In this document: positions 1-64,000 of the stretch, piece after piece
Numbering within the stretch: the stretch's first letter is position 1
Layout: each line of letters begins with the position of its first letter
Source: Pseudomonadota bacterium
GTDB taxonomy: Bacteria; Pseudomonadota; Alphaproteobacteria; Acetobacterales; Acetobacteraceae
Assembly: GCA_021845595.1 (NCBI GenBank)
Contig: JAJZVV010000012.1
Span: 1-64,000 of the forward strand
Length of the DNA stretch: 64,000 bases
Direction: 5' to 3'
Program-made: the position numbers and the translations under genes
The notes under the pieces: model-generated
What the model was told of the DNA's origin: nothing
The model's input: only the letters and a program-made list of their open reading frames with translations
The model's database searches: none

Positions 1-123
1 CGCCAAGCCGCCATGCACCCCTGGCTGCACCACTACAATACCGCCCGACCACACGCCGCACTCGCAGGAAAGCCACCGATCTCAAGACTCACCAGGGACA
101 ACCTCCTTGGTAGCGACATCTAG
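1..123 (+). mobile_element. IS481-family transposase, C-terminal end (cut by window edge)
   Basis: Frame 1 is open from the first base to a TAG at 121-123 and gives 40 residues. They contain WLHHYNTARPHAALAGK and end in LTRDNLLGSDI. The HYNxxRPHxxL pattern is the hallmark of the C-terminal end of the DDE integrase core of IS481/IS3-type transposases. Only the tail is visible, so I cannot say whether the element is intact further left. The stop codon overlaps the start of a palindromic repeat (123-177). It marks the left boundary of the hopanoid region as a mobile-element junction. Confidence 0.75.
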
Positions 124-177
124 AGCAACCTCCGATCGGCCCGAGCCGGAATGGCTCGATCAGATCGGAGTTTGCTC
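123..177. repeat. Palindromic repeat, copy 1
   Basis: Arms 123-137 and 163-177 are complementary at 14 of 15 positions. A second inner stem (CGAGCC 142-147 with GGCTCG 153-158) makes a two-tier hairpin. The outer arm GAGCAAC.TCCGATC is shared with the repeats at 743-801 and 62667-62760. The element starts inside the transposase stop codon. It could act as a terminator, a REP-like element or part of an IS end; there is no T-tract. Confidence 0.6.
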
Positions 178-241
178 CAGTTGTCGGCCCTGCGTTGCTG
201 GGTAAACTGGGGAACGCCCGAAACGCGCCGTGGAGCGCCAG

Positions 242-766
242 ATGATCACGCCTGCCTATGTTCGGTTGATGGCCGCCTACAACGCCGAGATGAACCGCCG
301 GGTCTATGCGGCGGCGGGGCGAATCGCGGATGCAGCGCGACGAGCGGACCGTGGCGTGTTCTGGAAATCCCTCCACGGCACGCTCTGCCATCTCGTCTGG
401 GCCGACCGCATCTGGATGCACCGGTTCGAGGGCTGGCCGCGTCCGGCCGGCGGGCTCGCCCAGAGCGGCGCGCTGTTCGACGATTTCGACCTGCTCGCGG
501 CCGACCGCGCCGTCGTGGATGCCGGCATGGAACGATGGGCGGAGGGAGTGGACGAGGCTTGGCTGACACAGGAACTAGTCTGGGCGAGCGGTTCGGCGGG
601 GCGGGAGATGCGCCACGGCCGTAGCCTCATCGTGGCGCATCTCTTCAACCACCAGACACATCACCGCGGCCAGGCCCACGCCCTGATCACCGCCTGCGGC
701 GAGGATACCGGCGATACCGATCTCTGGCTCGTCGTCGACGATAGAGCAACGTCCGGATCAGACTGA
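242..766 (+). CDS. DinB-family protein
   Basis: 174 residues, the size of DinB/YfiT-like four-helix-bundle proteins. It begins MITPAYVRLMAAYNAEMNRR. It carries the spaced histidines typical of the metal site: one in HGTLCHLVWADR near residue 45, and a pair in HLFNHQTHHRGQ near residue 140. Known members are metal-binding enzymes or thiol-dependent transferases; many are uncharacterised, so no substrate is assigned. The ATG at 242 is preferred over the GTG at 230 because GGAG lies at 232-235, six bases upstream. Its last codons (RATSGSD) are encoded by the left arm of a palindromic repeat, suggesting that repeat insertion rewrote the C-terminus. It stands alone, downstream of the IS481 remnant. 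Confidence 0.8.
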   Translation: MITPAYVRLMAAYNAEMNRRVYAAAGRIADAARRADRGVFWKSLHGTLCHLVWADRIWMHRFEGWPRPAGGLAQSGALFDDFDLLAADRAVVDAGMERWAEGVDEAWLTQELVWASGSAGREMRHGRSLIVAHLFNHQTHHRGQAHALITACGEDTGDTDLWLVVDDRATSGSD

Positions 767-801
767 ACCGCCGCGCGGCCAGTCTGGTCGGGCAAAGTTG
801 C
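743..801. repeat. Palindromic repeat, copy 2
   Basis: The left arm begins AGAGCAACGTCCGGATCAG and the right arm ends GGGCAAAGTTGC. CAGACTG pairs with CAGTCTG and GCAAC with GTTGC around a CCGCCGCGCGG core. It is the same family as 62667-62760, with a few substitutions. The first 24 bases lie inside the dinB reading frame and supply its stop codon. Confidence 0.7.
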
Positions 802-828
802 GACCGCGCTCCGTAGGCGCCCCTCGCC

Positions 829-1044
829 TCAGCCAGTGATGCGCCCGCTCCAGTTCCAGCCGCAGCCGGGGCAGCGCAGCGCGATGCCGCGCACGACGCC
901 GCCCCAGTTCCAGCCGCATCCGTCGCACCGGCGCGTGGCCGTGGCGCTGGCGGGCGTCTCTGCCGCCGTGCGCGAGGCGGCAGTGCCGTTGGCGGTTTCG
1001 CGGGTGCGGGCGAGGCGCGCGGGGTAGGCGAGGCTGAGGGACAT
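829..1044 (-). CDS. Small protein with two CxxCGWNW zinc-knuckle motifs
   Basis: 71 residues. The N-terminal half is Ala/Thr/Arg-rich and looks disordered. The C-terminal 32 residues hold CDGCGWNWGG and CPGCGWNWSG, two near-identical CxxCGWNW units about 20 residues apart that would make one four-cysteine zinc site. The ATG at 1042-1044 has GGAG eight bases upstream. It lies 160 bp downstream of shc on the same strand, separated by a strong hairpin, so co-transcription with the hopanoid operon is possible but not shown. I do not recognise a named family. The repeated, intact motif argues for a real gene despite its size. Confidence 0.5.
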   Translation of the reverse strand: MSLSLAYPARLARTRETANGTAASRTAAETPASATATRRCDGCGWNWGGVVRGIALRCPGCGWNWSGRITG

Positions 1045-1177
1045 GGTCGCTGCTCCGGGTTGGTCCATGCCCAGGGAGCGCAAGCACCGTGCCACGCGTT
1101 TCGGCCAGGATGGCCGCGGCTTTCCGCCGTTCCGAGCCCAACGGGTGGGTCGCGAACAACCCGGCAGAGAGTGCCGC

Positions 1178-1196
1178 CCCGGCACGCCGTGCCGGG
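1178..1196 (-). terminator. Hairpin downstream of shc
   Basis: CCCGGCAC (1178-1185), a GCC loop and GTGCCGGG (1189-1196) form a perfect 8-bp stem eight bases past the shc stop codon. No T-tract follows, so it is a candidate terminator or 3'-end stabiliser of the hopanoid mRNA. Confidence 0.4.
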
Positions 1197-1203
1197 CGGC
1201 CCG

Positions 1204-3138
1204 TCAGAATCCCCAGGCCACCTCGCGCATGTTGGCGCGGGCGAGATTCCGGTAGCGGGCGAGCGCGAGCAGCGGGAAATACTGCTTGTAGCCGTGGTAG
1301 CGGAGATAGAACACGCGCGGAAACCCGACCGCGTTGTAGGGCTTCTCCTCCCACTCGCCATCGGCGCGCTGCGCCCGCGCCAGCCACGCGATGCCGCGCG
1401 CGACCGCCGGATCAGCGGCCTCGCCGGCGGCCATCAGCCCGAGCACGGCCCAGGCGGTGTGCGAGGGGGTGCTCTCCCTGTAGCGGCCCGGCGGTGCGCC
1501 GGCGTAGGTTTCCTCGTCCTCGCCCCAGCCGCCATCCTCGCGCTGAGTGTCGAGCAGGAACCGGACGGCGCGGCGGACGGACGCATCGTCCCGGCCGATG
1601 CCGGCGGCGTTGAAGGCGCAGAGCACGGACCAGGTGCCATAGATATAGTTTGTGCCCCAGCGGCCGAACCAACTGCCGTCCTTCTCCTGTTCGCCGCGCA
1701 GCCAGGCCAGCGCGCGGGCGAGCACCGGCTCGTTAGGCCGCGTCCCGGTTTGGGCGAGGAAGGAGACGCACCGTGCGGTGACATCGGCGGTCGGCGGATC
1801 GAGCAGGGCGCCGTGGTCGGCGAAGGGGATGTGGTTGAGCACGTCGTGGTCGTTGTCGACGTCGAAGGCACCCCAGCCGCCGCCGCGGCACTGCATGCCG
1901 ACGATCCACTCGCGCGCCCGCGCGATCGCCTCAGCATGGGACGGATCGCCGTTGCGATGCAGCAGCATCCCGACCACCGCGGTATCGTCCACGTCTGGAT
2001 AGTGGGCATTCTCGTACTGGAAAGCCCAGCCGCCCGGGCGCAGATCCGGGCGCGCCACCGCCCAGTCGCCGGCAAGTTCGGTGATCTGCTTGCCGCGCAG
2101 CCAGCCGCAGGCGCTCGCGACGGATGCCGATTGCCCACCCTCGGTCTCGGCCAGTGCGTGCCCGGCGAGCCCGGTGTCCCAAACGGGCGACAGGCACGGC
2201 TGGCAATAGGCACGCTCCGGCTCGACCACCAGGAGCTTGCGCACCGACGCCCAGGCGATGGCGGCATGCGGATGGTCAGGGCTGTAGCCGAGCGTGTCGA
2301 ACATCATCACGCTGTTGGCCATCGCCGGATAGATCGCACCGAGCCCGTCCTCGCCGTTCAGCCGCTCGATGACGAAGGCTTTGGCGCGCTCGATCAGGCG
2401 GGCGCGGAAGGCGCCGGGCACCAGCGGATCGATCCGGCGCAGAAGCGAATCGAGTCCCTTGAAGAAGCGGCCCCAGGGCGAGCGATAGGGGCCGCGGATC
2501 CAGTCGCGGATCCGCGCCGGGTCGTCGCGGAACAGCTCGCGCACATGCACGCCGCGTGGATTGCGCGCCCGCGGCTTCAGATGCATCAGCACCAGCAGCG
2601 GCACGATCACCGTGCGCGACCAGTAGGAGACGCGCCAGAGATTGATCGGGAACCACAGCGGCGCGATCAGCAGTTCGAGCGGCATCACGGGCACCGCGTG
2701 CCACGGCACCTCGCCGAACAGCGCGAGCTGCGCGCGCGTGAACACATTGCTGCGCTCGGCGCCGCCGGCAGCGAGGATCGCTTCGCGCGCGCGCGCCATG
2801 TGCGGCGCGTCCGGGTCGTCGCCGATCGCCTTCAGCGCGAAATAGGCCTTGACGCTGGCGGAGAGATTGAAGGCGCCGTCGTGGAACAGCGGCCAGCCGC
2901 CATGCTCGCCCTGGATCTCGCGCAGATAGACGCCGATGCGCCGTTCGAGGTCGGGCTCGATGCGGTCGAGGAAATGTTCGAGCAGCACGTATTCGGCCGG
3001 AATCGTCGCGTCGGCTTCGAGTTCGAAGACGAAATGTCCGTCCGCGTTCTGTCGCCGGGCGAGTGCGGCCGTGGCGTTGGCGATCGTCGTCGCCAGCATC
3101 GCCTCGCCGGGCGTGTCGGTCAGCGTCTCGGCAGCCAT
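1204..3138 (-). CDS. shc: Squalene-hopene cyclase
   Basis: 644 residues, the normal size for bacterial squalene-hopene cyclases. It cyclises squalene to hopene/hopanol at the membrane. The catalytic acid motif reads DVDDTA at residues 382-387 (family DXDD). Several QW-type repeats are visible, including GGGWGAFDVDN, DGSWFGRWGTNYIYGTW and DGGWGEDEETY, along with a Pro/aromatic-rich membrane-facing region (PLWFPINLWRVSYW). The ATG at 3136-3138 has GAGGG nine bases upstream. It is last in the hpnABCDE-shc operon, 17 bp after hpnE. It is also called hpnF. Confidence 0.97.
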   Translation of the reverse strand: MAAETLTDTPGEAMLATTIANATAALARRQNADGHFVFELEADATIPAEYVLLEHFLDRIEPDLERRIGVYLREIQGEHGGWPLFHDGAFNLSASVKAYFALKAIGDDPDAPHMARAREAILAAGGAERSNVFTRAQLALFGEVPWHAVPVMPLELLIAPLWFPINLWRVSYWSRTVIVPLLVLMHLKPRARNPRGVHVRELFRDDPARIRDWIRGPYRSPWGRFFKGLDSLLRRIDPLVPGAFRARLIERAKAFVIERLNGEDGLGAIYPAMANSVMMFDTLGYSPDHPHAAIAWASVRKLLVVEPERAYCQPCLSPVWDTGLAGHALAETEGGQSASVASACGWLRGKQITELAGDWAVARPDLRPGGWAFQYENAHYPDVDDTAVVGMLLHRNGDPSHAEAIARAREWIVGMQCRGGGWGAFDVDNDHDVLNHIPFADHGALLDPPTADVTARCVSFLAQTGTRPNEPVLARALAWLRGEQEKDGSWFGRWGTNYIYGTWSVLCAFNAAGIGRDDASVRRAVRFLLDTQREDGGWGEDEETYAGAPPGRYRESTPSHTAWAVLGLMAAGEAADPAVARGIAWLARAQRADGEWEEKPYNAVGFPRVFYLRYHGYKQYFPLLALARYRNLARANMREVAWGF

Positions 3139-3155
3139 GGCGTGGAATCCCTCGT

Positions 3156-4400
3156 TCAGCCGCGCGCGAGCAGGAAGGCCGCGGCAGCGTTGCCGGAGCG
3201 GATGGCACCTTCGATCGTCGCCGGCAAGCCGGTCGCGGTCCAGTCGCCGGCGAGGGCGAGATTGGTGAGTCCGGTGCGCGGTCCGGGGCGGCGCGCCGCC
3301 TGGTCCGGCGTGGCGGCGAAGGTGGCGCGCTTCTCCTTGACCACGCGCCACGGCGGCATCGCACCGTCGAGGCCGCAGGCGGCGCGCACATCCGGCCAGA
3401 CCGCGGCGGCGATCGCCTCGGCCGGCTGATCGACCATCCGGTTGGCGGCGCTGATGGTGACCGAGACGATGCCGGGCTTGACGAAGACCCATTCCGCGAC
3501 GCCGCCGACGACGCCGAAGAATCCGGCCGGGCCGGGCGCGGCCTCGGTGCGGAAATGGATGTTGAGGATGGCCTCGAACGCGTCCGGCGCCGCGAGGCCG
3601 GGCAGCAGGTCGGCCGCAACCCAGGGCGGCACGGCGAGGACGACGCGGTCCTCGCTGCCGAGCGGCACGGCGCCGTCGCCGGTCTGCAACGCCTGCACCC
3701 GCCCGTCCGCGGCATCGAGCGCGGCGATGCGCCGGCCGAATTGCGCCCGCACGCCGCGGGCCGCGAGCCAGGACAGTGCCGGGTCGATGAAGCTTTCCGA
3801 AAGCCCCTCGCGCGGCACCAGCGGCACGCAGGCGTCGCCGCCGGCCAGCAGCGTCTCGTTGACCACGGCGGCGAACAGCGCGGCGCTGCCGCTCGCCGCC
3901 GGCGTGTTCAGCGCCGCCACGGCCAGCGGTTCGAGCAGCGGGCGGAACAGCGGATTGGCGCCGAGGAGGGCGGCGACGTTCGCCGCCGGCGCGACGCGGC
4001 GCAGGCCGAGCAGGCCGAGATAGTCCCGCACCCGGCTCCCGGGCACACGCCGCTCCGGGAACAGCACCCACCAGGGCAGCCGGCCGCGATTGAGCCGCAG
4101 CACCCAGCGTGCGCCGGAGGCGCGGTCGAGGAACGGGAACACCGGCGCGCCGGGCCCGCCAAGCGTGGCGCGGGCGCCGATGCGGTCGAGATAGGCGGCG
4201 GCGGCGCGGTTGCCGGAGAGCAGCAGGTGGTTGCCGTTGTCGATGCGGCAGCCGAGCTCGCGGTCGAAATAGGACCGGCAGCGCCCGCCCGCCGCCGGGC
4301 CGGATTCGTACAGCGCCACCGTCCGCCCGGCGGCGGTGAGCTCCGTCGCGGCGGCGAGGCCGGCGAGGCCGGCGCCGACGATGTGGACGGTACCGCTCAC
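3156..4400 (-). CDS. hpnE: HpnE, hydroxysqualene dehydroxylase (FAD amine-oxidase fold)
   Basis: 414 residues. It opens with the dinucleotide-binding motif HIVGAGLAGLAAATEL, followed by the acidic end of beta-2 (ALYESG) and GGRCRSY, as in FAD-dependent amine oxidases and desaturases. In the three-enzyme route, HpnE reductively converts hydroxysqualene to squalene. The GTG start at 4398-4400 overlaps the hpnD stop codon in a GTGA arrangement, implying translational coupling. The C-terminus (GDWTATGLPATIEGAIRSG) is the FAD-contacting segment of the family. Confidence 0.95.
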   Translation of the reverse strand: MSGTVHIVGAGLAGLAAATELTAAGRTVALYESGPAAGGRCRSYFDRELGCRIDNGNHLLLSGNRAAAAYLDRIGARATLGGPGAPVFPFLDRASGARWVLRLNRGRLPWWVLFPERRVPGSRVRDYLGLLGLRRVAPAANVAALLGANPLFRPLLEPLAVAALNTPAASGSAALFAAVVNETLLAGGDACVPLVPREGLSESFIDPALSWLAARGVRAQFGRRIAALDAADGRVQALQTGDGAVPLGSEDRVVLAVPPWVAADLLPGLAAPDAFEAILNIHFRTEAAPGPAGFFGVVGGVAEWVFVKPGIVSVTISAANRMVDQPAEAIAAAVWPDVRAACGLDGAMPPWRVVKEKRATFAATPDQAARRPGPRTGLTNLALAGDWTATGLPATIEGAIRSGNAAAAFLLARG

Positions 4401-5251
4401 GCGAACCCGTGACGCAGCGCCAGCCAGGCCTTCTGCCAAGTGGGCAGGCTGACGCGCCGGTCCGGATTGCGCCAGCCTTCGTCCTCCAGCCGGGCGAGAA
4501 TCGCGGCGTAGGTGGCGCCCATCAACCGCGCCGGGCGCATGGCGCGGCGATCGCAGCGCCGCATCGCGGTCTCGGCGGTGGCGAAGTGGGCGCGGGCGAG
4601 GGCGGCGGTGCGCCGGCACGCGGCGCCGAGATTGGGCGAGGCCAGCGCCGCAGCGGGCAGCGGGGGAACCGCCTCGGCGGCGAGGAATTCGGCCGGCAGA
4701 TACAGCCGTCCGCGCGCGGCGTCCTCGGCCAGGTCGCGCAGGATGTTGGTCAGTTGCAGGGCGCGGCCGAGAGCGCCGGCGACGACATCGGCGGCCGGCG
4801 AGGCATCGCCGAAGGCGCGCACGGAGAGCCGGCCGACGGCGCCGGCGACGCGGTCGCAATAGAGGTCGAGCGTGGCGAGATCGGGCGCGACGATGGCGGT
4901 TTCGGCGTCCATCTGCATGCCGTCGATGACGGCGAGGAAATCAGCCTCGCGCAGCGCGAACCGGGCGGTAGCGGCTGCGAGAACGCGCGTCACCGGGCCA
5001 TCCGCCGCGCCGGCGGCGAGGCGCTGGACACGGTCGCGCCAGGCATCGAGCCGGCGGCGCTTTTCGGCCATCTCGCCGTCCTCGTCGGCGATGTCATCGA
5101 CGATGCGGCAGAAGGCGTAGATGCCGAACATGCCGGCGCGCCGGTCCGGCGGCAGGATGCGCATGCCGCGATAGAACGAGGTGCCGGCCGCGCGCACCAG
5201 CGCCTCCACCGCGGCGAGATCGGCCGGGTCGGCGTCCAGCGCGGCGCTCAT
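4397..5251 (-). CDS. hpnD: HpnD, presqualene diphosphate synthase
   Basis: 284 residues of the trans-isoprenyl diphosphate synthase fold. It condenses two farnesyl diphosphates to presqualene diphosphate. The first Mg-binding motif is in YAFCRIVDDIADE near residue 55 and the second in NILRDLAEDAARGRLYLP near residue 190. The second motif carries the LYLP ending conserved in squalene/phytoene synthases. The ATG at 5249-5251 overlaps the hpnC stop (ATGA), and its own stop overlaps the hpnE start. It is distinguished from HpnC by order and by the SFYRGMRILP start. Confidence 0.95.
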   Translation of the reverse strand: MSAALDADPADLAAVEALVRAAGTSFYRGMRILPPDRRAGMFGIYAFCRIVDDIADEDGEMAEKRRRLDAWRDRVQRLAAGAADGPVTRVLAAATARFALREADFLAVIDGMQMDAETAIVAPDLATLDLYCDRVAGAVGRLSVRAFGDASPAADVVAGALGRALQLTNILRDLAEDAARGRLYLPAEFLAAEAVPPLPAAALASPNLGAACRRTAALARAHFATAETAMRRCDRRAMRPARLMGATYAAILARLEDEGWRNPDRRVSLPTWQKAWLALRHGFA

Positions 5252-6099
5252 CGCGGCCTCGCGACGAGCCATGTGGTGCCTTCGATCAGGCTCGCGGCGA
5301 GATCGAGGCGCGTCAGCTTCACCCGTGTGGCGAGCGGGTCCTGCCGCCGCAGCCGCGCCGCCAGCCGCCGGCACAGCGCCACGATCACGCCCGTCTCCAG
5401 CCGCAGCCGCCGGCTCCTGGTCTGGCGCGGCAGGCCGGGCGCGAGCGCGTTGAGCCCGTCCACGGCGTCGAGCACCGCGTCGAACACGGCGCGCAGCGCC
5501 TTGGAGGTGGCCGGAGCGCGGACATCGTCGATCGTCGCGCCATGGGCGGCGAGCCGGTCGAGCGGCAGGTAACAGCGATCCAGCGTCGCCAGGTCCCTGG
5601 CGCAGTCCTGCAGGTGGTTGACCACCTGCAGCGCGGCGCAGAGCGCGTCCGAGGCCGGCCACGGGTCGCGGCTCTCGCCGTGCAGGTCGAGCACGTGCCG
5701 CCCGACCGGCATCGCGGAGAAGCGGCAATAGTCGAGCAGTTCGTCCCAACTGGCGTAGCGGGTCTTGGTCGCGTCCTGGCGGAAGGCGATCAGCAGGTCG
5801 GTGGCGTGGCGCGATGTGACGCCGGTCGCGGCGAGCGAGGCGCGCAGCGCCAGCGCGCTCGGCGAGCCCGACGCTTCGCGGCCGAGCAGCACCGCCTCCA
5901 TCCGGTCGAGCCGGTCGACCTTGTCCGCCGGCGCCAGGACGGGACTGTCGGCGATGTCGTCGGCGTTGCGGGCGAAGCTGTAGAAGGCGTGCACGTGCGC
6001 GCGCAGGTCGCGGCGGATCAGCAGCGAGCCGACGGGAAAATTCTCGTCGCCGCGATCCTTGCCCGACCAGGTCTCGACGCTCGCCACCGCGCCACTCAT
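5248..6099 (-). CDS. hpnC: HpnC, hydroxysqualene synthase
   Basis: 283 residues, second squalene-synthase-like protein of the operon. It converts presqualene diphosphate to hydroxysqualene. It starts MSGAVASVETWSGKDRGDENFPVGS; the DENFPVGS segment is typical of HpnC. Asp-rich motifs are in YSFARNADDIADSP and NHLQDCARDLATLDRCYLP. The 4-bp ATGA overlaps at both ends place it within a translationally coupled chain between hpnB and hpnD. Confidence 0.95.
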   Translation of the reverse strand: MSGAVASVETWSGKDRGDENFPVGSLLIRRDLRAHVHAFYSFARNADDIADSPVLAPADKVDRLDRMEAVLLGREASGSPSALALRASLAATGVTSRHATDLLIAFRQDATKTRYASWDELLDYCRFSAMPVGRHVLDLHGESRDPWPASDALCAALQVVNHLQDCARDLATLDRCYLPLDRLAAHGATIDDVRAPATSKALRAVFDAVLDAVDGLNALAPGLPRQTRSRRLRLETGVIVALCRRLAARLRRQDPLATRVKLTRLDLAASLIEGTTWLVARPR

Positions 6100-7199
6100 G
6101 CCGCGCCCTCGGTATAGGCCCGCCGCTTCCACACCACCCCGCGCCCGCGCGCGTGATCGAGCGCCGAGCCGAGGGTCGCGGCCATGTAGAACAGGGCGAC
6201 GAGGGGCAGCAACGGCGCCCATAACGGCGAGCGGCGAAAGCGGTGCAGGCTCGGACCGTACGACCAGGCCATCGCCGCCCAGCCGGCGAGCCCGAACGGC
6301 CGCGCCCAGCCATTGCCGAACACCGCGGCCATCGGCGGGACGAGGAAAACGAGACCGAGCCCGAGCAGGGTCAGGGCGAGCAGGGCCCAGGAATGGCGCA
6401 ACTGGACGAAGGCCGTGCGCGCGATCATGCGCCAGATCTCGCCGAAGTCCGGATAGGGGCGGACCGAGCGGGCGAGGGCGGAATGGCCGAGATAGATCCG
6501 CCCGCCGCGCTTGACGGCCTGGGCGAGCGCGACATCGTCGATCAGCGCGCCGGCGACGACGCCGATGCCGCCGATGCGATCGAGCGCGCGACGGCGGATC
6601 AGGATGGTGCCGCCGGCTGCGGCGGCGGTGGCGCGCAGCGGGTCGTTGACCCAGTCGAACGGGTAGAGGAGCTGGAAGAAATAGACGAAACCGGGGACCA
6701 GCGCGCGCTCGGCGAGGCTGTCGCAGTGCAGCGCCACCATTTCCGAGACGAGGTCCAGATCCTCGGCCTCGGCCTTGGCGAGCAGGGCGGCCAGATGGCC
6801 GGGGTCGTGGACGATGTCGGCGTCGGTCAGCAGCACGAACGGGGCGGTGCTCGCGGCCAGTCCCTGGGCCACGGCCCAGAGCTTGCCCGACCAGCCGGCC
6901 GGGCGCGGCTGGCCGGCGATGACGGTCAGGCGGGGATCGTTCATGCCGAGCGCGATGGCGCGGGTGGCGTCGGTGCTGGCATCGTCGACGAGGATGACGC
7001 GGAACGCCGCATGATCCTGCGCCAGCAGCGAGGCGAGGGCGGCGCCGATCACGCCTTCCTCGTCGCGCGCGGGCACGACGATGTCCACCGCGCCCCGCGC
7101 CGGCGCCGGCGCGAGCCCCGGCCGGTCGCGCCAGAAGCTTCCGCGGCCGAACAGCAGCACCGCCCAGACCAGCAGGGCCGCGGCGGCGAGCGCAGTCAT
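6096..7199 (-). CDS. hpnB: HpnB, hopanoid-associated family 2 glycosyltransferase
   Basis: 367 residues. An N-terminal hydrophobic segment precedes a GT-A domain: IVVPARDEEGVIGAAL, VILVDDASTDATRAIA, then the DxD-type LLTDADIVHD near residue 140 and the acid motif GALIDDVALAQAVKRGG. Two or three transmembrane helices close the protein (LLALTLLGLGLVFLVPPM, PLLPLVALFYMAATLG). HpnB homologues sit in nearly all hopanoid loci; the sugar donor and acceptor are not settled. The ATG overlaps the hpnA stop by 4 bp. Confidence 0.92.
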   Translation of the reverse strand: MTALAAAALLVWAVLLFGRGSFWRDRPGLAPAPARGAVDIVVPARDEEGVIGAALASLLAQDHAAFRVILVDDASTDATRAIALGMNDPRLTVIAGQPRPAGWSGKLWAVAQGLAASTAPFVLLTDADIVHDPGHLAALLAKAEAEDLDLVSEMVALHCDSLAERALVPGFVYFFQLLYPFDWVNDPLRATAAAAGGTILIRRRALDRIGGIGVVAGALIDDVALAQAVKRGGRIYLGHSALARSVRPYPDFGEIWRMIARTAFVQLRHSWALLALTLLGLGLVFLVPPMAAVFGNGWARPFGLAGWAAMAWSYGPSLHRFRRSPLWAPLLPLVALFYMAATLGSALDHARGRGVVWKRRAYTEGAA

Positions 7200-8230
7200 G
7201 CGGCGGCCCGCGGCGGTGGCAGCCTGCCCTCGGCGCGGAACCAGGCGACGGCGTCGGCGAGCGCGGCGCGGGCCGGGCGCGGCGCGTAGCCGAGCTCGGC
7301 GATGGCCTTCGCCGAGGAGAAGAACATCCGCTTGCGCGCCATGCGCAGATGGTCGCGCGTGACCAGCGGCGGCACGACGCCGATCCGTGCCAGGCCCTCG
7401 CAGGCCAGCGCCACTGGCCAGAGCATCGGTTCGGAAAACCGCAGCCGCGGCGGCCGCACGCCGGCTAGCGTCGCCAGCGCCGCGAACAGGTCCGAGAGGC
7501 TGAGGTTTTCCGAGCCGAGAATGTAGCGCTCGCCGATCCGCCCGCGTTCGAGTGCCAGTGCGTGACCTTCGGCGACGTCTTCGACATGGACGACGTTCAG
7601 CCCGGTATCGAGATAGCCGGGCATGCGCCCAGCGGCGGCGTCGAGGATCATCTTGCCCGTCGGCGTCGGCTTGACGTCGCGCGGACCAACGGGGGTCGAG
7701 GGGTTGACGATGACCGCCGGCAGCCCGGCCTCGCGCACCAGCGCCAGCACTGCCTGTTCGGCCTGGTATTTGGAGCGCTTGTAGGGGCCGATGAGCGCCG
7801 ATTCGGCGACTGGCGTGGTCTCGTCGGCGGGCGAACCGTCGGCGGTGAGGCCCAGGGCGGCGACCGAGGAGCAGTGCACGACCCGCTCCACGCCGGCCGC
7901 CAGCGCGGCCCGCATCAGCATACGTGTGCCTTCGACATTGGCGGCGAGCATGGCCGCCTCGTCCGGCACCCATAGCCGGTAGTCGGCGGCGACATGGACG
8001 AGAAAGCGGCAGCCGGCAACGGCGCGGGCAAGCGAGTCCGCATCGGTGAGGTCGCCCTCGACGACCGCTATGTCCAGCCCGGCGAGATTGCGCCGATCCC
8101 CGCCCCTGCGGGCGAGCGCGCGCACCGCGTGGCCGCGCGCCAGCAGCGCGCGCGCCACCGCGGAGCCGACGAAGCCGGTCGCGCCGGTGACGAGAACCTC
8201 GGTTGCGGGCCTGTGGCGGATCTGCTGCAT
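7196..8230 (-). CDS. hpnA: HpnA, hopanoid-associated sugar epimerase/dehydratase-like SDR
   Basis: 344 residues of the extended short-chain dehydrogenase fold. The NAD(P) motif is TGATGFVGSAVARALL at residues 16-31, and the YxxxK active site is in GPYKRSKYQAE near residue 155, with a serine upstream in VHCSSVAALG. This matches the hopanoid-associated epimerase family HpnA, whose exact reaction is unproven. It is first in the operon; AGGAG lies just before the ATG at 8228-8230. The 155-bp gap to hpnL must hold divergent promoters, of which GCTATAGG (near 8260) is the only minus-strand -10-like string I noticed. Confidence 0.92.
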   Translation of the reverse strand: MQQIRHRPATEVLVTGATGFVGSAVARALLARGHAVRALARRGGDRRNLAGLDIAVVEGDLTDADSLARAVAGCRFLVHVAADYRLWVPDEAAMLAANVEGTRMLMRAALAAGVERVVHCSSVAALGLTADGSPADETTPVAESALIGPYKRSKYQAEQAVLALVREAGLPAVIVNPSTPVGPRDVKPTPTGKMILDAAAGRMPGYLDTGLNVVHVEDVAEGHALALERGRIGERYILGSENLSLSDLFAALATLAGVRPPRLRFSEPMLWPVALACEGLARIGVVPPLVTRDHLRMARKRMFFSSAKAIAELGYAPRPARAALADAVAWFRAEGRLPPPRAAA

Positions 8231-8385
8231 TGGCTCCTGATCGATGCCGTTCCGGGCGCCCTATAGCGCGCCGCGCCGCGTTCCGGAAACGGCTGGACTA
8301 TCTGCCGTTGCGCGGATGGTGTAACCGGCCGGGTAACCGCGCCGGAACGGGCGGTCACACGCGCTTCGTCTGGGACCCCAAATCG

Positions 8386-9375
8386 TTGAAACAACTATCT
8401 GTCCTGCTGGCATTCGCGGGCCTGATCCTCGCCACGGCGCTGATCGGCTGGTTCGGCGCGGGCCATGTCGCCGATGCGCTGATGTCCGTCGGCTGGGAGG
8501 GCTTCAGCGCTCTGCTGGGGTGGAATGTGCTGCTCGCCGGCTTGCTCGGCCTGGCCTGGGCGGCGCTGATGCCGCCCGGTACGGCACCGGCGGGCGGGCT
8601 GATCTGGGCGCGGATGGTGCGCGACGCCGCCGGCAACTGCCTGCCGTTCTCCCAGATGGGCGGGGTCGTGCTCGGTACCCGCGCGCTGGCGGTGCAGGGC
8701 GTGCGCTGGCCGCTGGCGGCGGCGGGTAGCGTCGTCGACGTCACGGCCGAGTTCCTCGCCCAGATCGGCTTCATGCTGATCGGGCTGATCGAACTGCTGA
8801 ACCACGCGCCCGGCTCGCGGCTGACGGTGCCCGCCGGCGCCGGCCTCGTGCTGGCCGGGGCGGGCGCGGCCGGGTTCATGTGGCTGCAGCGCGGGGGAGG
8901 GCGGTTGTTCGGCGCGCTCGCCCGCCGTATCGCCGCCCCCTGGTTTGCCGAGGCGCCGGCGCACGTGCGGGCGTTCCAGGACGATCTGACGCGGCTCTAC
9001 GCCAGCTCGGCGCGGCTGGCTCTGGGCGTCGCGCTGCATCTCGCCGGGTGGATCGGCGGCGGCACCGGAACCTGGATCGCCTTCCAGCTCCTCGGCGCGG
9101 ATCTCGACTTCGACGACGCGCTGGCGATCGACGCGCTGACCCACATCGCGCTTTCTGCTACCGTGCTGGTGCCGGCCGGCGCGGGGGTGCAGGAGGTCGC
9201 CTATGCCAGCCTCGGCGCCATTTTCGGCGTGCCGGCGGAACTCTCGCTCAGCGTCTCGCTGCTGCGCCGGGCGCGGGATCTGGCGATGGGCATCCCGATC
9301 CTGCTGGTCTGGCAGAGTCTGGAGATGCGCCGCGCGGCGCTGGCGGCGCACGTGCCGGCCGGGCCGATCGAGTAG
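8386..9375 (+). CDS. hpnL: HpnL-like membrane protein (flippase-like/LPG-synthase TM domain)
   Basis: About 329 residues with seven or eight hydrophobic helices and no soluble catalytic domain. This corresponds to the membrane half of MprF-type proteins (UPF0104), the family to which hopanoid-locus HpnL belongs. It starts at a TTG (8386-8388) that immediately precedes KQLSVLLAFAGLILATALIGW; no upstream ATG gives a sensible N-terminus and the ribosome site is weak (GGGA about ten bases away). It is divergent from hpnA. Its role is probably transport or flipping of a hopanoid or lipid precursor, which is inference from family and context. Confidence 0.8.
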   Translation: MKQLSVLLAFAGLILATALIGWFGAGHVADALMSVGWEGFSALLGWNVLLAGLLGLAWAALMPPGTAPAGGLIWARMVRDAAGNCLPFSQMGGVVLGTRALAVQGVRWPLAAAGSVVDVTAEFLAQIGFMLIGLIELLNHAPGSRLTVPAGAGLVLAGAGAAGFMWLQRGGGRLFGALARRIAAPWFAEAPAHVRAFQDDLTRLYASSARLALGVALHLAGWIGGGTGTWIAFQLLGADLDFDDALAIDALTHIALSATVLVPAGAGVQEVAYASLGAIFGVPAELSLSVSLLRRARDLAMGIPILLVWQSLEMRRAALAAHVPAGPIE

Positions 9376-9494
9376 TGCTTCGGCTCATTCGGAAGGTTCG
9401 GCATGCGTCAGAGCGCCCTATTCATGATGTGGGCTGATTCGGCCGCCGCCCGGAAACGGGCGTTGGCGTCGCGCCGCTAGCCGACGGCCGCCCC

Positions 9495-11063
9495 ATGCTG
9501 CGAGGCATTCTCACCGTTGGCATCTGGACCATGGCGAGCCGCCTGCTCGGCTTCGCCCGCGACGTGCTGATCGCCGACCGGCTCGGCACCGGGCTGGTGG
9601 CGGATGCGTTTTTCGTCGCCCTGAAGCTGCCGAACCTGTTCCGCCGACTGTTCGGCGAGGGCGCGTTCAATGCGGCCTTCGTTCCCGCCTTCGCCGGCAC
9701 GCTCGCCAGCTTCGGGCGCGAGCCGGCGCGCCGCCTGGCCGGAGAGGTGGCGAGCGTGCTGGCGGTCTGGCTCGCCGGTATCACGGTGCTCGGCATCGTC
9801 TTCATGCCGCAACTGATGGTCGTGCTGGCCCCCGGCTTCGCCGCGCTCCCGGCCAAGCTTGCCCTGACCGTGACGCTGACGCGCATCGCCTTTCCCTATC
9901 TCATGCTGATGTGCCTCGCGGCGCTCTTCGGCGGCATGCTCAACGGGCTGGACCGGTTCGCTGCGGCCGCCGGCGCGCCGGTCCTGTTCAACGTCTTCCT
10001 GATCGGCGCGCTGCTCGTGCCCCCGGTTGCCATGCTGCCGACTACCGGGCACCTGCTGGCCGCCGGGCTCGTGCTGTCTGGCTTCGCGCAGCTCGGGGTG
10101 CTGGTGCTGGCGGTGCGCCTCGCCGGCATGGCGCCGCCCTGCGGATGGCCGCGGCTGACGCCCGGCGTGCGCACGGTGCTGCGGCGCATGGGTCCGGGCG
10201 TGATCGGCGCCGGCGTGACGCAGCTCAACGTCGCGGTCGATACCGTCATCGCCAGCCTGCTGCCCGCCGGCACCGTCTCGGTGCTCTACTACGCCGATCG
10301 GGTGGATCAGTTGCCGCTCGGCGTGATCGGCGCCGCGGTCGGTACCGCGATTCTGCCGCTGCTCTCGCGCCAGGTGCGGGCCGGCGACAAGGGGCTTGCC
10401 ATCACCACCCTCAACCGTGGCATCGAATACGCGCTGGTGCTGACCCTGCCGGCGGCGCTGGCGCTGTCGGTGGCGGGCGGGCCGATCATGAGCGTGCTCT
10501 TTGCCCGCGGCGCGTTCGACGCGCTGGCCGCCGCCAGGAGCGCGGAGGCGCTGGCGGCCTACGCGGTCGGGCTGCCGGCATATGTGCTGGCCAAGGTTTT
10601 CGCACCCGGCTTCTTCGCCCGCGGCGATACCGCGACGCCGGTGAAGATCGGCCTCGTTGCCGTGGCGCTGAACCTGGTGCTCAATCTCGTCTTCATGCGT
10701 CCGCTCGGCCATATCGGGCCGCCGCTGGCGACCAGCATCGCCGCTGCGTTCAACGCTGCTGCCCTGGCCGTGCTGCTCTACTGGCGCGGCTATTTCCGCC
10801 CCGACGCCGCGCTCGGCGGGCGCCTGGGGCGGATGGTGCTCGCCGCCGGGGCGATGACGCTCGTTCTGCTGGTGCTCGATCCGGTGCTGTTCGCCATCGC
10901 CGGCGGCCGGCCGCTGCTGCGGGCGGCGGCGCTGGTGATGCTGGTCGGGACCGGCCTCGTGGCATATGGCGCGGCCGGCCAGGCGCTGGGCGCGTTCGAC
11001 CTGCTGGAACTCGGCCGCACCCTGCTGCGTCGCCGCTTTGCCGCGGCCAAGTCCCGGGGTTGA
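9495..11063 (+). CDS. murJ: MurJ lipid II flippase
   Basis: 522 residues with about 14 transmembrane helices (MOP superfamily). It moves lipid II across the inner membrane for peptidoglycan synthesis. The family signature is clear: [20 protein letters not shown] near residue 15, then [28 protein letters not shown], with the charged residues typical of MurJ. A short GC hairpin (11078-11093) and then trpS follow. Confidence 0.97.
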
Positions 11064-11077
11064 CCGCCGCGGGCCAA

Positions 11078-11093
11078 GGCCGGAAAACCGGCC
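11078..11093 (+). other. GGCCGG-AAAA-CCGGCC hairpin between murJ and trpS
   Basis: A perfect 6-bp stem with an AAAA tetraloop lies 14 bases after the murJ stop. It is followed by a second inverted repeat GGGT-CA-ACCC (11094-11103) directly before the first trpS ATG. It lacks a T-tract, so it may be a weak terminator or an mRNA structure affecting trpS translation. Confidence 0.35.
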
Positions 11094-11115
11094 GGGTCAA
11101 CCCATGCGAGCCGCC

Positions 11116-12114
11116 ATGCAGCGAATCTTCTCCGCCATCCAGCCTTCCGGCATCCCGACGCTCGGCAATTATCTCGGCGCGCTGCGCAACTGGGTGAAGC
11201 TGCAGGACGACCACGAGTGCATCTTCGCCGTCGCCGACCTGCACGCGATCACGGTGTGGCAGGAACCGGCGCAGCTCGCCCAGCAGACGCGCGAGATCGC
11301 CGCCAGCGTCATCGCCTGTGGGGTGGATCCCGGGCGCTCGGTGTTCTTCCACCAGAGTGCGGTGCGCGCCCACGCCCAGCTGGCCTGGATTTTCAATTGC
11401 GTCGCCCGGCTCGGCTGGCTCAACCGCATGACCCAGTTCAAGGACAAGGCCGGCAAGGACCGCGAGAACGCCTCCTCGGGCCTCTACGTCTATCCGAACC
11501 TCATGGCCGCCGACATTCTCGCCTACCACGCGACGCGCGTGCCGGTGGGCGACGATCAGCGCCAGCACCTCGAACTCGCGAACGACATCGCGCAGAAATT
11601 CAACCACGATTACGGTGTGGCGTTCTTCCCGCCGATCGAGGCGCTGGTGCTGGGGCCGGCGGCGCGGGTGATGAGCCTCAGGGACGGGACGAAGAAGATG
11701 TCGAAATCGGATCCGTCCGAGCAGAGCCGGATCAATCTCACCGACGATGCCGAGACGATCGCGCAGAAGATCCGTCGCGCCAAGACGGATCCGCAGCCGC
11801 TGCCAGGCGAACCGGCGGGGCTGGACGGGCGGCCCGAGGCGCGCAACCTTGTCGGCATCTATGCCGCGCTCGCCGATACCGACGCCGCCGGCGTGTTGCG
11901 CGACCATGGCGGCCAGGGTTTCTCCGCCTTCAAGGAGGCGCTGGCCGATCGGCTCGTCGCCGCGCTGGCGCCGATCGCGGCCGAGACGCGGCGCCTGCTC
12001 GCCGATCCGGGGACGATCGATGCCATCCTGCGCGAGGGAGCGGAACGGGCCGCCGCAATCGCCGATCCGATCGTCGCCGAGGCCGAGCGGCTGGTGGGGT
12101 TCCTCAGGGCGTGA
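11116..12114 (+). CDS. trpS: Tryptophanyl-tRNA synthetase
   Basis: 332 residues, class I aminoacyl-tRNA synthetase that charges tRNA-Trp. It starts [23 protein letters not shown], the conserved TrpS N-terminus with the HIGH-equivalent GNYLG. The KMSKS loop is [15 protein letters not shown]. An in-frame ATG at 11104 would add MRAA; 11116 is chosen because it fits the family N-terminus. Neither has a strong ribosome site. The stop overlaps the next gene's start (GTGA, 12111-12114). Confidence 0.97.
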
Positions 12115-12665
12115 TTCTGCTCCGCCACGGCCAGAGCGAGTTCAATCTCCATTTCACCGCGACCCGGCGGGACCCGGGCATCGTCGATCCCGCGCTGACG
12201 GAGTTGGGCGCGCAGCAGGCCGAGGCCGCGGTGGCGGCGATGCAGGCCGAGGGCGTCCGCCGCATCATCGCCTCGCCCTATACGCGCGCCCTGCAGACCG
12301 CCGCGCCGATCGCCCGCGCGCTCGGCGTTGCCGTGGTGGTGGACCCGACGGTGCGCGAGCGCTGCGCCTTCACCTGCGATATCGGCACGCCGCGGGGGCA
12401 ACTGGAGCAGGCCTGGCCGGAGCATGATTTCGCCGCGCTCGAGGAGGTCTGGTGGCCGCAGGGTGTCGAGGGCGAGGCGGAGACCGTCGAGCGCGCCGGG
12501 CGCTTCCGTGCGGCGATGGCGGCGCGGGCCGACTGGGCCGAGACGCTGGTGGTGAGCCATTGGGGGTTCATTCTGGCGCTGACCGGCGTGAGCGTGCCCA
12601 ATGGCGGCTGGCAGCGCTGCGATCCGACCGCGCCGGCGCCGGAGCGCATCGTCTGGCGGCCCTGA
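12111..12665 (+). CDS. Histidine phosphatase family protein (phosphoglycerate-mutase-like)
   Basis: 184 residues. The phosphohistidine motif [10 protein letters not shown] lies at residues 4-13. The conserved [12 protein letters not shown] and the second catalytic histidine in [13 protein letters not shown] complete the branch-1 histidine phosphatase core. It begins at a GTG overlapping the trpS stop by 4 bp, so it is probably translated by coupling to trpS. The substrate cannot be read from sequence; small size argues for a phosphatase rather than a glycolytic mutase. Confidence 0.88.
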
Positions 12666-12822
12666 CCCGCCTTCTGGTGGCCGGGCCTTCTGGTCTTGCG
12701 GCTACCGCCATGCTAGGCCACCGCCGGTTTTCGCCAGACGGTTTCCCGCCGATACTTCTTCACGGCCGCGAGACCGGCAATCCATAAGCGGCCTCCCGGC
12801 CGGCACAGCACGGAGCATGACC

Positions 12823-13359
12823 ATGTCCCAGAGCACCGAGGCCCCAACGGGGGGCGCTGCCCAATCCGGCCCGCCGCCGCTGCTGATCAACGGCCAGTTC
12901 GTCAAGGACCTCTCCTTCGAGGTTCCCGGCGCGCCGCAGATCTACGCGACGCTGCGCACGGCGCCGCAGATCAATCTGAGCCTGGACGTGCAGGTGCAGA
13001 AGCTGCCCGACGCGGCGTCGGTCTACGAAGTGGCGCTGTCGATCCGCGCCGAGGCGCGCGAGGCGCCGGCGGCGAACGGCCAGCCGGCGGCCGAGGGGCG
13101 GGCGGCGGTGTTCATCGCCGAACTGGTCTATGCCGGCGTCTTCACTCTGAACGGCGTGCCCGAGAACGTGCTCGAGGCGGTGCTGATGGTCGAATGCCCG
13201 CGCCTGCTGTTTCCCTACGCTCGCCACATCCTGGCGGAAATCACCCGCGAGGGCGGCTTCCCGCCGCTGACGCTGCAGCCGGTTGACTTCGTGGCTTTGT
13301 GGCAGGCGCGGAGGGCGCAGCAGGCGGCTGCGCAGGGCACGCCGGCCGGCCACGCCTGA
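12823..13359 (+). CDS. secB: Protein-export chaperone SecB
   Basis: 178 residues, slightly longer than the usual 150-165, with an extended Ala/Gln-rich C-terminus. SecB tetramers keep secretory preproteins unfolded and hand them to SecA. Family segments are present: YVKDLSFE-type start (GQFVKDLSFEVPGAP), INLSLDVQVQKL, FIAELVYAGVFTL and CPRLLFPYARHILAEITREGGFPPL. The ATG at 12823 is chosen because GGAG (12812-12815) is seven bases upstream; the ATG at 12817 is too close. Confidence 0.96.
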   Translation: MSQSTEAPTGGAAQSGPPPLLINGQFVKDLSFEVPGAPQIYATLRTAPQINLSLDVQVQKLPDAASVYEVALSIRAEAREAPAANGQPAAEGRAAVFIAELVYAGVFTLNGVPENVLEAVLMVECPRLLFPYARHILAEITREGGFPPLTLQPVDFVALWQARRAQQAAAQGTPAGHA

Positions 13360-13363
13360 TCGC

Positions 13364-13400
13364 CGACGCCATCCGGCTCCGAACGGGCCGGATGGCGTCG
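13364..13400. terminator. Bidirectional terminator between secB and bactofilin gene
   Basis: A perfect 14-bp stem (CGACGCCATCCGGC with GCCGGATGGCGTCG) and a 9-base loop sits in the 47 bp between two convergent stop codons. Neither side has a long T-run. Position and strength make it a likely shared terminator. Confidence 0.65.
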
Positions 13401-13406
13401 TCCTGG

Positions 13407-14144
13407 CTAAGTCTGGGGGGTCCGCTCGATGTGGAGCCTTTCGGGCGCCCGCGGCGCCGGTTCGGCGGCCGGCTCCGGTGCCGGGCGGACCGGTTCGGCG
13501 CGCGGGGTGTCGGTGAGCATCTCGATCTGGCCGGTGATCTGGCCACCCTCTTCGACCTGCAGCCGCCGGCAGCGGGCGGTGCCGAGCACCCGGCCGGTGG
13601 CGCGCACCACCAGGCTCGCGCGGGCGGTCAGCGTGCCGTCCATGGTGCCGCTGATCTCGGCATCCTCGACCTCGATCTGGCCCTTGACCAGCCCGCCCGG
13701 CGCGACGGCGAGCTCGGTGGCGTGGATCATGCTGGCTTCCACGGTGCCCTCCACGACGAGTCGTTCGGCGTCCTGGACCGTGCCCTGAACGCTGATGCCG
13801 CGGCCGACGATCAGCGTCCGGCTCTCCGCCGGCTCGCGTGCCGGCAGGCGGACGGCCGACGCTTGCGGCGAGCGAATGGCCGCACCAGGGACGGCCGAAC
13901 CGGGGAGGGAAGATACGGGCGGGGTCGGCGTTCGGCTCATGATCTGGGCTTCCTTGGCTGGCACAGGACGATAGGGCGGCACGCCGAGTCCGCTATCGGT
14001 TGGGCGCGCGGCGTTGAGGGGGGCGAAGGCACCGGGCCGCGGCGCGGCGGCCGCGGGCTGGGGCGCGGCGTCCTCGGGCAGATCGTCGAATCGCGAGTCG
14101 GTCTCCGCTCCTTGCGGGCCTTGGGGCTTGCGGCGTTTGAACAC
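13407..14144 (-). CDS. Bactofilin family polymer-forming cytoskeletal protein
   Basis: 245 residues. A disordered Pro/Ala-rich N-terminal third is followed by a bactofilin (DUF583) beta-helix, with the repeating pattern TLIVGRGISVQGTV, RLVVEGTVEAS, LAVAPGGLVKGQIEVEDAEISGTM and ASLVVRATGRVLG, then a second Pro-rich tail. Bactofilins self-assemble into filaments used in cell shape, stalks or peptidoglycan placement. The GTG at 14142-14144 is strongly favoured by AGGAGG five bases upstream. Confidence 0.88.
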   Translation of the reverse strand: MFKRRKPQGPQGAETDSRFDDLPEDAAPQPAAAAPRPGAFAPLNAARPTDSGLGVPPYRPVPAKEAQIMSRTPTPPVSSLPGSAVPGAAIRSPQASAVRLPAREPAESRTLIVGRGISVQGTVQDAERLVVEGTVEASMIHATELAVAPGGLVKGQIEVEDAEISGTMDGTLTARASLVVRATGRVLGTARCRRLQVEEGGQITGQIEMLTDTPRAEPVRPAPEPAAEPAPRAPERLHIERTPQT

Positions 14145-14276
14145 GGCGGCCTCCTGTCCTGGCGTAACGGGCGGGTTCGCTAACACGGAGCCGGCGGCGC
14201 GAACAACCCGCGCGGTTGCCGATTGCTCCGCGCGGTGCTAGCGGCACGGGTTCATTTCCGATCCGGAGAGCTCTGC

Positions 14277-15260
14277 ATGGCGACTGCCCCCCGCTTCGAT
14301 CTGCTCGGCATCGGCAATGCCATCGTCGATGTCGTCGCTCCCGCGGATGACGGGTTTCTCTCGCGCCACGACATGCACAAAGGGTCGATGGCGCTGATCG
14401 ATCGGGATCGGGCGGAATATCTCAGTGGCGTGATGCCGGCCGGACGCGAGAGCAGCGGTGGCTCGGCGGCGAACAGCTGCGCCGTCGCCGCGGCGATGGG
14501 CGCCCGTGCGGCCTTCCTCGGCAAGGTTGCCGACGACCCGCTTGGAGCGGCCTTCCGCGACGACATCGGTGACGCGGGCGTCCATTTTCCGACCCCGCCC
14601 CTGCAGGCCGGGGCGCCGACCGCGCGCTGCCTGATCCTGGTCACGCCCGAAGGCCAGCGCACCATGAACACCTATCTCGGCGCCTGCGTCAGCTTCGGTG
14701 TCGACGATCTCGATCCGGCGCTGATCGCCGATTCGGCCGTGACCTACCTGGAGGGCTATCTGTTCGACCCGCCGGCGGCGCAGGCGGCGTTCCATCGCGC
14801 CGCCGCCATCGCGCGGCGGGCGGGGCGGCAGGTGGCGTTGTCGCTTTCGGATCCGTTCTGCGTCGACCGTCACCGCACCGCGTTCCGCGAGCTGCTGCGC
14901 GGGATCGATATTCTGTTCGCCAACGAGGCCGAGGTGTGCAGCCTCTACGAGGTCAACGCGTTCGAGGACGCGGCGGAGGCGGCGGCTGGGGCGGTGAAGC
15001 TCGCGGTGCTGACCCGCAGCGAGGCCGGCAGCGTGATCTGCCATGGACATCAGCGCATCCAAGTCGCCGCCGCGCCGGCGCGGGTCGTGGATACCACCGG
15101 GGCCGGCGACGCGTACGCCGCCGGCTTCATCGCCGGCCTGACCGCCGGACGCGACCTGCCAACCTGCGGCCGCCTCGGCAGCATCGCGGCCGCCGAGGTT
15201 ATCAGCCATTATGGCGCTCGGCCGCAGTCGGATCTGCGCGACCTGCTCCACACCACCTGA
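14277..15260 (+). CDS. PfkB-family sugar/nucleoside kinase (adenosine-kinase-like)
   Basis: 327 residues of the ribokinase fold. The N-terminal signature is GRESSGGSAANSCAVAAAMG near residue 60. The C-terminal catalytic signature is DTTGAGDAYAAGF near residue 280, with Asp as the base. The start FDLLGIGNAIVDVVA and the SGGSAAN form resemble the adenosine-kinase-like clade common in Alphaproteobacteria; the substrate is not proven. GGAG precedes the ATG at 14277. It is divergent from the bactofilin gene. Confidence 0.9.
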   Translation: MATAPRFDLLGIGNAIVDVVAPADDGFLSRHDMHKGSMALIDRDRAEYLSGVMPAGRESSGGSAANSCAVAAAMGARAAFLGKVADDPLGAAFRDDIGDAGVHFPTPPLQAGAPTARCLILVTPEGQRTMNTYLGACVSFGVDDLDPALIADSAVTYLEGYLFDPPAAQAAFHRAAAIARRAGRQVALSLSDPFCVDRHRTAFRELLRGIDILFANEAEVCSLYEVNAFEDAAEAAAGAVKLAVLTRSEAGSVICHGHQRIQVAAAPARVVDTTGAGDAYAAGFIAGLTAGRDLPTCGRLGSIAAAEVISHYGARPQSDLRDLLHTT

Positions 15261-15288
15261 CGGGCGGCCCATGGCAGCGGGGGAGTCG

Positions 15289-16098
15289 ATGGACGAGGAG
15301 ACTCGGCAAGCGCGGGAACGCGAGTTCCATCGCGATTACGCGCGGCAGCACGCCGCGAAGATCGAGGAGCCGGTCAACGACGACGTCGTTCGTGCGCCGA
15401 CCCGCCGGCCATGGAACGCCTACTGGTGCGCCTACGACGCATTGCGCGAGCTTGGCCTTGCCGGCAAGCGCGTGCTGGTCCCCGGCTGCGGCTTCGGCGA
15501 AGATGCGATCCGGCTCTGCTGGCTCGGGGCCGAAGTGGACGCCTTCGACCTCTCTGAGGAGCTGCTGGAGATCGCGCGGGCCCGCGCGGCACGGGCGGGA
15601 CTGACCAATGTGCGGTTCGCCGCCATGCCGGCCGAGGCGTTGACCTATCCGGACGGCCACTTCGACGTCATTTTTTTCAATGACATCCTCCACCACGTCG
15701 ATATCCCCCACGCTCTCGCCGAGGCCGGCCGCGTGCTCAAGCCAGGGGGCGTGCTGGTCGTCAACGAGCTCTATACCCATTCCTGGCTGCAGAAGCTCCG
15801 CGAAAGCCGCCTCGTCGCCGGCGTCGCGCATCCCCGGTTGACACGGTTCATCTACGGCACCGACAAGCCCTACATCACCGAGGACGAGCGCAAGGTGAAC
15901 GAGGCCGAGCTCGACCGGATCGCCGCGCAGGCTCCGGGCGGGATGCGGACCGCGTTCTTTCTGCTGTTCGGCGGTCGTCTCTTTCCCGCCTGGTGGCCGC
16001 GGCTTGGCGCTCTCGATCACGCGCTGCTCAGCCGTCTCGGCCCGCTGCAGCGGTTCCTGGCCGGTCGGTTCGTGCTGGTCGGCCGCGTCGGCGTCTGA
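15289..16098 (+). CDS. Class I SAM-dependent methyltransferase
   Basis: About 269 residues. Motif I is VLVPGCGFGEDAIRL near residue 60, the acidic residue of motif II is VDAFDLSEELL, and motif IV/post-I is FDVIFFNDILHHVDIPHALAEAGRVLKPGG. This is a methyltransf_11/25-type fold; the substrate is unknown. The ATG at 15289 has GGGGGAG three bases upstream; an in-frame ATG at 15271 would add six residues. The kinase stop is 28 bp upstream, so they may be co-transcribed. Confidence 0.85.
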   Translation: MDEETRQAREREFHRDYARQHAAKIEEPVNDDVVRAPTRRPWNAYWCAYDALRELGLAGKRVLVPGCGFGEDAIRLCWLGAEVDAFDLSEELLEIARARAARAGLTNVRFAAMPAEALTYPDGHFDVIFFNDILHHVDIPHALAEAGRVLKPGGVLVVNELYTHSWLQKLRESRLVAGVAHPRLTRFIYGTDKPYITEDERKVNEAELDRIAAQAPGGMRTAFFLLFGGRLFPAWWPRLGALDHALLSRLGPLQRFLAGRFVLVGRVGV

Positions 16099-16240
16099 TC
16101 GGCCCCGCCGCGTTTTCGGCTCGCAAATCGGGCCGGAATGTCTTATGTGTGCGCCGCACAAAGCGTGAGTATGGCTTTCCGAACGGCGCGGGGCAGGGCA
16201 ACGCGCCGACAGTCGTCGTGTTCATCACATCCGGGTCCCC

Positions 16241-18070
<1,830 letters not shown>

Positions 18071-18237
18071 CCGATCTGCAACGCGATCAAGGCGCGATCG
18101 TGGCTCTGCGGAGCGGGGTGTTGCGGAATAGGTAATCAATGCCCTAGAAGATGTTTTCGCAAGTTCATGACAGGCGATCCTCGCCGGCGCGTGACGCTTG
18201 TGCCTGCCCCCCGACCAGAAACTCGATGGAGATTCGC

Positions 18238-18501
18238 ATGCGTATCACAAGCCGCTCGCTGACCATGGCGGCCGTAGTCGCCGGACTGCTGCTCCCTGGC
18301 GGCGCGCCGGTGCTCGCCGCGACCGTGGCGGCACCGTTCCAGGTTGCCCAGGACACCACGACGCCGGCCAACCAGGTGGAGAAGCAGGAGCGTCAGCAGC
18401 AGCATAAGAAGGCGCACCACAAGAAGAAGACCAGCGCCAAGAAGGGTGCCGCGCCCGCCGCCGCCCCGGCTGCTGCTCCGGCCGCCGGCGCCACGAAGTA
18501 G
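18238..18501 (+). CDS. Small secreted Lys/His-rich protein
   Basis: 87 residues. A clear signal peptide (MRITSRSLTMAAVVAGLLLPGG, cleavage likely after APVLAA) precedes a charged stretch with HKKAHHKKKTSAKKG and a tail of Ala-Ala-Pro units ending in GATK. The mature protein is very basic and low in complexity. The ATG at 18238 is favoured by GGAG six bases upstream; an ATG at 18226 also exists. I do not recognise a named family. It is followed by a strong hairpin that ends its transcript. Confidence 0.65.
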   Translation: MRITSRSLTMAAVVAGLLLPGGAPVLAATVAAPFQVAQDTTTPANQVEKQERQQQHKKAHHKKKTSAKKGAAPAAAPAAAPAAGATK

Positions 18502-18513
18502 CCAGCACGACGC

Positions 18514-18549
18514 GCGACTGCCCGCAAGCGCCGCTTGCCGGGCAGTCGC
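18514..18549 (+). terminator. Strong hairpin after the small secreted protein
   Basis: GCGACTGCCCGCAAGCG pairs with CGCTTGCCGGGCAGTCGC, leaving one bulged G, giving about 17 bp of stem 12 bases past the stop codon. No T-run follows beyond ATCTT. It probably terminates or protects the upstream transcript and lies directly in front of the next gene's start. Confidence 0.6.
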
Positions 18550-18552
18550 ATC

Positions 18553-19836
18553 TTGCCCCTCCTGCCGACCCGGCAAGCCGATCCGGCCTTTCGGCGCCAC
18601 CTCTGGTTGATGGCAGCGCTGGGTTTTGCCTGCGGTCTCCCGCTTCCGCTCTCCGGCTTCACACTGCGCCAATGGATGAGCGAGACCGGCCTGTCGCTCG
18701 GCGCGATCGGCCTTTCAGCCTCGATCGGGCTGGCCTACACGCTGAAATTCCTATGGGCTCCCGCCCTCGACCGGTTTGCGCCCCCGGCCGGGCTGCGCCG
18801 CCTCGGCCGCCGCCGCGGCTGGCTCGCCGCAGTGCAGCCGTTGCTGGTCGCCGCCTGCGTGCTCCTGGCCGCGTCGGATCCCCGGCGCGCGCCGCTCGTC
18901 ACCGTCGTCGCGGCTATGGCCGTCGCTTTCCTTTCGGCGAGCCAGGACATCGTCGTCGATGCCTGGCGCATCGAGGTGTTTCCGCCCTCGCTGCAGGGGG
19001 CGGCGCTGGCGGCCTATGTCTGGGGCTACCGGCTGGCACTGCTGATTTCGGGTGCGGCCGCGATCAAGCTGGCCGACACGCTCGGCTGGCACGGCGCGCT
19101 GCTGGTGATGGCCGGCCTCGCCGGTCTTGGCCTGCTCGCCACCCTGGCCGCGCCGGAGCCGCCGCCGCCGCCGCTCGGGGAGGGGCGGGGGGTTCTGGCC
19201 CAGCTCGGGCTGGCCGTGATCGCGCCGTTGCGGGAATTGTTGAGGCGGCCGAACGCGCTGGCGATCCTGGCCTTTGTTGCGCTGTTCAAGCTCGGCGAGG
19301 CGCTGGCGGGGATCATGCTGGCACCGTTCTATCGCGCGCTCGGCTTCGATCGCGCCGCCGTCGCGGTCGCCAACGGGCCGATTTCGCTGGCGGCGACCCT
19401 GGCTGGCATCACGCTCGGCGGTTGGCTGGTGGCGCGGCTCGGCATTCGCCGCGCGCTGGTCATCACCGGCTTCGTGCAGATGGCGGCGATGGCCATGTAT
19501 CTCGTGCTGGCCTACGCCGCCGGCGAACGGCACGTGCTGTTCCTGACGACGATGAGCGAGGCGCTCGCCGAAGGTCTGGCGGATGCGGCGTTCCTGGCGT
19601 TCCTGTCCAGCCTCTGCTCGCCGGCCCACGCCGCCAGCCAATATGCGCTGCTCTCCTCGCTCGCGGCGCTGGCGGTGCGCACGCTAGGCGGCCTGTCCGG
19701 CTTTCTCGCCGCTGCACTGGGCTGGAAATTGTTCTACGCCGTTTCGATGTTCGCCTCGCTGCCGGCGATGCTGGTCATGCTCTACCTGATCGGCCGCGAC
19801 CGCGGCGTCATTCCCGCGCCAGCAGCCGGTCGTTGA
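18553..19836 (+). CDS. AmpG-like MFS permease (muropeptide transporter family)
   Basis: About 427 residues with 12 hydrophobic helices. The N-terminal LGFACGLPLPLSGFTLRQWMSETGLSLGAIG and the SASQDIVVDAWRIEVF motif (AmpG form SATQDIVxDAYR) place it in the AmpG family. That family imports GlcNAc-anhydroMurNAc peptides for cell-wall recycling. No ATG fits the family N-terminus. The TTG at 18553 is proposed because the TTG at 18535 lies inside the preceding hairpin; an ATG at 18610 would cut into helix 1. The last 29 bases overlap the convergent phosphatase gene. Confidence 0.85.
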   Translation: MPLLPTRQADPAFRRHLWLMAALGFACGLPLPLSGFTLRQWMSETGLSLGAIGLSASIGLAYTLKFLWAPALDRFAPPAGLRRLGRRRGWLAAVQPLLVAACVLLAASDPRRAPLVTVVAAMAVAFLSASQDIVVDAWRIEVFPPSLQGAALAAYVWGYRLALLISGAAAIKLADTLGWHGALLVMAGLAGLGLLATLAAPEPPPPPLGEGRGVLAQLGLAVIAPLRELLRRPNALAILAFVALFKLGEALAGIMLAPFYRALGFDRAAVAVANGPISLAATLAGITLGGWLVARLGIRRALVITGFVQMAAMAMYLVLAYAAGERHVLFLTTMSEALAEGLADAAFLAFLSSLCSPAHAASQYALLSSLAALAVRTLGGLSGFLAAALGWKLFYAVSMFASLPAMLVMLYLIGRDRGVIPAPAAGR

Positions 19837-20488
19837 TGAACCGCGCCAGCGGTCCGGCGTGGAAGCGCCGGCGCAGCGCCTCTTCGTCGTAGTCCCGCGC
19901 GACCCAGTCCAGGAACCCGACGCGGCCCTCGCCGGTCTCGGCGTAGAGGCGGAAGAACGCATCCAGCACGCCCGTCGGCGAATGGCGAAGATGCAGATGG
20001 CGCCACGAGAGTTGCCGCGCCGCCGCGGCGCTGTCGGCGCCGTTGAGCAGCAGGAACAGCCCGGCGGCGAGCCCGGCGCGGTCGGCGCCGGACTTGCAAT
20101 GGATCAGCGCCGGCTCGTCCATGGTGCGGAAGATCGCCGCCAGACGCAGGATCCGGTCGCGATGCGGCGCGCCGCGGCTTTCGAACGGGGCATAGATATG
20201 CGTGAGCCCGAGGCGCACGGCCGCCGCTTCGGTGAGGAGGCTGCTGCCGGATTGGCGGCCGCGGTAAGGCCGCTCGCCGCGCAGGTTGATCACCGTGCGG
20301 ATGCCATAGCGGTGCACGAGCGCGGCCAGGCGCGCCGGCGTCGGGTGATTGGATCGGTAGAGCCGCCCGGGCACGACGGCGGCGAAATTATGCCAGCCCA
20401 GGCGGAGGAACGCGTGATCGACGAGCAGGCTGTCGAGCCAGGGACCGAGCGGCGGCGGCTTCGCCTCGCGCTCCGCGGCGTCGGTCAC
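19808..20488 (-). CDS. Dual-specificity/tyrosine-phosphatase-like protein
   Basis: 226 residues. The P-loop [10 protein letters not shown] (HCx5R) near residue 130 gives the catalytic Cys and Arg. Upstream, RTVINLRGE is the usual pre-motif of bacterial DSP/PTP-like enzymes. The GTG start at 20486-20488 overlaps the sdhB stop (GTGA), so it is translationally coupled to the SDH operon. Its substrate is unknown; phosphoprotein or phospholipid (PGP-phosphatase-like) substrates are both possible. It overlaps the end of the AmpG-like gene by 29 bp, tail to tail. Confidence 0.85.
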
Positions 20489-21267
20489 ACCTGCCGCTCG
20501 ACCAGCTTCTTCTTGATCTCGGCGATGGCCTTTGCAGGGTTCAGCCCCTTCGGGCAGGTCTCGGTGCAATTCATGATGGTGTGGCAGCGGTAGAGCTTGA
20601 ACGGATCCTCGAGCGCGTCGAGCCGCTCGCCGGTGGTCTCGTCGCGCGAGTCGGCGATCCAGCGATAGGCGGCGAGCAGCACGGCGGGGCCGAGATAGCG
20701 GTCGCCGTTCCACCAGTAGCTCGGGCACGCGGTCGAGCAGCAGAAGCAGAGGATGCACTCCCACAGCCCGTCGAGCGCAGCGCGCTCCTCGCGGCTCTGG
20801 CGGCGCTCGGCGTCCGGCGGCGGCGGCGTGTCGGATTTCAGCCACGGCTCGATGGAGCGCAGCTGCGCGTAGGGCTGCGTCAGGTCCGGTACCAGATCCT
20901 TCACCACCGGCATGTGCGGTAATGGATTGATGGCGACGGCGTTCTTCACCTCGTCGATGGGCTTGAGGCAGGCGAGCGTGTTGGTGCCGTCGATGTTCAT
21001 CGCGCAGCTGCCGCAGATGCCCTCGCGGCAGGAGCGGCGGAAGGTCAGGGTCGAATCGGTTTCGTTCTTGATCTTGATCAGCGCATCGAGAACCATCGGC
21101 CCGCAGGTGTCGAGGTCGACCTCGTAGGTGTCGATGTGCGGCGTCTGCCCGTCATCGGGATCCCAGCGATAGACGCGGAATTCCTTGATCCGCTTGGCGC
21201 CTTGCGGGGCCTTGAACGTTTTGCCTTTGCCGATGCGGCTGTTGGCGGGGAGTGTGAACGTGGCCAT
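20485..21267 (-). CDS. sdhB: Succinate dehydrogenase iron-sulfur subunit
   Basis: 260 residues, normal length. It carries the [2Fe-2S] motif [16 protein letters not shown] near residue 80, then [16 protein letters not shown] and [17 protein letters not shown] for the [4Fe-4S] and [3Fe-4S] centres. It passes electrons from SdhA to quinone in complex II. It is separated from sdhA by the small glsB-like gene, which is an unusual order. Confidence 0.98.
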
Positions 21268-21322
21268 GAATTCTTCCTGCTTGCTCAGGGGACCCGATGC
21301 GCGCGGCGGCGGCCTGCCGTGC

Positions 21323-21586
21323 TCATACCCGGCGCAGCACGCCGATGATCAGCAGCAGAATGACTGCGCCGATGGTGGCGCCGACGATCGCGCCGAACAG
21401 GCCACCGATGATGAAAATGCCGAGCGCGTGGAGAACGAAGCTGCCGATGAAGGCGCCGAGAATGCCGATGACGATGTCGCCGAACAGGCCGAAGCCGCGC
21501 CCCTGGACGATCAGCCCCGCAAGCCAGCCGGCGATGGCGCCGACGGCGAGGACGACGAGCAGGAACGGAAGCATGAGCAAGGCCAT
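21323..21586 (-). CDS. GlsB/YeaQ/YmgE family small membrane protein
   Basis: 87 residues, almost wholly hydrophobic. Three helices are visible: [20 protein letters not shown], a [20 protein letters not shown] glycine-zipper-like segment, and [20 protein letters not shown]. This is the transglycosylase-associated (GlsB/YeaQ) family, usually stress-induced and of unknown function. It lies 13 bp after sdhA and 55 bp before sdhB, on the same strand, so it is embedded in the SDH operon. Confidence 0.88.
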
Positions 21587-21599
21587 GCCGGGCGGTGGC

Positions 21600-23408
21600 T
21601 CAATAGACGCGCTTCTGGGGCGGGAACACGGAGACCTCGTTGGTCAGCGTGCGCATCTTCACGCCGCGATAATCGAGCCGCACGGCACCGTCCTCGCCGC
21701 ACCAGGCCAGCGTGTGCTTCATCCAGTTGGCATCGTCGCGGTTCGGGAAATCGTCATGCGCATGGGCGCCGCGGCTCTCATGGCGGGCCTCCGCGCCGGT
21801 GATGGTGGTGAGCGCATTGCCCATCAGGTTCTGCAGCTCGAGCGCCTCCATCAGATCGGAGTTCCAGATCAGGCTGTGGTCGCTGACGGCGATGTCGTCC
21901 AGCCCCTGCCAGACCTTGGCCATTTTCGCCACGCCGTCCTTGAGGCTCGCACTGGTGCGGAACACCGCCGCGTGGGACTGCATGGTGCGCTGCATGTCGA
22001 GGCGGAGATCGGCGACGCGGGTGCCACCCTTGGCGTGGCGGGTGCGATCGAACCGGTCCAGCGTGGTCTCGCCGGCGCGCGGTGCGAGCGGTGCCTGGCT
22101 GGCCCCGGGGCGCACCACCTCGGCCGCGCGCAGTGCCGCGGCGCGGCCGAACACGACGATGTCGAGCAGCGAGTTGGTGCCGAGCCGGTTGGCGCCGTGC
22201 ACCGAGACGCAGGCGGCCTCGCCGATCGCCATCAGCCCCGGAACCACGGCGTCCGGATCCTGGGCCGTCGGGCGCAGCACCTCGCCATGGATGTTCGTCG
22301 GCACCCCGCCCATGTTGTAGTGCACCGTGGGTAACACCGGGATCGGCGCCTTGGTGACGTCGACACCGGCGAACACTTTTGCCGTCTCGGAAATGCCGGG
22401 CAGGCGTTCGTGCAGCAGGTCGGCGCCGAGATGCTCGAGATGCAGCAGGATATGGTCCTTGTTCGGCCCGGTGCCGCGGCCCTCGTTGATTTCGATGGTC
22501 ATCGAGCGCGAGACGACATCGCGCGAGGCGAGATCCTTGGCGGTGGGCGCGTAGCGCTCCATGAAGCGCTCGCCCTCGCTGTTGGTGAGGTAGCCGCCCT
22601 CGCCGCGGGCGCCCTCGGTGATGAGGCAGCCGGCGGGGAAGATGCCGGTCGGGTGGAACTGCACGAACTCCATGTCCTGCAGCGGCAGCCCGGCGCGCAG
22701 CACCATGCCGCCGCCGTCGCCGGTGCAGGTGTGGGCGGAGGTGCAGGAGAGGAAGGCGCGGCCATAGCCACCGGTGGCGAGCACGACGGTCTGGGCGCGG
22801 AAACGATGGATCGAGCCATCCTCGAGGCCCCAGGCGATGACGCCCCGGCAAGCGCCTTCGTCCATGATCAGGTCGAGGGCGAAATACTCGACGAAGAATT
22901 CCACCTCGTGCTTGAGGCTTTGCTGGTAGAGCGTGTGCAGGATGGCGTGGCCGGTGCGGTCCGCGGCGGCGCAGGCGCGCAGCGCCGGGGTCTTGCCGAA
23001 TTCCTTCATGTGCCCGCCGAAGGGGCGCTGGTAGATGCGTCCGTCCTCGGTGCGGCTGAAGGGCACGCCGAAATGCTCGAGCTCGTGGACGGCCGGGATC
23101 GCCTCGCGGCACATATATTCGATCGCGTCCTGATCGCCGAGCCAGTCCGACCCCTTCACGGTGTCGTACATGTGCCAGCGCCAATCGTCCTCGCCCATGT
23201 TGCCGAGCGCGGCGCCGATGCCGCCCTGGGCCGCGACGGTATGGCTGCGAGTAGGGAAGACCTTGGTGATGCAGGCCGTCTTGAGTCCGGCCGCGCCCAT
23301 GCCGAGGGTCGCGCGCAGCCCGGCGCCGCCGGCGCCGACGACGACGACATCATAGGTGTGGTCGATGACGTTGTAGGCGCGGGAGGCGGGGAGGGTGATG
23401 GCGTTCAT
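21600..23408 (-). CDS. sdhA: Succinate dehydrogenase flavoprotein subunit
   Basis: 602 residues. The FAD-binding [16 protein letters not shown] is near residue 22, the covalent-FAD histidine lies in [16 protein letters not shown], and the active-site segment includes [21 protein letters not shown] and [19 protein letters not shown]. It oxidises succinate to fumarate. Full length and intact. It starts at an ATG (23406-23408) 57 bp after sdhD. Confidence 0.98.
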
Positions 23409-23465
23409 GATCCGTCCGTTGCAAGGCGGCAGTGAAGGGCAGGGCGGCCTCGCCCCGGGGTCCCC

Positions 23466-23867
23466 TCAGAGGGCGAGGCGGAGAACCGAGATCAGCGCCG
23501 CGAGCGCCAGCAGCATGACGACGGATTTCGTCGCCAGCAGCGCCGCAAGCCGCGACGGTTCGGTATGGATGTAGTCCTCGATCACGACCTGCAAGCCGAG
23601 CTGCATGTGATAGAAGGTCGCCAGCACCAGGCAGAGCAGCAGCACCGCGTTCACGGTGTGGCCGGCCCAGTGGGCCGCCGCCGCCTGGTCGGCCCCGGCG
23701 AGCGCGATGATCGAGCCGATGAACCAGAGCGAGAGCGGCACCAGCGCCAGCGCCGTCAGCCGCTGCGCCCACCAGTGCGCCACCCCGCTCCGCGCCGCCC
23801 CGAGCCCGCGCACCCGCCCGAGCGGCGAGCGCATGGTGCGGATCGGGTCCCCGTTCTTTGCAACCAT
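23466..23867 (-). CDS. sdhD: Succinate dehydrogenase membrane anchor SdhD
   Basis: 133 residues with three transmembrane helices (ALALVPLSLWFIGSIIALAG, AVLLLCLVLATFYHMQLGLQ, SVVMLLALAALISVL). FYHMQLGLQVVIEDYIH holds the conserved haem/quinone-site residues. GGAGAG lies six bases before the ATG at 23865-23867. It is 10 bp after sdhC. Confidence 0.95.
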   Translation of the reverse strand: MVAKNGDPIRTMRSPLGRVRGLGAARSGVAHWWAQRLTALALVPLSLWFIGSIIALAGADQAAAAHWAGHTVNAVLLLCLVLATFYHMQLGLQVVIEDYIHTEPSRLAALLATKSVVMLLALAALISVLRLAL

Positions 23868-23877
23868 GGCTCTCTCC

Positions 23878-24309
23878 TCACCAGGCGATCAGGCCGACGA
23901 GCCAGACCACCACGGTGAGCGCGCCGGTGCCAATGACCACCGCCCTGCCGGAGCGACGATACTCGCCCTTCTCGAAACCCAACCCGACATCCCAGGCCAG
24001 ATGGCGGATGCCGTTCAGCAGATGATAGATCAGCGCCACGGACCAGCCGAAGAGCAGCAGCAGGCCGAACGGCGAGCCGACGAAGCCGGCGACGCCGCGA
24101 TAGGCCGCCGGCGAACTCGCTGCTGCCACCAGCCAGGCGACCAGCAGCAGCGTGCCGGCCGCCAGCGCGATGCCGGTGGCGCGGTGCAGTACCGACAGCA
24201 CGGATGTGATCTGCGGCCGGTAGACCTGAAGATGAGGGGAGAGCGGGCGGCGCGTCACCGTTCCGTCGCTGCGCCGCTGCACCATCAACGCTTCGCGTGC
24301 GTCCTGCAT
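23878..24309 (-). CDS. sdhC: Succinate dehydrogenase cytochrome b556 subunit SdhC
   Basis: 143 residues. RPLSPHLQVYRPQITSVLSVLHRATG is the diagnostic SdhC N-terminus. HLLNGIRHLAWDVG holds the haem-ligand histidine. Three hydrophobic helices anchor the complex. The ATG at 24307-24309 is preferred over the one 12 bases upstream because GGGAG sits five bases before it. First gene of the operon, about 30 bases from a good promoter. Confidence 0.95.
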   Translation of the reverse strand: MQDAREALMVQRRSDGTVTRRPLSPHLQVYRPQITSVLSVLHRATGIALAAGTLLLVAWLVAAASSPAAYRGVAGFVGSPFGLLLLFGWSVALIYHLLNGIRHLAWDVGLGFEKGEYRRSGRAVVIGTGALTVVVWLVGLIAW

Positions 24310-24345
24310 CGAGGCTCCCATCTCCGTCGCGACCAATGCGCTGTT

Positions 24346-24374
24346 TGCATAGACCTCGCCCCGCGCAGGGTCAA
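24346..24374 (-). promoter_or_regulatory. Sigma-70-type promoter of the sdh operon
   Basis: On the minus strand TTGACC (24374-24369) is followed by exactly 17 bases and TATGCA (24351-24346). The -35 is one base from consensus and starts TTGAC, as in alphaproteobacterial housekeeping promoters. It would start an mRNA with roughly 30 bases of leader before sdhC. Confidence 0.5.
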
Positions 24375-24491
24375 CGCGCGCGCCGGTTCCGGGCGCAGCC
24401 CAGCGGCGCGCTCGACGCGGCTGCACAGGCGGCAAATCCACCTTATACTGGGGGGCTCGAAGAATGGGCGACGGGGCTCAGGAGGTTTGCC

Positions 24492-25706
24492 ATGGCATCG
24501 GCCGCGCGCGGGCAGGTGGCGCTGATCAATGCTGCCCATGGTCTGACGCATTACAGCCTGCTCATCCTGCCGACCGCGGTGTTGATGATGGTGACGCGCG
24601 GCGGCGCGTTCGGCACCGATTATGGCCGCATCGTCGCGCTCTCCACCGGCATGTTCGTGCTCTATGGCCTGTTTTCCCTGCCACAGGGCTGGCTCGCGGC
24701 CCGACTCGGACGCCGCACCCTGATGGCGGCTTTCTTCCTCGGCACCGGTACCTCGCTCGCCCTGACTGCGCTGGCGCCCACGCCGGCGCTGCTCGCCCTC
24801 ACCCTGGCTGCCGCCGGCCTGTTCGCCGCCATCTATCACCCGATCGGCACGGCGATGCTGGTCGAGGCCGCCGGGGAACGGCCGGGACGGGCGATCGGGG
24901 TCAATGGCGTCTTCGGCAATCTCGGCGTCGCGCTGGCCCCCGTTGTCACCGCTTTCCTCGCCCAGGGGTTCGGCTGGCGCGCCGCCTTCGCGGCCCCCGG
25001 CCTGTTCGCCATCGCGCTCGGCCTGCTCTGGCTGCGCGTGCCGGTCGCCGACACCGCCGCCGCCCACGCCGCGCGCCCGTTTCCGCCGATCCCGCGCCAT
25101 CTGGTGCGCCGCGCGGTCGTGGTGCTGCTGCTGATCGCCGCCGTCTCGGGCCTGGTGTTCAACGCCTTCACCATCCTGCTGCCGAAGCTGATGCAGGAGC
25201 GGCTCGGCGACGGGCTGCTGCCGCTGCTCGGTCTCTCCGCCTTCGGCGTGACGCTGTGCGGCGCGGTGACGCAGTTCTCGGTCGGGCGGCTGATCGACCG
25301 CACGACGCTGCGGCGGGTCTTTCTGCCGATGAGCGTCATGCTCGCGCCGGCGCTGTTCGGCCTCGCCTTTGCCCGTGGCTGGCTGGCGATCCTGCTCGCC
25401 GGCGTCGTCGCGGCGACGGTGTTCGGCCAGGTGACGGTGAACGAGACGATGACGGCGCGCTACATCTCGCCGGCGATGCGCACGCGGATGTATTCGGTGC
25501 GCTTCTTCGTCGGCTTCCTCGGCAGCGCCGCCGCCGCCCCGCTGGTCGGGATGCTGCACGATCGCACCGGTACGGTCGGGGCGGCCACGCTGGTGCTCGC
25601 TGCCTTCGCCGTGATCACCTTCGGCTGCGCCCTGTTCTTTCCTGATCGCCGCGAGGAGCTGGAGCCGCATCTCTGGGCAGAGTCCGTGCCGGCAGCGGCC
25701 GAATAG
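24492..25706 (+). CDS. MFS transporter
   Basis: 404 residues with 12 hydrophobic helices. Start LINAAHGLTHYSLLILPTAVLMM and the loop LPQGWLAARLGRRTLMA (MFS loop 2-3 motif) are visible, as is YHPIGTAMLVEAAGERPGRAIGVNG. The HGxTH start and YHPxGTAM segment resemble the fosmidomycin-resistance (Fsr)-like branch, but the substrate is unknown. AGGAGG lies seven bases before the ATG at 24492, an excellent site. A TATACT (24444-24449) is a possible -10. It is divergent from sdhC. Confidence 0.85.
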   Translation: MASAARGQVALINAAHGLTHYSLLILPTAVLMMVTRGGAFGTDYGRIVALSTGMFVLYGLFSLPQGWLAARLGRRTLMAAFFLGTGTSLALTALAPTPALLALTLAAAGLFAAIYHPIGTAMLVEAAGERPGRAIGVNGVFGNLGVALAPVVTAFLAQGFGWRAAFAAPGLFAIALGLLWLRVPVADTAAAHAARPFPPIPRHLVRRAVVVLLLIAAVSGLVFNAFTILLPKLMQERLGDGLLPLLGLSAFGVTLCGAVTQFSVGRLIDRTTLRRVFLPMSVMLAPALFGLAFARGWLAILLAGVVAATVFGQVTVNETMTARYISPAMRTRMYSVRFFVGFLGSAAAAPLVGMLHDRTGTVGAATLVLAAFAVITFGCALFFPDRREELEPHLWAESVPAAAE

Positions 25707-25743
25707 CCTTGGTTTTGCCTCGATAGGCCGTCATTCTCCGCCG

Positions 25744-26349
25744 ATGCTGCGCCGCACACTCCTCGCCCTCGCCCCCGCACTCCTGGCCCCCAGCCTGCCG
25801 CTTCGCGCGGCGCCGGCGACCGAGGCCGATGCGCCGGAGCTCGACCGCCTCGCCGCCTACCTCAACGCCGTCCACACGCTGCGCGCCCGCTTCGAGCAGA
25901 CCGCGGCGGACGGGTCCGTGAGCACCGGAACGGTCTGGCTCGAACGCCCGGGGCGCATGCGCTTCGAGTACGACCCGCCGAGCCCGCTGCTGCTGGTGGC
26001 CAACCATGGTGAGATCGTGTTCCGCGACGCCGAGCTGAAGCAGGTCAGCCGCATCCCGCTCGAGCGCACGCCGCTCTCCATTCTGCTCGGCGACACGATC
26101 ACCTTCTCCGGCCGGGTGACGGTCACCGACATCCAGCGCCAGCCCAACCAGATCCAGCTTTCGGTGGTGCAGACCTACAATCAGGGCGAGGGGCTGCTGG
26201 CCATCGTCTTCACCTTGGCGCCGCTTGGCCTGCAGCAATGGACCGTGGTCGACGCGCAGCACCGCATCACCCGTGTCAGCCTGTCGAACGTCGAGACGGG
26301 CGGGCGGTTCCAGGAGACCCTGTTCAATCTTCCTTCATCTGACGGATGA
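25744..26349 (+). CDS. lolA: LolA-family outer-membrane lipoprotein carrier
   Basis: 201 residues. A signal peptide (MLRRTLLALAPALLAPSLPL, cleavage near AAPA) precedes LNAVHTLRARFEQTAADG, GTVWLERPGRMRFEYDPPSPLLLVANG-type and FRDAELKQVSRIPL segments typical of alphaproteobacterial LolA. It shuttles lipoproteins through the periplasm to the outer membrane. It follows the MFS gene by 37 bp. Confidence 0.9.
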   Translation: MLRRTLLALAPALLAPSLPLRAAPATEADAPELDRLAAYLNAVHTLRARFEQTAADGSVSTGTVWLERPGRMRFEYDPPSPLLLVANHGEIVFRDAELKQVSRIPLERTPLSILLGDTITFSGRVTVTDIQRQPNQIQLSVVQTYNQGEGLLAIVFTLAPLGLQQWTVVDAQHRITRVSLSNVETGGRFQETLFNLPSSDG

Positions 26350-26376
26350 AGACTTTGCTCATAACGGTCTGACCCG

Positions 26377-27171
26377 ATGAAACCCCTGATCGGCATATCC
26401 TGCTGCAGCAAACCATTCGGCCAGTTCGGCACGCTCAACCACGCCGCCTCGGACACCTATGTCCGCGCCGTCGACGCGCTGGTCGGGGGTGTTCCCGTGC
26501 TGGTGCCGGCGAACGGCCACGCCGCCGACATCGCCACGCTGGTTGCGCGGCTCGACGGCCTGATCCTCACCGGCAGCCGCTCCAACGTGCAGCCAGCGCT
26601 GTATGACGGCGCGCCGCATCCCGAGGGCACGCCCGAAGATCCACAGCGCGACGCCGTCACCCTGCCGCTGATCCGCGCCGCGCTCGAGGCCGGCCTGCCG
26701 GTGCTGGCGATCTGCCGCGGCTTGCAGGAGCTGAACGTCGCCCTCGGCGGCACGCTGCATCAGCGCCTGCAGGATCTGCCGGGGCGGCTCGATCATTCCA
26801 CACCGCTGATGAAGCTCGCCCGTCTGCGCATCGCCAAGGCCCACAGCGTGCGGCTCCATCCGGGCTCCTCGCTGCACCGGCTGTTCGGCTGCGAGGCGAT
26901 CGCGGTGAACTCGCTGCACAACCAGGGCATCGACCGCCCCGGCGCCGGCCTGGTCGTCGAGGGCGAGGCGCCGGACGGCACCATCGAGGCGGTGAGGGTC
27001 CAGCGCACGCCGCGCGGCGCCCCGGCCGGATTCGCGCTCGGCGTGCAGTGGCATCCCGAATACGATTTCGAGACGGACGCCCATTCCCGGCGCCTCTTCA
27101 CCGCCTTCGCCGACGCCGTCGCCGGACGGGGCGCCGCCTTGGCTTCCATTGTCGGCGTCGCCGCGGATTAA
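26377..27171 (+). CDS. Gamma-glutamyl-GABA hydrolase-type class I amidotransferase
   Basis: 264 residues of the peptidase C26 family. Nucleophile Cys is in LAICRGLQELNVALGG near residue 115, and the catalytic His-x-Glu is in QWHPEYD near residue 228. VNSLHNQGIDRPG is the PuuD-type conserved block. It hydrolyses gamma-glutamyl amides; the true substrate here is not determined, as no puuABC genes are nearby. It starts 27 bp after lolA. Confidence 0.88.
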   Translation: MKPLIGISCCSKPFGQFGTLNHAASDTYVRAVDALVGGVPVLVPANGHAADIATLVARLDGLILTGSRSNVQPALYDGAPHPEGTPEDPQRDAVTLPLIRAALEAGLPVLAICRGLQELNVALGGTLHQRLQDLPGRLDHSTPLMKLARLRIAKAHSVRLHPGSSLHRLFGCEAIAVNSLHNQGIDRPGAGLVVEGEAPDGTIEAVRVQRTPRGAPAGFALGVQWHPEYDFETDAHSRRLFTAFADAVAGRGAALASIVGVAAD

Positions 27172-27211
27172 CGAGACGAACGAGCGGTGTCCGCCCTGGA
27201 AAGACGCCGAG

Positions 27212-27961
27212 CTATACTTGGCTGGTCAGGGCAAGGCGGAAATGGCTGGCGAACAGGAGATCCAAGAGCGCCGCGACCGGATAGGCCGCAACGCGCCAAG
27301 TGCTGAGCCCGCCGGAAAACGAGCGCACAAATTGCGGATAAAGAATTAAGCGATAATAAAAAATAATAGCGACAAAAGGAATCAACGCTGTTATGAACCG
27401 TCGGATGGCATGGAGCAATATCTGGGGCGCGAATTTTCTTGCAATTTCGAAAGAAATTTGATCGGGATTCGCGGATATTTTATTTAAAAATGCATCGATC
27501 GTCCCATGCAGCAAGTCACCGAGTTTTTCTCGATTTATGGCGCTAGAAAGCCCCTCACTTATGGCATGATATAGAACCAGCCGAAGATGTTGCCGCGGCC
27601 CTAGTCTCGCCACCAGCCAGAATCGCACGTGGGGGACCATGAGTCGTGATCCCCGCGCGAGGCTTTCTATTGCCCATACCAGAGCCGCCAGGACGAGGAG
27701 GCCGATCAAGACACGCACGGTCTCCGGCGAACCCAGAAGATTCCCGAAAAGATCGATGCCGATCATCGCGGCGAGCACAAGGCCCGCCGGCCATACAGCG
27801 CCGACGATGCGATCGAGGATGATTACATCCGTGAGCGCCAGCGCGACCTTCAGACCCACCTCCTGCCCCTCGAGGATCACGTGCAGAGCGGGGTTCTTGA
27901 ATCTGTGGGCCGCGAAGAAGCCAGCGAGGTAGCCAAGATTGCGCCCAAAAAACGACATCAT
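27212..27961 (-). CDS. Unknown membrane protein, AT-rich, divergent from the GTPase
   Basis: 249 residues. Hydrophobic segments occur at VALALTDVIILDRIVGAVWPAGLVLAAMIG, VLIGLLVLAALVWAIE and FITALIPFVAIIFYYRLILYP, with a soluble amphipathic stretch between. The reading frame is intact over a region (27340-27560) much richer in A+T than the rest of the window, which points to horizontal acquisition. AAGGAG precedes ATG-ATG at 27956-27961. I recognise no family. It sits 61 bp from, and divergent to, the GTPase-DUF697 gene, suggesting shared regulation or function. Confidence 0.6.
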   Translation of the reverse strand: MMSFFGRNLGYLAGFFAAHRFKNPALHVILEGQEVGLKVALALTDVIILDRIVGAVWPAGLVLAAMIGIDLFGNLLGSPETVRVLIGLLVLAALVWAIESLARGSRLMVPHVRFWLVARLGPRQHLRLVLYHAISEGLSSAINREKLGDLLHGTIDAFLNKISANPDQISFEIARKFAPQILLHAIRRFITALIPFVAIIFYYRLILYPQFVRSFSGGLSTWRVAAYPVAALLDLLFASHFRLALTSQV

Positions 27962-28022
27962 CGCGGGCTCCTTCGCGCACCAACCGGCTTGCGTACCGTC
28001 CGATGTAGGCTAGCATCTCCGA

Positions 28023-29654
28023 ATGGGCCAGGGAGCGGTTTTTTCACGTGGGTTTGTATCGCTGTTTGTGTCAGCGACAGACCAGGAACTCAAGCCGATT
28101 GATCGGGCGCTACGCGGCTGCGACGATGCCTATGGCAGCGATGAGGTGGTTCTCCATTGCGCCGAGCGGTTATCGGAATGCGCCGCTCGCATCGGCATGG
28201 CCGCGGAGAAGATTGGCCGCGAACAGGGAGAAACTGTTGGCTGCGACGATCCGCAGTCCGGCCTCGCGGCAGGTGCGCTGTTGCGGGCCGGGGCCAGCCT
28301 TCCGCGGCGGACGACATTGATCGAACTCGAACAGCGTGTGGTCGAGGCATTGGGCGGCAAGGAACGCCTGGAGCCTGCGCAGCAATTGGCCGTCGCCGTG
28401 GCACGATTGCGCCGGACTCGTCTCGAACGTGCGGCCTATTGGGGCTTGGACGTGCCAGTCAAAAGAGTGGAGATACCAATGAATGAGGGCGAGGATAGCG
28501 GATCATTTTACAATATCTTCAAAATTGTTATGGAGAAAATTGGCCAACATATGCCATTAGAGCTTTTTGAACAAGAGCTTGCAAAAGGCAAAAAGCTTAT
28601 GGGCAAGGTCAATATTCTGATCGCCGGACAGACTGGCGTCGGCAAGAGTTCGCTCATTAACGCGATTTTCGGCGAGGACATTGCAAAGGTCGGCGTCGGC
28701 CGGCCCGTGACCACGAACATCGAATGGTTCAGTCCGCCCGATCTTCCCGTTCAGCTATGCGATACGCGGGGCCTGGAGCTGAAGGAATTCGCCGAGACGC
28801 TCGCCGCACTGGAAAAGGAAATCGCGGTGCGCTCGGAGAAGGGAGATCCGGCGGAGCGGGTCCATATCCTCTGGCTGTGCATTTCCGGACGGCAGACCCG
28901 GGTGCAGCAGGGCGCCGAAGGCGCGGTGCTCGACCTCTGCAGCAAATACGGCATTCCGGGCGTCGTGGTCATTACTCAATCCACGGATCGCATGAGCGAA
29001 AGGGTGGAAGCGGAAGCCAAAGCGATCTTGCCGAGCGCAAAGGCTTTTGTACGGGTATTGGCGCAGCGCTGGGACGACAGCGATCCGCCCGTACCACCGC
29101 ATGGTCTCCAGACGCTCGTGGAGGTCACGAGTGCACTGATCCCAGAGGCGGTGCGGAACGCGTTCATTTCGGCGCAGCTCATCGATCTCGAAAAAAAGAG
29201 AAAGCAAGCCTTCGGCATTGCGCAGACAGGCGGGATTTCGGCTGCGGCTGGCGCGGCAACACCCGTTCCGGGCGCATCAGAAGCCTTAGTCTTTACCGCC
29301 ATCGTGGCCATGGTCGTGCGCATTGCCTTGGCGATGGGCGTGCCCGTGAGTCGCGACAACCTTACGCCGCTCGTGTCCGCGATGATCGCCTCTTTGCTGA
29401 CGGCGCTCGTCATCCGCCTTGGCGCCGGCGAAGGCCTCAAATTCCTCCTGGGGCCCGGCAGTGTAGCCGGCGGGCTCATCAACGCTGGCATAGCTGGTGC
29501 CGCCGCCTACGGGCTCGGGTGCGCGTTCATCGAGTACCTGACCCAGTTCCTCATCGAACACCACCGGATGCCCACGGGCGACGAGCTGAGCGCCGGGTTC
29601 CCCGAGTTCTGGAAGAACAGGCCGGACAAAACCAGGGATCTGCCCGGAACCTGA
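28023..29654 (+). CDS. GTPase-DUF697 membrane-associated protein
   Basis: 543 residues from the ATG at 28023. The G domain has P-loop GQTGVGKSS (residues 202-210), a GRPVTTNIEW switch I, G3 as DTRG and a G4-like ITQSTD, in which TQ replaces the usual TK/NK. The C-terminal 150 residues are a DUF697-type segment: TPVPGASEALVFTAIVAMV, then GPGSVAGGLINAGIAGAAAYGLG and IEYLTQF, likely membrane-inserting hairpins. An ATG at 28479 with GGAG six bases upstream would give a 391-residue protein starting just before the G domain, so the helical N-terminal part may be untranslated or a separate feature. Related GTPase-DUF697 proteins are uncharacterised. Confidence 0.75.
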   Translation: MGQGAVFSRGFVSLFVSATDQELKPIDRALRGCDDAYGSDEVVLHCAERLSECAARIGMAAEKIGREQGETVGCDDPQSGLAAGALLRAGASLPRRTTLIELEQRVVEALGGKERLEPAQQLAVAVARLRRTRLERAAYWGLDVPVKRVEIPMNEGEDSGSFYNIFKIVMEKIGQHMPLELFEQELAKGKKLMGKVNILIAGQTGVGKSSLINAIFGEDIAKVGVGRPVTTNIEWFSPPDLPVQLCDTRGLELKEFAETLAALEKEIAVRSEKGDPAERVHILWLCISGRQTRVQQGAEGAVLDLCSKYGIPGVVVITQSTDRMSERVEAEAKAILPSAKAFVRVLAQRWDDSDPPVPPHGLQTLVEVTSALIPEAVRNAFISAQLIDLEKKRKQAFGIAQTGGISAAAGAATPVPGASEALVFTAIVAMVVRIALAMGVPVSRDNLTPLVSAMIASLLTALVIRLGAGEGLKFLLGPGSVAGGLINAGIAGAAAYGLGCAFIEYLTQFLIEHHRMPTGDELSAGFPEFWKNRPDKTRDLPGT

Positions 29655-29665
29655 GCGCGGCGGCG

Positions 29666-32068
29666 TCACCTCGTCCAGCGTGCCCAGGCGGGGTGCGTGT
29701 CGAGCGCCAGCAGATCCAGCACGGTCGCGCCGGTGGGCGGGGGCAGGGTGATTTCTCCGGCGCCGTCGGTCCAGCGCCAGCGCGCGCCGTCCGGGCCCTC
29801 GGGCGGATGGAAGCCGGCGCCGAAGGCGGGGCTTTCGAGCGGCACGATCCTCCCGTTGGCCACGACTCCGCCGAGGCGCGTGCCGAGCCGGCGTTGGTCG
29901 GCGCTCTCCGGATCCAGTTCCGCCGGAACCCCGCTCTGCGAGTGGATGCGGACATGGCGCGCGGCGGCCGGCAGCACGAACCGGTGCAGACGCCCGCGCA
30001 CGGAGGCAGCGCGCAGGACGCGTCCGCCGGCCTCGAGGCGGAGTTCATCGTCGCGGCAGAGGCGAAAGCCGAGCGCCGTCGCCCGCGTCAATAAGCGCTG
30101 CCGCGCCGCGCGCAGCATCGGCCCTCCGGTGCAGAGCGGCGCGCAGGCCAGTTGCCAGCCGCGCCGGGGGCCGCGCGTGCCCACCCCGTGCGCGAAGGCA
30201 GCGCGATTGCCGTCGTCGAGATAGCTCTCGACCTCGAGCCCGGCTGCGAGCAGCACCGCGTGCGCCGCCAGCTCAATATGGAAATAATCCACAAAATCGG
30301 CTTCTTCCTGGACGATGCTGGCGCCGTTCAGAAGATGTTTCACGGGCACGAGGCAAGCGCTGTCGCCGGTCTCGCCAGGCCCGAACCAGACCGCATGGTC
30401 CGGCGAGAGGCGGATGTCGCGGTGCGGCCGGCCGGGGCCGAAGGCGTGCGCGCGCACCCGCACCGGCCAGACCTGACGCGGCCGGCGGTGGTGCCGGCAA
30501 TCGACGCGGACCTGCCCGATCCAGGTCACTGGCGCCGTCGCCCCGCTGGCCAGGCGCATCACCGCGCCCGGTCGCAGAGCCTCCACCGGCATCTCGCCAA
30601 TGAGTGTCGCCAGCGGCGTGCCGGCGGCGAAGCAGGGCGGGTCGATCGCCGTGACGTCGAGGAGCAGCCCGCCGGGCGCGAGCTGCAGCGCGCCCGGGGT
30701 GTAGATGACGGTTCCGTTCTCCACCGTGCCGCCAACTGCGAGCGCGGCCAGCGCCTGGCCGTGACCGATACTGAGCGTGCCACCCTGGAGATCGAGGACG
30801 CCGCCCGCGGACCCGCCGGGCATGCCGGCGCCGCCGAGCAGGGCGGGCAGCAGCGCCAGCGTGCCGCCGGCGACGGAGCCGAGCCCGGCGAGCGTGACGG
30901 TGCCGGCGACGGCGAGCGTGCCGGTCTGGCCGAGCGTGATCGTCCCCTCGTTGGTCACCGCGCTACCGGGGGCGGACGCCACCAGTGTGAGGCGGTCGCC
31001 GGCGCCGAGCGCGATGCCGCCGCGATTGTCGATCGTCTGCGCGGCGATCGAGGCCGCGGCGTCGGGGGCGAGGACGAGGGTGCCGGCATTGACGAAATCC
31101 CCGGCGCCGATGGCGAGGCTACCGGCGGCGATGTCGATACGCCCGCCGGCCTGCAGCACGCCGCCCGAGAGCGACGCCGCCCCGGCACGCGCCGTCAACG
31201 TCAGCCCGCTGCCGAGCCCGAGCGTCTGGCCGGCGGCCCCGGCGAGGCTGCCGCCGTCGCCGAGGGTGATGGCGAGGCCGTCGAGCGTCTCGCTGTCGAG
31301 CACCGTCAGCGTTGCCGCCGCGCCGGTGATGGCGATGCTGCCGCCAAGCACCGTCAGGCCGCGCTCGATGGCGAGGGCGCCGCCGAGGCTGGCGAGATCG
31401 AGCGTGCCGTCGATGGTCATCGCGTCGAAAGTGCCGCCCTGGACGGTGACGGCGCCCGGCACGGCCGCGATCGTGCCGTCACGCAGTGCACCGGTGAGGC
31501 TGAGCGCGCCGATCGTCTGCCCGACCGCGAGGCTGCCGCCGCCGAGATCGAGCGCGCCGGAGACGTCGATCGCCCCCGGCCCGGTGATGGCGCCGAGCGC
31601 GGCGAGGCTCTCGCTGCCGGTGAGCGACAGCGTGCCGGCGATGTCGATCGCGCCGGTGGACACGAAATTGCCGCCGATGGCGAGGTCGCCGGTGACGTCG
31701 ATTTGCCCGCCGTTGTGCACGCTGCCAAGCAGCGCGTTCCCGGTGCCAGCGGCGACGAGCGTGAGGCCGGCACCGAGACTGAGCGTGCCGGCGCTGGAGG
31801 CCAGCGTCGCCGCGCCGGCCAGCGTGATGCTGCCATCATCGAGCGTGGTGTCGCCGGACGCGGCGATGACGGCAATCTCGGCCACGACCGCGCCGATGGG
31901 GGCGATGTCGGCCCCGGCGGGGAGCGTCAGCGTGGCCCAGCTGTCGATCGTGTAGGGCACGAGTCCCGGGCCGGACAGCACGGTTTCGCTACCGATGATG
32001 TCGGTCTGTCCGCCGGGCTGGGACGCGAGGGAACTGGCTGACACCGCCGCCTCGGGCACGAAAACCAC
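29666..32068 (-). CDS. Beta-repeat protein with C-terminal Hint domain
   Basis: 800 residues. The first 478 are repetitive, Gly/Ala/Leu/Thr-rich with no cysteine-rich or charged segments (ITLAGAATLASSAGTLSLG, LDLGGGSLAVGQTIG and similar), as in beta-helix adhesins. A Hint domain starts at Cys479 (CFAAGTPLATLIGEMPVEAL) and includes RLSPDHAVWFG and VPVKHLLNGASIVQ, the Hint_2 (hedgehog/intein-like) pattern. A further 150 residues follow. Hint domains of this kind are thought to self-process surface proteins. No clear signal peptide is seen; the start is a GTG at 32066-32068, with another GTG three codons in. It ends 11 bp from the convergent GTPase gene. Confidence 0.75.
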   Translation of the reverse strand: MVFVPEAAVSASSLASQPGGQTDIIGSETVLSGPGLVPYTIDSWATLTLPAGADIAPIGAVVAEIAVIAASGDTTLDDGSITLAGAATLASSAGTLSLGAGLTLVAAGTGNALLGSVHNGGQIDVTGDLAIGGNFVSTGAIDIAGTLSLTGSESLAALGAITGPGAIDVSGALDLGGGSLAVGQTIGALSLTGALRDGTIAAVPGAVTVQGGTFDAMTIDGTLDLASLGGALAIERGLTVLGGSIAITGAAATLTVLDSETLDGLAITLGDGGSLAGAAGQTLGLGSGLTLTARAGAASLSGGVLQAGGRIDIAAGSLAIGAGDFVNAGTLVLAPDAAASIAAQTIDNRGGIALGAGDRLTLVASAPGSAVTNEGTITLGQTGTLAVAGTVTLAGLGSVAGGTLALLPALLGGAGMPGGSAGGVLDLQGGTLSIGHGQALAALAVGGTVENGTVIYTPGALQLAPGGLLLDVTAIDPPCFAAGTPLATLIGEMPVEALRPGAVMRLASGATAPVTWIGQVRVDCRHHRRPRQVWPVRVRAHAFGPGRPHRDIRLSPDHAVWFGPGETGDSACLVPVKHLLNGASIVQEEADFVDYFHIELAAHAVLLAAGLEVESYLDDGNRAAFAHGVGTRGPRRGWQLACAPLCTGGPMLRAARQRLLTRATALGFRLCRDDELRLEAGGRVLRAASVRGRLHRFVLPAAARHVRIHSQSGVPAELDPESADQRRLGTRLGGVVANGRIVPLESPAFGAGFHPPEGPDGARWRWTDGAGEITLPPPTGATVLDLLALDTHPAWARWTR

Positions 32069-32163
32069 AAAAACGCATCAACGTCTCATCAAGTGAATAT
32101 GCCAGACCGCCGCCCGGATTGACAGAGGCTTTCGCTCCGCCGGCCCGATGCGCGGACACATCT

Positions 32164-32183
32164 CGTTCACCATTGGGGGCGTA
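32164..32183 (+). promoter_or_regulatory. Duplicated upstream element, copy A
   Basis: CGTTCACCATTGGGGGCGTA ends 37 bases before the ATG of the first tandem paralogue. The second paralogue has an 18/20 match at the identical distance. A TTGACA (32119-32124) lies farther upstream without a good -10. It is probably an operator or promoter element retained through duplication. Confidence 0.45.
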
Positions 32184-32220
32184 TCCAGGATTTCGGTAGG
32201 GAAACAGGAGCGAGGCCGCG

Positions 32221-33279
32221 ATGGCGGGTGGCTGGCTGGTCGGCGGGTTGGTCCGCAGTGTTCTGACCCGGCGCAAGGCGCGCAGCGCGGCGGTGCCATT
32301 CGAATCCGGACCGCTGCGCATGGCGCGTGTCGCCGAGGATGAGCGTCACGGCATGGTGGCCGTGTTGCGGGATTTCGCCGGCAGTTGCGCACGCTTCACC
32401 GTACCCTGGGCCGATCTGCCCGACACCGTGCCGATGAGCGAGCGTGACGCCGTACTGCACAAGGTGGTGAACGAGACGAAGGCGGTGACGCCGGCGGCGA
32501 TGCGCGCGGCGGTCGCGCAGGTCGCGCTCGCCGGCCTGTTCGGCCCGGAGGCCAAGGCGCAGGCGGCAGCGGAGGCGCAGAGCGATGGGCAGCGGGAACG
32601 CGAACTGCACGCCGTGCTGATCTTCCACCTGCTGGATGCCAGCCAGACGGACGTGCGGGCGCTGGTCGAGACCCCGTCGGGGCGCCACGCCAAGACGGCG
32701 GTGAACGATGCGGCCAGCGCCCTTGGCATTCGGCGCAGCGACATTTTCGTGCGCACCGGGGAATTGGCGAAGCGCCTTCTGCCGGTTGGCTTCGCTGCTG
32801 GCACGGGCCCGCTCGCCGCGGGCTGGCTGCGCGTTGTGCATCGCGAGGTCGCCGAGCTGAACCAGCGCCTGAACACAAGGCTCGCCGATGCGGATGCCGA
32901 GCTGGTGCCTGACCTGCGTGCCGCGATGGAAGTCAGCGCCGCCACGGTGCGCGCCTCTGCCCACCTGCTCGGGCTCATCGACGGCGCCGTCCTCGGGATC
33001 GGCGCGACGGTGCGGCAATGGGAGACGGCGCAGCCCGCGCTCACCCACATGATCGACAAGCTCTCCGACATTCTCGACGAATGGGGCGGTCTGATCCCGG
33101 AGGCGCAGGACGCGCTGCGCGCCCCGGCCGGGGAACTCGCGCCCCGGCTGCGCCGCCTGCGCGCGCTGCTCCCCGCGCCGCCAGCGGCCGCGGGAGAGGC
33201 GGACGCCAGCGGCGCCGTCTCGACGGAACTCGGCGAGCGGCTGCACGGCATCTGGTCGAACCTGAACAAGGACGCCTGA
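32221..33279 (+). CDS. Uncharacterised protein, tandem paralogue A
   Basis: 352 residues, soluble, mostly alpha-helical by composition, with no signal peptide and no recognisable nucleotide motif. Conserved blocks shared with its neighbour include RSAAVPFE, AEDERHG, LRDFAG, CAR, VPWADLP, AVTPAAM, ELHAVLIFH, RRSDIF/RRSEIY, LPVGFAA, GWLR, VLDEW/ILDEW, GLIPEA and RLRRLRALLP. About two thirds of the first 67 positions match the next gene. ACAGGAG lies 10 bases before the ATG. I do not recognise a family. Its frame is intact, and duplication with retention argues for selected function. Confidence 0.8.
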   Translation: MAGGWLVGGLVRSVLTRRKARSAAVPFESGPLRMARVAEDERHGMVAVLRDFAGSCARFTVPWADLPDTVPMSERDAVLHKVVNETKAVTPAAMRAAVAQVALAGLFGPEAKAQAAAEAQSDGQRERELHAVLIFHLLDASQTDVRALVETPSGRHAKTAVNDAASALGIRRSDIFVRTGELAKRLLPVGFAAGTGPLAAGWLRVVHREVAELNQRLNTRLADADAELVPDLRAAMEVSAATVRASAHLLGLIDGAVLGIGATVRQWETAQPALTHMIDKLSDILDEWGGLIPEAQDALRAPAGELAPRLRRLRALLPAPPAAAGEADASGAVSTELGERLHGIWSNLNKDA

Positions 33280-33335
33280 AAAGCGACGCCTGAAGCGGGG
33301 CAAGCGCGGCTTGGGTGAGGGCGCGAATCATGTCC

Positions 33336-33355
33336 CGTTCATCATTGGCGGCGTA
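33336..33355 (+). promoter_or_regulatory. Duplicated upstream element, copy B
   Basis: CGTTCATCATTGGCGGCGTA matches copy A at 18 of 20 positions and also ends exactly 37 bases before the start codon, so element and spacing were both conserved after duplication. Confidence 0.45.
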
Positions 33356-33392
33356 GGGTCGGGTCGAGCTTAACGGTCGGAGCAGGGCCACG

Positions 33393-34544
33393 ATGGTCGG
33401 CAGCTGGCGGGTCGGAGGCATCGTCGGCAGCATGCTTCGCCGGCGCGAGCCGCGGAGCGCGGCGGTTCCGTTCGAGCACGAGGTTCTGCGCCTGGCCCGC
33501 GCGGCGGAGGATGAGCGTCACGGGCTGGTGGCGATCCTGCGCGACTTCGCCGGCAATTGCGCCCGCTACCTGGTGCCCTGGGCGGATCTGCCCAAGATGG
33601 TCCGGTTTGGCCCGGGCGACGCCGCGCTCCATGGCGCGGTGGAGGAAGCGCAGGCGGTGACGCCGGCAGCGATGATGGCGGTGGTGCACAAGGTGGCGCT
33701 GTCCGGCGCGCTGGGTGCCGCGGCCAAGGCCGGCGCGCGCGCGACCGAACAAGCGGAAGGCAAGCGCGAGCGGGATCTTCACGCCGTCCTGATTTTCCAT
33801 GCCCTGAGGGCGAGCCGGGCCGATCTCGGCGGGCTGCTGGCCGCGACCGCCCGCGGGGCTCCCGGGCTCGACTCGTCCCTGCGGCGCGACGCCCAGGTTG
33901 CGGTCCGCACCGCCGCCGCCGCGCTCGGGCTGCGGCGCAGCGAAATCTACGACCGCACCGCCGCGCTCAGCCACGGCGTGCTGCCGGTCGGGTTCGCCGC
34001 CACCGACGGGCCGATCGCGCGCGGCTGGCTGCGCACGCTGCAGCACGAGGTCACCGGGCTGCATCGGCACATGCGGGACCGGCTCGCCGAGATGCCCACG
34101 GATCTGGCCACCGACCTGCGGGTCGCCGCCGAGATCAGCCAGATGACGCTCGAGGCCACCGCGCCGATGTTCGGCGCGGTCGATCGGGCCGTGCTCAACA
34201 TCGGTGCGACCATGCGCGACTGGGACAAGGCGCAGCCCACGCTGGCCGGCACGGTCGACACGCTGTCGAGCGTGCTCGACGAATGGGCGGGGCTGATCCC
34301 GGAGGCGCGGGCGACGCTGCGCGCGCCGATCGGCGAAATGGGGCCGCGCCTCCGCCGGCTGCGCGCCTTGCTGCCGCCGGGCGCGCTCGTCGCCGGAGCC
34401 GGCGGGCTCGGCGAGGCGCCGCGGCGGGAGATGGCCCTGGTCGGCGGCGGTTCGCGCGGCGGCGATGTCCGGCGCGACGAAGCGGTCGGGGCGACTGTCG
34501 CCGAACAGCTCGGCACCATCTGGCGCGCGCTCGACGGCGGCTGA
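33393..34544 (+). CDS. Uncharacterised protein, tandem paralogue B
   Basis: 383 residues, a paralogue of the gene at 32221-33279 along its whole length, with a longer Gly/Arg-rich linker (GGGSRGGDVRRDEA) before the conserved C-terminus (ELGERLHGIW in A, VAEQLGTIWRAL in B). It is helical and soluble, with no catalytic motif seen. GGAGCAGGG precedes the ATG. 113 bp separate it from paralogue A, and that gap contains its own copy of the upstream element, so it can probably be transcribed independently. Confidence 0.8.
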   Translation: MVGSWRVGGIVGSMLRRREPRSAAVPFEHEVLRLARAAEDERHGLVAILRDFAGNCARYLVPWADLPKMVRFGPGDAALHGAVEEAQAVTPAAMMAVVHKVALSGALGAAAKAGARATEQAEGKRERDLHAVLIFHALRASRADLGGLLAATARGAPGLDSSLRRDAQVAVRTAAAALGLRRSEIYDRTAALSHGVLPVGFAATDGPIARGWLRTLQHEVTGLHRHMRDRLAEMPTDLATDLRVAAEISQMTLEATAPMFGAVDRAVLNIGATMRDWDKAQPTLAGTVDTLSSVLDEWAGLIPEARATLRAPIGEMGPRLRRLRALLPPGALVAGAGGLGEAPRREMALVGGGSRGGDVRRDEAVGATVAEQLGTIWRALDGG

Positions 34545-34613
34545 GCCCGCCGCACCCTTCCGGCGGCGCGGTCCTTGGGCGATATAGGCCCAGCCGAGCA
34601 AGGAGCCCGAGGT

Positions 34614-36017
34614 TTGAGCACCGCGACGACGACGACGCCCGCCGACGCCGAGGCTGCCCGCGCGCAGGCGCTGCGCGAGCTGATTCTCCGCGCCGAGCAG
34701 GCGATGGTTGCCAAGCGCTTCAACGAGGCGGCCGGCATCTGCCAGGATGTGCTGGAAGCGACGCCGGACCATCCCCCGGCGCTGGCGCTGCTCGGCGGCA
34801 TCATCGGCCATCGCGGCGACGTCACGCGCGGCGTGGCCATGCTCGAGCGCGCCATCGGGCGCGATCGCTCGGTGGCGGCCTGGTTCAGCAATCTCAGCGG
34901 CCTCTACCGCATGCAGTACCGGCTCGAGGAGGCAACGGCGGCGGCGCGCGAGGCGGTGCGGCTGCAGCCGCAGGCGCCGCGCTTCCTGGTCAATCTCGGC
35001 AAGTCGCTGATCGATCAGGGCGAGCGCGACGAGGCGCTGACCGCCTTCCTGATGGCGCTGGCACGCGAGCCGGCCAATGCGGAGGCGCACCTGGCGATCG
35101 GCCAGATTCTGCTCGCGCGCGGCGAGTGGCGGCCTGGTTGGCTCGAATATGAATGGCGCAACCAGCTCGAACAGGCCAAGGGCATGCTGCCGCCGATGAC
35201 GGCGCCGGCCTGGAACGGCATGCGGCTGCCGGCTGGGCGCATCCTGCTCGTCGGCGATCAGGGTTACGGCGATACCATCCAGTTCTGCCGCTTCATCCCC
35301 GCCGTCGCCGAGCGCTGCCAGGAGGTCGTGCTCGGCTGCAGCCCCGATCTCGCCCCGCTGCTCGCCAAGCTGCCGGGCGTGGCGCAGTGCCATAGCCGCT
35401 GGAACGAGATCCCGCCACACGCGGTGCATTGCCTGCTCTCCAGCCTGCCGCATCTGCTCGAGATCACCGAGGCGACCATCCCTGCGCGCGTGCCCTATCT
35501 CGCCGCCGATGCCGGTGATGTCGCGCTGTGGCAGGCGCGGCTCGCCGGCCAGCGGGGGCCGCGCGTCGGCATCGCCTGGGCCGGTCGCCCGACCCATCCC
35601 AACGACCGGCGGCGCTCGCTCGCCCTCGCCGACCTCGCCGCCATCGGGCAGATTCCCGACCTCACGTTCGTGTCGCTGCAGAAAATCGTTCCTGACCGGG
35701 ACAAGCCGGCGCTGGCCGGGATTCTCCCCGGCCTCGTCGACCACACCGATCTGCTCACGGATTTCGCGCAGACGGCGGCGCTGATCGCCAATCTCGATCT
35801 GGTGGTGACGGTGGATACGGCCGTCGCCCATCTCGCCGGCGCGCTCGGCAAGACGGTCTGGGTGATGCTCGCCGACCCGGCGGACTGGCGCTGGATGCTC
35901 GGGCGGACCGACACGGCCTGGTATCCGACGATGCGCTTTTTCCGTCAGCCCCGCCCCGGCGACTGGGCCAGCGTGGCCGACGCGGTGGCCAGGGCGCTGG
36001 CCGCGCTGCCGCGCTGA
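34614..36017 (+). CDS. TPR protein with C-terminal glycosyltransferase-9/ADP-heptose-like domain
   Basis: 467 residues. Residues 20-170 hold four or five TPR units (ALREL..AEQAMVAKRFNEAAGICQDVL, FLVNLGKSLIDQGERDEALTAFL). The C-terminal half has a GT-B-like domain: LVGDQGYGDTIQFCRFIP, PRVGIAWAGRPTHPNDRRRSL and VVTVDTAVAHLAGALGKTVWVML, the arrangement common in TPR/glycosyltransferase fusions. The start is a TTG (34614-34616) with AGGAG eight bases upstream; no earlier ATG fits. The target is unknown; protein or surface-glycan glycosylation is plausible beside the Hint protein and the sugar genes that follow. Confidence 0.8.
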   Translation: MSTATTTTPADAEAARAQALRELILRAEQAMVAKRFNEAAGICQDVLEATPDHPPALALLGGIIGHRGDVTRGVAMLERAIGRDRSVAAWFSNLSGLYRMQYRLEEATAAAREAVRLQPQAPRFLVNLGKSLIDQGERDEALTAFLMALAREPANAEAHLAIGQILLARGEWRPGWLEYEWRNQLEQAKGMLPPMTAPAWNGMRLPAGRILLVGDQGYGDTIQFCRFIPAVAERCQEVVLGCSPDLAPLLAKLPGVAQCHSRWNEIPPHAVHCLLSSLPHLLEITEATIPARVPYLAADAGDVALWQARLAGQRGPRVGIAWAGRPTHPNDRRRSLALADLAAIGQIPDLTFVSLQKIVPDRDKPALAGILPGLVDHTDLLTDFAQTAALIANLDLVVTVDTAVAHLAGALGKTVWVMLADPADWRWMLGRTDTAWYPTMRFFRQPRPGDWASVADAVARALAALPR

Positions 36018-36035
36018 GGCTTGCGTGCGTCCGGG

Positions 36036-37013
36036 TCAGGCGTCGTCGCCGTGCCACTCCTTGAACCAGGCGACGAAGCGGGCGATGCCGGTGGCCAGCG
36101 GCGTTGCCGGCGCGTAGCCGGTCAGGGCCGCGAGCCGATCCACGGACGCGAAGGTTTCGATGACCTCGGTGCGCGGGCGCTCGGCGTGGCGGATCACCGC
36201 GCGACGCCCGAGCCCCTGTTCGAGCAGCGCGATCAGCGTGCCGACGGCCTCGCTCTGGTGGTTGCCGATATTCAGCACCCGCGCGCCTTCACCGCTGGCC
36301 GGCGGACGGTCGAGACAGGCCAGCACACCGGCGGTGATGTCGTCGACATAGGTGAAATCGCGCTTCAGCCGCCCTTCGTCGAAAACCGTGATCGGTTCGC
36401 CGCGAACGATGGCGCGGGCGAAGCTGTAATAAGCCATGTCCGGCCGGCCCCAGGGGCCGTAGACGGTGAAGAAGCGCAGCCCCGTCAGCGGCAGGCCGAA
36501 CAGATGCGCGTAGGAATGGCTCATCAGCTCGTCGGACCGCTTGGTCGCGGCGTAGAGCGAAACCGGCGTGTCCGCACGCTCGCTTTCGGCGAACGGCACG
36601 ACGGAGTCGGCGCCATAGACCGAGGACGAGCTGGCATAGACCATATGGCGCAGCCCCTGCATGCGCCGCGCCGCTTCGAGCATGACCAGATGGCCCATGA
36701 CGTTCGACGAGACGTAGGCGTAGGGGTTGACCAGCGAATAGCGAACGCCTGCCTGGGCAGCGAGATGGACGATGCGGTCGATCTCCGGGTGCGCCGCCGT
36801 CACCGCTTCGACCGCTGCGGCGTCGGCGATATCGACCCGTTCGAAATGGAAGCCGGCGTGCTCGGCCAGCCGTGCGAGCCGCGCCGTCTTGAGACGGACA
36901 TCGTAATAGTCGTTGAGATTGTCGAGCCCGATGACCCGTTCGCCACGGGCGATCAGGGCGGCGGCGACGTGCGAGCCGATGAACCCGGCCGCGCCGGTGA
37001 GCAGGACCGTCAT
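36036..37013 (-). CDS. NAD-dependent sugar epimerase (UDP-glucuronate 4-epimerase-like)
   Basis: 325 residues of the extended SDR fold. The N-terminus LLTGAAGFIGSHVAAALIARG binds NAD. The segment LDNLNDYYDVRLKTARL is the signature of UDP-glucuronate 4-epimerases. The catalytic SSSSVYG and YAATKRSDE (YxxxK) are intact, and DFTYVDDIT follows. It probably supplies UDP-galacturonate for polysaccharide or LPS. Its ATG (37011-37013) lies four bases from the gmhA stop, so they form one operon. Confidence 0.9.
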   Translation of the reverse strand: MTVLLTGAAGFIGSHVAAALIARGERVIGLDNLNDYYDVRLKTARLARLAEHAGFHFERVDIADAAAVEAVTAAHPEIDRIVHLAAQAGVRYSLVNPYAYVSSNVMGHLVMLEAARRMQGLRHMVYASSSSVYGADSVVPFAESERADTPVSLYAATKRSDELMSHSYAHLFGLPLTGLRFFTVYGPWGRPDMAYYSFARAIVRGEPITVFDEGRLKRDFTYVDDITAGVLACLDRPPASGEGARVLNIGNHQSEAVGTLIALLEQGLGRRAVIRHAERPRTEVIETFASVDRLAALTGYAPATPLATGIARFVAWFKEWHGDDA

Positions 37014-37017
37014 CGGC

Positions 37018-37611
37018 TCAGCCCGGCGCCGCGGCGAGCAGCCGGTCCTCGAGCAGTTCCATCAGCGCGTGGCCGAGCGCGATGTGGCTCTCCTGGATGC
37101 GCGCGGTCTCCGTCGATGGCACCAGCAGCGCCACGTCGCACTGCGCAAGCGCCGGTTCGCCGCTGCTGCCGAGCAGGCCGATGGTGCCGATGCCGAGCTC
37201 GCGTGCCGCGGCGAGCGCGCGCACCACGTTCGGAGAGCGGCCCGAGGTGGTGATGCCGATGAGCACGTCGCCCTTGCGGCCGAGGCCGCGCAGCGGGCGC
37301 TCGAACACCGTATCGAAGCCGTAATCGTTGCCGCCCGCCGTCAGTGCCGAGGTATCGAGCGCGAGCGACAGCGCCGGCCAGGCATCGCGGTTCACCTTGG
37401 GGCGCAAGCGCACGACGAGTTCGGCGGCGAGATGCTGCGCATCCGCCGCCGAGCCGCCATTGCCGCACAGCATCAGCTTGCCGCCGGCGCGCAGGCTCGC
37501 CTCGCAGAGATCGACCGCCCGCACCAGCGGGTCGGCCAGATCCTCGGCGATGCGCTGCTTGAGTTCGGCGGAGCGGCGCATCATCGCCGCGAAGCGTGTG
37601 CGCTCGTCCAT
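37018..37611 (-). CDS. gmhA: Sedoheptulose-7-phosphate isomerase-like SIS protein GmhA
   Basis: 197 residues with a SIS domain. KLMLCGNGGSAADAQHLAAELVVR near residue 45 and IGITTSGRSPNVVRAL near 115 are GmhA motifs, and LDTSALTAGGNDYGFD is also conserved. It makes D-glycero-D-manno-heptose-7-phosphate, the first step to LPS heptose. The other heptose genes are not nearby. The ATG is one base after the ahcY stop codon, implying translational coupling. Confidence 0.92.
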   Translation of the reverse strand: MDERTRFAAMMRRSAELKQRIAEDLADPLVRAVDLCEASLRAGGKLMLCGNGGSAADAQHLAAELVVRLRPKVNRDAWPALSLALDTSALTAGGNDYGFDTVFERPLRGLGRKGDVLIGITTSGRSPNVVRALAAARELGIGTIGLLGSSGEPALAQCDVALLVPSTETARIQESHIALGHALMELLEDRLLAAAPG

Positions 37612-37612
37612 G

Positions 37613-38908
37613 TCAGTAGCGGTAGAGATCGTGTTTGAACGGGCCGCTGTCCGGCACGCCGATATAATCGGACTGCGCCGCGGTCAGCCGGGTGAGCGTG
37701 GCGCCGACCTTGGCCAGGTGCAGCGCCGCCACCTTCTCGTCGAGCCGCTTCGGCAGCGTATAGACGCGCCGCTGGTAATGGCCGGGCGGTACTGTCCATA
37801 GCTCGATCTGGGCCAGCACCTGGTTGCAGAAGCTGGCGCTCATCACGAAGCTGGGATGGCCGGTGGCGTTGCCGAGATTGACCAGCCGTCCTTCGGACAG
37901 CACGACGAGGCGCTTGCCATCGGGGAAGACGACCTCGTCCACCTGCGGCTTGACGTTCTCCCAGCGGTAGTTGCGCAGCGCCTCGATCTGGATCTCGGAG
38001 TCGAAATGGCCAATATTGCAGACGATGGCGCGGTGCTTCATCGCCCGCATGTGGTCGATGGTGATGACATCGATGTTGCCGGTGGCGGTGACGAAAATAT
38101 CGCCGCGCGGCGCGGCCTGCTCCATCGTCACCACTTCGTAGCCTTCCATCGCCGCCTGCAGCGCGCAGATCGGGTCGATTTCGGTGACGAGGACGCGGCA
38201 GCCCGCCTGCTTCAGGCTCGCTGCCGAGCCCTTGCCGACATCGCCGAACCCGGCGACGACGGCGACCTTGCCGGCCATCATCACATCGGTGCCGCGGCGG
38301 ATACCGTCGACGAGGGATTCGCGGCAGCCGTAGAGATTGTCGAATTTCGACTTGGTGACGCTGTCATTGACGTTGATCGCCGGCACCAGCAGCTTGCCGT
38401 CGCGCTCCATCTCGCGCAGGCGGTGCACGCCGGTGGTGGTTTCCTCCGACAGGCCGCGCACATCGGCGAGCATGGCCGGGTATTTCTCGTGCATCAGCTT
38501 GGTCAGGTCGCCGCCGTCGTCGAGGATCATGTTCGGCGTCCACCCGTCCGGCCCGCGCACCGTCTGTTCGATGCACCACCAGAACTCGTCCTCGGCCATG
38601 CCCTTCCAGGCAAAGACGGGCACGCCGGCGGCGGCGATGGCGGCAGCGGCGTGGTCCTGGGTGGAGAAGATGTTGCACGACGACCAGCGCACCGAGGCGC
38701 CGAGCGCCTGCAGCGTCTCGATCAGCACCGCGGTCTGGATCGTCATGTGCAGGCAGCCGGCGATGCGCGCGCCCTTGAGCGGCTTGGAGGCGCCGAACTC
38801 GGCGCGCACCGCCATCAGGCCGGGCATCTCGTCCTCGGCGAGGGAGATTTCCTTGCGGCCCCAGTCGGCCAGCGCGATGTCCTTAACCTTGTAGTCGGCG
38901 TCCGGCAT
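37613..38908 (-). CDS. ahcY: S-adenosylhomocysteinase
   Basis: 431 residues, NAD-dependent. It hydrolyses S-adenosylhomocysteine to adenosine and homocysteine, recycling the methyl cycle. It starts [22 protein letters not shown]; the NAD-binding block is [16 protein letters not shown], and [11 protein letters not shown] and NINDS-equivalent [14 protein letters not shown] are intact. The C-terminus ends HDLYRY, the family ending. AGGAG lies six bases upstream of the ATG. A GC hairpin precedes it, and no SAH riboswitch consensus was recognised. Confidence 0.98.
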
Positions 38909-38981
38909 TCTCTGCTCCTCGTGGCCGGGAGACCGGCTCCGGCCAGCCTCTCCGAAAACGGTTACTGGAAGGTTCGCGGGC

Positions 38982-39002
38982 CCGCGGCGGCAGGCGCCGC
39001 GG
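38982..39002 (-). terminator. Hairpin directly after rho
   Basis: CCGCGGCG and CGCCGCGG make a perfect 8-bp stem with a 5-base loop, abutting the rho stop codon (39003-39005). No T-run follows. It is a likely 3'-end structure between rho and ahcY. Confidence 0.45.
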
Positions 39003-40277
<1,275 letters not shown>

Positions 40278-40427
40278 GGGAGCGCCTCGAAGCGAGCCAG
40301 GAGATGCGGGGCCGGTCGGTGGGAAGGGGCGGGCAGGGTGCCGGCCGCCGGCGTCTTGGCCAGGGAATGCCCGGGGTGGGGGAAGGGGAGCGGGTCAGCC
40401 ACGCAGGCCAAGCCCGTACGGCAGCGG

Positions 40428-40456
40428 AGGCTAGTGAGACCGGCCACCGTCGTCAA
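40428..40456 (-). promoter_or_regulatory. Sigma-70-type promoter of rho
   Basis: Minus-strand TTGACG (40456-40451), a 17-base spacer, then TAGCCT (40433-40428). The -35 is five of six to consensus and the spacer ideal. The leader to the rho ATG would be about 145 bases and includes C-rich stretches. The region 40278-40540 holds no gene. Confidence 0.45.
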
Positions 40457-40540
40457 CCGCTCACATAACGCGATGTTCGGTTCGTTTCAAGATGCCCATC
40501 GCTCGGGATTCCTGCCGCCGCCGCGCCCGCCGCCGAGCCA

Positions 40541-41422
40541 TCACAGCAGCCGTTCCTTGCGCAGACTGACCCAGCGCCCGTTGCCGACGATGACATGATC
40601 GTGGACGGTGATGGCGAACACGGCGGCGGCTTCGCTGATCTCGCCGGTCATGTCGATATCCTCGCGCGACGGCGTGGGGTCGCCGCTCGGATGGTTGTGG
40701 ACCAGGATCAGGGCAGTGGCGTTCACCTCCAGCGCCCGCTTCACCACCTCGCGGGGGTAGACCGGAGTATGGTTCACCGTGCCCCGCGCGTGCGCCTCGT
40801 CCGCGAGGAGGCGGTTGCGGTTGTCCAGGAACAGCACGCGGAAATGTTCCACCGGTTCGCGGGCGAGCACGACGGTGAGATAGTCCATCAGCCGATCCCA
40901 GTTGCCCAGCACGGGCCGGTCGACGATCTCGGATTGGGCGAGTCGCACCGACGCGGCCTGAACCAGCTTCATCGCGGCGACGCCGTGCATGTTCAGCCCG
41001 GGAACCTCGAACAACTGCTCGGATGGCGCGGTCAAGGCCAGGCCGAAGCTGCCGAATCGGTTGATCAGCGCCTTCGCCAGCGGCTTGGTGTCGCCCCGCG
41101 GCTGGGCGAAATAGAGCAGCATTTCCAGCAGTTCATAGTCGGCCAGCGCGCCGGGGCCACGGGCGAGGAGCTTCTCGCGCATGCGGGCGCGGTGGCCGTG
41201 CGGCCCGGTGGAGGGGAAGGGCAGCGAATCGGACGCCTCGCGCTCGCCGCTCGACGGCGGCGGGGGCGACGGCGCGTAGCTCGCCTTGATCTCCGCATCC
41301 CGCGCCAGCGGCGGGCCCGCCTCGCCTTCGGCGAAGCCCGGCGGGCGCCCCAGGTTCGGGCGGGCAAACTCCGGGCGCTTCCTATCCGAAGCGGCGGGCC
41401 GGATGAGTTTGGACAACCACAA
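40541..41422 (-). CDS. radC: RadC-family JAB/MPN protein
   Basis: 293 residues. The N-terminal 80 are variable and Pro-rich; ARMREKLLARGPGALADYELLEMLLYFAQPRGDTKPLAKALI is the HhH-like UPF0758 domain. The JAMM metal site is LILVHNHPSGDPTPSREDIDMT (HxHx7SxxD). DNA repair was the historic claim; the function is not established. The start is a TTG (41420-41422) with AGGA about ten bases upstream; a start near residue 81 is possible. Confidence 0.88.
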   Translation of the reverse strand: MWLSKLIRPAASDRKRPEFARPNLGRPPGFAEGEAGPPLARDAEIKASYAPSPPPPSSGEREASDSLPFPSTGPHGHRARMREKLLARGPGALADYELLEMLLYFAQPRGDTKPLAKALINRFGSFGLALTAPSEQLFEVPGLNMHGVAAMKLVQAASVRLAQSEIVDRPVLGNWDRLMDYLTVVLAREPVEHFRVLFLDNRNRLLADEAHARGTVNHTPVYPREVVKRALEVNATALILVHNHPSGDPTPSREDIDMTGEISEAAAVFAITVHDHVIVGNGRWVSLRKERLL

Positions 41423-41520
41423 GGGGATGAATTCCTGTCATCATCCCGCTTAGGTTGCCATACTATCGCATTACGGGAAAGAACTTTGGTAGTTTCCCCG
41501 CAGGCGTGTGTTCTGCCTGC

Positions 41521-42699
41521 CTACGAACGGTTGCGGCCGCTGACCCAGGCCTCGCGGTAGAGGGCGACGATCTCGCCCGCCTCGGGCACGCGCGGATTGT
41601 TCCCCGGGCTGCCCGAGGCCAGCGCCTGCTCGGCCATCAGCGTGAGCTTGCCGGTCCAGGCCGCTTCGTCGATGCCGAACTCGCCGGGGCTCGGCACCGC
41701 CAGGTCCCGGTTCAGCGACTCGAGCTCCGTCGCCAGCCGCTCGCAGGCCGTCTCGTCATCGTCCGTCGCGCCGGCGAAGCCCATCGCGCGCGCCGCGGCG
41801 GCGTAGCGCGCCGGCGCTGCCTCCAGCCCGTAGCGCGTCACCGCCGGCAGCAGCATCGCGTTCGACAGGCCGTGCGGCACATGGAAATGCGCCCCGATCG
41901 GCCGCGACATGCCATGCACCAGGGCAACGGAGCTGTTGGAGAAGGCGACGCCGGCCAGCGTCGCCCCCATCATCATCGCCTCGCGCGCGGGCGCGTTGGT
42001 GGGTTCGCGATAGACCGTGCGCAGATTGGGGCCGATCAGCCGCATCGCCGCCAGCGCCTGCGCATCCGAATAAGGATTGGCGCGGCGCGAGACATAGGCC
42101 TCCAGCGCGTGGGTCAGGCTGTCGATGCCGGTATCGGCAGTGGTGCGCGGCGGCACGCTCAAGGTGAGCTGGTAATCGACGAGCGCCGCCAGTGGCAGCG
42201 CGGCGAACCCGGCGATGAGCATTTTCTCGTCGCGCTCGGTGTCGGTGATGACGGTGAAGCGCGTCGCCTCGCTGCCGGTGCCTGCCGTGGTCGGGATGGC
42301 GATGATCGGCAGCGCGGCGAGATCGGCCTGCACCGGCACCTTGTAGTCGCGCATTTTCCCGCCGCCGGCGGCGAGGATGGCCATCGCTTTGGCGGTGTCG
42401 ATCGGCGAGCCGCCGCCGAAGCCGATCAGACAGTCGAACGGGCCGGACTTCAGCCGCTGCACCCCGGCCTCGATGACGGTATCGACCGGCTCGGGCACGG
42501 TGTCGCTGAAGGTTTCGGCGGCGATGCCGGCGGCGGCGAGCGGGTCGAGGCAGCGGCGAACCAGGCCGGACGAGACCATGAACGGGTCGGTCACCACCAG
42601 CGGCCGGCGCAGGCCGAAGGTGGCCAGCACGGCGGCGATGTCGCCGACGCTACCGCCGCCGATGCGCAGCAGGCGCGGCGAGACGAGGTTGAAGCTCAT
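41521..42699 (-). CDS. Iron-containing alcohol dehydrogenase
   Basis: 392 residues of the group III ADH family. The NAD site is GFGGGSPIDTAKAMAILA near residue 95, and PTTAGTGSEATRFTVI follows. Metal-binding histidines are in GIDSLTHALEAYVS and VHGMSRPIGAHFHVPHG. It reduces or oxidises short alcohols/aldehydes with NAD; the substrate is unspecified. GGGAGG precedes the ATG. The alpha/beta hydrolase and TPP enzyme upstream are on the same strand with short gaps, so it may be the last gene of a three-gene operon. Confidence 0.93.
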   Translation of the reverse strand: MSFNLVSPRLLRIGGGSVGDIAAVLATFGLRRPLVVTDPFMVSSGLVRRCLDPLAAAGIAAETFSDTVPEPVDTVIEAGVQRLKSGPFDCLIGFGGGSPIDTAKAMAILAAGGGKMRDYKVPVQADLAALPIIAIPTTAGTGSEATRFTVITDTERDEKMLIAGFAALPLAALVDYQLTLSVPPRTTADTGIDSLTHALEAYVSRRANPYSDAQALAAMRLIGPNLRTVYREPTNAPAREAMMMGATLAGVAFSNSSVALVHGMSRPIGAHFHVPHGLSNAMLLPAVTRYGLEAAPARYAAAARAMGFAGATDDDETACERLATELESLNRDLAVPSPGEFGIDEAAWTGKLTLMAEQALASGSPGNNPRVPEAGEIVALYREAWVSGRNRS

Positions 42700-42750
42700 G
42701 GTTTCCTCCCGTTCGGCGCCCCGGCCCGGCCCGCCGCGCGGCCTGGGCGC

Positions 42751-43824
42751 TCAGGGCCGGGCGGCGAGGAACTCGGCGAGGTAATGCCCCCAAAGCTCGG
42801 GATGCGCCAGCCCCTGGTGTCCCCAGCCGCCCGGCGCGGGTACGAGCACGAACCGCCCGTGCGCGATCCGGCGCATCGCCGGCTGCATCACGCCGAGCTC
42901 GTTCGGGTTGACCAGGTCGTCGGCGAAATTGATCGCCAGCAGCGGAGCGCGGATGCGCTCGAGATCGGGCCACGGATTGTAGCCGGCGGAACTGTCGAGT
43001 GCGTAGAGCACGTCGTCCGGCTTCATCTGCTCGAAGCGGTGCAGCAGGTCGGCTTCCATGGCCGTGGCCGCCTCGCGCGTCTGCGCGCTCTCCTGCAGCC
43101 GCTCGGCGTTGCCGGTCATTACCGCAAACGCGATGGCGGCGGTGTGCGCCCATTGCGTCGGCGGATGGCCGCGATCGTAGGCGCCGTCGTGCCAGTCCGG
43201 ATCGTCGCGGATCGCCTGCATCACCGCGGCGCGCCAGAGCATGTTGCGGCCACTGACCGGCACCGGCATCGCGCCCATCGGCACCACCGCATCCATCATG
43301 TCCGGGAAGCGCTCGGCCCAGAGCCAGGCCTGCATGCCGCCCATCGAGGTGCCGAGGACCAGGCGCAGATGGTCGATGCCGAGCGCCTCGTGCAGCAGCC
43401 GCCGCTGCAGCTCGACCTGATCGGCGTAGGTATAGTGCGGAAATCGCCCGCCGAGCCCGTCCGAGGGCTTCGACGACAGACCGGCGCCGATGCCGTCGGG
43501 GACGACGAGAAAATATCGCGACCGGTCGAGCGGCTGGCCGGCGCCGAACATGGCGTCGGCGAAACCTGGCAGCAGGAAGTTGCGCGCCTCGCCGGTGGTG
43601 CCGTGCAGCAGCAGCACGGCGTTGACGATGCGCCCCGCCCCGTCGCGCTGCGCGGTGCCGAAGGTCAGATAATGCAGATGCAGGCGCGGCATGGTCTCGC
43701 CGTCACCGAGGCGGACATCGGCGAGGTCCAGCGTGCCCTCCAGCGGTGCCGGCGCCGACGGCTTGGGCGCCGCCACGGCGGGCAGCGCCGCCAGCAGCAG
43801 CGCGAGGAGCAGGGCGAACCGCAC
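42751..43824 (-). CDS. Secreted alpha/beta hydrolase (homoserine-acetyltransferase-like)
   Basis: 357 residues. A signal peptide (MRFALLLALLLAALPAVAA) sends it to the periplasm. The nucleophile elbow is VLGTSMGGMQAWLWAE near residue 160, and the acid/histidine are probably in INFADDLVNP and GGWGHQGLAHPELWG. The LHYLTFGTAQRDG start and nucleophile context resemble MetX-like acyltransferases/hydrolases, but export argues against methionine synthesis. The GTG start lies two bases past the TPP-enzyme stop. Confidence 0.82.
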   Translation of the reverse strand: MRFALLLALLLAALPAVAAPKPSAPAPLEGTLDLADVRLGDGETMPRLHLHYLTFGTAQRDGAGRIVNAVLLLHGTTGEARNFLLPGFADAMFGAGQPLDRSRYFLVVPDGIGAGLSSKPSDGLGGRFPHYTYADQVELQRRLLHEALGIDHLRLVLGTSMGGMQAWLWAERFPDMMDAVVPMGAMPVPVSGRNMLWRAAVMQAIRDDPDWHDGAYDRGHPPTQWAHTAAIAFAVMTGNAERLQESAQTREAATAMEADLLHRFEQMKPDDVLYALDSSAGYNPWPDLERIRAPLLAINFADDLVNPNELGVMQPAMRRIAHGRFVLVPAPGGWGHQGLAHPELWGHYLAEFLAARP

Positions 43825-43826
43825 GC

Positions 43827-45611
43827 TCAGCGTCCCTTCGGTGCCGGCTTGGCCGCCGCCTTGCCGCGCACCGCCGCGACCCGCTTCGGCGCCGCGCGTG
43901 CCGACCCCGGCGCTGCCTTCGGTTTGGCCGCCGCCGCGCGCAAGGCGCTGATGGTGGTGCGGGTGGTGATCTGCTCGGGGTCGGTGACGAGTTCGATCAC
44001 GGCCGGCTTGCCGCTGGCGACCGCGCGGCGGAAGGCGGGGATGAACTGCTCGGTTGTCGTCACGGTCTCGCCATGGCCGCCGAAGGCCTCGATGAACTTG
44101 GCGAAATCGGGGTTGGTCAGCGCCGTGCCGGAGACATGGCCGGGAAAATCACGCTCCTGGTGCATGCGGATGGTGCCGTACATCTGGTTGTTGAAGACGA
44201 GCACGATCGGCGCCACGCCGTGATGGAAGGCGGTGGCGAGTTCCTGGCCGGTCATGAGGAAGCCACCATCGCCGACGAACGCGACCGCCATCCGCTCGGG
44301 CCGGATCAGCTTGGCCGCGATCGCCGCCGGCACGGCGTAGCCCATGGCGCCGTTGCACGGCCCGATGAAGCGCTGGCGATCGGCGAAATTCATGAAGCGC
44401 ACCGGCCAGGTGGCGAAATTGCCGGCGTCGCAGGTCAGCACTGCCTCCTCCGGCAGCTCCGCCTGCAGCGCGTGCAGCACCTGGGCGAGATTGAGCGCGC
44501 CGGGATACGTGGGCGCGGCGCTGGTGGCCAGGCGCAGGGCGCGCAGCTCCGCTGTCCATTCCCGCCAGGCCGGCCGCGCCGGCGCCTCCAGCCCGCGCGC
44601 CGCGGCGGCGAAGCCGTCCGGCGTGGCGACGATGCCGAGGGCGGGGCGGAAGACCCGGCCGATCTCCTCCGGCTCGGGATAGACATGCACGATCGGCGTC
44701 GCGCCCGCCGGGTCGAACAGCGTGTAGCCCTGGGTCGCCGCCTCGCCGAGGCGGGTGCCGATGGCGAGCACGAGATCCGCCTCGCGCGTCTTGGCAACCA
44801 GCGCGGGATCGGAGCCGACGCCGAGATCGCCGACGAAGTTGGACAACGTGCCGTCGTAGAGCTGCTGGCGGCGGAAGGTGACGGCGACGGGCAGATCGAA
44901 ACCGACGAGGAATTCGCGGATGGCGGCGCGGCCGGCCTCGCTCCAGCCGGACCCGCCGAGCACGGCGAGCGGCTTGCGCGCGCGCGCCAGAAGTCGTTCG
45001 AGCGCGGTGATCGCGGCCGGATCCGGCTGCGCCGCGGCGACCGTCGCCGGTCCGAGATCGGCAACCTCGACGAGATTGCGCTGCATTTCCTCCGACAGCG
45101 CGATCACCACCGGCCCGGGGCGGCCGCGGGTGGCGACGTCGACGGCGTGGGCGACGATTTCGGGGATGCGCGCGGCGTCGTCGATCTGCGTCACCCATTT
45201 GGCGACGCTGCCGAACATGCGGCGATAGTCGATCTCCTGAAAACTGTCGCGGTCGGTCTCGGCGAACGGAATCTGGCCGATGAACAGCAGCAGCGGCGTG
45301 CTGTCCTGGCGCGCGATGTGCACGCCGATGGCGCCGTGGCAGGCGCCGGGCCCGCGCGTGACCATCGCCGCCGCCGGCCGGCCGGTGAGCTTGCCATAGG
45401 CCTCCGCCATATCCACCGCGCCGGCCTCGAACCGACAGGTGATCAGCGTCAGCTTGTCCCGCACCGCGTGCAGCCCGTCGAGCACGTCGAGATAGCTTTC
45501 GCCGGGGACGGCGAACACGTGGTCGATGCCCTGCGCGACGAGCGCATCCGCCAGCACGCGCCCGCCGGGGCGGGACTTGATGCGCGCCTTGCGCGCGGGC
45601 GCGATGTCCAT
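43827..45611 (-). CDS. TPP-dependent enzyme of the acetolactate-synthase superfamily
   Basis: 594 residues. The N-terminal PYR domain carries VFAVPGESYLDVLDGL (catalytic Glu in CRFEAGAVDMAEAYGKLTG). The C-terminal PP domain has the TPP motif GDGGFLMTGQELATAFHHG, with NNQMYGTIRMHQ. Substrate residues differ enough among IlvB, benzoylformate decarboxylase and Ppd types that I do not assign one. A C-terminal 45-residue Ala/Lys/Pro-rich tail is unusual and basic. It is first in the operon with the hydrolase and the iron ADH. Confidence 0.88.
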   Translation of the reverse strand: MDIAPARKARIKSRPGGRVLADALVAQGIDHVFAVPGESYLDVLDGLHAVRDKLTLITCRFEAGAVDMAEAYGKLTGRPAAAMVTRGPGACHGAIGVHIARQDSTPLLLFIGQIPFAETDRDSFQEIDYRRMFGSVAKWVTQIDDAARIPEIVAHAVDVATRGRPGPVVIALSEEMQRNLVEVADLGPATVAAAQPDPAAITALERLLARARKPLAVLGGSGWSEAGRAAIREFLVGFDLPVAVTFRRQQLYDGTLSNFVGDLGVGSDPALVAKTREADLVLAIGTRLGEAATQGYTLFDPAGATPIVHVYPEPEEIGRVFRPALGIVATPDGFAAAARGLEAPARPAWREWTAELRALRLATSAAPTYPGALNLAQVLHALQAELPEEAVLTCDAGNFATWPVRFMNFADRQRFIGPCNGAMGYAVPAAIAAKLIRPERMAVAFVGDGGFLMTGQELATAFHHGVAPIVLVFNNQMYGTIRMHQERDFPGHVSGTALTNPDFAKFIEAFGGHGETVTTTEQFIPAFRRAVASGKPAVIELVTDPEQITTRTTISALRAAAAKPKAAPGSARAAPKRVAAVRGKAAAKPAPKGR

Positions 45612-45660
45612 GGGATTTCCTCCTTGGTTGCGAGCTGGCCTGGTTGCAAGCCACCTTGGT

Positions 45661-45699
45661 TATGAGCCGGGGTTATGAGCCGGGGTTATGAGCCGGGGC
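45661..45699. repeat. Three tandem 13-bp repeats
   Basis: TATGAGCCGGGGT occurs twice exactly (45661-45673, 45674-45686) and a third time with a final C (45687-45699). The 30 bases before it (TGGTTGCGAGCTGGCC, TGGTTGCAAGCCACCT) look like decayed copies. The repeat lies in the divergent gap between the TPP-enzyme and ThiF genes. It could be a slippage product or a regulator-binding array. Confidence 0.7.
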
Positions 45700-45807
45700 G
45701 GAGCATAAGGCGCCCTCGGCGCCGGGCAATGGGCTTGGACTGCGTGGCGGGATTCCCGTTCGCGGCAGACCGGGATATGCTGCGGGCCAGTGGAGGAGCG
45801 GGTGGCC

Positions 45808-46626
45808 ATGGAAACGGGATTTGCCTATGCGGAGGCGTTCGACCGCAACATCGGCTGGCTGACGGAAGCCGAACAGGCCGCGCTGCGGGGCAGGCGCGTG
45901 GCCATCGCCGGCTGCGGTGGCGTTGGCGGAGCGCATCTCCTCGCCCTGGCCCGGCTCGGCATCGGCGCGTTCAATCTCGCCGACATGGACGTGTTCGAGT
46001 TGGCCAATTTCAACCGTCAGGTCGGCGCCACCATGGCCACGCTCGACCGGCCTAAGGTGGCGGTGATGGCGGAGATGGCGCGGCAGATTAATCCTGAACT
46101 CGACCTGCGCATTTTCGACGAGGGCGTGCAGGACGATACCGTCGATGCGTTCCTCGATGGCGCCGACCTGTTCGTGGACGGGTTCGATTTCCACGCCATC
46201 TCCATCCGCCGCCGCGTGTTCGCCGCGGCGCGCGCCCGAGGCATTCCGGCGATGACCGCCGGCCCGATCGGCCTTGGCGCCGCCTTCGTCATTTTCCGCC
46301 CCGACGGCATGAGCTTCGACGCGTATTTCGGCATGGGCGAGGACGACCAGGCGACGATGGAGGCGAAGTTCCTCGACGGGCTCGTCCCGCAGGCGTGGCA
46401 TCGCGACTATCTGATGGTACCGGAGCGGTTCGACCTCGCGCGCAAGCGCGCGCCCTCGATCGGCGCCACCTGTCTTCTCTGCGCCGGCATCGTCGGCATC
46501 ACCGCGATCAAGCTCCTGACCGGCCGCGGCGAGGTGCTGGCGGCGCCGTGGCACCATAATTTCGATCCGTTCCGCAACGCCTATCTGGTCGAACCGCGCC
46601 CCGGCGCCGGCGCGGCCCCACGCTGA
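45808..46626 (+). CDS. ThiF/MoeB/HesA-family adenylyltransferase-like protein
   Basis: 272 residues of the E1-like Rossmann fold. GRRVAIAGCGGVGGAHLLALARLGIG near residue 32 binds ATP; DMDVFELANFNRQ holds the conserved Asp and Arg. Two cysteines in CLLCAG near residue 220 might be catalytic or redox-active; no zinc CxxC pairs are seen. The partner ubiquitin-like protein is not in the window, so the activated carrier is unknown. The ATG at 45808 has GGAGGAG nine bases upstream; a GTG at 45802 is an alternative. The next gene starts 13 bp later. Confidence 0.82.
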   Translation: METGFAYAEAFDRNIGWLTEAEQAALRGRRVAIAGCGGVGGAHLLALARLGIGAFNLADMDVFELANFNRQVGATMATLDRPKVAVMAEMARQINPELDLRIFDEGVQDDTVDAFLDGADLFVDGFDFHAISIRRRVFAAARARGIPAMTAGPIGLGAAFVIFRPDGMSFDAYFGMGEDDQATMEAKFLDGLVPQAWHRDYLMVPERFDLARKRAPSIGATCLLCAGIVGITAIKLLTGRGEVLAAPWHHNFDPFRNAYLVEPRPGAGAAPR

Positions 46627-46639
46627 GGCAGAGGGAGCC

Positions 46640-46888
46640 ATGCGCGCGATTTTCGTGATGATGAAATGCGAAATGGGCCAGGCCTATCGCGTCGCCCAGG
46701 ACGCCGCAGATACGGTCGAACAACTTTCCGAACTTTATTCAATATCGGGACAGTATGACTTGCTGGGAAAGTTCTATCTGGCCCCCGAGGAGGATATCGG
46801 CCGTTTCGTGACCGAGCGGCTGCAGACGATCGGCGGCGTTAAGGATACTTACACCCTGATCGCCTTCAATGCGTTCTCGCCCGGCTGA
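46640..46888 (+). CDS. Stand-alone Lrp/AsnC ligand-binding (RAM) domain protein
   Basis: 82 residues. VKCEMGQAYRVAQDAADTVEQLSELYSISGQYDLLGKFYL followed by VTERLQTIGGVKDTYTLIAFNAFSPG (each quoted loosely; key residues SISGQYDLL and IGGVKDTYT) match the AsnC_trans_reg ligand-binding domain without a helix-turn-helix. Such proteins may bind amino acids or modulate full-length Lrp. GAGGGAG lies four bases before the ATG. It is 13 bp after the ThiF gene and 112 bp before the PQQ dehydrogenase. Confidence 0.85.
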   Translation: MRAIFVMMKCEMGQAYRVAQDAADTVEQLSELYSISGQYDLLGKFYLAPEEDIGRFVTERLQTIGGVKDTYTLIAFNAFSPG

Positions 46889-47000
46889 CGGCGAGGCCGC
46901 AGTTCCCGCTTGACGGATTCCTGCCGCGGTCGCCATGGTGCGCCGTCAGCATTGACCGCTGCTGCGTCCGGCGGGCAGGACGCTTTTGGGGAGGGAATGA

Positions 47001-48710
47001 ATGCCGCCTATTTTGAAAGCTACATCTGTTCTTGCCGCCGTCGCCGCCTTGTCCTGGGGGCTGGCCGGGCAGGCCGCGGCCGAGGAAGTAGCCCAGGCGA
47101 CGCTTTACGGCGACATGAGCGCCGTCACCCAGACGATGCTCGATCACGCCGGCCATGACGGAAACAACTTCCTCATGACCAACGGCAACTACAGCCAGAC
47201 CCGGTTCTACCCGAACCGGCAGATCAATACGATGAACGTCAAGCACCTGCACCCGGCCTGGATCTTCCAGACCGAGGTCAAGGACACGATGGAAACCACC
47301 CCGCTGGTGGTCAACGGGGTGATGTACGTCACCACCGCTTTCGATCATGTCTATGCTCTGAACGCGCGCACCGGCGAGGAGCTCTGGCACTACAAGCACA
47401 AGCTCGGCCCGATCTCGATCTATTGCTGCGGTCCGAACAATCGTGGCGTCGCTGCCTACGAGGATATGGTCTATCTCGCCACCCTCGATTCCAAGCTGGT
47501 CGCGCTGAACGCCAAGACCGGCAAGGTGGCCTGGCAGAGTGACATCGCCGATCCCGAACTCGGCTATTCGGAAACCATGGCGCCGACCGCGGTGAACGGA
47601 AAGATTCTCGTCGGCACCAATGGCGGCGAGTACGGCATCCGCGGCTTCGTCAAGGCGTTCGACGCCGCTACCGGCAAGCTGCTCTGGACCTTCAACACCA
47701 CGCCGGAAAATTCCGTCGGCGTCTGGGCGACAAAGGATGCGAGCGGGCAGGACCTGCATCGCGACATCGCCGCGGAGAAGGCGGCGCTGGCCAAGGGCGG
47801 CGATCCCTACAAGACCCTCGGCGGCGGCGTGTGGCAGAATCCCGCTGTCGATCTCAAGGCCAACCGGATCTATTTCGTCGTCGGCAACCCCTCGCCGGAT
47901 CTCGACGGCTCGAACCGGCCCGGCGACAATCTCTACACGGACTCGCTGGTCTCGGTGGATCTCGATACCGGCAAATACGCCTGCCACTTCCAGTACGTGC
48001 CGCATGACGTGTGGGACGTGGACTCCGTCAGCCCCGCGGTTCTCGTCGATGCGCTGGACAATGACGGCAAGCTGGTGCCGGCGGTGCTGCATGGCGGCAA
48101 GACCGGGTTCGTCTATGTCAACGACCGGCGCGACTGCCATCTGATCCGCGTGTCCGAAGCGATGGTGCCGCAGGAGAACATGTATGCGCTGCCCACGCAC
48201 GGCGTCGGCACGCGCATGCTGCCGGGGGCCAATGGCGGCGTCGAGTGGTCGCCGATGACGGTGGATCCTGCTCTCAGCCTCGCCTACGCGATCAACCTCC
48301 ACCAGCCGATGCACTACTCGGTGAAGGAGGCGGCGTACCCGGCCGGCAAGCTGTGGCTCGGCGGCGCCTTCTCGGTCATTCCCACCGAACAGCAATGGGG
48401 CAACGTCACCGCGGTGGACTACAACACCGGACGCATCCGCTGGCAGGTGAAGACCGCCCAGCCGATGATCGGCGGCATCATGGCGACCGCTGGCGGCCTC
48501 GTCTTCACCGGCGAGGGCAATGGCCTGTTCAAGGCGTATGACTCGCAGACCGGTTCGCAGCTCTGGCAGTTCCAGGCCGGCGCCGGCGTCAACGCTCCGC
48601 CTGCCGCCTACAGCGTCGATGGCAAGGAATACATCGTCGTCGGCGCCGGCGGTAACGCGCAGCTCGACTACAAGCGCGGCAACGCGATCATCTCCTTCAC
48701 CCTGAACTGA
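47001..48710 (+). CDS. PQQ-dependent alcohol dehydrogenase, lanthanide-type
   Basis: 569 residues. A signal peptide ([27 protein letters not shown]) directs it to the periplasm. It has the eight-bladed quinoprotein repeats ([42 protein letters not shown]), and the vicinal disulfide Cys142-Cys143 (YCCGPNNRG). The metal loop is HDVWDVDS: catalytic Asp339 with a second Asp341. An Asp at +2 marks XoxF/ExaF/PedH-type lanthanide enzymes, while MxaF has Ala. There is no fused cytochrome domain. GGGGAGGGAATGA precedes the ATG. An intrinsic terminator follows at once. Confidence 0.92.
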
Positions 48711-48729
48711 TCCTCCTTCGTGATCGGGG

Positions 48730-48765
48730 CGAGGCGGAATCCGCTGGATTCCGCCTCGTTTTTTT
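48730..48765 (+). terminator. Intrinsic terminator after the PQQ dehydrogenase
   Basis: A perfect 13-bp stem (CGAGGCGGAATCC with GGATTCCGCCTCG), a GCT loop and seven Ts make a textbook Rho-independent terminator 20 bases after the stop codon. Confidence 0.93.
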
Positions 48766-48787
48766 GCTCAGCCGGAGACCTCGCCCG

Positions 48788-49360
48788 ATGATGTCTGCCC
48801 GTTTAGCTCTGGCCGCGTTGCTCGTCGCCGGTCTCGGCGCCTCCTCCGCGCGCGCCGACGCGCCGCCGGAGAAAGCCGCGCTTTGCGCCGCCTGTCATGG
48901 TGAGAAGGGCGTGCCGATCGACACATCGATCCCCGTGATCTGGGGCCAGAACGAGGGCTACATCTACATCCAGCTGCGCGACTTCTCGCGCGGGGCGCGG
49001 CAGAACGAGCAGATGGCGGCCATCGTGGCGCAGTTGTCCCGTGACGAGATGAAGGCGCTGGCGGCGTATTTCTCGACCCTGCAATGGCCGAACCTGCTGC
49101 AGAAATCGGCCCCGGATGATGTCGTGCGTCGGGCCGAGACGGTGGCGGCGTCGGCGCAGTGTCCGCAATGCCATCAGGGCGGCTATATCGGCGCCAGCGT
49201 GCAGCCGCGGCTGGCCGACCAGAGCGAGACCTATCTGCTCGCGACCATGCGCGCCTTTCGCTCCGGCGCGCGCGCCAACAATGACTGGATGACGGCGCTC
49301 CTGAAGACCTATTCCGATGACGATCTGAAGGTGCTGGCGGCCTATCTCGCCGGCCTGTAA
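48788..49360 (+). CDS. Dihaem cytochrome c
   Basis: 190 residues. A signal peptide (MMSARLALAALLVAGLGASSARA) precedes two haem-binding motifs, CAACH near residue 37 and CPQCH near residue 128. Distal Met candidates are in NEQMAAIVAQLS and NNDWMTALL. The two-domain cytochrome c4-like layout suits accepting electrons from the PQQ dehydrogenase upstream. The intervening terminator means expression is either by read-through or from an unseen promoter. GGAGA sits nine bases before the ATG. Confidence 0.9.
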   Translation: MMSARLALAALLVAGLGASSARADAPPEKAALCAACHGEKGVPIDTSIPVIWGQNEGYIYIQLRDFSRGARQNEQMAAIVAQLSRDEMKALAAYFSTLQWPNLLQKSAPDDVVRRAETVAASAQCPQCHQGGYIGASVQPRLADQSETYLLATMRAFRSGARANNDWMTALLKTYSDDDLKVLAAYLAGL

Positions 49361-49377
49361 GCCGCATCCCCGGGATT

Positions 49378-49421
49378 GCAAAGGCTCCGCCTTTGCTGGG
49401 GTCCAGGGGCAAAGCCCCTGG
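49378..49421. repeat. Two gene-end hairpins
   Basis: GCAAAGGC-TCC-GCCTTTGC (49378-49396) and CCAGGGGC-AAA-GCCCCTGG (49403-49421) are two perfect 8-bp hairpins in tandem. GC hairpins of this style occur at gene ends in many Alphaproteobacteria and may act as terminators or REP-like elements. Confidence 0.6.
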
Positions 49422-49484
49422 CCTCAAACCGCCCGCATGGAGCGAGATGACATCGCCGTCACTCCGTCACCCCGCTCTATGCTC

Positions 49485-49673
49485 TCTCTGTTTGCTCCCG
49501 TGATTCAGACCTACGGCGTTTCCGCCTACGGTCATCACGCCTGAGGGTCTCTGTTTGCTCGCGCGATTCAGACCTACGGCGATTCCGCCTACGGTCATCA
49601 CGCCTGAGGGTCTCTGTTTGCTCGCGTGATTCAGACCTACGGCGATTCCGCCTACGGTCATCACGCTCTGACC
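49485..49673. repeat. Three tandem 63-bp repeats next to trpF
   Basis: Units at 49485-49547, 49548-49610 and 49611-49673 share TCTCTGTTTGCTC, ATTCAGACCTACGGCG, TTCCGCCTACGGTCATCACG and CCTGAGGG, with a few substitutions. Inside each, GGCG-ATTC-CGCC can fold and CCTACGG is itself repeated. The third copy diverges at its end, where it supplies the trpF stop codon. The 300 bp from 49361 to 49660 hold only this array, the gene-end hairpins and short flanks. Confidence 0.85.
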
Positions 49674-50293
49674 CCATGCGCCGCGGCGACAAAGGCGCGG
49701 ATCAGCGCCGCGTCCTTCACGCCCGGCGCGCTCTCCACGCCCGATGACACGTCAACTGCCACCGCACCGGTGGCGCGGATGGCCGCGGCGACGTTCGCCG
49801 GGGTGAGGCCGCCGGCGAGCAGCCAGGGGGCGGGAGCCTGCCACCCGGCGAGCAGGGACCAGTCGAAGCGGCGCGCATTGCCGCCGGGGCGGGTCGCGTC
49901 CGCGGGCGGTTTGGCGTCCAGCAGCAGCGCGTCGATGCCCGGTGCCGCCGTGGGCAGGTCGGCGGCGGCGGCGATCTCCACCGCGTGCCAGACGGGGCGG
50001 GCGAAGCGGCTGCGCAGCGCGGCGGCGCGGGCAGGCTCGACGCGGTGGAGCTGCAGGATGTCGAGCGGCACGGCGGCGAGGGCGGCCTCGATCTCGGCAT
50101 CGCCGGGGGCGACGAAAAGGCCGACGCGTGGCGGACCGCCTTCGTGCCGGGCGGCGAGCGCCGCGGCCTCTGCCGGGGTGACGGCGCGCGGGGAGGGCGG
50201 AAAAAAGACGAACCCGATCCAGTCGGCCCCCGCCGCAACCGCCGCGTCGATCGCCGCGGCGCTGTTCAGACCGCAGATTTTGGCGCGCGCCAT
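49661..50293 (-). CDS. trpF: Phosphoribosylanthranilate isomerase
   Basis: 210 residues, TIM barrel. It starts ARAKICGLNSAAAIDAAVAAGADWIGFVF with the catalytic Cys and ends with GVESAPGVKDAALIRAFV, a standard TrpF C-terminus. The catalytic Asp is in LLLDAKPP. It isomerises PRA to CdRP in tryptophan synthesis. The ATG overlaps the pyrF stop (TGATG). Its last few codons and stop lie inside the 63-bp repeat array, and trpB/trpA are not found next to it. Confidence 0.96.
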   Translation of the reverse strand: MARAKICGLNSAAAIDAAVAAGADWIGFVFFPPSPRAVTPAEAAALAARHEGGPPRVGLFVAPGDAEIEAALAAVPLDILQLHRVEPARAAALRSRFARPVWHAVEIAAAADLPTAAPGIDALLLDAKPPADATRPGGNARRFDWSLLAGWQAPAPWLLAGGLTPANVAAAIRATGAVAVDVSSGVESAPGVKDAALIRAFVAAAHGVRA

Positions 50294-50994
50294 CAGCCGG
50301 TGGCGGCGGCCATCTCGCGCCGGATCGCGGCGGCGGCGGCGGCGGGATCGGCGGCAGCGGTGATCGGCCGGCCGACGACGATCCAGTCGGCGCCGGCGGC
50401 GCCGGCCTCGGCCGGGCTCATGGTCCGCGCCTGGTCCTGAACCTCCGCGCCGCGCGGGCGGATGCCGGGGACGACGAGCAGCGGCGCCTCGCCAAAGGCC
50501 GAGCGCAGCAGGGCGACCTCGTGCGGGCTGCACACGAGCCCGTCGGCGCCGGCGGCGAGCGCCAAGCCGGCGAGGCGCAGCACGTGGTCCGCCGCCCGGG
50601 CGGCGATGCCGGTGGCGGCGAGCGCCTGGTCGTCGAGACTGGTGAGGACGGTGACGGCGAGAATCCGCGGCCGGTCCTCACCCGCTGCTTCGGCGGCGCG
50701 GCGGGCGGCGGCGACCATGGCGCCGCCGCCCGTGGCATGCACCGTGAGCAGGCGCGGCGCCAGCGGCAGGGAAGCGCGCACGGCGCCGGCGACGGTGGCC
50801 GGAATGTCGTGCAGCTTGAGGTCGAGAAACACCGGCTGGCCGAACGCCCGCACGCCGGCGGGACCATTGGCGATGAAGAATTCCAGCCCGAGCTTGAACA
50901 GCCCGGCATGGGGCGCGAGCCGTGCGGCCCAGGCGGCGGCTTGCGACGGATCGGCGGTATCGAGGGCGACGATCAGACCAGGGCTGCGGGCCAT
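50293..50994 (-). CDS. pyrF: Orotidine-5'-phosphate decarboxylase
   Basis: 233 residues. LIVALDTADPSQA opens the barrel and FLDLKLHDIPATV holds the catalytic Lys-Asp pair near residue 62. The C-terminal phosphate site is VVPGIRPRGAEVQDQ and GADWIVVGRPIT. It makes UMP in pyrimidine synthesis. The ATG is at 50992-50994, five bases after the lapA stop, and a TGATG overlap couples trpF to it. Confidence 0.97.
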   Translation of the reverse strand: MARSPGLIVALDTADPSQAAAWAARLAPHAGLFKLGLEFFIANGPAGVRAFGQPVFLDLKLHDIPATVAGAVRASLPLAPRLLTVHATGGGAMVAAARRAAEAAGEDRPRILAVTVLTSLDDQALAATGIAARAADHVLRLAGLALAAGADGLVCSPHEVALLRSAFGEAPLLVVPGIRPRGAEVQDQARTMSPAEAGAAGADWIVVGRPITAAADPAAAAAAIRREMAAATG

Positions 50995-50999
50995 CGCGC

Positions 51000-51311
51000 T
51001 CAGCCGGGTGGCGGCAGGGGCGCTGGTGCGACCTCTGCAAGGCGCGCGCGCAATCGGTCGAGCTGGGCGGTGAGCGCCTCCACGCCGGCCTCGGCACGCC
51101 GCGCGCGTCGCCGCGCCGCCAGGGCGTTGCCCCAGACCAGGGATCCGCCCAGGAGGAACGCGATGCCCATGCCGCCCAGGATGGCAAACGAGAGCGGCAG
51201 CTCGATCGACAGGTCGGTCGGCCACAGGCCGAGCCGCACGGGCGTGGCATTCGACAGTGCGAACAACACGAGGAGCACGAGCAACGGGGCTCCGATCAGC
51301 CAGCGCATCAT
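51000..51311 (-). CDS. LapA-domain (DUF1049) membrane protein
   Basis: 103 residues. Two N-terminal helices (LIGAPLLVLLVLFALSNATPVRLGLWP and LPLSFAILGGMGIAFLLGGSLVWG) are followed by a coiled-coil-like basic segment (ALTAQLDRLRARLAEV). This is the LapA/YciS family, in which E. coli LapA helps control LPS synthesis. It lies 10 bp after ihfB; this order is common in Alphaproteobacteria. Confidence 0.88.
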   Translation of the reverse strand: MMRWLIGAPLLVLLVLFALSNATPVRLGLWPTDLSIELPLSFAILGGMGIAFLLGGSLVWGNALAARRRARRAEAGVEALTAQLDRLRARLAEVAPAPLPPPG

Positions 51312-51321
51312 GGTCACCGGC

Positions 51322-51639
51322 TCAGTCGTGCGTCGCCGCTCGCCGCGACGGCGCCGGCAGGCCGCGATTGATGCGGTCGCGCAGTTCCTTGCCGGCCTTG
51401 AAGAAGGGGACCACCTTCTCGCGCACCGGCACCGGCTCGCCGGTGCGGGGATTGCGCCCGGTGCGGGCATCGCGCTGGCGCACCGTGAAGGCGCCGAACC
51501 CGCGCAGCTCCACCCGGTCGCCGCGCAGCATCGCGGTCTTGATCTCGTCGAAAATGGTGTTGACGATGAGTTCGACGTCGCGCGCCAGCAGATGCGGGTG
51601 CGCCGCCGCCAGTTCGGCAATGAGTTCGGATTTGGTCAT
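51322..51639 (-). CDS. ihfB: Integration host factor beta subunit
   Basis: 105 residues of the HU/IHF fold. [32 protein letters not shown] starts it, and the DNA-bending arm region is [24 protein letters not shown] with the intercalating Pro. [17 protein letters not shown] closes the core, plus a short tail. It bends DNA with IhfA. It lies 43 bp after sppA. Confidence 0.96.
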
Positions 51640-51682
51640 CGCCCACTCCCCGCCACGGCAAGCGGCCGAACGCCTGCCTCGG

Positions 51683-52609
51683 TCATGATCCGGCAGGATG
51701 CCAGAGCGACCACGCTCCGTCAAGCGTAAGGCTTTGGAGCAGAACAGTTTTCGCCAGGACGTGCAGGATCTGTCGGCCGCCCGCGCCGAGCGTGCGCGAG
51801 ACCAGGCTGCTGGAGGCGAGATCGCGCACCGGCAGGGAGGCACGCACGCCCTTGGCCTCGGCCAGCCAGACGCGGGCCTCCTTCTCGCCACCGATCTGGT
51901 CGACGAGGCCGAGCGCCAGCGCCTGCCGCCCCGAATAGGCGCGCCCGTCGGCCAGCGCCCGCACCGCATCGGGGCTCATGTGCCGCCCCGTCGCCACCAT
52001 GGTGACGAACTGGTCGTAAAGGTCCGCGACCAGGCCCTGCAGCACGGCACGGCCCTCGGCGGAGAGCGGGTGGGTGAGGCTCGGCTGATCCTTCAGCGGC
52101 CCCGAAACCAGCGTATCGCTGGCGATACCGAGCTTGGCCAGCAGCCCCGAGAGCTCCGGCGTCTCCAGCATCACCCCGATCGAGCCGGTCAGCGTGCCGC
52201 CGCGGCAGAGGATGCGCTGGGCCGGCACCGCGATCATGTAGCCGGCCGAGGCCGCCGTGCCGCCCATGATGGCGACGACCGGCTTCACCGCGGCGACACG
52301 GGCGATCGCGTCGTGCAGCGCCTCGCCGCCGGCGACCGACCCGCCGGGGCTGTCGATCACCACCTCGAGCGCCTTCGCCGAGGGATCGTCCGCGAGGCCG
52401 GCGATGTCCTCGACCAGGTCACGATCCTCGGTGATGATGCCGGTGATCGTCACCCGCGCGACATGCGCCGCCCCCGGGCGGGGCAGCCCGGCGAGCGGCA
52501 CGGCGAGGATGGCGGCGGCGAACACGGCACCGACGGCGAGCAGGCGCCAAAGCAACAGGCGGCGCTTGAGGCGCCGCCTGTCCAGAAGCAGGTCGGTTTC
52601 CAGGCTCAC
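51683..52609 (-). CDS. sppA: Signal peptide peptidase SppA (S49 serine protease)
   Basis: 308 residues, the short single-domain form. A transmembrane helix ([18 protein letters not shown]) anchors it. The catalytic Ser lies in [15 protein letters not shown] near residue 123 and Lys in [10 protein letters not shown] near residue 176, with the substrate-binding SPGGSV upstream. It degrades cleaved signal peptides in the membrane. The GTG start is 10 bp after the rpsA stop. Confidence 0.94.
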
Positions 52610-52619
52610 CGCCGGGCGC

Positions 52620-54353
52620 TCAGTCGTGTTCCTGCTGCGCCTGCTGGTTACGCCGGCGGATGGCCGCGCCGAGGATGTCGCCGAGCGAGGCGCCGGAGTC
52701 GGTCGAGCCGAACTCCGCCATCGCCTGCTTCTCCTCGTCCACTTCCTTGCCCTTGATGGTGAGCGAGAGGCGGCGCGCGGCGCGATCGACCGCGGTGACC
52801 TTGGCGTCCACCTTCTCGCCGACGGCGAAACGGTCCGGACGCTGGTCGGACTTGTCGCGGGCGAGTTCGGCGCGACGGATGAACCCGATCAGGGCGTCGT
52901 CCACCTTCACCTCGATGCCGTTGGTCTGGACCGCGGTGACGACGCAGGTGACGATGTCGCCCTTGTGGACGCGATCCAGCGTGCCGGCGGCGGGGTCTTC
53001 GTGCAGCTGCTTGACGCCGAGGCTGATGCGCTCCTTTTCGACATCGACGTCGAGCACCTTCGCCTTGACGACATCGCCCTTCTGGAACTTGGTGATCGCC
53101 AGCTCGCCCGGCTCGTCCCACGAGAGGTCGGTGAGGTGCACCATGCCGTCCAGGTCGGGACCGAGGCCGATGAACAGGCCGAACTCGGTGATGTTGCGAA
53201 CCTCGCCCTCGACCGTGCTGCCGACCGGGTGCTGATCGACGAACTGCTCCCACGGGTTGCCCTGCACCTGCTTGAGGCCGAGGGAGATGCGGCGCTTGGT
53301 CGAATCGACGTCGAGCACCATCACCTCCACCTCCTGGCTGGTGGAGAGAATCTTGCCGGGGTGCACGTTCTTCTTGGTCCAGGACATCTCCGAGACATGC
53401 ACCAGCCCCTCGACGCCCGGCTCGAGCTCGACGAAGGCGCCGTAGTCGGTGATGTTGGTGACCCGGCCGCTGAACTTGGTGCCGGGCGGATATTTCGCCG
53501 CAACCCCGTCCCACGGATCGGCCTCGAGCTGCTTCATGCCGAGGCTGATGCGCTGCGTCTCCGGGTTGAAGCGGATCACCTGCACGCGCACCGGCTGGCC
53601 GATCTGCAGCGCCTCGGCCGGATGGTTGATGCGCCGCCAGGCGATGTCGGTGACGTGCAGCAGCCCGTCGACGCCGCCGAGATCGACGAAGGCGCCGTAG
53701 TCGGTGATGTTCTTCACCACGCCGTCGAGCACCATGCCTTCCTTGAGGCCCTGGATCAGCTCGCTGCGCTGCTCGGCCCGCGTCTCCTCCAGCACCGAAC
53801 GGCGGGAAATGACGATGTTGCCGCGGGCGCGGTCCATTTTCAGGATCTGGAACGGCTGCGGCGTGCCCATCAGCGGGGTGACGTCGCGCACCGGGCGGAT
53901 ATCCACCTGGCTGCCCGGCAGGAACGCCACCGCGCCGCCGAGATCGACGGTGAAGCCGCCCTTGACGCGGCCGTAGATGGTGCCGGTGACGCGCTGGCCG
54001 GCCTCGAAGGCGCGCTCCAGATTGGTCCAGGTCTCCTCGCGCCGCGCCTTCTCGCGCGACAGCACGATCGACCCGTCGCGGTCCTCGTAGCGCTCGACAT
54101 AGAGCTCGACGACGTCGCCGGGCTTGATCTCGGGCGCAGCGCCGTTCGGGGCGAACTCCTTCAGCGGCACGCGGCCCTCGCTCTTGAGACCGACATCGAC
54201 GACGGCATAGTCGTCGGTCAGCCGAACGATGCGGCCGGTGATGACGGAGCCCTCGAACCCGGCATCGCGGCCGAGCGTGGCGTCGAGCAGGTCGGCGAAG
54301 CTTTCGCCATGGCTGGAATGGGTGGGCATGCGGGCAGCAGCGGTGGATGCCAT
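52620..54353 (-). CDS. rpsA: 30S ribosomal protein S1
   Basis: 577 residues with six S1 (OB-fold) repeats. The repeats are evident as GRVTNITDYGAFVELEPGVEGLVHVSEMSW, VVKNITDYGAFVDLGGVDGLLHVTDI and EVRNITEFGLFIGL, each followed by RISLGxKQ. It unwinds mRNA on the ribosome. It starts at an ATG at 54351-54353; a second ATG nine codons later is possible. A 167-bp leader separates it from cmk, room for an S1-type autoregulatory structure. Confidence 0.98.
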   Translation of the reverse strand: MASTAAARMPTHSSHGESFADLLDATLGRDAGFEGSVITGRIVRLTDDYAVVDVGLKSEGRVPLKEFAPNGAAPEIKPGDVVELYVERYEDRDGSIVLSREKARREETWTNLERAFEAGQRVTGTIYGRVKGGFTVDLGGAVAFLPGSQVDIRPVRDVTPLMGTPQPFQILKMDRARGNIVISRRSVLEETRAEQRSELIQGLKEGMVLDGVVKNITDYGAFVDLGGVDGLLHVTDIAWRRINHPAEALQIGQPVRVQVIRFNPETQRISLGMKQLEADPWDGVAAKYPPGTKFSGRVTNITDYGAFVELEPGVEGLVHVSEMSWTKKNVHPGKILSTSQEVEVMVLDVDSTKRRISLGLKQVQGNPWEQFVDQHPVGSTVEGEVRNITEFGLFIGLGPDLDGMVHLTDLSWDEPGELAITKFQKGDVVKAKVLDVDVEKERISLGVKQLHEDPAAGTLDRVHKGDIVTCVVTAVQTNGIEVKVDDALIGFIRRAELARDKSDQRPDRFAVGEKVDAKVTAVDRAARRLSLTIKGKEVDEEKQAMAEFGSTDSGASLGDILGAAIRRRNQQAQQEHD

Positions 54354-54520
54354 AGGGTCGGGTATGTCCTCGGTTGCGGCGGCCGGGCCTCGACGGGCCC
54401 GGAGCGGCGGTGCGTGCGCGCTCCCGATGCGGAAATTCATACGGAAGCACGACTTGCCCGCGCGCGCTGCGCGCAGGCCTCAGTTGAGGGGGTCAGCGAA
54501 AACTGGACGATGAATAGGCT

Positions 54521-55177
54521 CTATGCCGGCGAAGTCAAGGGTTGCGAACGGTTCAGCCGGGCCGCCGCGATCGCCATCGCGGCGGCCAGCACGGCCTCGG
54601 CGTCGAGCTGGGTGGTGTCGATGACGAGGGCGTCCTCGGCCGGGCGCAGCGGCGCGGCGGCGCGGGCGGCATCGCGCGCATCGCGCTCGGCGAGTTCGGC
54701 CGCGACCGCCGCCAGCGTGACCACTTCCCCCCGCGCCACCCGCTCCCGCCAGCGCCGCCGCGCCCGCTCCTCGGGGCTGGCGGTGACGAAGAGTTTGAGC
54801 GTCGCATCGGGGAAGATCACCGTGCCGATATCCCGCCCGTCCAGCACCGCGCCGGCGCGGGCGGCGAAGTCGCGCTGGAAGCCGAGCAGCGCGGCGCGGA
54901 CCTCGCCCAGCGCCGCGACCTGGCTGGCGGCACGGTCGATCGTCGCGGCCCGCAGATCCTCGCGCGCCAGGTCCGCCGGCTGCAGCCGGCGCGCGGCCCG
55001 GGCGGCGGCATCCGCGTCACCCGGGTCGCCGCCCTCGGCGTGCAGCTTGCGCGCCACCGCGCGGTAGAGCAGGCCGGTGTCGAGATAGGGCAGGCCGAGG
55101 GCGGCGGCCAGCGCCCTGGCCAGCGTGCCCTTGCCGGCGGCGGAGGGGCCATCGACGGCGATGACGGGGCCGCTCAC
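54521..55177 (-). CDS. cmk: Cytidylate kinase
   Basis: 218 residues. The P-loop is [17 protein letters not shown] at residues 7-23. [14 protein letters not shown] and [23 protein letters not shown] are diagnostic. It phosphorylates CMP/dCMP. The GTG at 55175-55177 has GGAGG five bases upstream. It lies 14 bp after aroA in the conserved aroA-cmk-rpsA order. Confidence 0.96.
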
Positions 55178-55191
55178 CGGCGCCTCCGCGT

Positions 55192-56571
55192 TCAACGCTC
55201 GGCCCGCGCCGCGGCGATCGCGGCGCCGAGGCCGGTCATCAGCGCGACGAAGCCAGGGAAGCTGGTATCGATGAACGCGGCATCGTCGACCGTGACGGCG
55301 GATGCGGCGGCCTGGCCGAGCACCAGCGCGCTCATCGCCAGCCGGTGATCCATCTCCGTCGCCACCACGCCCCCGCCCGGCGGCGGCGCGCCGGTGCCAT
55401 GCACGATGAGGTCGTCGCCCTCGATCGCCACCCGCACGCCGTTGACCGCCAGGAGCGACGCCGTCGCCGCCAGCCGGTCGCTTTCCTTCACCCGCAGCTC
55501 GCCAAGGCCACGCATGCGCGTCGTGCCCGCGGCGCAGGCGGCGGCGACGGCGAGGATCGGGTATTCGTCGATCATGCACGGCGCCCGCTCGGCTGGCACC
55601 TCGACGCCGCGCAGCGCAGCATGGCGCACGGTCACGTCGCCCACCGGCTCGCCGCCTTCGATGCGCCGGTTGCTGGTGGCGATGTCCGCGCCCATTTCCG
55701 CCAGGGTCGTGAACAGGCCGGTGCGCAGCGGATTGAGCCCGACGCGCTCGATCACCAGGCTCGAGCCCTCGACGAGCACTGCCGCCACCAGTGGGAAGGC
55801 GGCCGAGGATGGATCGCCCGGCACGGCGACGTCGGCGGCGGCGAGGTGCGGCTGGCCATCGAGGGTGATGACGCGCCCGGCGCCGGCGGTCTCGATGCTG
55901 ACCGTGGCGCCGAAATGGCGCAGCATGTTTTCCGAATGGTCCCGCGTCGGCGCCGGTTCCTCCACCACGCTCCGCCCGCGGGCGTTCAGCCCGGCCAGCA
56001 GCAGGGCGGACTTCACCTGCGCCGAGGCGACTTCGAGCCGGTGCGCGAGCGGCAGGGCCGAGCCGGTGCCCTCGATGGCGAGCGGCAGGCGTCCGCCGGC
56101 GCGCGCGGCGAATCGCGCCCCGGTGGCGGCCAGCGGCCCGGTCACACGGCGCATCGGGCGCCGGCGCAGCGAGGCATCACCGGTGAGCACGGCGAACAGC
56201 GGATGGCTGGCCAGGATGCCGCAGATCAGGCGCGCCGCGGTGCCGGAATTGCCCATGTCGAGCACATCGGCCGGCTCGGTGAGCCCGCCGATCCCGCGCC
56301 CGACGACGCGCCAGGCGCCATCGCCGAGCCGCTCGATCTCGGCGCCGAGCGCCCGCATCGCCGCCGCCGTGCGCAGCACGTCCTCGCCCTCGAGCAGCCC
56401 GCTGACATGCGTTTCGCCAATCGCCAGCGCGCCGAACATCAGTGCGCGATGGCTGATCGACTTGTCGCCGGGAACGCGGATGCGCCCGGTGAGCGGGGTG
56501 CCTGGGCGGCGGGCGACGAGCGGGCGCACCAGCGTGGACTCCTCGAACGACGAACCCGGCGCAGTTACCAT
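55192..56571 (-). CDS. aroA: EPSP synthase (3-phosphoshikimate 1-carboxyvinyltransferase)
   Basis: 459 residues. [21 protein letters not shown] near residue 30 and [29 protein letters not shown]-type and [13 protein letters not shown] blocks identify it. The sequence resembles the CP4 (class II) subtype, but the glyphosate-site loop reads GNSGT (residues 107-111), retaining Gly where CP4 has Ala. It starts at an ATG (56569-56571) without a strong ribosome site and is divergent from the FYDLN gene. Confidence 0.96.
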
Positions 56572-56666
56572 GCACCCGAACAGTTTGACAGCGGCCCCGC
56601 GCGGTGGCATGGCGGCGCCCCGCCCGACCCGGCGCCCACGCCCCTTCTGTCCGACGAGGCCCTCCG

Positions 56667-57002
56667 ATGGCGAAACCCGAACTCGGCACCAAGCATGTGT
56701 GCGTCTCCTGCGGCACCCGCTTCTACGATCTGACGCGCGTGCCCGCGGTCTGCCCGAAATGCGGCACCGAGCAGCCCGCCGAGCAGCCAAGGCTGCGCCG
56801 CGCTCCAGGCGTTCCGGTCGATGACAAGCGTGCGCGCAAGGTCGAGCCGGCGCCGGGTCTCGAGGACGCCGAGGCCGAGGTCGAGGCCGATGACGAGGCC
56901 GACGAGGATGTGCTGGAGGACGCCTCCGACCTCGAGGACGACACCGACCCGCTCGGCGAGGAAATCGGCGTCAACTCGGCCTCCGACGAGACCGAGCGGT
57001 AG
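56667..57002 (+). CDS. FYDLN-acid family protein (TIGR02300)
   Basis: 111 residues. It starts [33 protein letters not shown], a four-cysteine zinc ribbon with the FYDL signature, followed by a long acidic tail ([26 protein letters not shown]). The family is alphaproteobacterial and uncharacterised. The neighbouring aroA-cmk-rpsA run, divergent from it, is a conserved arrangement. Convergent with the next gene, 5 bp between stops. Confidence 0.9.
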
Positions 57003-57007
57003 GCGCC

Positions 57008-57475
57008 TCACCCCTCGCGGCGGTAGCGGAAATCGCAGTGCGCCGCGCCGCCCATGATGGTCTGCGTGCGCGTGAGGGTTAACTTCGGGTCGTAACCCTC
57101 ACAGAATGCTCCATCTCGGGCGCAGGATAGGACCGCGCCGAGATCGGCGAGGCCGAGCGCGCGATACATCTCCGCATAGCGGCAGCGGGTGACGTTGAAG
57201 TCGAACGCCGTCGCGCTTTCGGCCAGCACCTCGATCTCGAGCGCGTCCTCGGCGGTCCAGAGGCGCTGGATGGCGCGGAAGGAGGCGAGGTCCGGTGCCC
57301 CGCCCGGCGCCTGCCGCGCCAGGTCCGCGGCCTGCGCCTTCGCCATCCGCACCACGGCGGCGGCGAGCACGCGCCGCGCCGCCTCGGCGCCGAATGCGCG
57401 GGCCATTTCCTCGTAGACGCCGCGGGCGAATTCCGCCTCGATGCGCCGCCGCGTCAGGATCGGCATTTCGTCCAT
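57008..57475 (-). CDS. L-2-amino-thiazoline-4-carboxylate hydrolase family protein
   Basis: 155 residues. The pattern RRRIEAEFARGVYEEMARAFG, FNVTRCRYAEMYRALGLADLGAVLSCARDGAFCEGY and HCDFRYRR (quoted by key residues FNVTRCRYAEMY and SCARDGAFCEGY) matches the ATC-hydrolase family (PF14196). Characterised members open the thiazoline ring of ATC on the way to cysteine; most homologues have no known substrate. The ATG overlaps the EamA stop (TGATG), so it is the last gene of the catabolic operon. Confidence 0.8.
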   Translation of the reverse strand: MDEMPILTRRRIEAEFARGVYEEMARAFGAEAARRVLAAAVVRMAKAQAADLARQAPGGAPDLASFRAIQRLWTAEDALEIEVLAESATAFDFNVTRCRYAEMYRALGLADLGAVLSCARDGAFCEGYDPKLTLTRTQTIMGGAAHCDFRYRREG

Positions 57476-58446
57476 CACGCCTGCTCCCGCGTCCGTCCGT
57501 TGACCAGATAGAGACCGGCCCCGACCAGCGAAAGAGCGAGGAGGAATGCCACCGAAACCGGCTCGCCCAGGACCGCCGCCCCCGACAGCATGCCGAACAG
57601 GGGCGTGAGGAACGAGAACGCCGAGACCCGCGTCGCCGGATAGTGCAGGATCAGCCAGTACCAGGCGAGATAGGTGATGAACGCCACCAGCACGGACTGA
57701 TAGCCGAGCGCGGCCCAGGCCAGCGCGTCCGGTTGCGCCGCGGCGAAGCCGCCCCGCATCGCCGCCACGGCGAGAAGGATCGGCGCCGAACCGGCCAGTT
57801 GCAGGAACAGCACCCGCACCGGGGGCGTGGTGCCGAGACGGCGATTCACCTTGGCCATCAGGGTCAGCGCCGCCCACATCGCCGCTGCGCCGGTGAGCAT
57901 GAGATCGCCCAGGATCGTGCCGCCAGCACCGAGTCCCTGCCGCAGCGCCACGCCGACGCCGATGAAGGCGCAGAGCAGCCCCATCGCCTGGCGTGCATCC
58001 AGCCGTTCCGCCGGCACCAGGATCTGCACGCCGAGCGCGACGAAGAACGGCGCGCTGTAGAGGAACAGCACCGCGCGCGAGGCGGTGGTGTATTGCAGGC
58101 CCCAGTACATCAGCACGAACTCGCCGGCGAAGATCAGCCCCATCACCGCGCCCGGGACCAGGACCGCATCGACCGCGAACAGCCATCGCGCCGAGCCATG
58201 GCGCCAGCGAACCCAGAGGACCAGCACCAGCGTCGCCAGCACCGAGCGCAGCCCCGCCTGCGCCAGCGTCGGCAGCCCGTGCAGCGCCGCCAGCTTGATC
58301 ACCACCTGCTGGAAGCCCCAGCAGGCGCACAGCACCACCAGGAGCAGCCCGGCGCGCAGATCGATGTGCGCCAGGCGGGGCGTCGCCTGCCCGAAACCCT
58401 CCCGGTCCGCGGCCGGCAGCGTCCCCTGGTTTTGCTCCGCGCTCAC
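57475..58446 (-). CDS. EamA/DMT-superfamily transporter
   Basis: 323 residues with ten hydrophobic helices in two EamA repeats. It starts LRAGLLLVVLCACWGFQQVVIK and includes YTTASRAVLFLYSAPFFVAL and PATRVSAFSFLTPLFGMLSG, both typical of the family. Substrates are usually amino acids or metabolites. The GTG start (58444-58446) overlaps the acyl-CoA dehydrogenase stop (GTGA). Confidence 0.88.
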   Translation of the reverse strand: MSAEQNQGTLPAADREGFGQATPRLAHIDLRAGLLLVVLCACWGFQQVVIKLAALHGLPTLAQAGLRSVLATLVLVLWVRWRHGSARWLFAVDAVLVPGAVMGLIFAGEFVLMYWGLQYTTASRAVLFLYSAPFFVALGVQILVPAERLDARQAMGLLCAFIGVGVALRQGLGAGGTILGDLMLTGAAAMWAALTLMAKVNRRLGTTPPVRVLFLQLAGSAPILLAVAAMRGGFAAAQPDALAWAALGYQSVLVAFITYLAWYWLILHYPATRVSAFSFLTPLFGMLSGAAVLGEPVSVAFLLALSLVGAGLYLVNGRTREQA

Positions 58447-59597
58447 GTCGCCGGCAGGTCGAGGACGTTGCCGGCGAGGATGTTGCGCTGGATTTCGTTG
58501 GAGCCGCCGTAGATCGTCGCCGGGCGGGCCTGGATGAACAGCCCGGAGGGGTGCAGCGCCCGGTTGCCCTCCATCGGCTCCAGCAGGCCGGCGTTCTCGC
58601 CGGCGATGTCCAGCATCGCCTCGGTGATGCGCTGGAACAGCTCGCTCTGGTGGATTTTCAGCATCGAGACATCGGCGCCGAGGGCCTCGCCGCGGCGCAG
58701 GCGGGCGGCGAAGGTCTCGTAGAGCGCCTTGTGGTCCTCGAGGTCGAGGCGGAGCCGGATGTAGCGGTCCTGGAAGGTGGCATCCTCGGCCAGCCCCATG
58801 CGTTCGGCGAGGCGCTTCAGCCGGACCAGCGCGTAGGCGGACTGGCGCGGCGAGCCAAGGAAAATGCGCTCGAAGCCGAGCAGCGCCTTGGCCATGGTCC
58901 AGCCCTTGTTCTCCTCGCCGACGAGATTGGCCCGCGGCACGCGCACATTGTCGAAGAAGACCTCGCAGAACTCGTCGTGCAGCTCGAGATTGATGATCGG
59001 ACGGACGGTGATGCCGGGGCTGTCCATCGGCACCAGGAGGAAGCTGATGCCCTCCTGCTTCTTCGCCGCCTTGTCGGTGCGGACGAGGAGAAAAATCCAG
59101 TTGGCGTCGGTGGCGAGCGTGGTCCAGGTCTTCTGGCCGTTGATGACGTAGTCGTCGCCGTCGATGACCGCCTCGGTGCGCAGGCTGGCGAGGTCGGAGC
59201 CGGCGTTGGGCTCGCTGTAGCCCTGGCACCAGATCGCCTCGCCGGAGAGGATTTTCGGCAGGAAGAAGCGCTTCTGCGCCGCGCTGCCGTAGCGGATCAA
59301 GAGCGGCCCGACCATGACGACGCCGTGGTCGTTGGTCCGCGCGCAGCCATGGCGCTCGAATTCCTCGATGACGATGAGCTGCTTCGCGGCCGAGAGCCCC
59401 ATGCCGCCGAACTCGCGCGGCCAGCCGGGCGCAAGCCAGCCATGCTCGGCGAGAAGCCGGTACCACACCTGGTTCTCCGCCCAGTGCAGCCGCTTCGGCG
59501 GGTTGCGCAGCGCCGGCGGGTAGTGGGCTTCGACGAAGCGGCGGACTTCGAGGCGGAAGGCTTCGTCGTCGAGCGCGTCGAGGGCGGCGGCGTCCAT
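58443..59597 (-). CDS. Acyl-CoA dehydrogenase (large subunit type)
   Basis: 384 residues. N-terminal helices lead to GYSEPNAGSDLASLRTEAV and INGQKTWTT, the FAD/substrate beta-domain motif. C-terminal IYGGSNEIQRNILAGNVL is the FAD-contacting end. The usual YEG-T-EIQ glutamate is Gly here, so a catalytic base at the canonical C-terminal position is missing. It pairs with the smaller dehydrogenase 8 bp upstream, resembling heteromeric (alpha2beta2) acyl-CoA dehydrogenases. Confidence 0.92.
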   Translation of the reverse strand: MDAAALDALDDEAFRLEVRRFVEAHYPPALRNPPKRLHWAENQVWYRLLAEHGWLAPGWPREFGGMGLSAAKQLIVIEEFERHGCARTNDHGVVMVGPLLIRYGSAAQKRFFLPKILSGEAIWCQGYSEPNAGSDLASLRTEAVIDGDDYVINGQKTWTTLATDANWIFLLVRTDKAAKKQEGISFLLVPMDSPGITVRPIINLELHDEFCEVFFDNVRVPRANLVGEENKGWTMAKALLGFERIFLGSPRQSAYALVRLKRLAERMGLAEDATFQDRYIRLRLDLEDHKALYETFAARLRRGEALGADVSMLKIHQSELFQRITEAMLDIAGENAGLLEPMEGNRALHPSGLFIQARPATIYGGSNEIQRNILAGNVLDLPAT

Positions 59598-59605
59598 GGC
59601 GGCCT

Positions 59606-60628
59606 CTACTCGGTCATGTCGGGGGCAAGGGCGGCGAAGCGGGCGCGGTGCAGGGCGGCCGAGCCGTGCAGGTTGGCGATGACCATGGCTTTGCGAAGGA
59701 AAAGTCCGGCGTCGTACTCGTCGGTGTAGCCGATGCCACCATGGAGCTGGATCGCCTGGCGCGTGAGCAGCAGTGATGCCTCCGCGGCCCGGGCCTTGGC
59801 GCGCGAAACGGCGGCCGGCGTCGGCGCTGCGGCGGCGGCGGCGACGCTGGCGCGGGTGAGTTCGAGCTGCAGCTTGAGGTCCGCGGCGCGGTGCTGCAGC
59901 GCCTGGAAACTGCCGATCGCGCGGCCGAACTGCCGCCGGGTCCGCAGATAGTCGAGCGTCAGCGCGAACGCGCGGTCCATCACGCCGAGCGCCGTCGCCG
60001 CCAGCGCCAGGGTGATGGTCTCCAGCGCCGGCTCGATACGGCCGGGGACGGGCGTGGCCGGAGCGTCGCTGAGCGTGAGGGTGCCGAAATGCCCGCCGTC
60101 CTGGGTCATGGCGAGATCGAGCGTGACGCCGGGCGCATCGCGCTCGACCAGGGCGAGCCCGTCGGCGGTGGCGACGAGGAAAGCGTCGGCGCCGTCGGCC
60201 ATCGGAATGAGCTGCTTGGCGCCGCTGACGCGCCCGCCGGCGAACCGTGTCGCCGCCCCCGGTGCGAGCGTGTTGGCCTGTTCCTGCCACGCCGGCAGCA
60301 CGATGCGCTCGCCGGCGAGCACCGCCGCCGCATCCGCCAGCAGGGGCGCGATGGCGGCGGCGAAGGGCAGGGGTTCCGGAACCAGCCCGGCGCCGAGCTC
60401 CTCGGCCAGCGCGCCGAGTTCGGCCGGCCCGAGCCCGCTGCCGCCGCGCGCCTCCTCGACCAGAAGCCCGAGCCAGCCCAGTTCGGCCATCTGCTGCCAC
60501 ACCGCCCGGTCGAACCCGGGGCGGGTGAAGCGCAGCGCGCGGATGCGGCCGAGATCGCCCTGCCGGGGCGCGATCGCGGCGGCGCTGTCGCGGATCAGGC
60601 GCAGCGCGTCATCGGCGTCGGGGTTCAT
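59606..60628 (-). CDS. Acyl-CoA dehydrogenase (small subunit type)
   Basis: 340 residues, short for the family. RRQFGRAIGSFQALQHRAADL and IQLHGGIGYTDEYDAGLFLRKA are ACAD motifs. The N-terminal domain is divergent and the last segment reads NLHGSAALHRARFA, with no YEGT glutamate. This resembles the small subunit of heteromeric dehydrogenases. The ATG overlaps no gene, but its start codon is shared with the CoA-transferase stop (ATGA, 60625-60628). Confidence 0.9.
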   Translation of the reverse strand: MNPDADDALRLIRDSAAAIAPRQGDLGRIRALRFTRPGFDRAVWQQMAELGWLGLLVEEARGGSGLGPAELGALAEELGAGLVPEPLPFAAAIAPLLADAAAVLAGERIVLPAWQEQANTLAPGAATRFAGGRVSGAKQLIPMADGADAFLVATADGLALVERDAPGVTLDLAMTQDGGHFGTLTLSDAPATPVPGRIEPALETITLALAATALGVMDRAFALTLDYLRTRRQFGRAIGSFQALQHRAADLKLQLELTRASVAAAAAAPTPAAVSRAKARAAEASLLLTRQAIQLHGGIGYTDEYDAGLFLRKAMVIANLHGSAALHRARFAALAPDMTE

Positions 60629-61299
60629 GCCGGCAGGTGCAGCCGGGCTTCGGTGCGCGCCTGCAGCGCCTCCAGCGTGAGACCCGGGATCATGTCGCGC
60701 ACCACGAACCCGCGCGGGGTGATGTCGAGCACCGCGAGGTTGGTGTAGACGCGGCTCGCCGCGCCGAGCGCGGTGAGCGGGTAGGAGCAGCGCTGCACCA
60801 GGCGCGGGCGGCCGTCCTTGGTGGTGTGCTCCATCACCACCCACAGCCGTTTGGCGCCGGCGGCGAGGTCCATGGCGCCGCCGACGGCGGGCGCGGTGTC
60901 GTTCTCGCTCGTCGCCCAGTTGGCGACGTCGCCGTTCTCCGCCACCTCGAAGGCGCCGAGCACGCAGAGATCGAGATGTCCGCCGCGGATGATGGCGAAA
61001 CTGTCGGCGTGGTGCGTGAACGAGCCGCCGGCGCGCAGCGTGACGTGCTGCTTGCCGGCGTTGATCAGCCACGGGTTCTCATGCCCCTTGGCCGGTGCCG
61101 GGCCGATGCCGAGGACGCCGTTCTCGGAATGGAAGATCACCTCGCGCTCCACCGGCACGTGGTCGGCGACGAGGGTCGGGATGCCGATGCCGAGATTGAC
61201 GCACCAGCCCTCGGGAATATCGGCGGCGACGCGGGCGGCCATGGCGCCGCGGCCGAGCGGCTTCGCATCCATGGGCTCCGGCGGGGGCGTGTCCGGCAT
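60625..61299 (-). CDS. 3-oxoacid CoA-transferase subunit B
   Basis: 224 residues. GWCVNLGIGIPTLVADHVP and FHSENGVLGIG (catalytic Glu in SENG) near residue 55 identify the beta subunit of type I CoA-transferases (ScoB/PcaJ). VMEHTTKDGRPRLV is also typical. AAAGGA lies eight bases before the ATG (61297-61299). It is 11 bp after the A subunit. Confidence 0.94.
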   Translation of the reverse strand: MPDTPPPEPMDAKPLGRGAMAARVAADIPEGWCVNLGIGIPTLVADHVPVEREVIFHSENGVLGIGPAPAKGHENPWLINAGKQHVTLRAGGSFTHHADSFAIIRGGHLDLCVLGAFEVAENGDVANWATSENDTAPAVGGAMDLAAGAKRLWVVMEHTTKDGRPRLVQRCSYPLTALGAASRVYTNLAVLDITPRGFVVRDMIPGLTLEALQARTEARLHLPA

Positions 61300-61310
61300 G
61301 GGGTTTCCTT

Positions 61311-61991
61311 TCACAGCGGCGGGTCGCCGTAGGGGACGTGCAGCACGCGGTTGACGAAAATGCCCGGGGTGACGACGCATTGCGGGTCGAGCGCGCCGAG
61401 TTCGACGATGTGCTGGGTCTGGACGATGGTGAGCTCCGCAGCCATCGCCATCACCGGATTGAAATTGCGCCCCGAGGCCCGGTAGGTGAGATTGCCCCAG
61501 CGATCCGCTTCCCAGGCCTCGATCAGCGCCACGTCACCGGGCAGGGCGTATTCGAGCACGAAGTGGCGGCCGTTGATCTCGCGCGTTTCCTTGCCGGCGG
61601 CGAGCTTGGTTCCGTAGGCGGTGGGGGTGAAGAAGGCGGGGATGCCGGCGCCGGCGGCGCGCATGCGCTCGGCCAGCGTGCCCTGCGGCACCAGCTCCAG
61701 CTCCAGCTTGCCGGCGCGGAACAGCTCCTCGAACACCACCGAGCCGACGCTGCGCGGGTAGGAACAGATGATGCGCCCGACCCGGCCGAGTTCCATCAGC
61801 CGCGCCAGCCCGACATGGCCGGTGCCGGCATTGTTGGCGACGACGGTGAGGTCCTTCGCACCCTGCTCGATCAGCCCGTCGAGCAGCGCATTGGGCTGGC
61901 CGACGGCACCGAACCCACCCAGCAGGACCGTCGATCCGTCGGCGATCCCTGCCATGGCCTCGGCCATGGTGCGCACGGTCTTGTCGATCAT
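61311..61991 (-). CDS. 3-oxoacid/3-oxoadipate CoA-transferase subunit A
   Basis: 226 residues. MIDKTVRTMAEAMAGIADGS, then LLGGFGAVGQPNALLDGLI (the coenzyme A-binding glycine loop) fit PcaI/ScoA, with FTPTAYGTKLAAGKE and YALPGDVALIEAWEADRWGN. It transfers CoA between succinyl-CoA and a 3-oxoacid. It starts the operon running to 57008. Without other pca genes here, 3-oxoadipate versus acetoacetate cannot be settled. Confidence 0.93.
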   Translation of the reverse strand: MIDKTVRTMAEAMAGIADGSTVLLGGFGAVGQPNALLDGLIEQGAKDLTVVANNAGTGHVGLARLMELGRVGRIICSYPRSVGSVVFEELFRAGKLELELVPQGTLAERMRAAGAGIPAFFTPTAYGTKLAAGKETREINGRHFVLEYALPGDVALIEAWEADRWGNLTYRASGRNFNPVMAMAAELTIVQTQHIVELGALDPQCVVTPGIFVNRVLHVPYGDPPL

Positions 61992-62084
61992 CGACCTCCA
62001 GCCCCCCTTTCGCGATCGACGAAGGGATTAGCCATGGGGCCCGGCGCCGTCCAGCCGCCGGGCCGCATGGCTGCATCGAGACGG

Positions 62085-62594
62085 CTACTTGAGCTGGTCC
62101 TTCACGGCGTCGATGCCGGCCTGGGCGCACAGCTCGTCCTGGTCCGAGGTGCCGCCGGAGACGCCGATGCCGCCGACCTGGATCCCGTCCGCGGTCATGA
62201 TCGGCAGACCGCCGGGGAAGGCGGTGACGCCAGGCGCGAGCGCGATGCCGGGCACCATGCCGGGCTTGCCCTCCTTGCCGAAGGCGATCTCGGCGAACTG
62301 CCGGGTCGAGCGGGGGAATTTGGCCGCCGACTCGGCCTTGCGGCGGGAAATGTCGCCGCTGCCGAGGAAGGCGCCGTCCATGCGTTCGAAATAGATCGGG
62401 TTGGCGCCGGCGTCGAGCACGGAGATGTTCATCTTCCACCCCGAGGCGCGCGCCTTGGCCTCGCAGCCGGCGGCCATTGCCTTCGCCACGTCGAGCGTGA
62501 GCACCGGACGGCGTTCGAGATCGGCCGCGGCGGGCAGGGCCGTGGCGGCGAGCATGAGGCCGGCAAGCGCGGCGCGGCCGATGAAGTCGGTCAT
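62085..62594 (-). CDS. Secreted GlcG/HbpS-family protein
   Basis: 169 residues. A signal peptide (FIGRAALAGLMLAATALPAAA) precedes the HbpS-like core: LTLDVAKAMAAGCEAKARASGW, ISVLDAGANPIYFERMDGA, and GGLPIMTADGIQVGGIGVSGGTSDQDELCA. Members bind haem, cobalamin or small organic ligands; here periplasmic. GGGAGG precedes the ATG. It is upstream of, and on the same strand as, the CoA-transferase operon, 93 bp away. Confidence 0.87.
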   Translation of the reverse strand: MTDFIGRAALAGLMLAATALPAAADLERRPVLTLDVAKAMAAGCEAKARASGWKMNISVLDAGANPIYFERMDGAFLGSGDISRRKAESAAKFPRSTRQFAEIAFGKEGKPGMVPGIALAPGVTAFPGGLPIMTADGIQVGGIGVSGGTSDQDELCAQAGIDAVKDQLK

Positions 62595-62666
62595 GGTGTC
62601 CTCCCTGAACGTTCCCTGGAACAGCAGCCTAGCCCGTTTGGCCGCGCTTCCCAAGCCGGGCGCGCT

Positions 62667-62760
62667 GGAGCAACGTCCGATCAGACTGAACCGCTTCGCG
62701 GTCAGTCTGATCGGGCAAAGTTGCTCTAGACATTATGGTTTCTAGAGCAACGTCCGATCA
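62667..62760. repeat. Palindromic repeat, copy 3, with an extra half-copy
   Basis: A long palindrome (62668-62729) has arms beginning CCGATCAGACTGAACCGC and GCGGTCAGTCTGATCGG around TTC, with outer GAGCAAC/GTTGCTC. It is followed by TCTAGA-(10 bases)-TCTAGA and a second left arm, GAGCAACGTCCGATCA (62745-62760). The half-copy runs into the MFS gene and its last bases are the complement of the MFS stop codon. Confidence 0.85.
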
Positions 62761-64000
62761 GTGCCCGCCGCCGGGCGCCGCGCCGCCGCGCGTCGGGCTG
62801 AACAGGAAGGCCAGGGGGACGACGAGGAAGGAAATGATCGCGGTGTAGGCGAACACGTCCATGTAGGCGCCGATGGTGGACTGGGCATAGAGCGTCTGGT
62901 CGATCAGCCCGAGCGCCGTCTTGGTCAGGCTCGCCGGCGCGGTGCCGAGCTGGGTCAGCGCCTGGGTCTTCTGCGCCAGCAATTGATTGAATGCCGGATC
63001 GAGCGGGGTGAGGTGCGGCACCAGATGCGCCATGCGCACCTGGGTGCGCTCGGTCACCATCGAGGTCGCCGCCGCGATGCCGATCGAGCCGGCGACATTG
63101 CGGAACATGTTGAACAGCGCGGTGGCGTCGTTGTTCATCTCGCGTGGCAGGGTGGCGAAGGCGATGGTGCCGATCGGCACGAACAGGAACGCCAGGCCCA
63201 GCGTCTGCGCCGTGCGCATCATGACCAGCGTGGTGAAATCGACGTCCGGCGTGATGCCGTGCGAATAGACCAAAGCGAGGCCGAGCGTGAAGAAGCCGAA
63301 GGCGACGATCCAGCGCGTCTGCACATGCGGCATCAGCGTGACGACGACGGGGATCATCACGATCACCACCATCGCCCCCGGCGACAGCAGCAGGCCGGCG
63401 AGCAGCGAGGTGTAGCCGAGCGCGAGCTGCGCCATCTGCGGGATGATCACCGCGCTGGAATAGAGCACGGCCCCGACGCAGAAGATCATCAGGCAGCCGA
63501 CGGCGAAGTTGCGGTCCCGGAGCAGGCGCAGATTGACCACCGGATGGCGCGCCCGCCACAGCCACAGCACCGAGCCGGCGAGCCCGGCGGCGGCCAGGAT
63601 GGCGAAGGTGACGATGAAGCGCGAACCGAACCAGTCCTCGTCCTCGCCACGGTCCATCACCACCTGAAGGCAGCCGAGGCCGAGCGCGATGAGGCCGAGG
63701 CCGATATAGTCGATCGAACCCGATGCCGCCCCGCGCAGGCGCGTGAGCCAGGGCGGATCCTCGACCAGCGCGCTGACCCCGAGCACGGTGACGATCCCGA
63801 TCGGGACGTTGATCAGGAACACCCAGCGCCAGCTCATGTGATCGGTGAGCCAGCCGCCGAGCGTGGGCCCGAGCACCGGGGCGACGATGATCGCCATGGC
63901 GACGACGCCGAAGGCGCGGCTGCGCTGCTCGGGCGGGAACGTGTCGAGCACGATCGCCTGCTGGGAGGGCTGCAGCCCGCCGCCGAACAGGCCCTGCAGC
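62758..64000 (-). CDS. DHA2-family multidrug exporter (EmrB/QacA-like), 5' end cut by window
   Basis: The frame stays open from the stop at 62758 to the window end and beyond the visible MLDTFPPEQRSRAFG, so at least 414 residues are present and the N-terminus is missing. Motif C appears as VAPVLGPTLGGWLTDHMSWRWVFLINVP (APxLGPxLGG). About 10-11 helices are visible, consistent with a 14-TM exporter, followed by a Gly-rich tail ending PGGGH. Such carriers partner an EmrA-type adaptor, which would lie outside the window. Confidence 0.92.
   Translation of the reverse strand, partial: LQGLFGGGLQPSQQAIVLDTFPPEQRSRAFGVVAMAIIVAPVLGPTLGGWLTDHMSWRWVFLINVPIGIVTVLGVSALVEDPPWLTRLRGAASGSIDYIGLGLIALGLGCLQVVMDRGEDEDWFGSRFIVTFAILAAAGLAGSVLWLWRARHPVVNLRLLRDRNFAVGCLMIFCVGAVLYSSAVIIPQMAQLALGYTSLLAGLLLSPGAMVVIVMIPVVVTLMPHVQTRWIVAFGFFTLGLALVYSHGITPDVDFTTLVMMRTAQTLGLAFLFVPIGTIAFATLPREMNNDATALFNMFRNVAGSIGIAAATSMVTERTQVRMAHLVPHLTPLDPAFNQLLAQKTQALTQLGTAPASLTKTALGLIDQTLYAQSTIGAYMDVFAYTAIISFLVVPLAFLFSPTRGGAAPGGGH

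What the first reader, a model, noticed from the sequence alone, without database searches (positions are those of the whole stretch)
32146..34544. Tandem pair of uncharacterised paralogues
Two adjacent genes (352 and 383 residues) align along their length with blocks such as RSAAVPFE, AEDERHG, VPWADLP, AVTPAAM, LPVGFAA and GLIPEA, and match at about two thirds of their first 67 residues by eye. I recognise no family. Both frames are intact after divergence, which suggests paired or specialised roles, perhaps a hetero-oligomer. They sit between a Hint surface-type protein and a TPR/glycosyltransferase-like protein.
Basis: partly seen in the sequence, partly recalled or inferred. Interest (0 to 1): 0.6.

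Follow-up and report, generated by a model that had tools for sequence, protein, structure and literature searches.

The report
Orphan twins of an undescribed family
Two neighbouring bacterial genes are intact copies from a branch of a large, apparently undescribed protein family that is normally paired with a second unknown protein and occurs mostly in bacteria with flagella; what the family does is not yet known.

Summary
Two adjacent intact genes (352 and 383 aa) are 54% identical (E 6e-105), and both are under purifying selection. They match nothing useful in Pfam, NCBIfam, PHROGs, PADLOC or the PDB, by sequence or fold. They belong to a divergent branch (A') of a family, A, spread through Acetobacteraceae, Azospirillum and other Alphaproteobacteria. 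Ordinary A genes are followed directly by, or fused to, a second undescribed family, B (69 of 84 genes), so A and B very likely form a complex. A' has no B beside it, lacks A's conserved C-terminal segment, and persists in genomes where no B was found. The tandem A' pair was found only in the window's genus (3 of 3 genomes); eight other genomes carry one A'. A genes are enriched upstream for the CtrA box TTAA-N7-TTAA (19 of 91 against 1.4 expected), sit mostly in flagellated genomes (169 of 176), and in four genera lie near motAB. Best reading: A-B is a non-enzymatic cytoplasmic module of the CtrA/flagellate programme, and A' is a B-independent offshoot duplicated in this genus. Family, pairing and loss of B are shown. 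The function is inferred, and genome size confounds the flagellin link.

The parts
32221..33279 (+). Gene 1 of the pair (P0001, 352 aa), A' branch of family A
   Evidence: Intact ORF; A' profile 621 bits; dN/dS 0.04-0.16 against orthologues
33393..34544 (+). Gene 2 of the pair (P0002, 383 aa), A' branch of family A
   Evidence: Intact ORF; A' profile 600 bits; AlphaFold2 model pLDDT 84.4, pTM 0.80; dN/dS 0.08-0.18
32164..32183 (+). Shared upstream element of gene 1, holding TTCACCAT (32166-32173), one mismatch from a CtrA-like half-site TTAACCAT (the 8-base form is from memory)
   Evidence: Pattern search, genome-specific
33336..33355 (+). Shared upstream element of gene 2, holding TTCATCAT (33338-33345)
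   Evidence: Pattern search, genome-specific

Best explanation
SHOWN: the two genes are a genus-specific tandem duplication inside a clade (A') of an undescribed alphaproteobacterial protein family, A. Typical A genes are followed at once by a second undescribed family, B, or are fused to it. A' has no B next to it, lacks A's C-terminal DWRTG...ARNE segment, and persists in genomes where B was not found. INFERRED: A and B form a stable cytoplasmic complex without enzymatic activity (an adaptor or scaffold), expressed under CtrA-type control and serving the flagellated, motile or polar-development programme. A' proteins are offshoots that kept A's N-terminal sheet and helical body, work without B, and act alone, as homo- or hetero-oligomers of the two copies, or by competing with A for its target. 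The duplicates have separate upstream elements and have diverged under constraint, which fits specialised roles.
For: Family and B pairing: (65 of 84 A genes with B directly downstream, four fused). Fusions; fusion model pTM 0.80. A' clade support 100/100. In eleven A' genomes B is found only where a canonical A is found. CtrA box: 19 of 91 A genes against 1.4 +/- 1.0 in shuffles, and only at spacing 7; CtrA-like regulator in the genome, 58% identical. Flagellin in 145 of 152 A-positive Acetobacteraceae genomes and in 24 of 24 A-positive others. MotB near A in five loci of four genera. Purifying selection on both copies.
Against: The window genes have at most a CtrA half-site, not a full box. 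Most A-B loci are not near flagellar genes, and the own genome's is not. A-B contact is inferred from adjacency and fusion only. No interaction or phenotype is known.
Confidence: 0.4

Rival explanations
1. A-B belongs to a CtrA-linked cell-cycle, polarity or stress programme that merely occurs in flagellated, larger genomes; motility is incidental.
Against: MotB near A in four genera; flagellin nearly always present.
Confidence: 0.3
2. The two window proteins form an A'1-A'2 heterodimer that takes the place of the A-B complex.
For: Adjacent, diverged, both constrained; B absent beside them.
Against: A' and B are unrelated in sequence (for A against B); other A' genomes manage with one copy; the same genome still holds a canonical A-B.
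Confidence: 0.15
3. A recent duplication kept for dosage, without specialised roles.
For: Restricted to one genus; similar upstream elements.
Against: Only 54% identity and copies that diverged before the three species split; longer C-terminal tail in gene 2.
Confidence: 0.15
4. A-B is a toxin-antitoxin or defence module.
For: A tight bicistron of two unknown genes with patchy presence.
Against: No PADLOC match, no meaningful PHROG or phage match, a shared regulatory box.
Confidence: 0.04

Closest known systems
Azospirillum lipoferum 4B hypothetical proteins WP_014249635.1 (A) and WP_014249636.1 (B)
   Same: Adjacent A-B genes recognised by both profiles
   Different: Annotated only as hypothetical proteins; a B follows A, unlike in the window; no 20-bp window element was sought there
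MCE family (NCBIfam TIGR00996)
   Same: Weak match of P0001 residues 204-317, E 0.008, in a helical stretch
   Different: 15.3 bits against a cut-off of 140.5; not seen for P0002
CtrA regulon of Alphaproteobacteria (consensus TTAA-N7-TTAA, PMC11264516)
   Same: Box enriched upstream of family A, at spacing 7 only
   Different: Binding not tested; the window genes show no full box
FlmG flagellin glycosyltransferase (PMC7591256)
   Same: The next gene, 34614-36017, has TPRs plus a GT9-type domain
   Different: Not compared in sequence with FlmG; a lead only, and not part of the pair

Membership tests
Family A (defined here) | N-terminal VPF...AR...G...PW...D block and helical body | tested here: met
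   A profile 377 and 372 bits for the two proteins; invariant columns in alignments A1 and A3
Family A (defined here) | C-terminal DWRTG...RNE segment | tested here: not met
   Absent from the window proteins and the other A'
Family A (defined here) | B gene directly downstream | tested here: not met
   No B beside any of 12 A' genes
CtrA regulon | TTAA-N7-TTAA box upstream | tested here: inconclusive
   Met for family A statistically; only half-site-like octamers before the window genes
CtrA regulon | CtrA binding or CtrA-dependent expression | not testable with these tools
   Needs ChIP, EMSA or a ctrA mutant
MCE family (TIGR00996) | Score above the curated cut-off | tested here: not met
   15.3 bits against 140.5
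Any Pfam-A, PHROGs or PADLOC family | Match above cut-off or at E well below 0.001 | tested here: not met
   marginal single-member matches only (best YqiJ_OB, E 0.0014)
Any solved fold in the PDB | Foldseek match with significant E and TM-score | tested here: not met
   P0002 model: best E 0.08, TM to the query at most about 0.2; A-B fusion: best E 0.07
Known families by profile-profile comparison or AlphaFold DB folds | HHpred or cellular-fold match | not testable with these tools

The most novel reading that the evidence does not exclude
A and B are two new protein families with new folds that form a previously unknown CtrA-controlled complex of the alphaproteobacterial motility or polar-development programme, and A' proteins are B-free modulators of it, doubled in this genus.
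Probability: 0.3. Interest if true: 0.75.

Novelty: categorically new. Interest (0 to 1): 0.5.

Why it matters
A widespread, tightly coupled pair of protein families (A and B) in Alphaproteobacteria appears to have no name, no domain entry and no fold match in the libraries searched, yet carries a recognisable regulatory box and a statistical link to flagella. That makes it testable in tractable Azospirillum strains. The A' branch is a natural experiment in how a partner-dependent protein became partner-free and was then duplicated. 'Categorically new' is meant narrowly: the protein families match nothing tested here. Tandem duplication as such is ordinary, the function is unproven, and a remote known superfamily is not excluded.

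Tried and rejected
(1) PilZ-like reading of RxxxR...NxSGG in A (from memory): spacing wrong and no Pfam match. (2) MCE similarity: far below cut-off, helical region only. (3) A 1985-aa 'fusion' in G572: read-through of a long open frame; the real A-type gene starts near its end. (4) The stop inside the G014 A' match: it is the natural end of a 322-aa gene. (5) A and B as diverged copies of each other: profiles unrelated. (6) sigma-70 promoter in the intergenic stretches: none found. (7) A full CtrA box before the window genes: not found. (11) One literature search on the family found nothing, so the absence of a name rests mainly on the domain libraries and on 'hypothetical protein' labels. 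(12) Genus-wide significance of the flagellin link by Fisher test ignores phylogeny and genome size and is reported only as a lead.

Full report
OBSERVATION. The two ORFs are as described: 32221-33279 (352 aa) and 33393-34544 (383 aa), both on the + strand and intact. They align over 316 columns at 54% identity, E 6e-105. Upstream of both, at the same distance from the ATG, lies CGTTCAYCATTGGSGGCGTA. It is found nowhere else in the genome without mismatch, and 0.03 matches are expected by chance in the window. At 54% protein identity such a conserved non-coding stretch points to function (inference), and its presence before gene 2 suggests a separate promoter region there. The flanks are a Hint_2 protein on the other strand and a TPR/GT9-type protein downstream.

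CONSTRAINT. Nei-Gojobori comparisons with the orthologues in two genomes of the same genus give dN/dS 0.04-0.16 for gene 1 and 0.08-0.18 for gene 2; two flanking genes give 0.12 and 0.26. Neither copy is decaying. In the tree each copy groups with its own orthologues, so the duplication predates the split of the three species.

NO KNOWN FAMILY. hmmscan against Pfam-A, NCBIfam, PHROGs and PADLOC gave nothing beyond marginal matches. A profile search of PDB sequences gave only helical bundles, coiled coils and similar noise. A 63-sequence AlphaFold2 model of gene 2 is good (pLDDT 84.4, pTM 0.80): a small N-terminal beta-sheet, a body of long helices, a disordered linker and a last helix. Foldseek found no significant match in the PDB (best E 0.08, TM at most about 0.2) or among viral models. 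No library of predicted cellular structures was available, and HHpred-style searches could not be run.

A LARGER FAMILY. A single-sequence search already found distant relatives in other genera. The profile built from them finds members in 152 of 397 Acetobacteraceae genomes (few candidates were scored per genome, so absences are soft) and strong matches in 24 genomes of the class outside that family, as well as in Azospirillum and Indioceanicola replicons. I call the family A. Its hallmark is an N-terminal stretch of the form TFLERGVAVPFTTPxLxGARVR...NPSGGRGxYILPW...D and, in the canonical form, a C-terminal DWRTG...RNE.

THE PARTNER, B. In canonical loci A is followed at once by a second gene of about 400-480 aa, B, which also matches nothing and is unrelated to A. 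Of 84 non-A' genes inspected, 65 have B directly downstream and four are A-B fusions. Of the 15 others, four are second A copies that follow a B, two rows are one interrupted A gene with a B behind it (L058), and two lie at contig ends. The fusions belong to one genus, with four fused genes per genome in several species. One fusion models confidently as a whole (pLDDT 87.6, pTM 0.80), again without a PDB match. Near-constant adjacency plus fusion is strong indirect evidence for a physical complex; contact itself was not measured.

THE WINDOW PAIR IS THE B-FREE BRANCH. The pair falls in a clade, A', with 100/100 support, which in a wider quick tree sits among non-Acetobacteraceae A sequences rather than with the family's own canonical A (SH-aLRT 92, not decisive). 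A' lacks the DWRTG/ARNE end, and none of 12 A' genes has a B beside it. Across eleven genomes with A', the six that also hold a canonical A hold a B, and the five that do not hold none, with all candidates scored. Two of those five are at least 99% complete. So A' persists without B. In 397 Acetobacteraceae genomes, two A' side by side occur only in the three genomes of the window's genus; eight more carry one (one is a fragment at a contig end). One A', in G159, has lost an internal stretch.

REGULATION. A motif search upstream of 91 A genes gave TAAC-nnTTn-GTTCA, which resembles the CtrA site. I therefore tested the published consensus TTAA-N7-TTAA (PMC11264516). With at most one mismatch it lies upstream of 21% of A genes against 2% of other genes in the same loci, and only at a spacing of seven: other spacings from 3 to 12 give 0-4%. 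Markov shuffles give 1.4 +/- 1.0 against 19 observed. The test followed a look at the data, but consensus and spacing came from outside. The window genes themselves show only TTCACCAT and TTCATCAT.

FLAGELLA. Of 152 A-positive Acetobacteraceae genomes 145 have flagellin; of 245 without detected A, 177 do (Fisher p 1e-9, not corrected for phylogeny). In the rest of the class 24 of 24 A-positive genomes have flagellin, against 13 of 21 A-negative ones. Genome size confounds this: every A-negative class genome of 3.7 Mb or more in that set was also flagellated. MotB-like genes lie 2-3 kb from A in five loci of four genera, more than the roughly 0.4 I would expect for 85 loci (my own estimate), though the loci are not all independent.

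MECHANISM. Shown: the family, the A-B pairing, the independence of A' from B, and the constraint on both copies. Inferred: A-B is a cytoplasmic, non-enzymatic complex of the CtrA/flagellate programme, since no invariant residues look catalytic, no signal sequence or membrane segment was noticed by eye, and the fold is mostly helical. A' would be an autonomous offshoot. Whether the two window proteins bind each other is open.

VERDICT. The pair as such is a genus-level duplication; the more important fact is the larger A-B family behind it.

Noticed in passing
window 34614-36017 (+): TPR plus GT9-type protein next to the pair; a homologue of its C-terminus (63% identity) also lies near the canonical A-B of G014 (L073:3753-4061). 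The architecture recalls FlmG, the flagellin glycosyltransferase (PMC7591256), which would fit a motility link.
   Followed up: partly
window 28068-29654 (+): GTPase with MMR_HSR1 and a sub-threshold DUF697 match, function unclear.
   Followed up: no
L055 (G226:C19:66500-86400): Four A-B fusion genes in tandem in one genus, three of them diverged strongly from each other; a striking lineage-specific expansion.
   Followed up: partly
L099, L100, L101: A-B-A trios: a second, diverged A copy follows B.
   Followed up: partly
L150, L152, L153, L155 (Azospirillum-type loci): A third small gene of about 124 aa follows A-B, without a Pfam match.
   Followed up: no
L163:2750-8593, L173:5147-6409, L174:6030-7247, L192, L193: A further divergent A-type subgroup without a detected B in other alphaproteobacteria; in L163 a short gene overlaps its stop codon.
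   Followed up: partly
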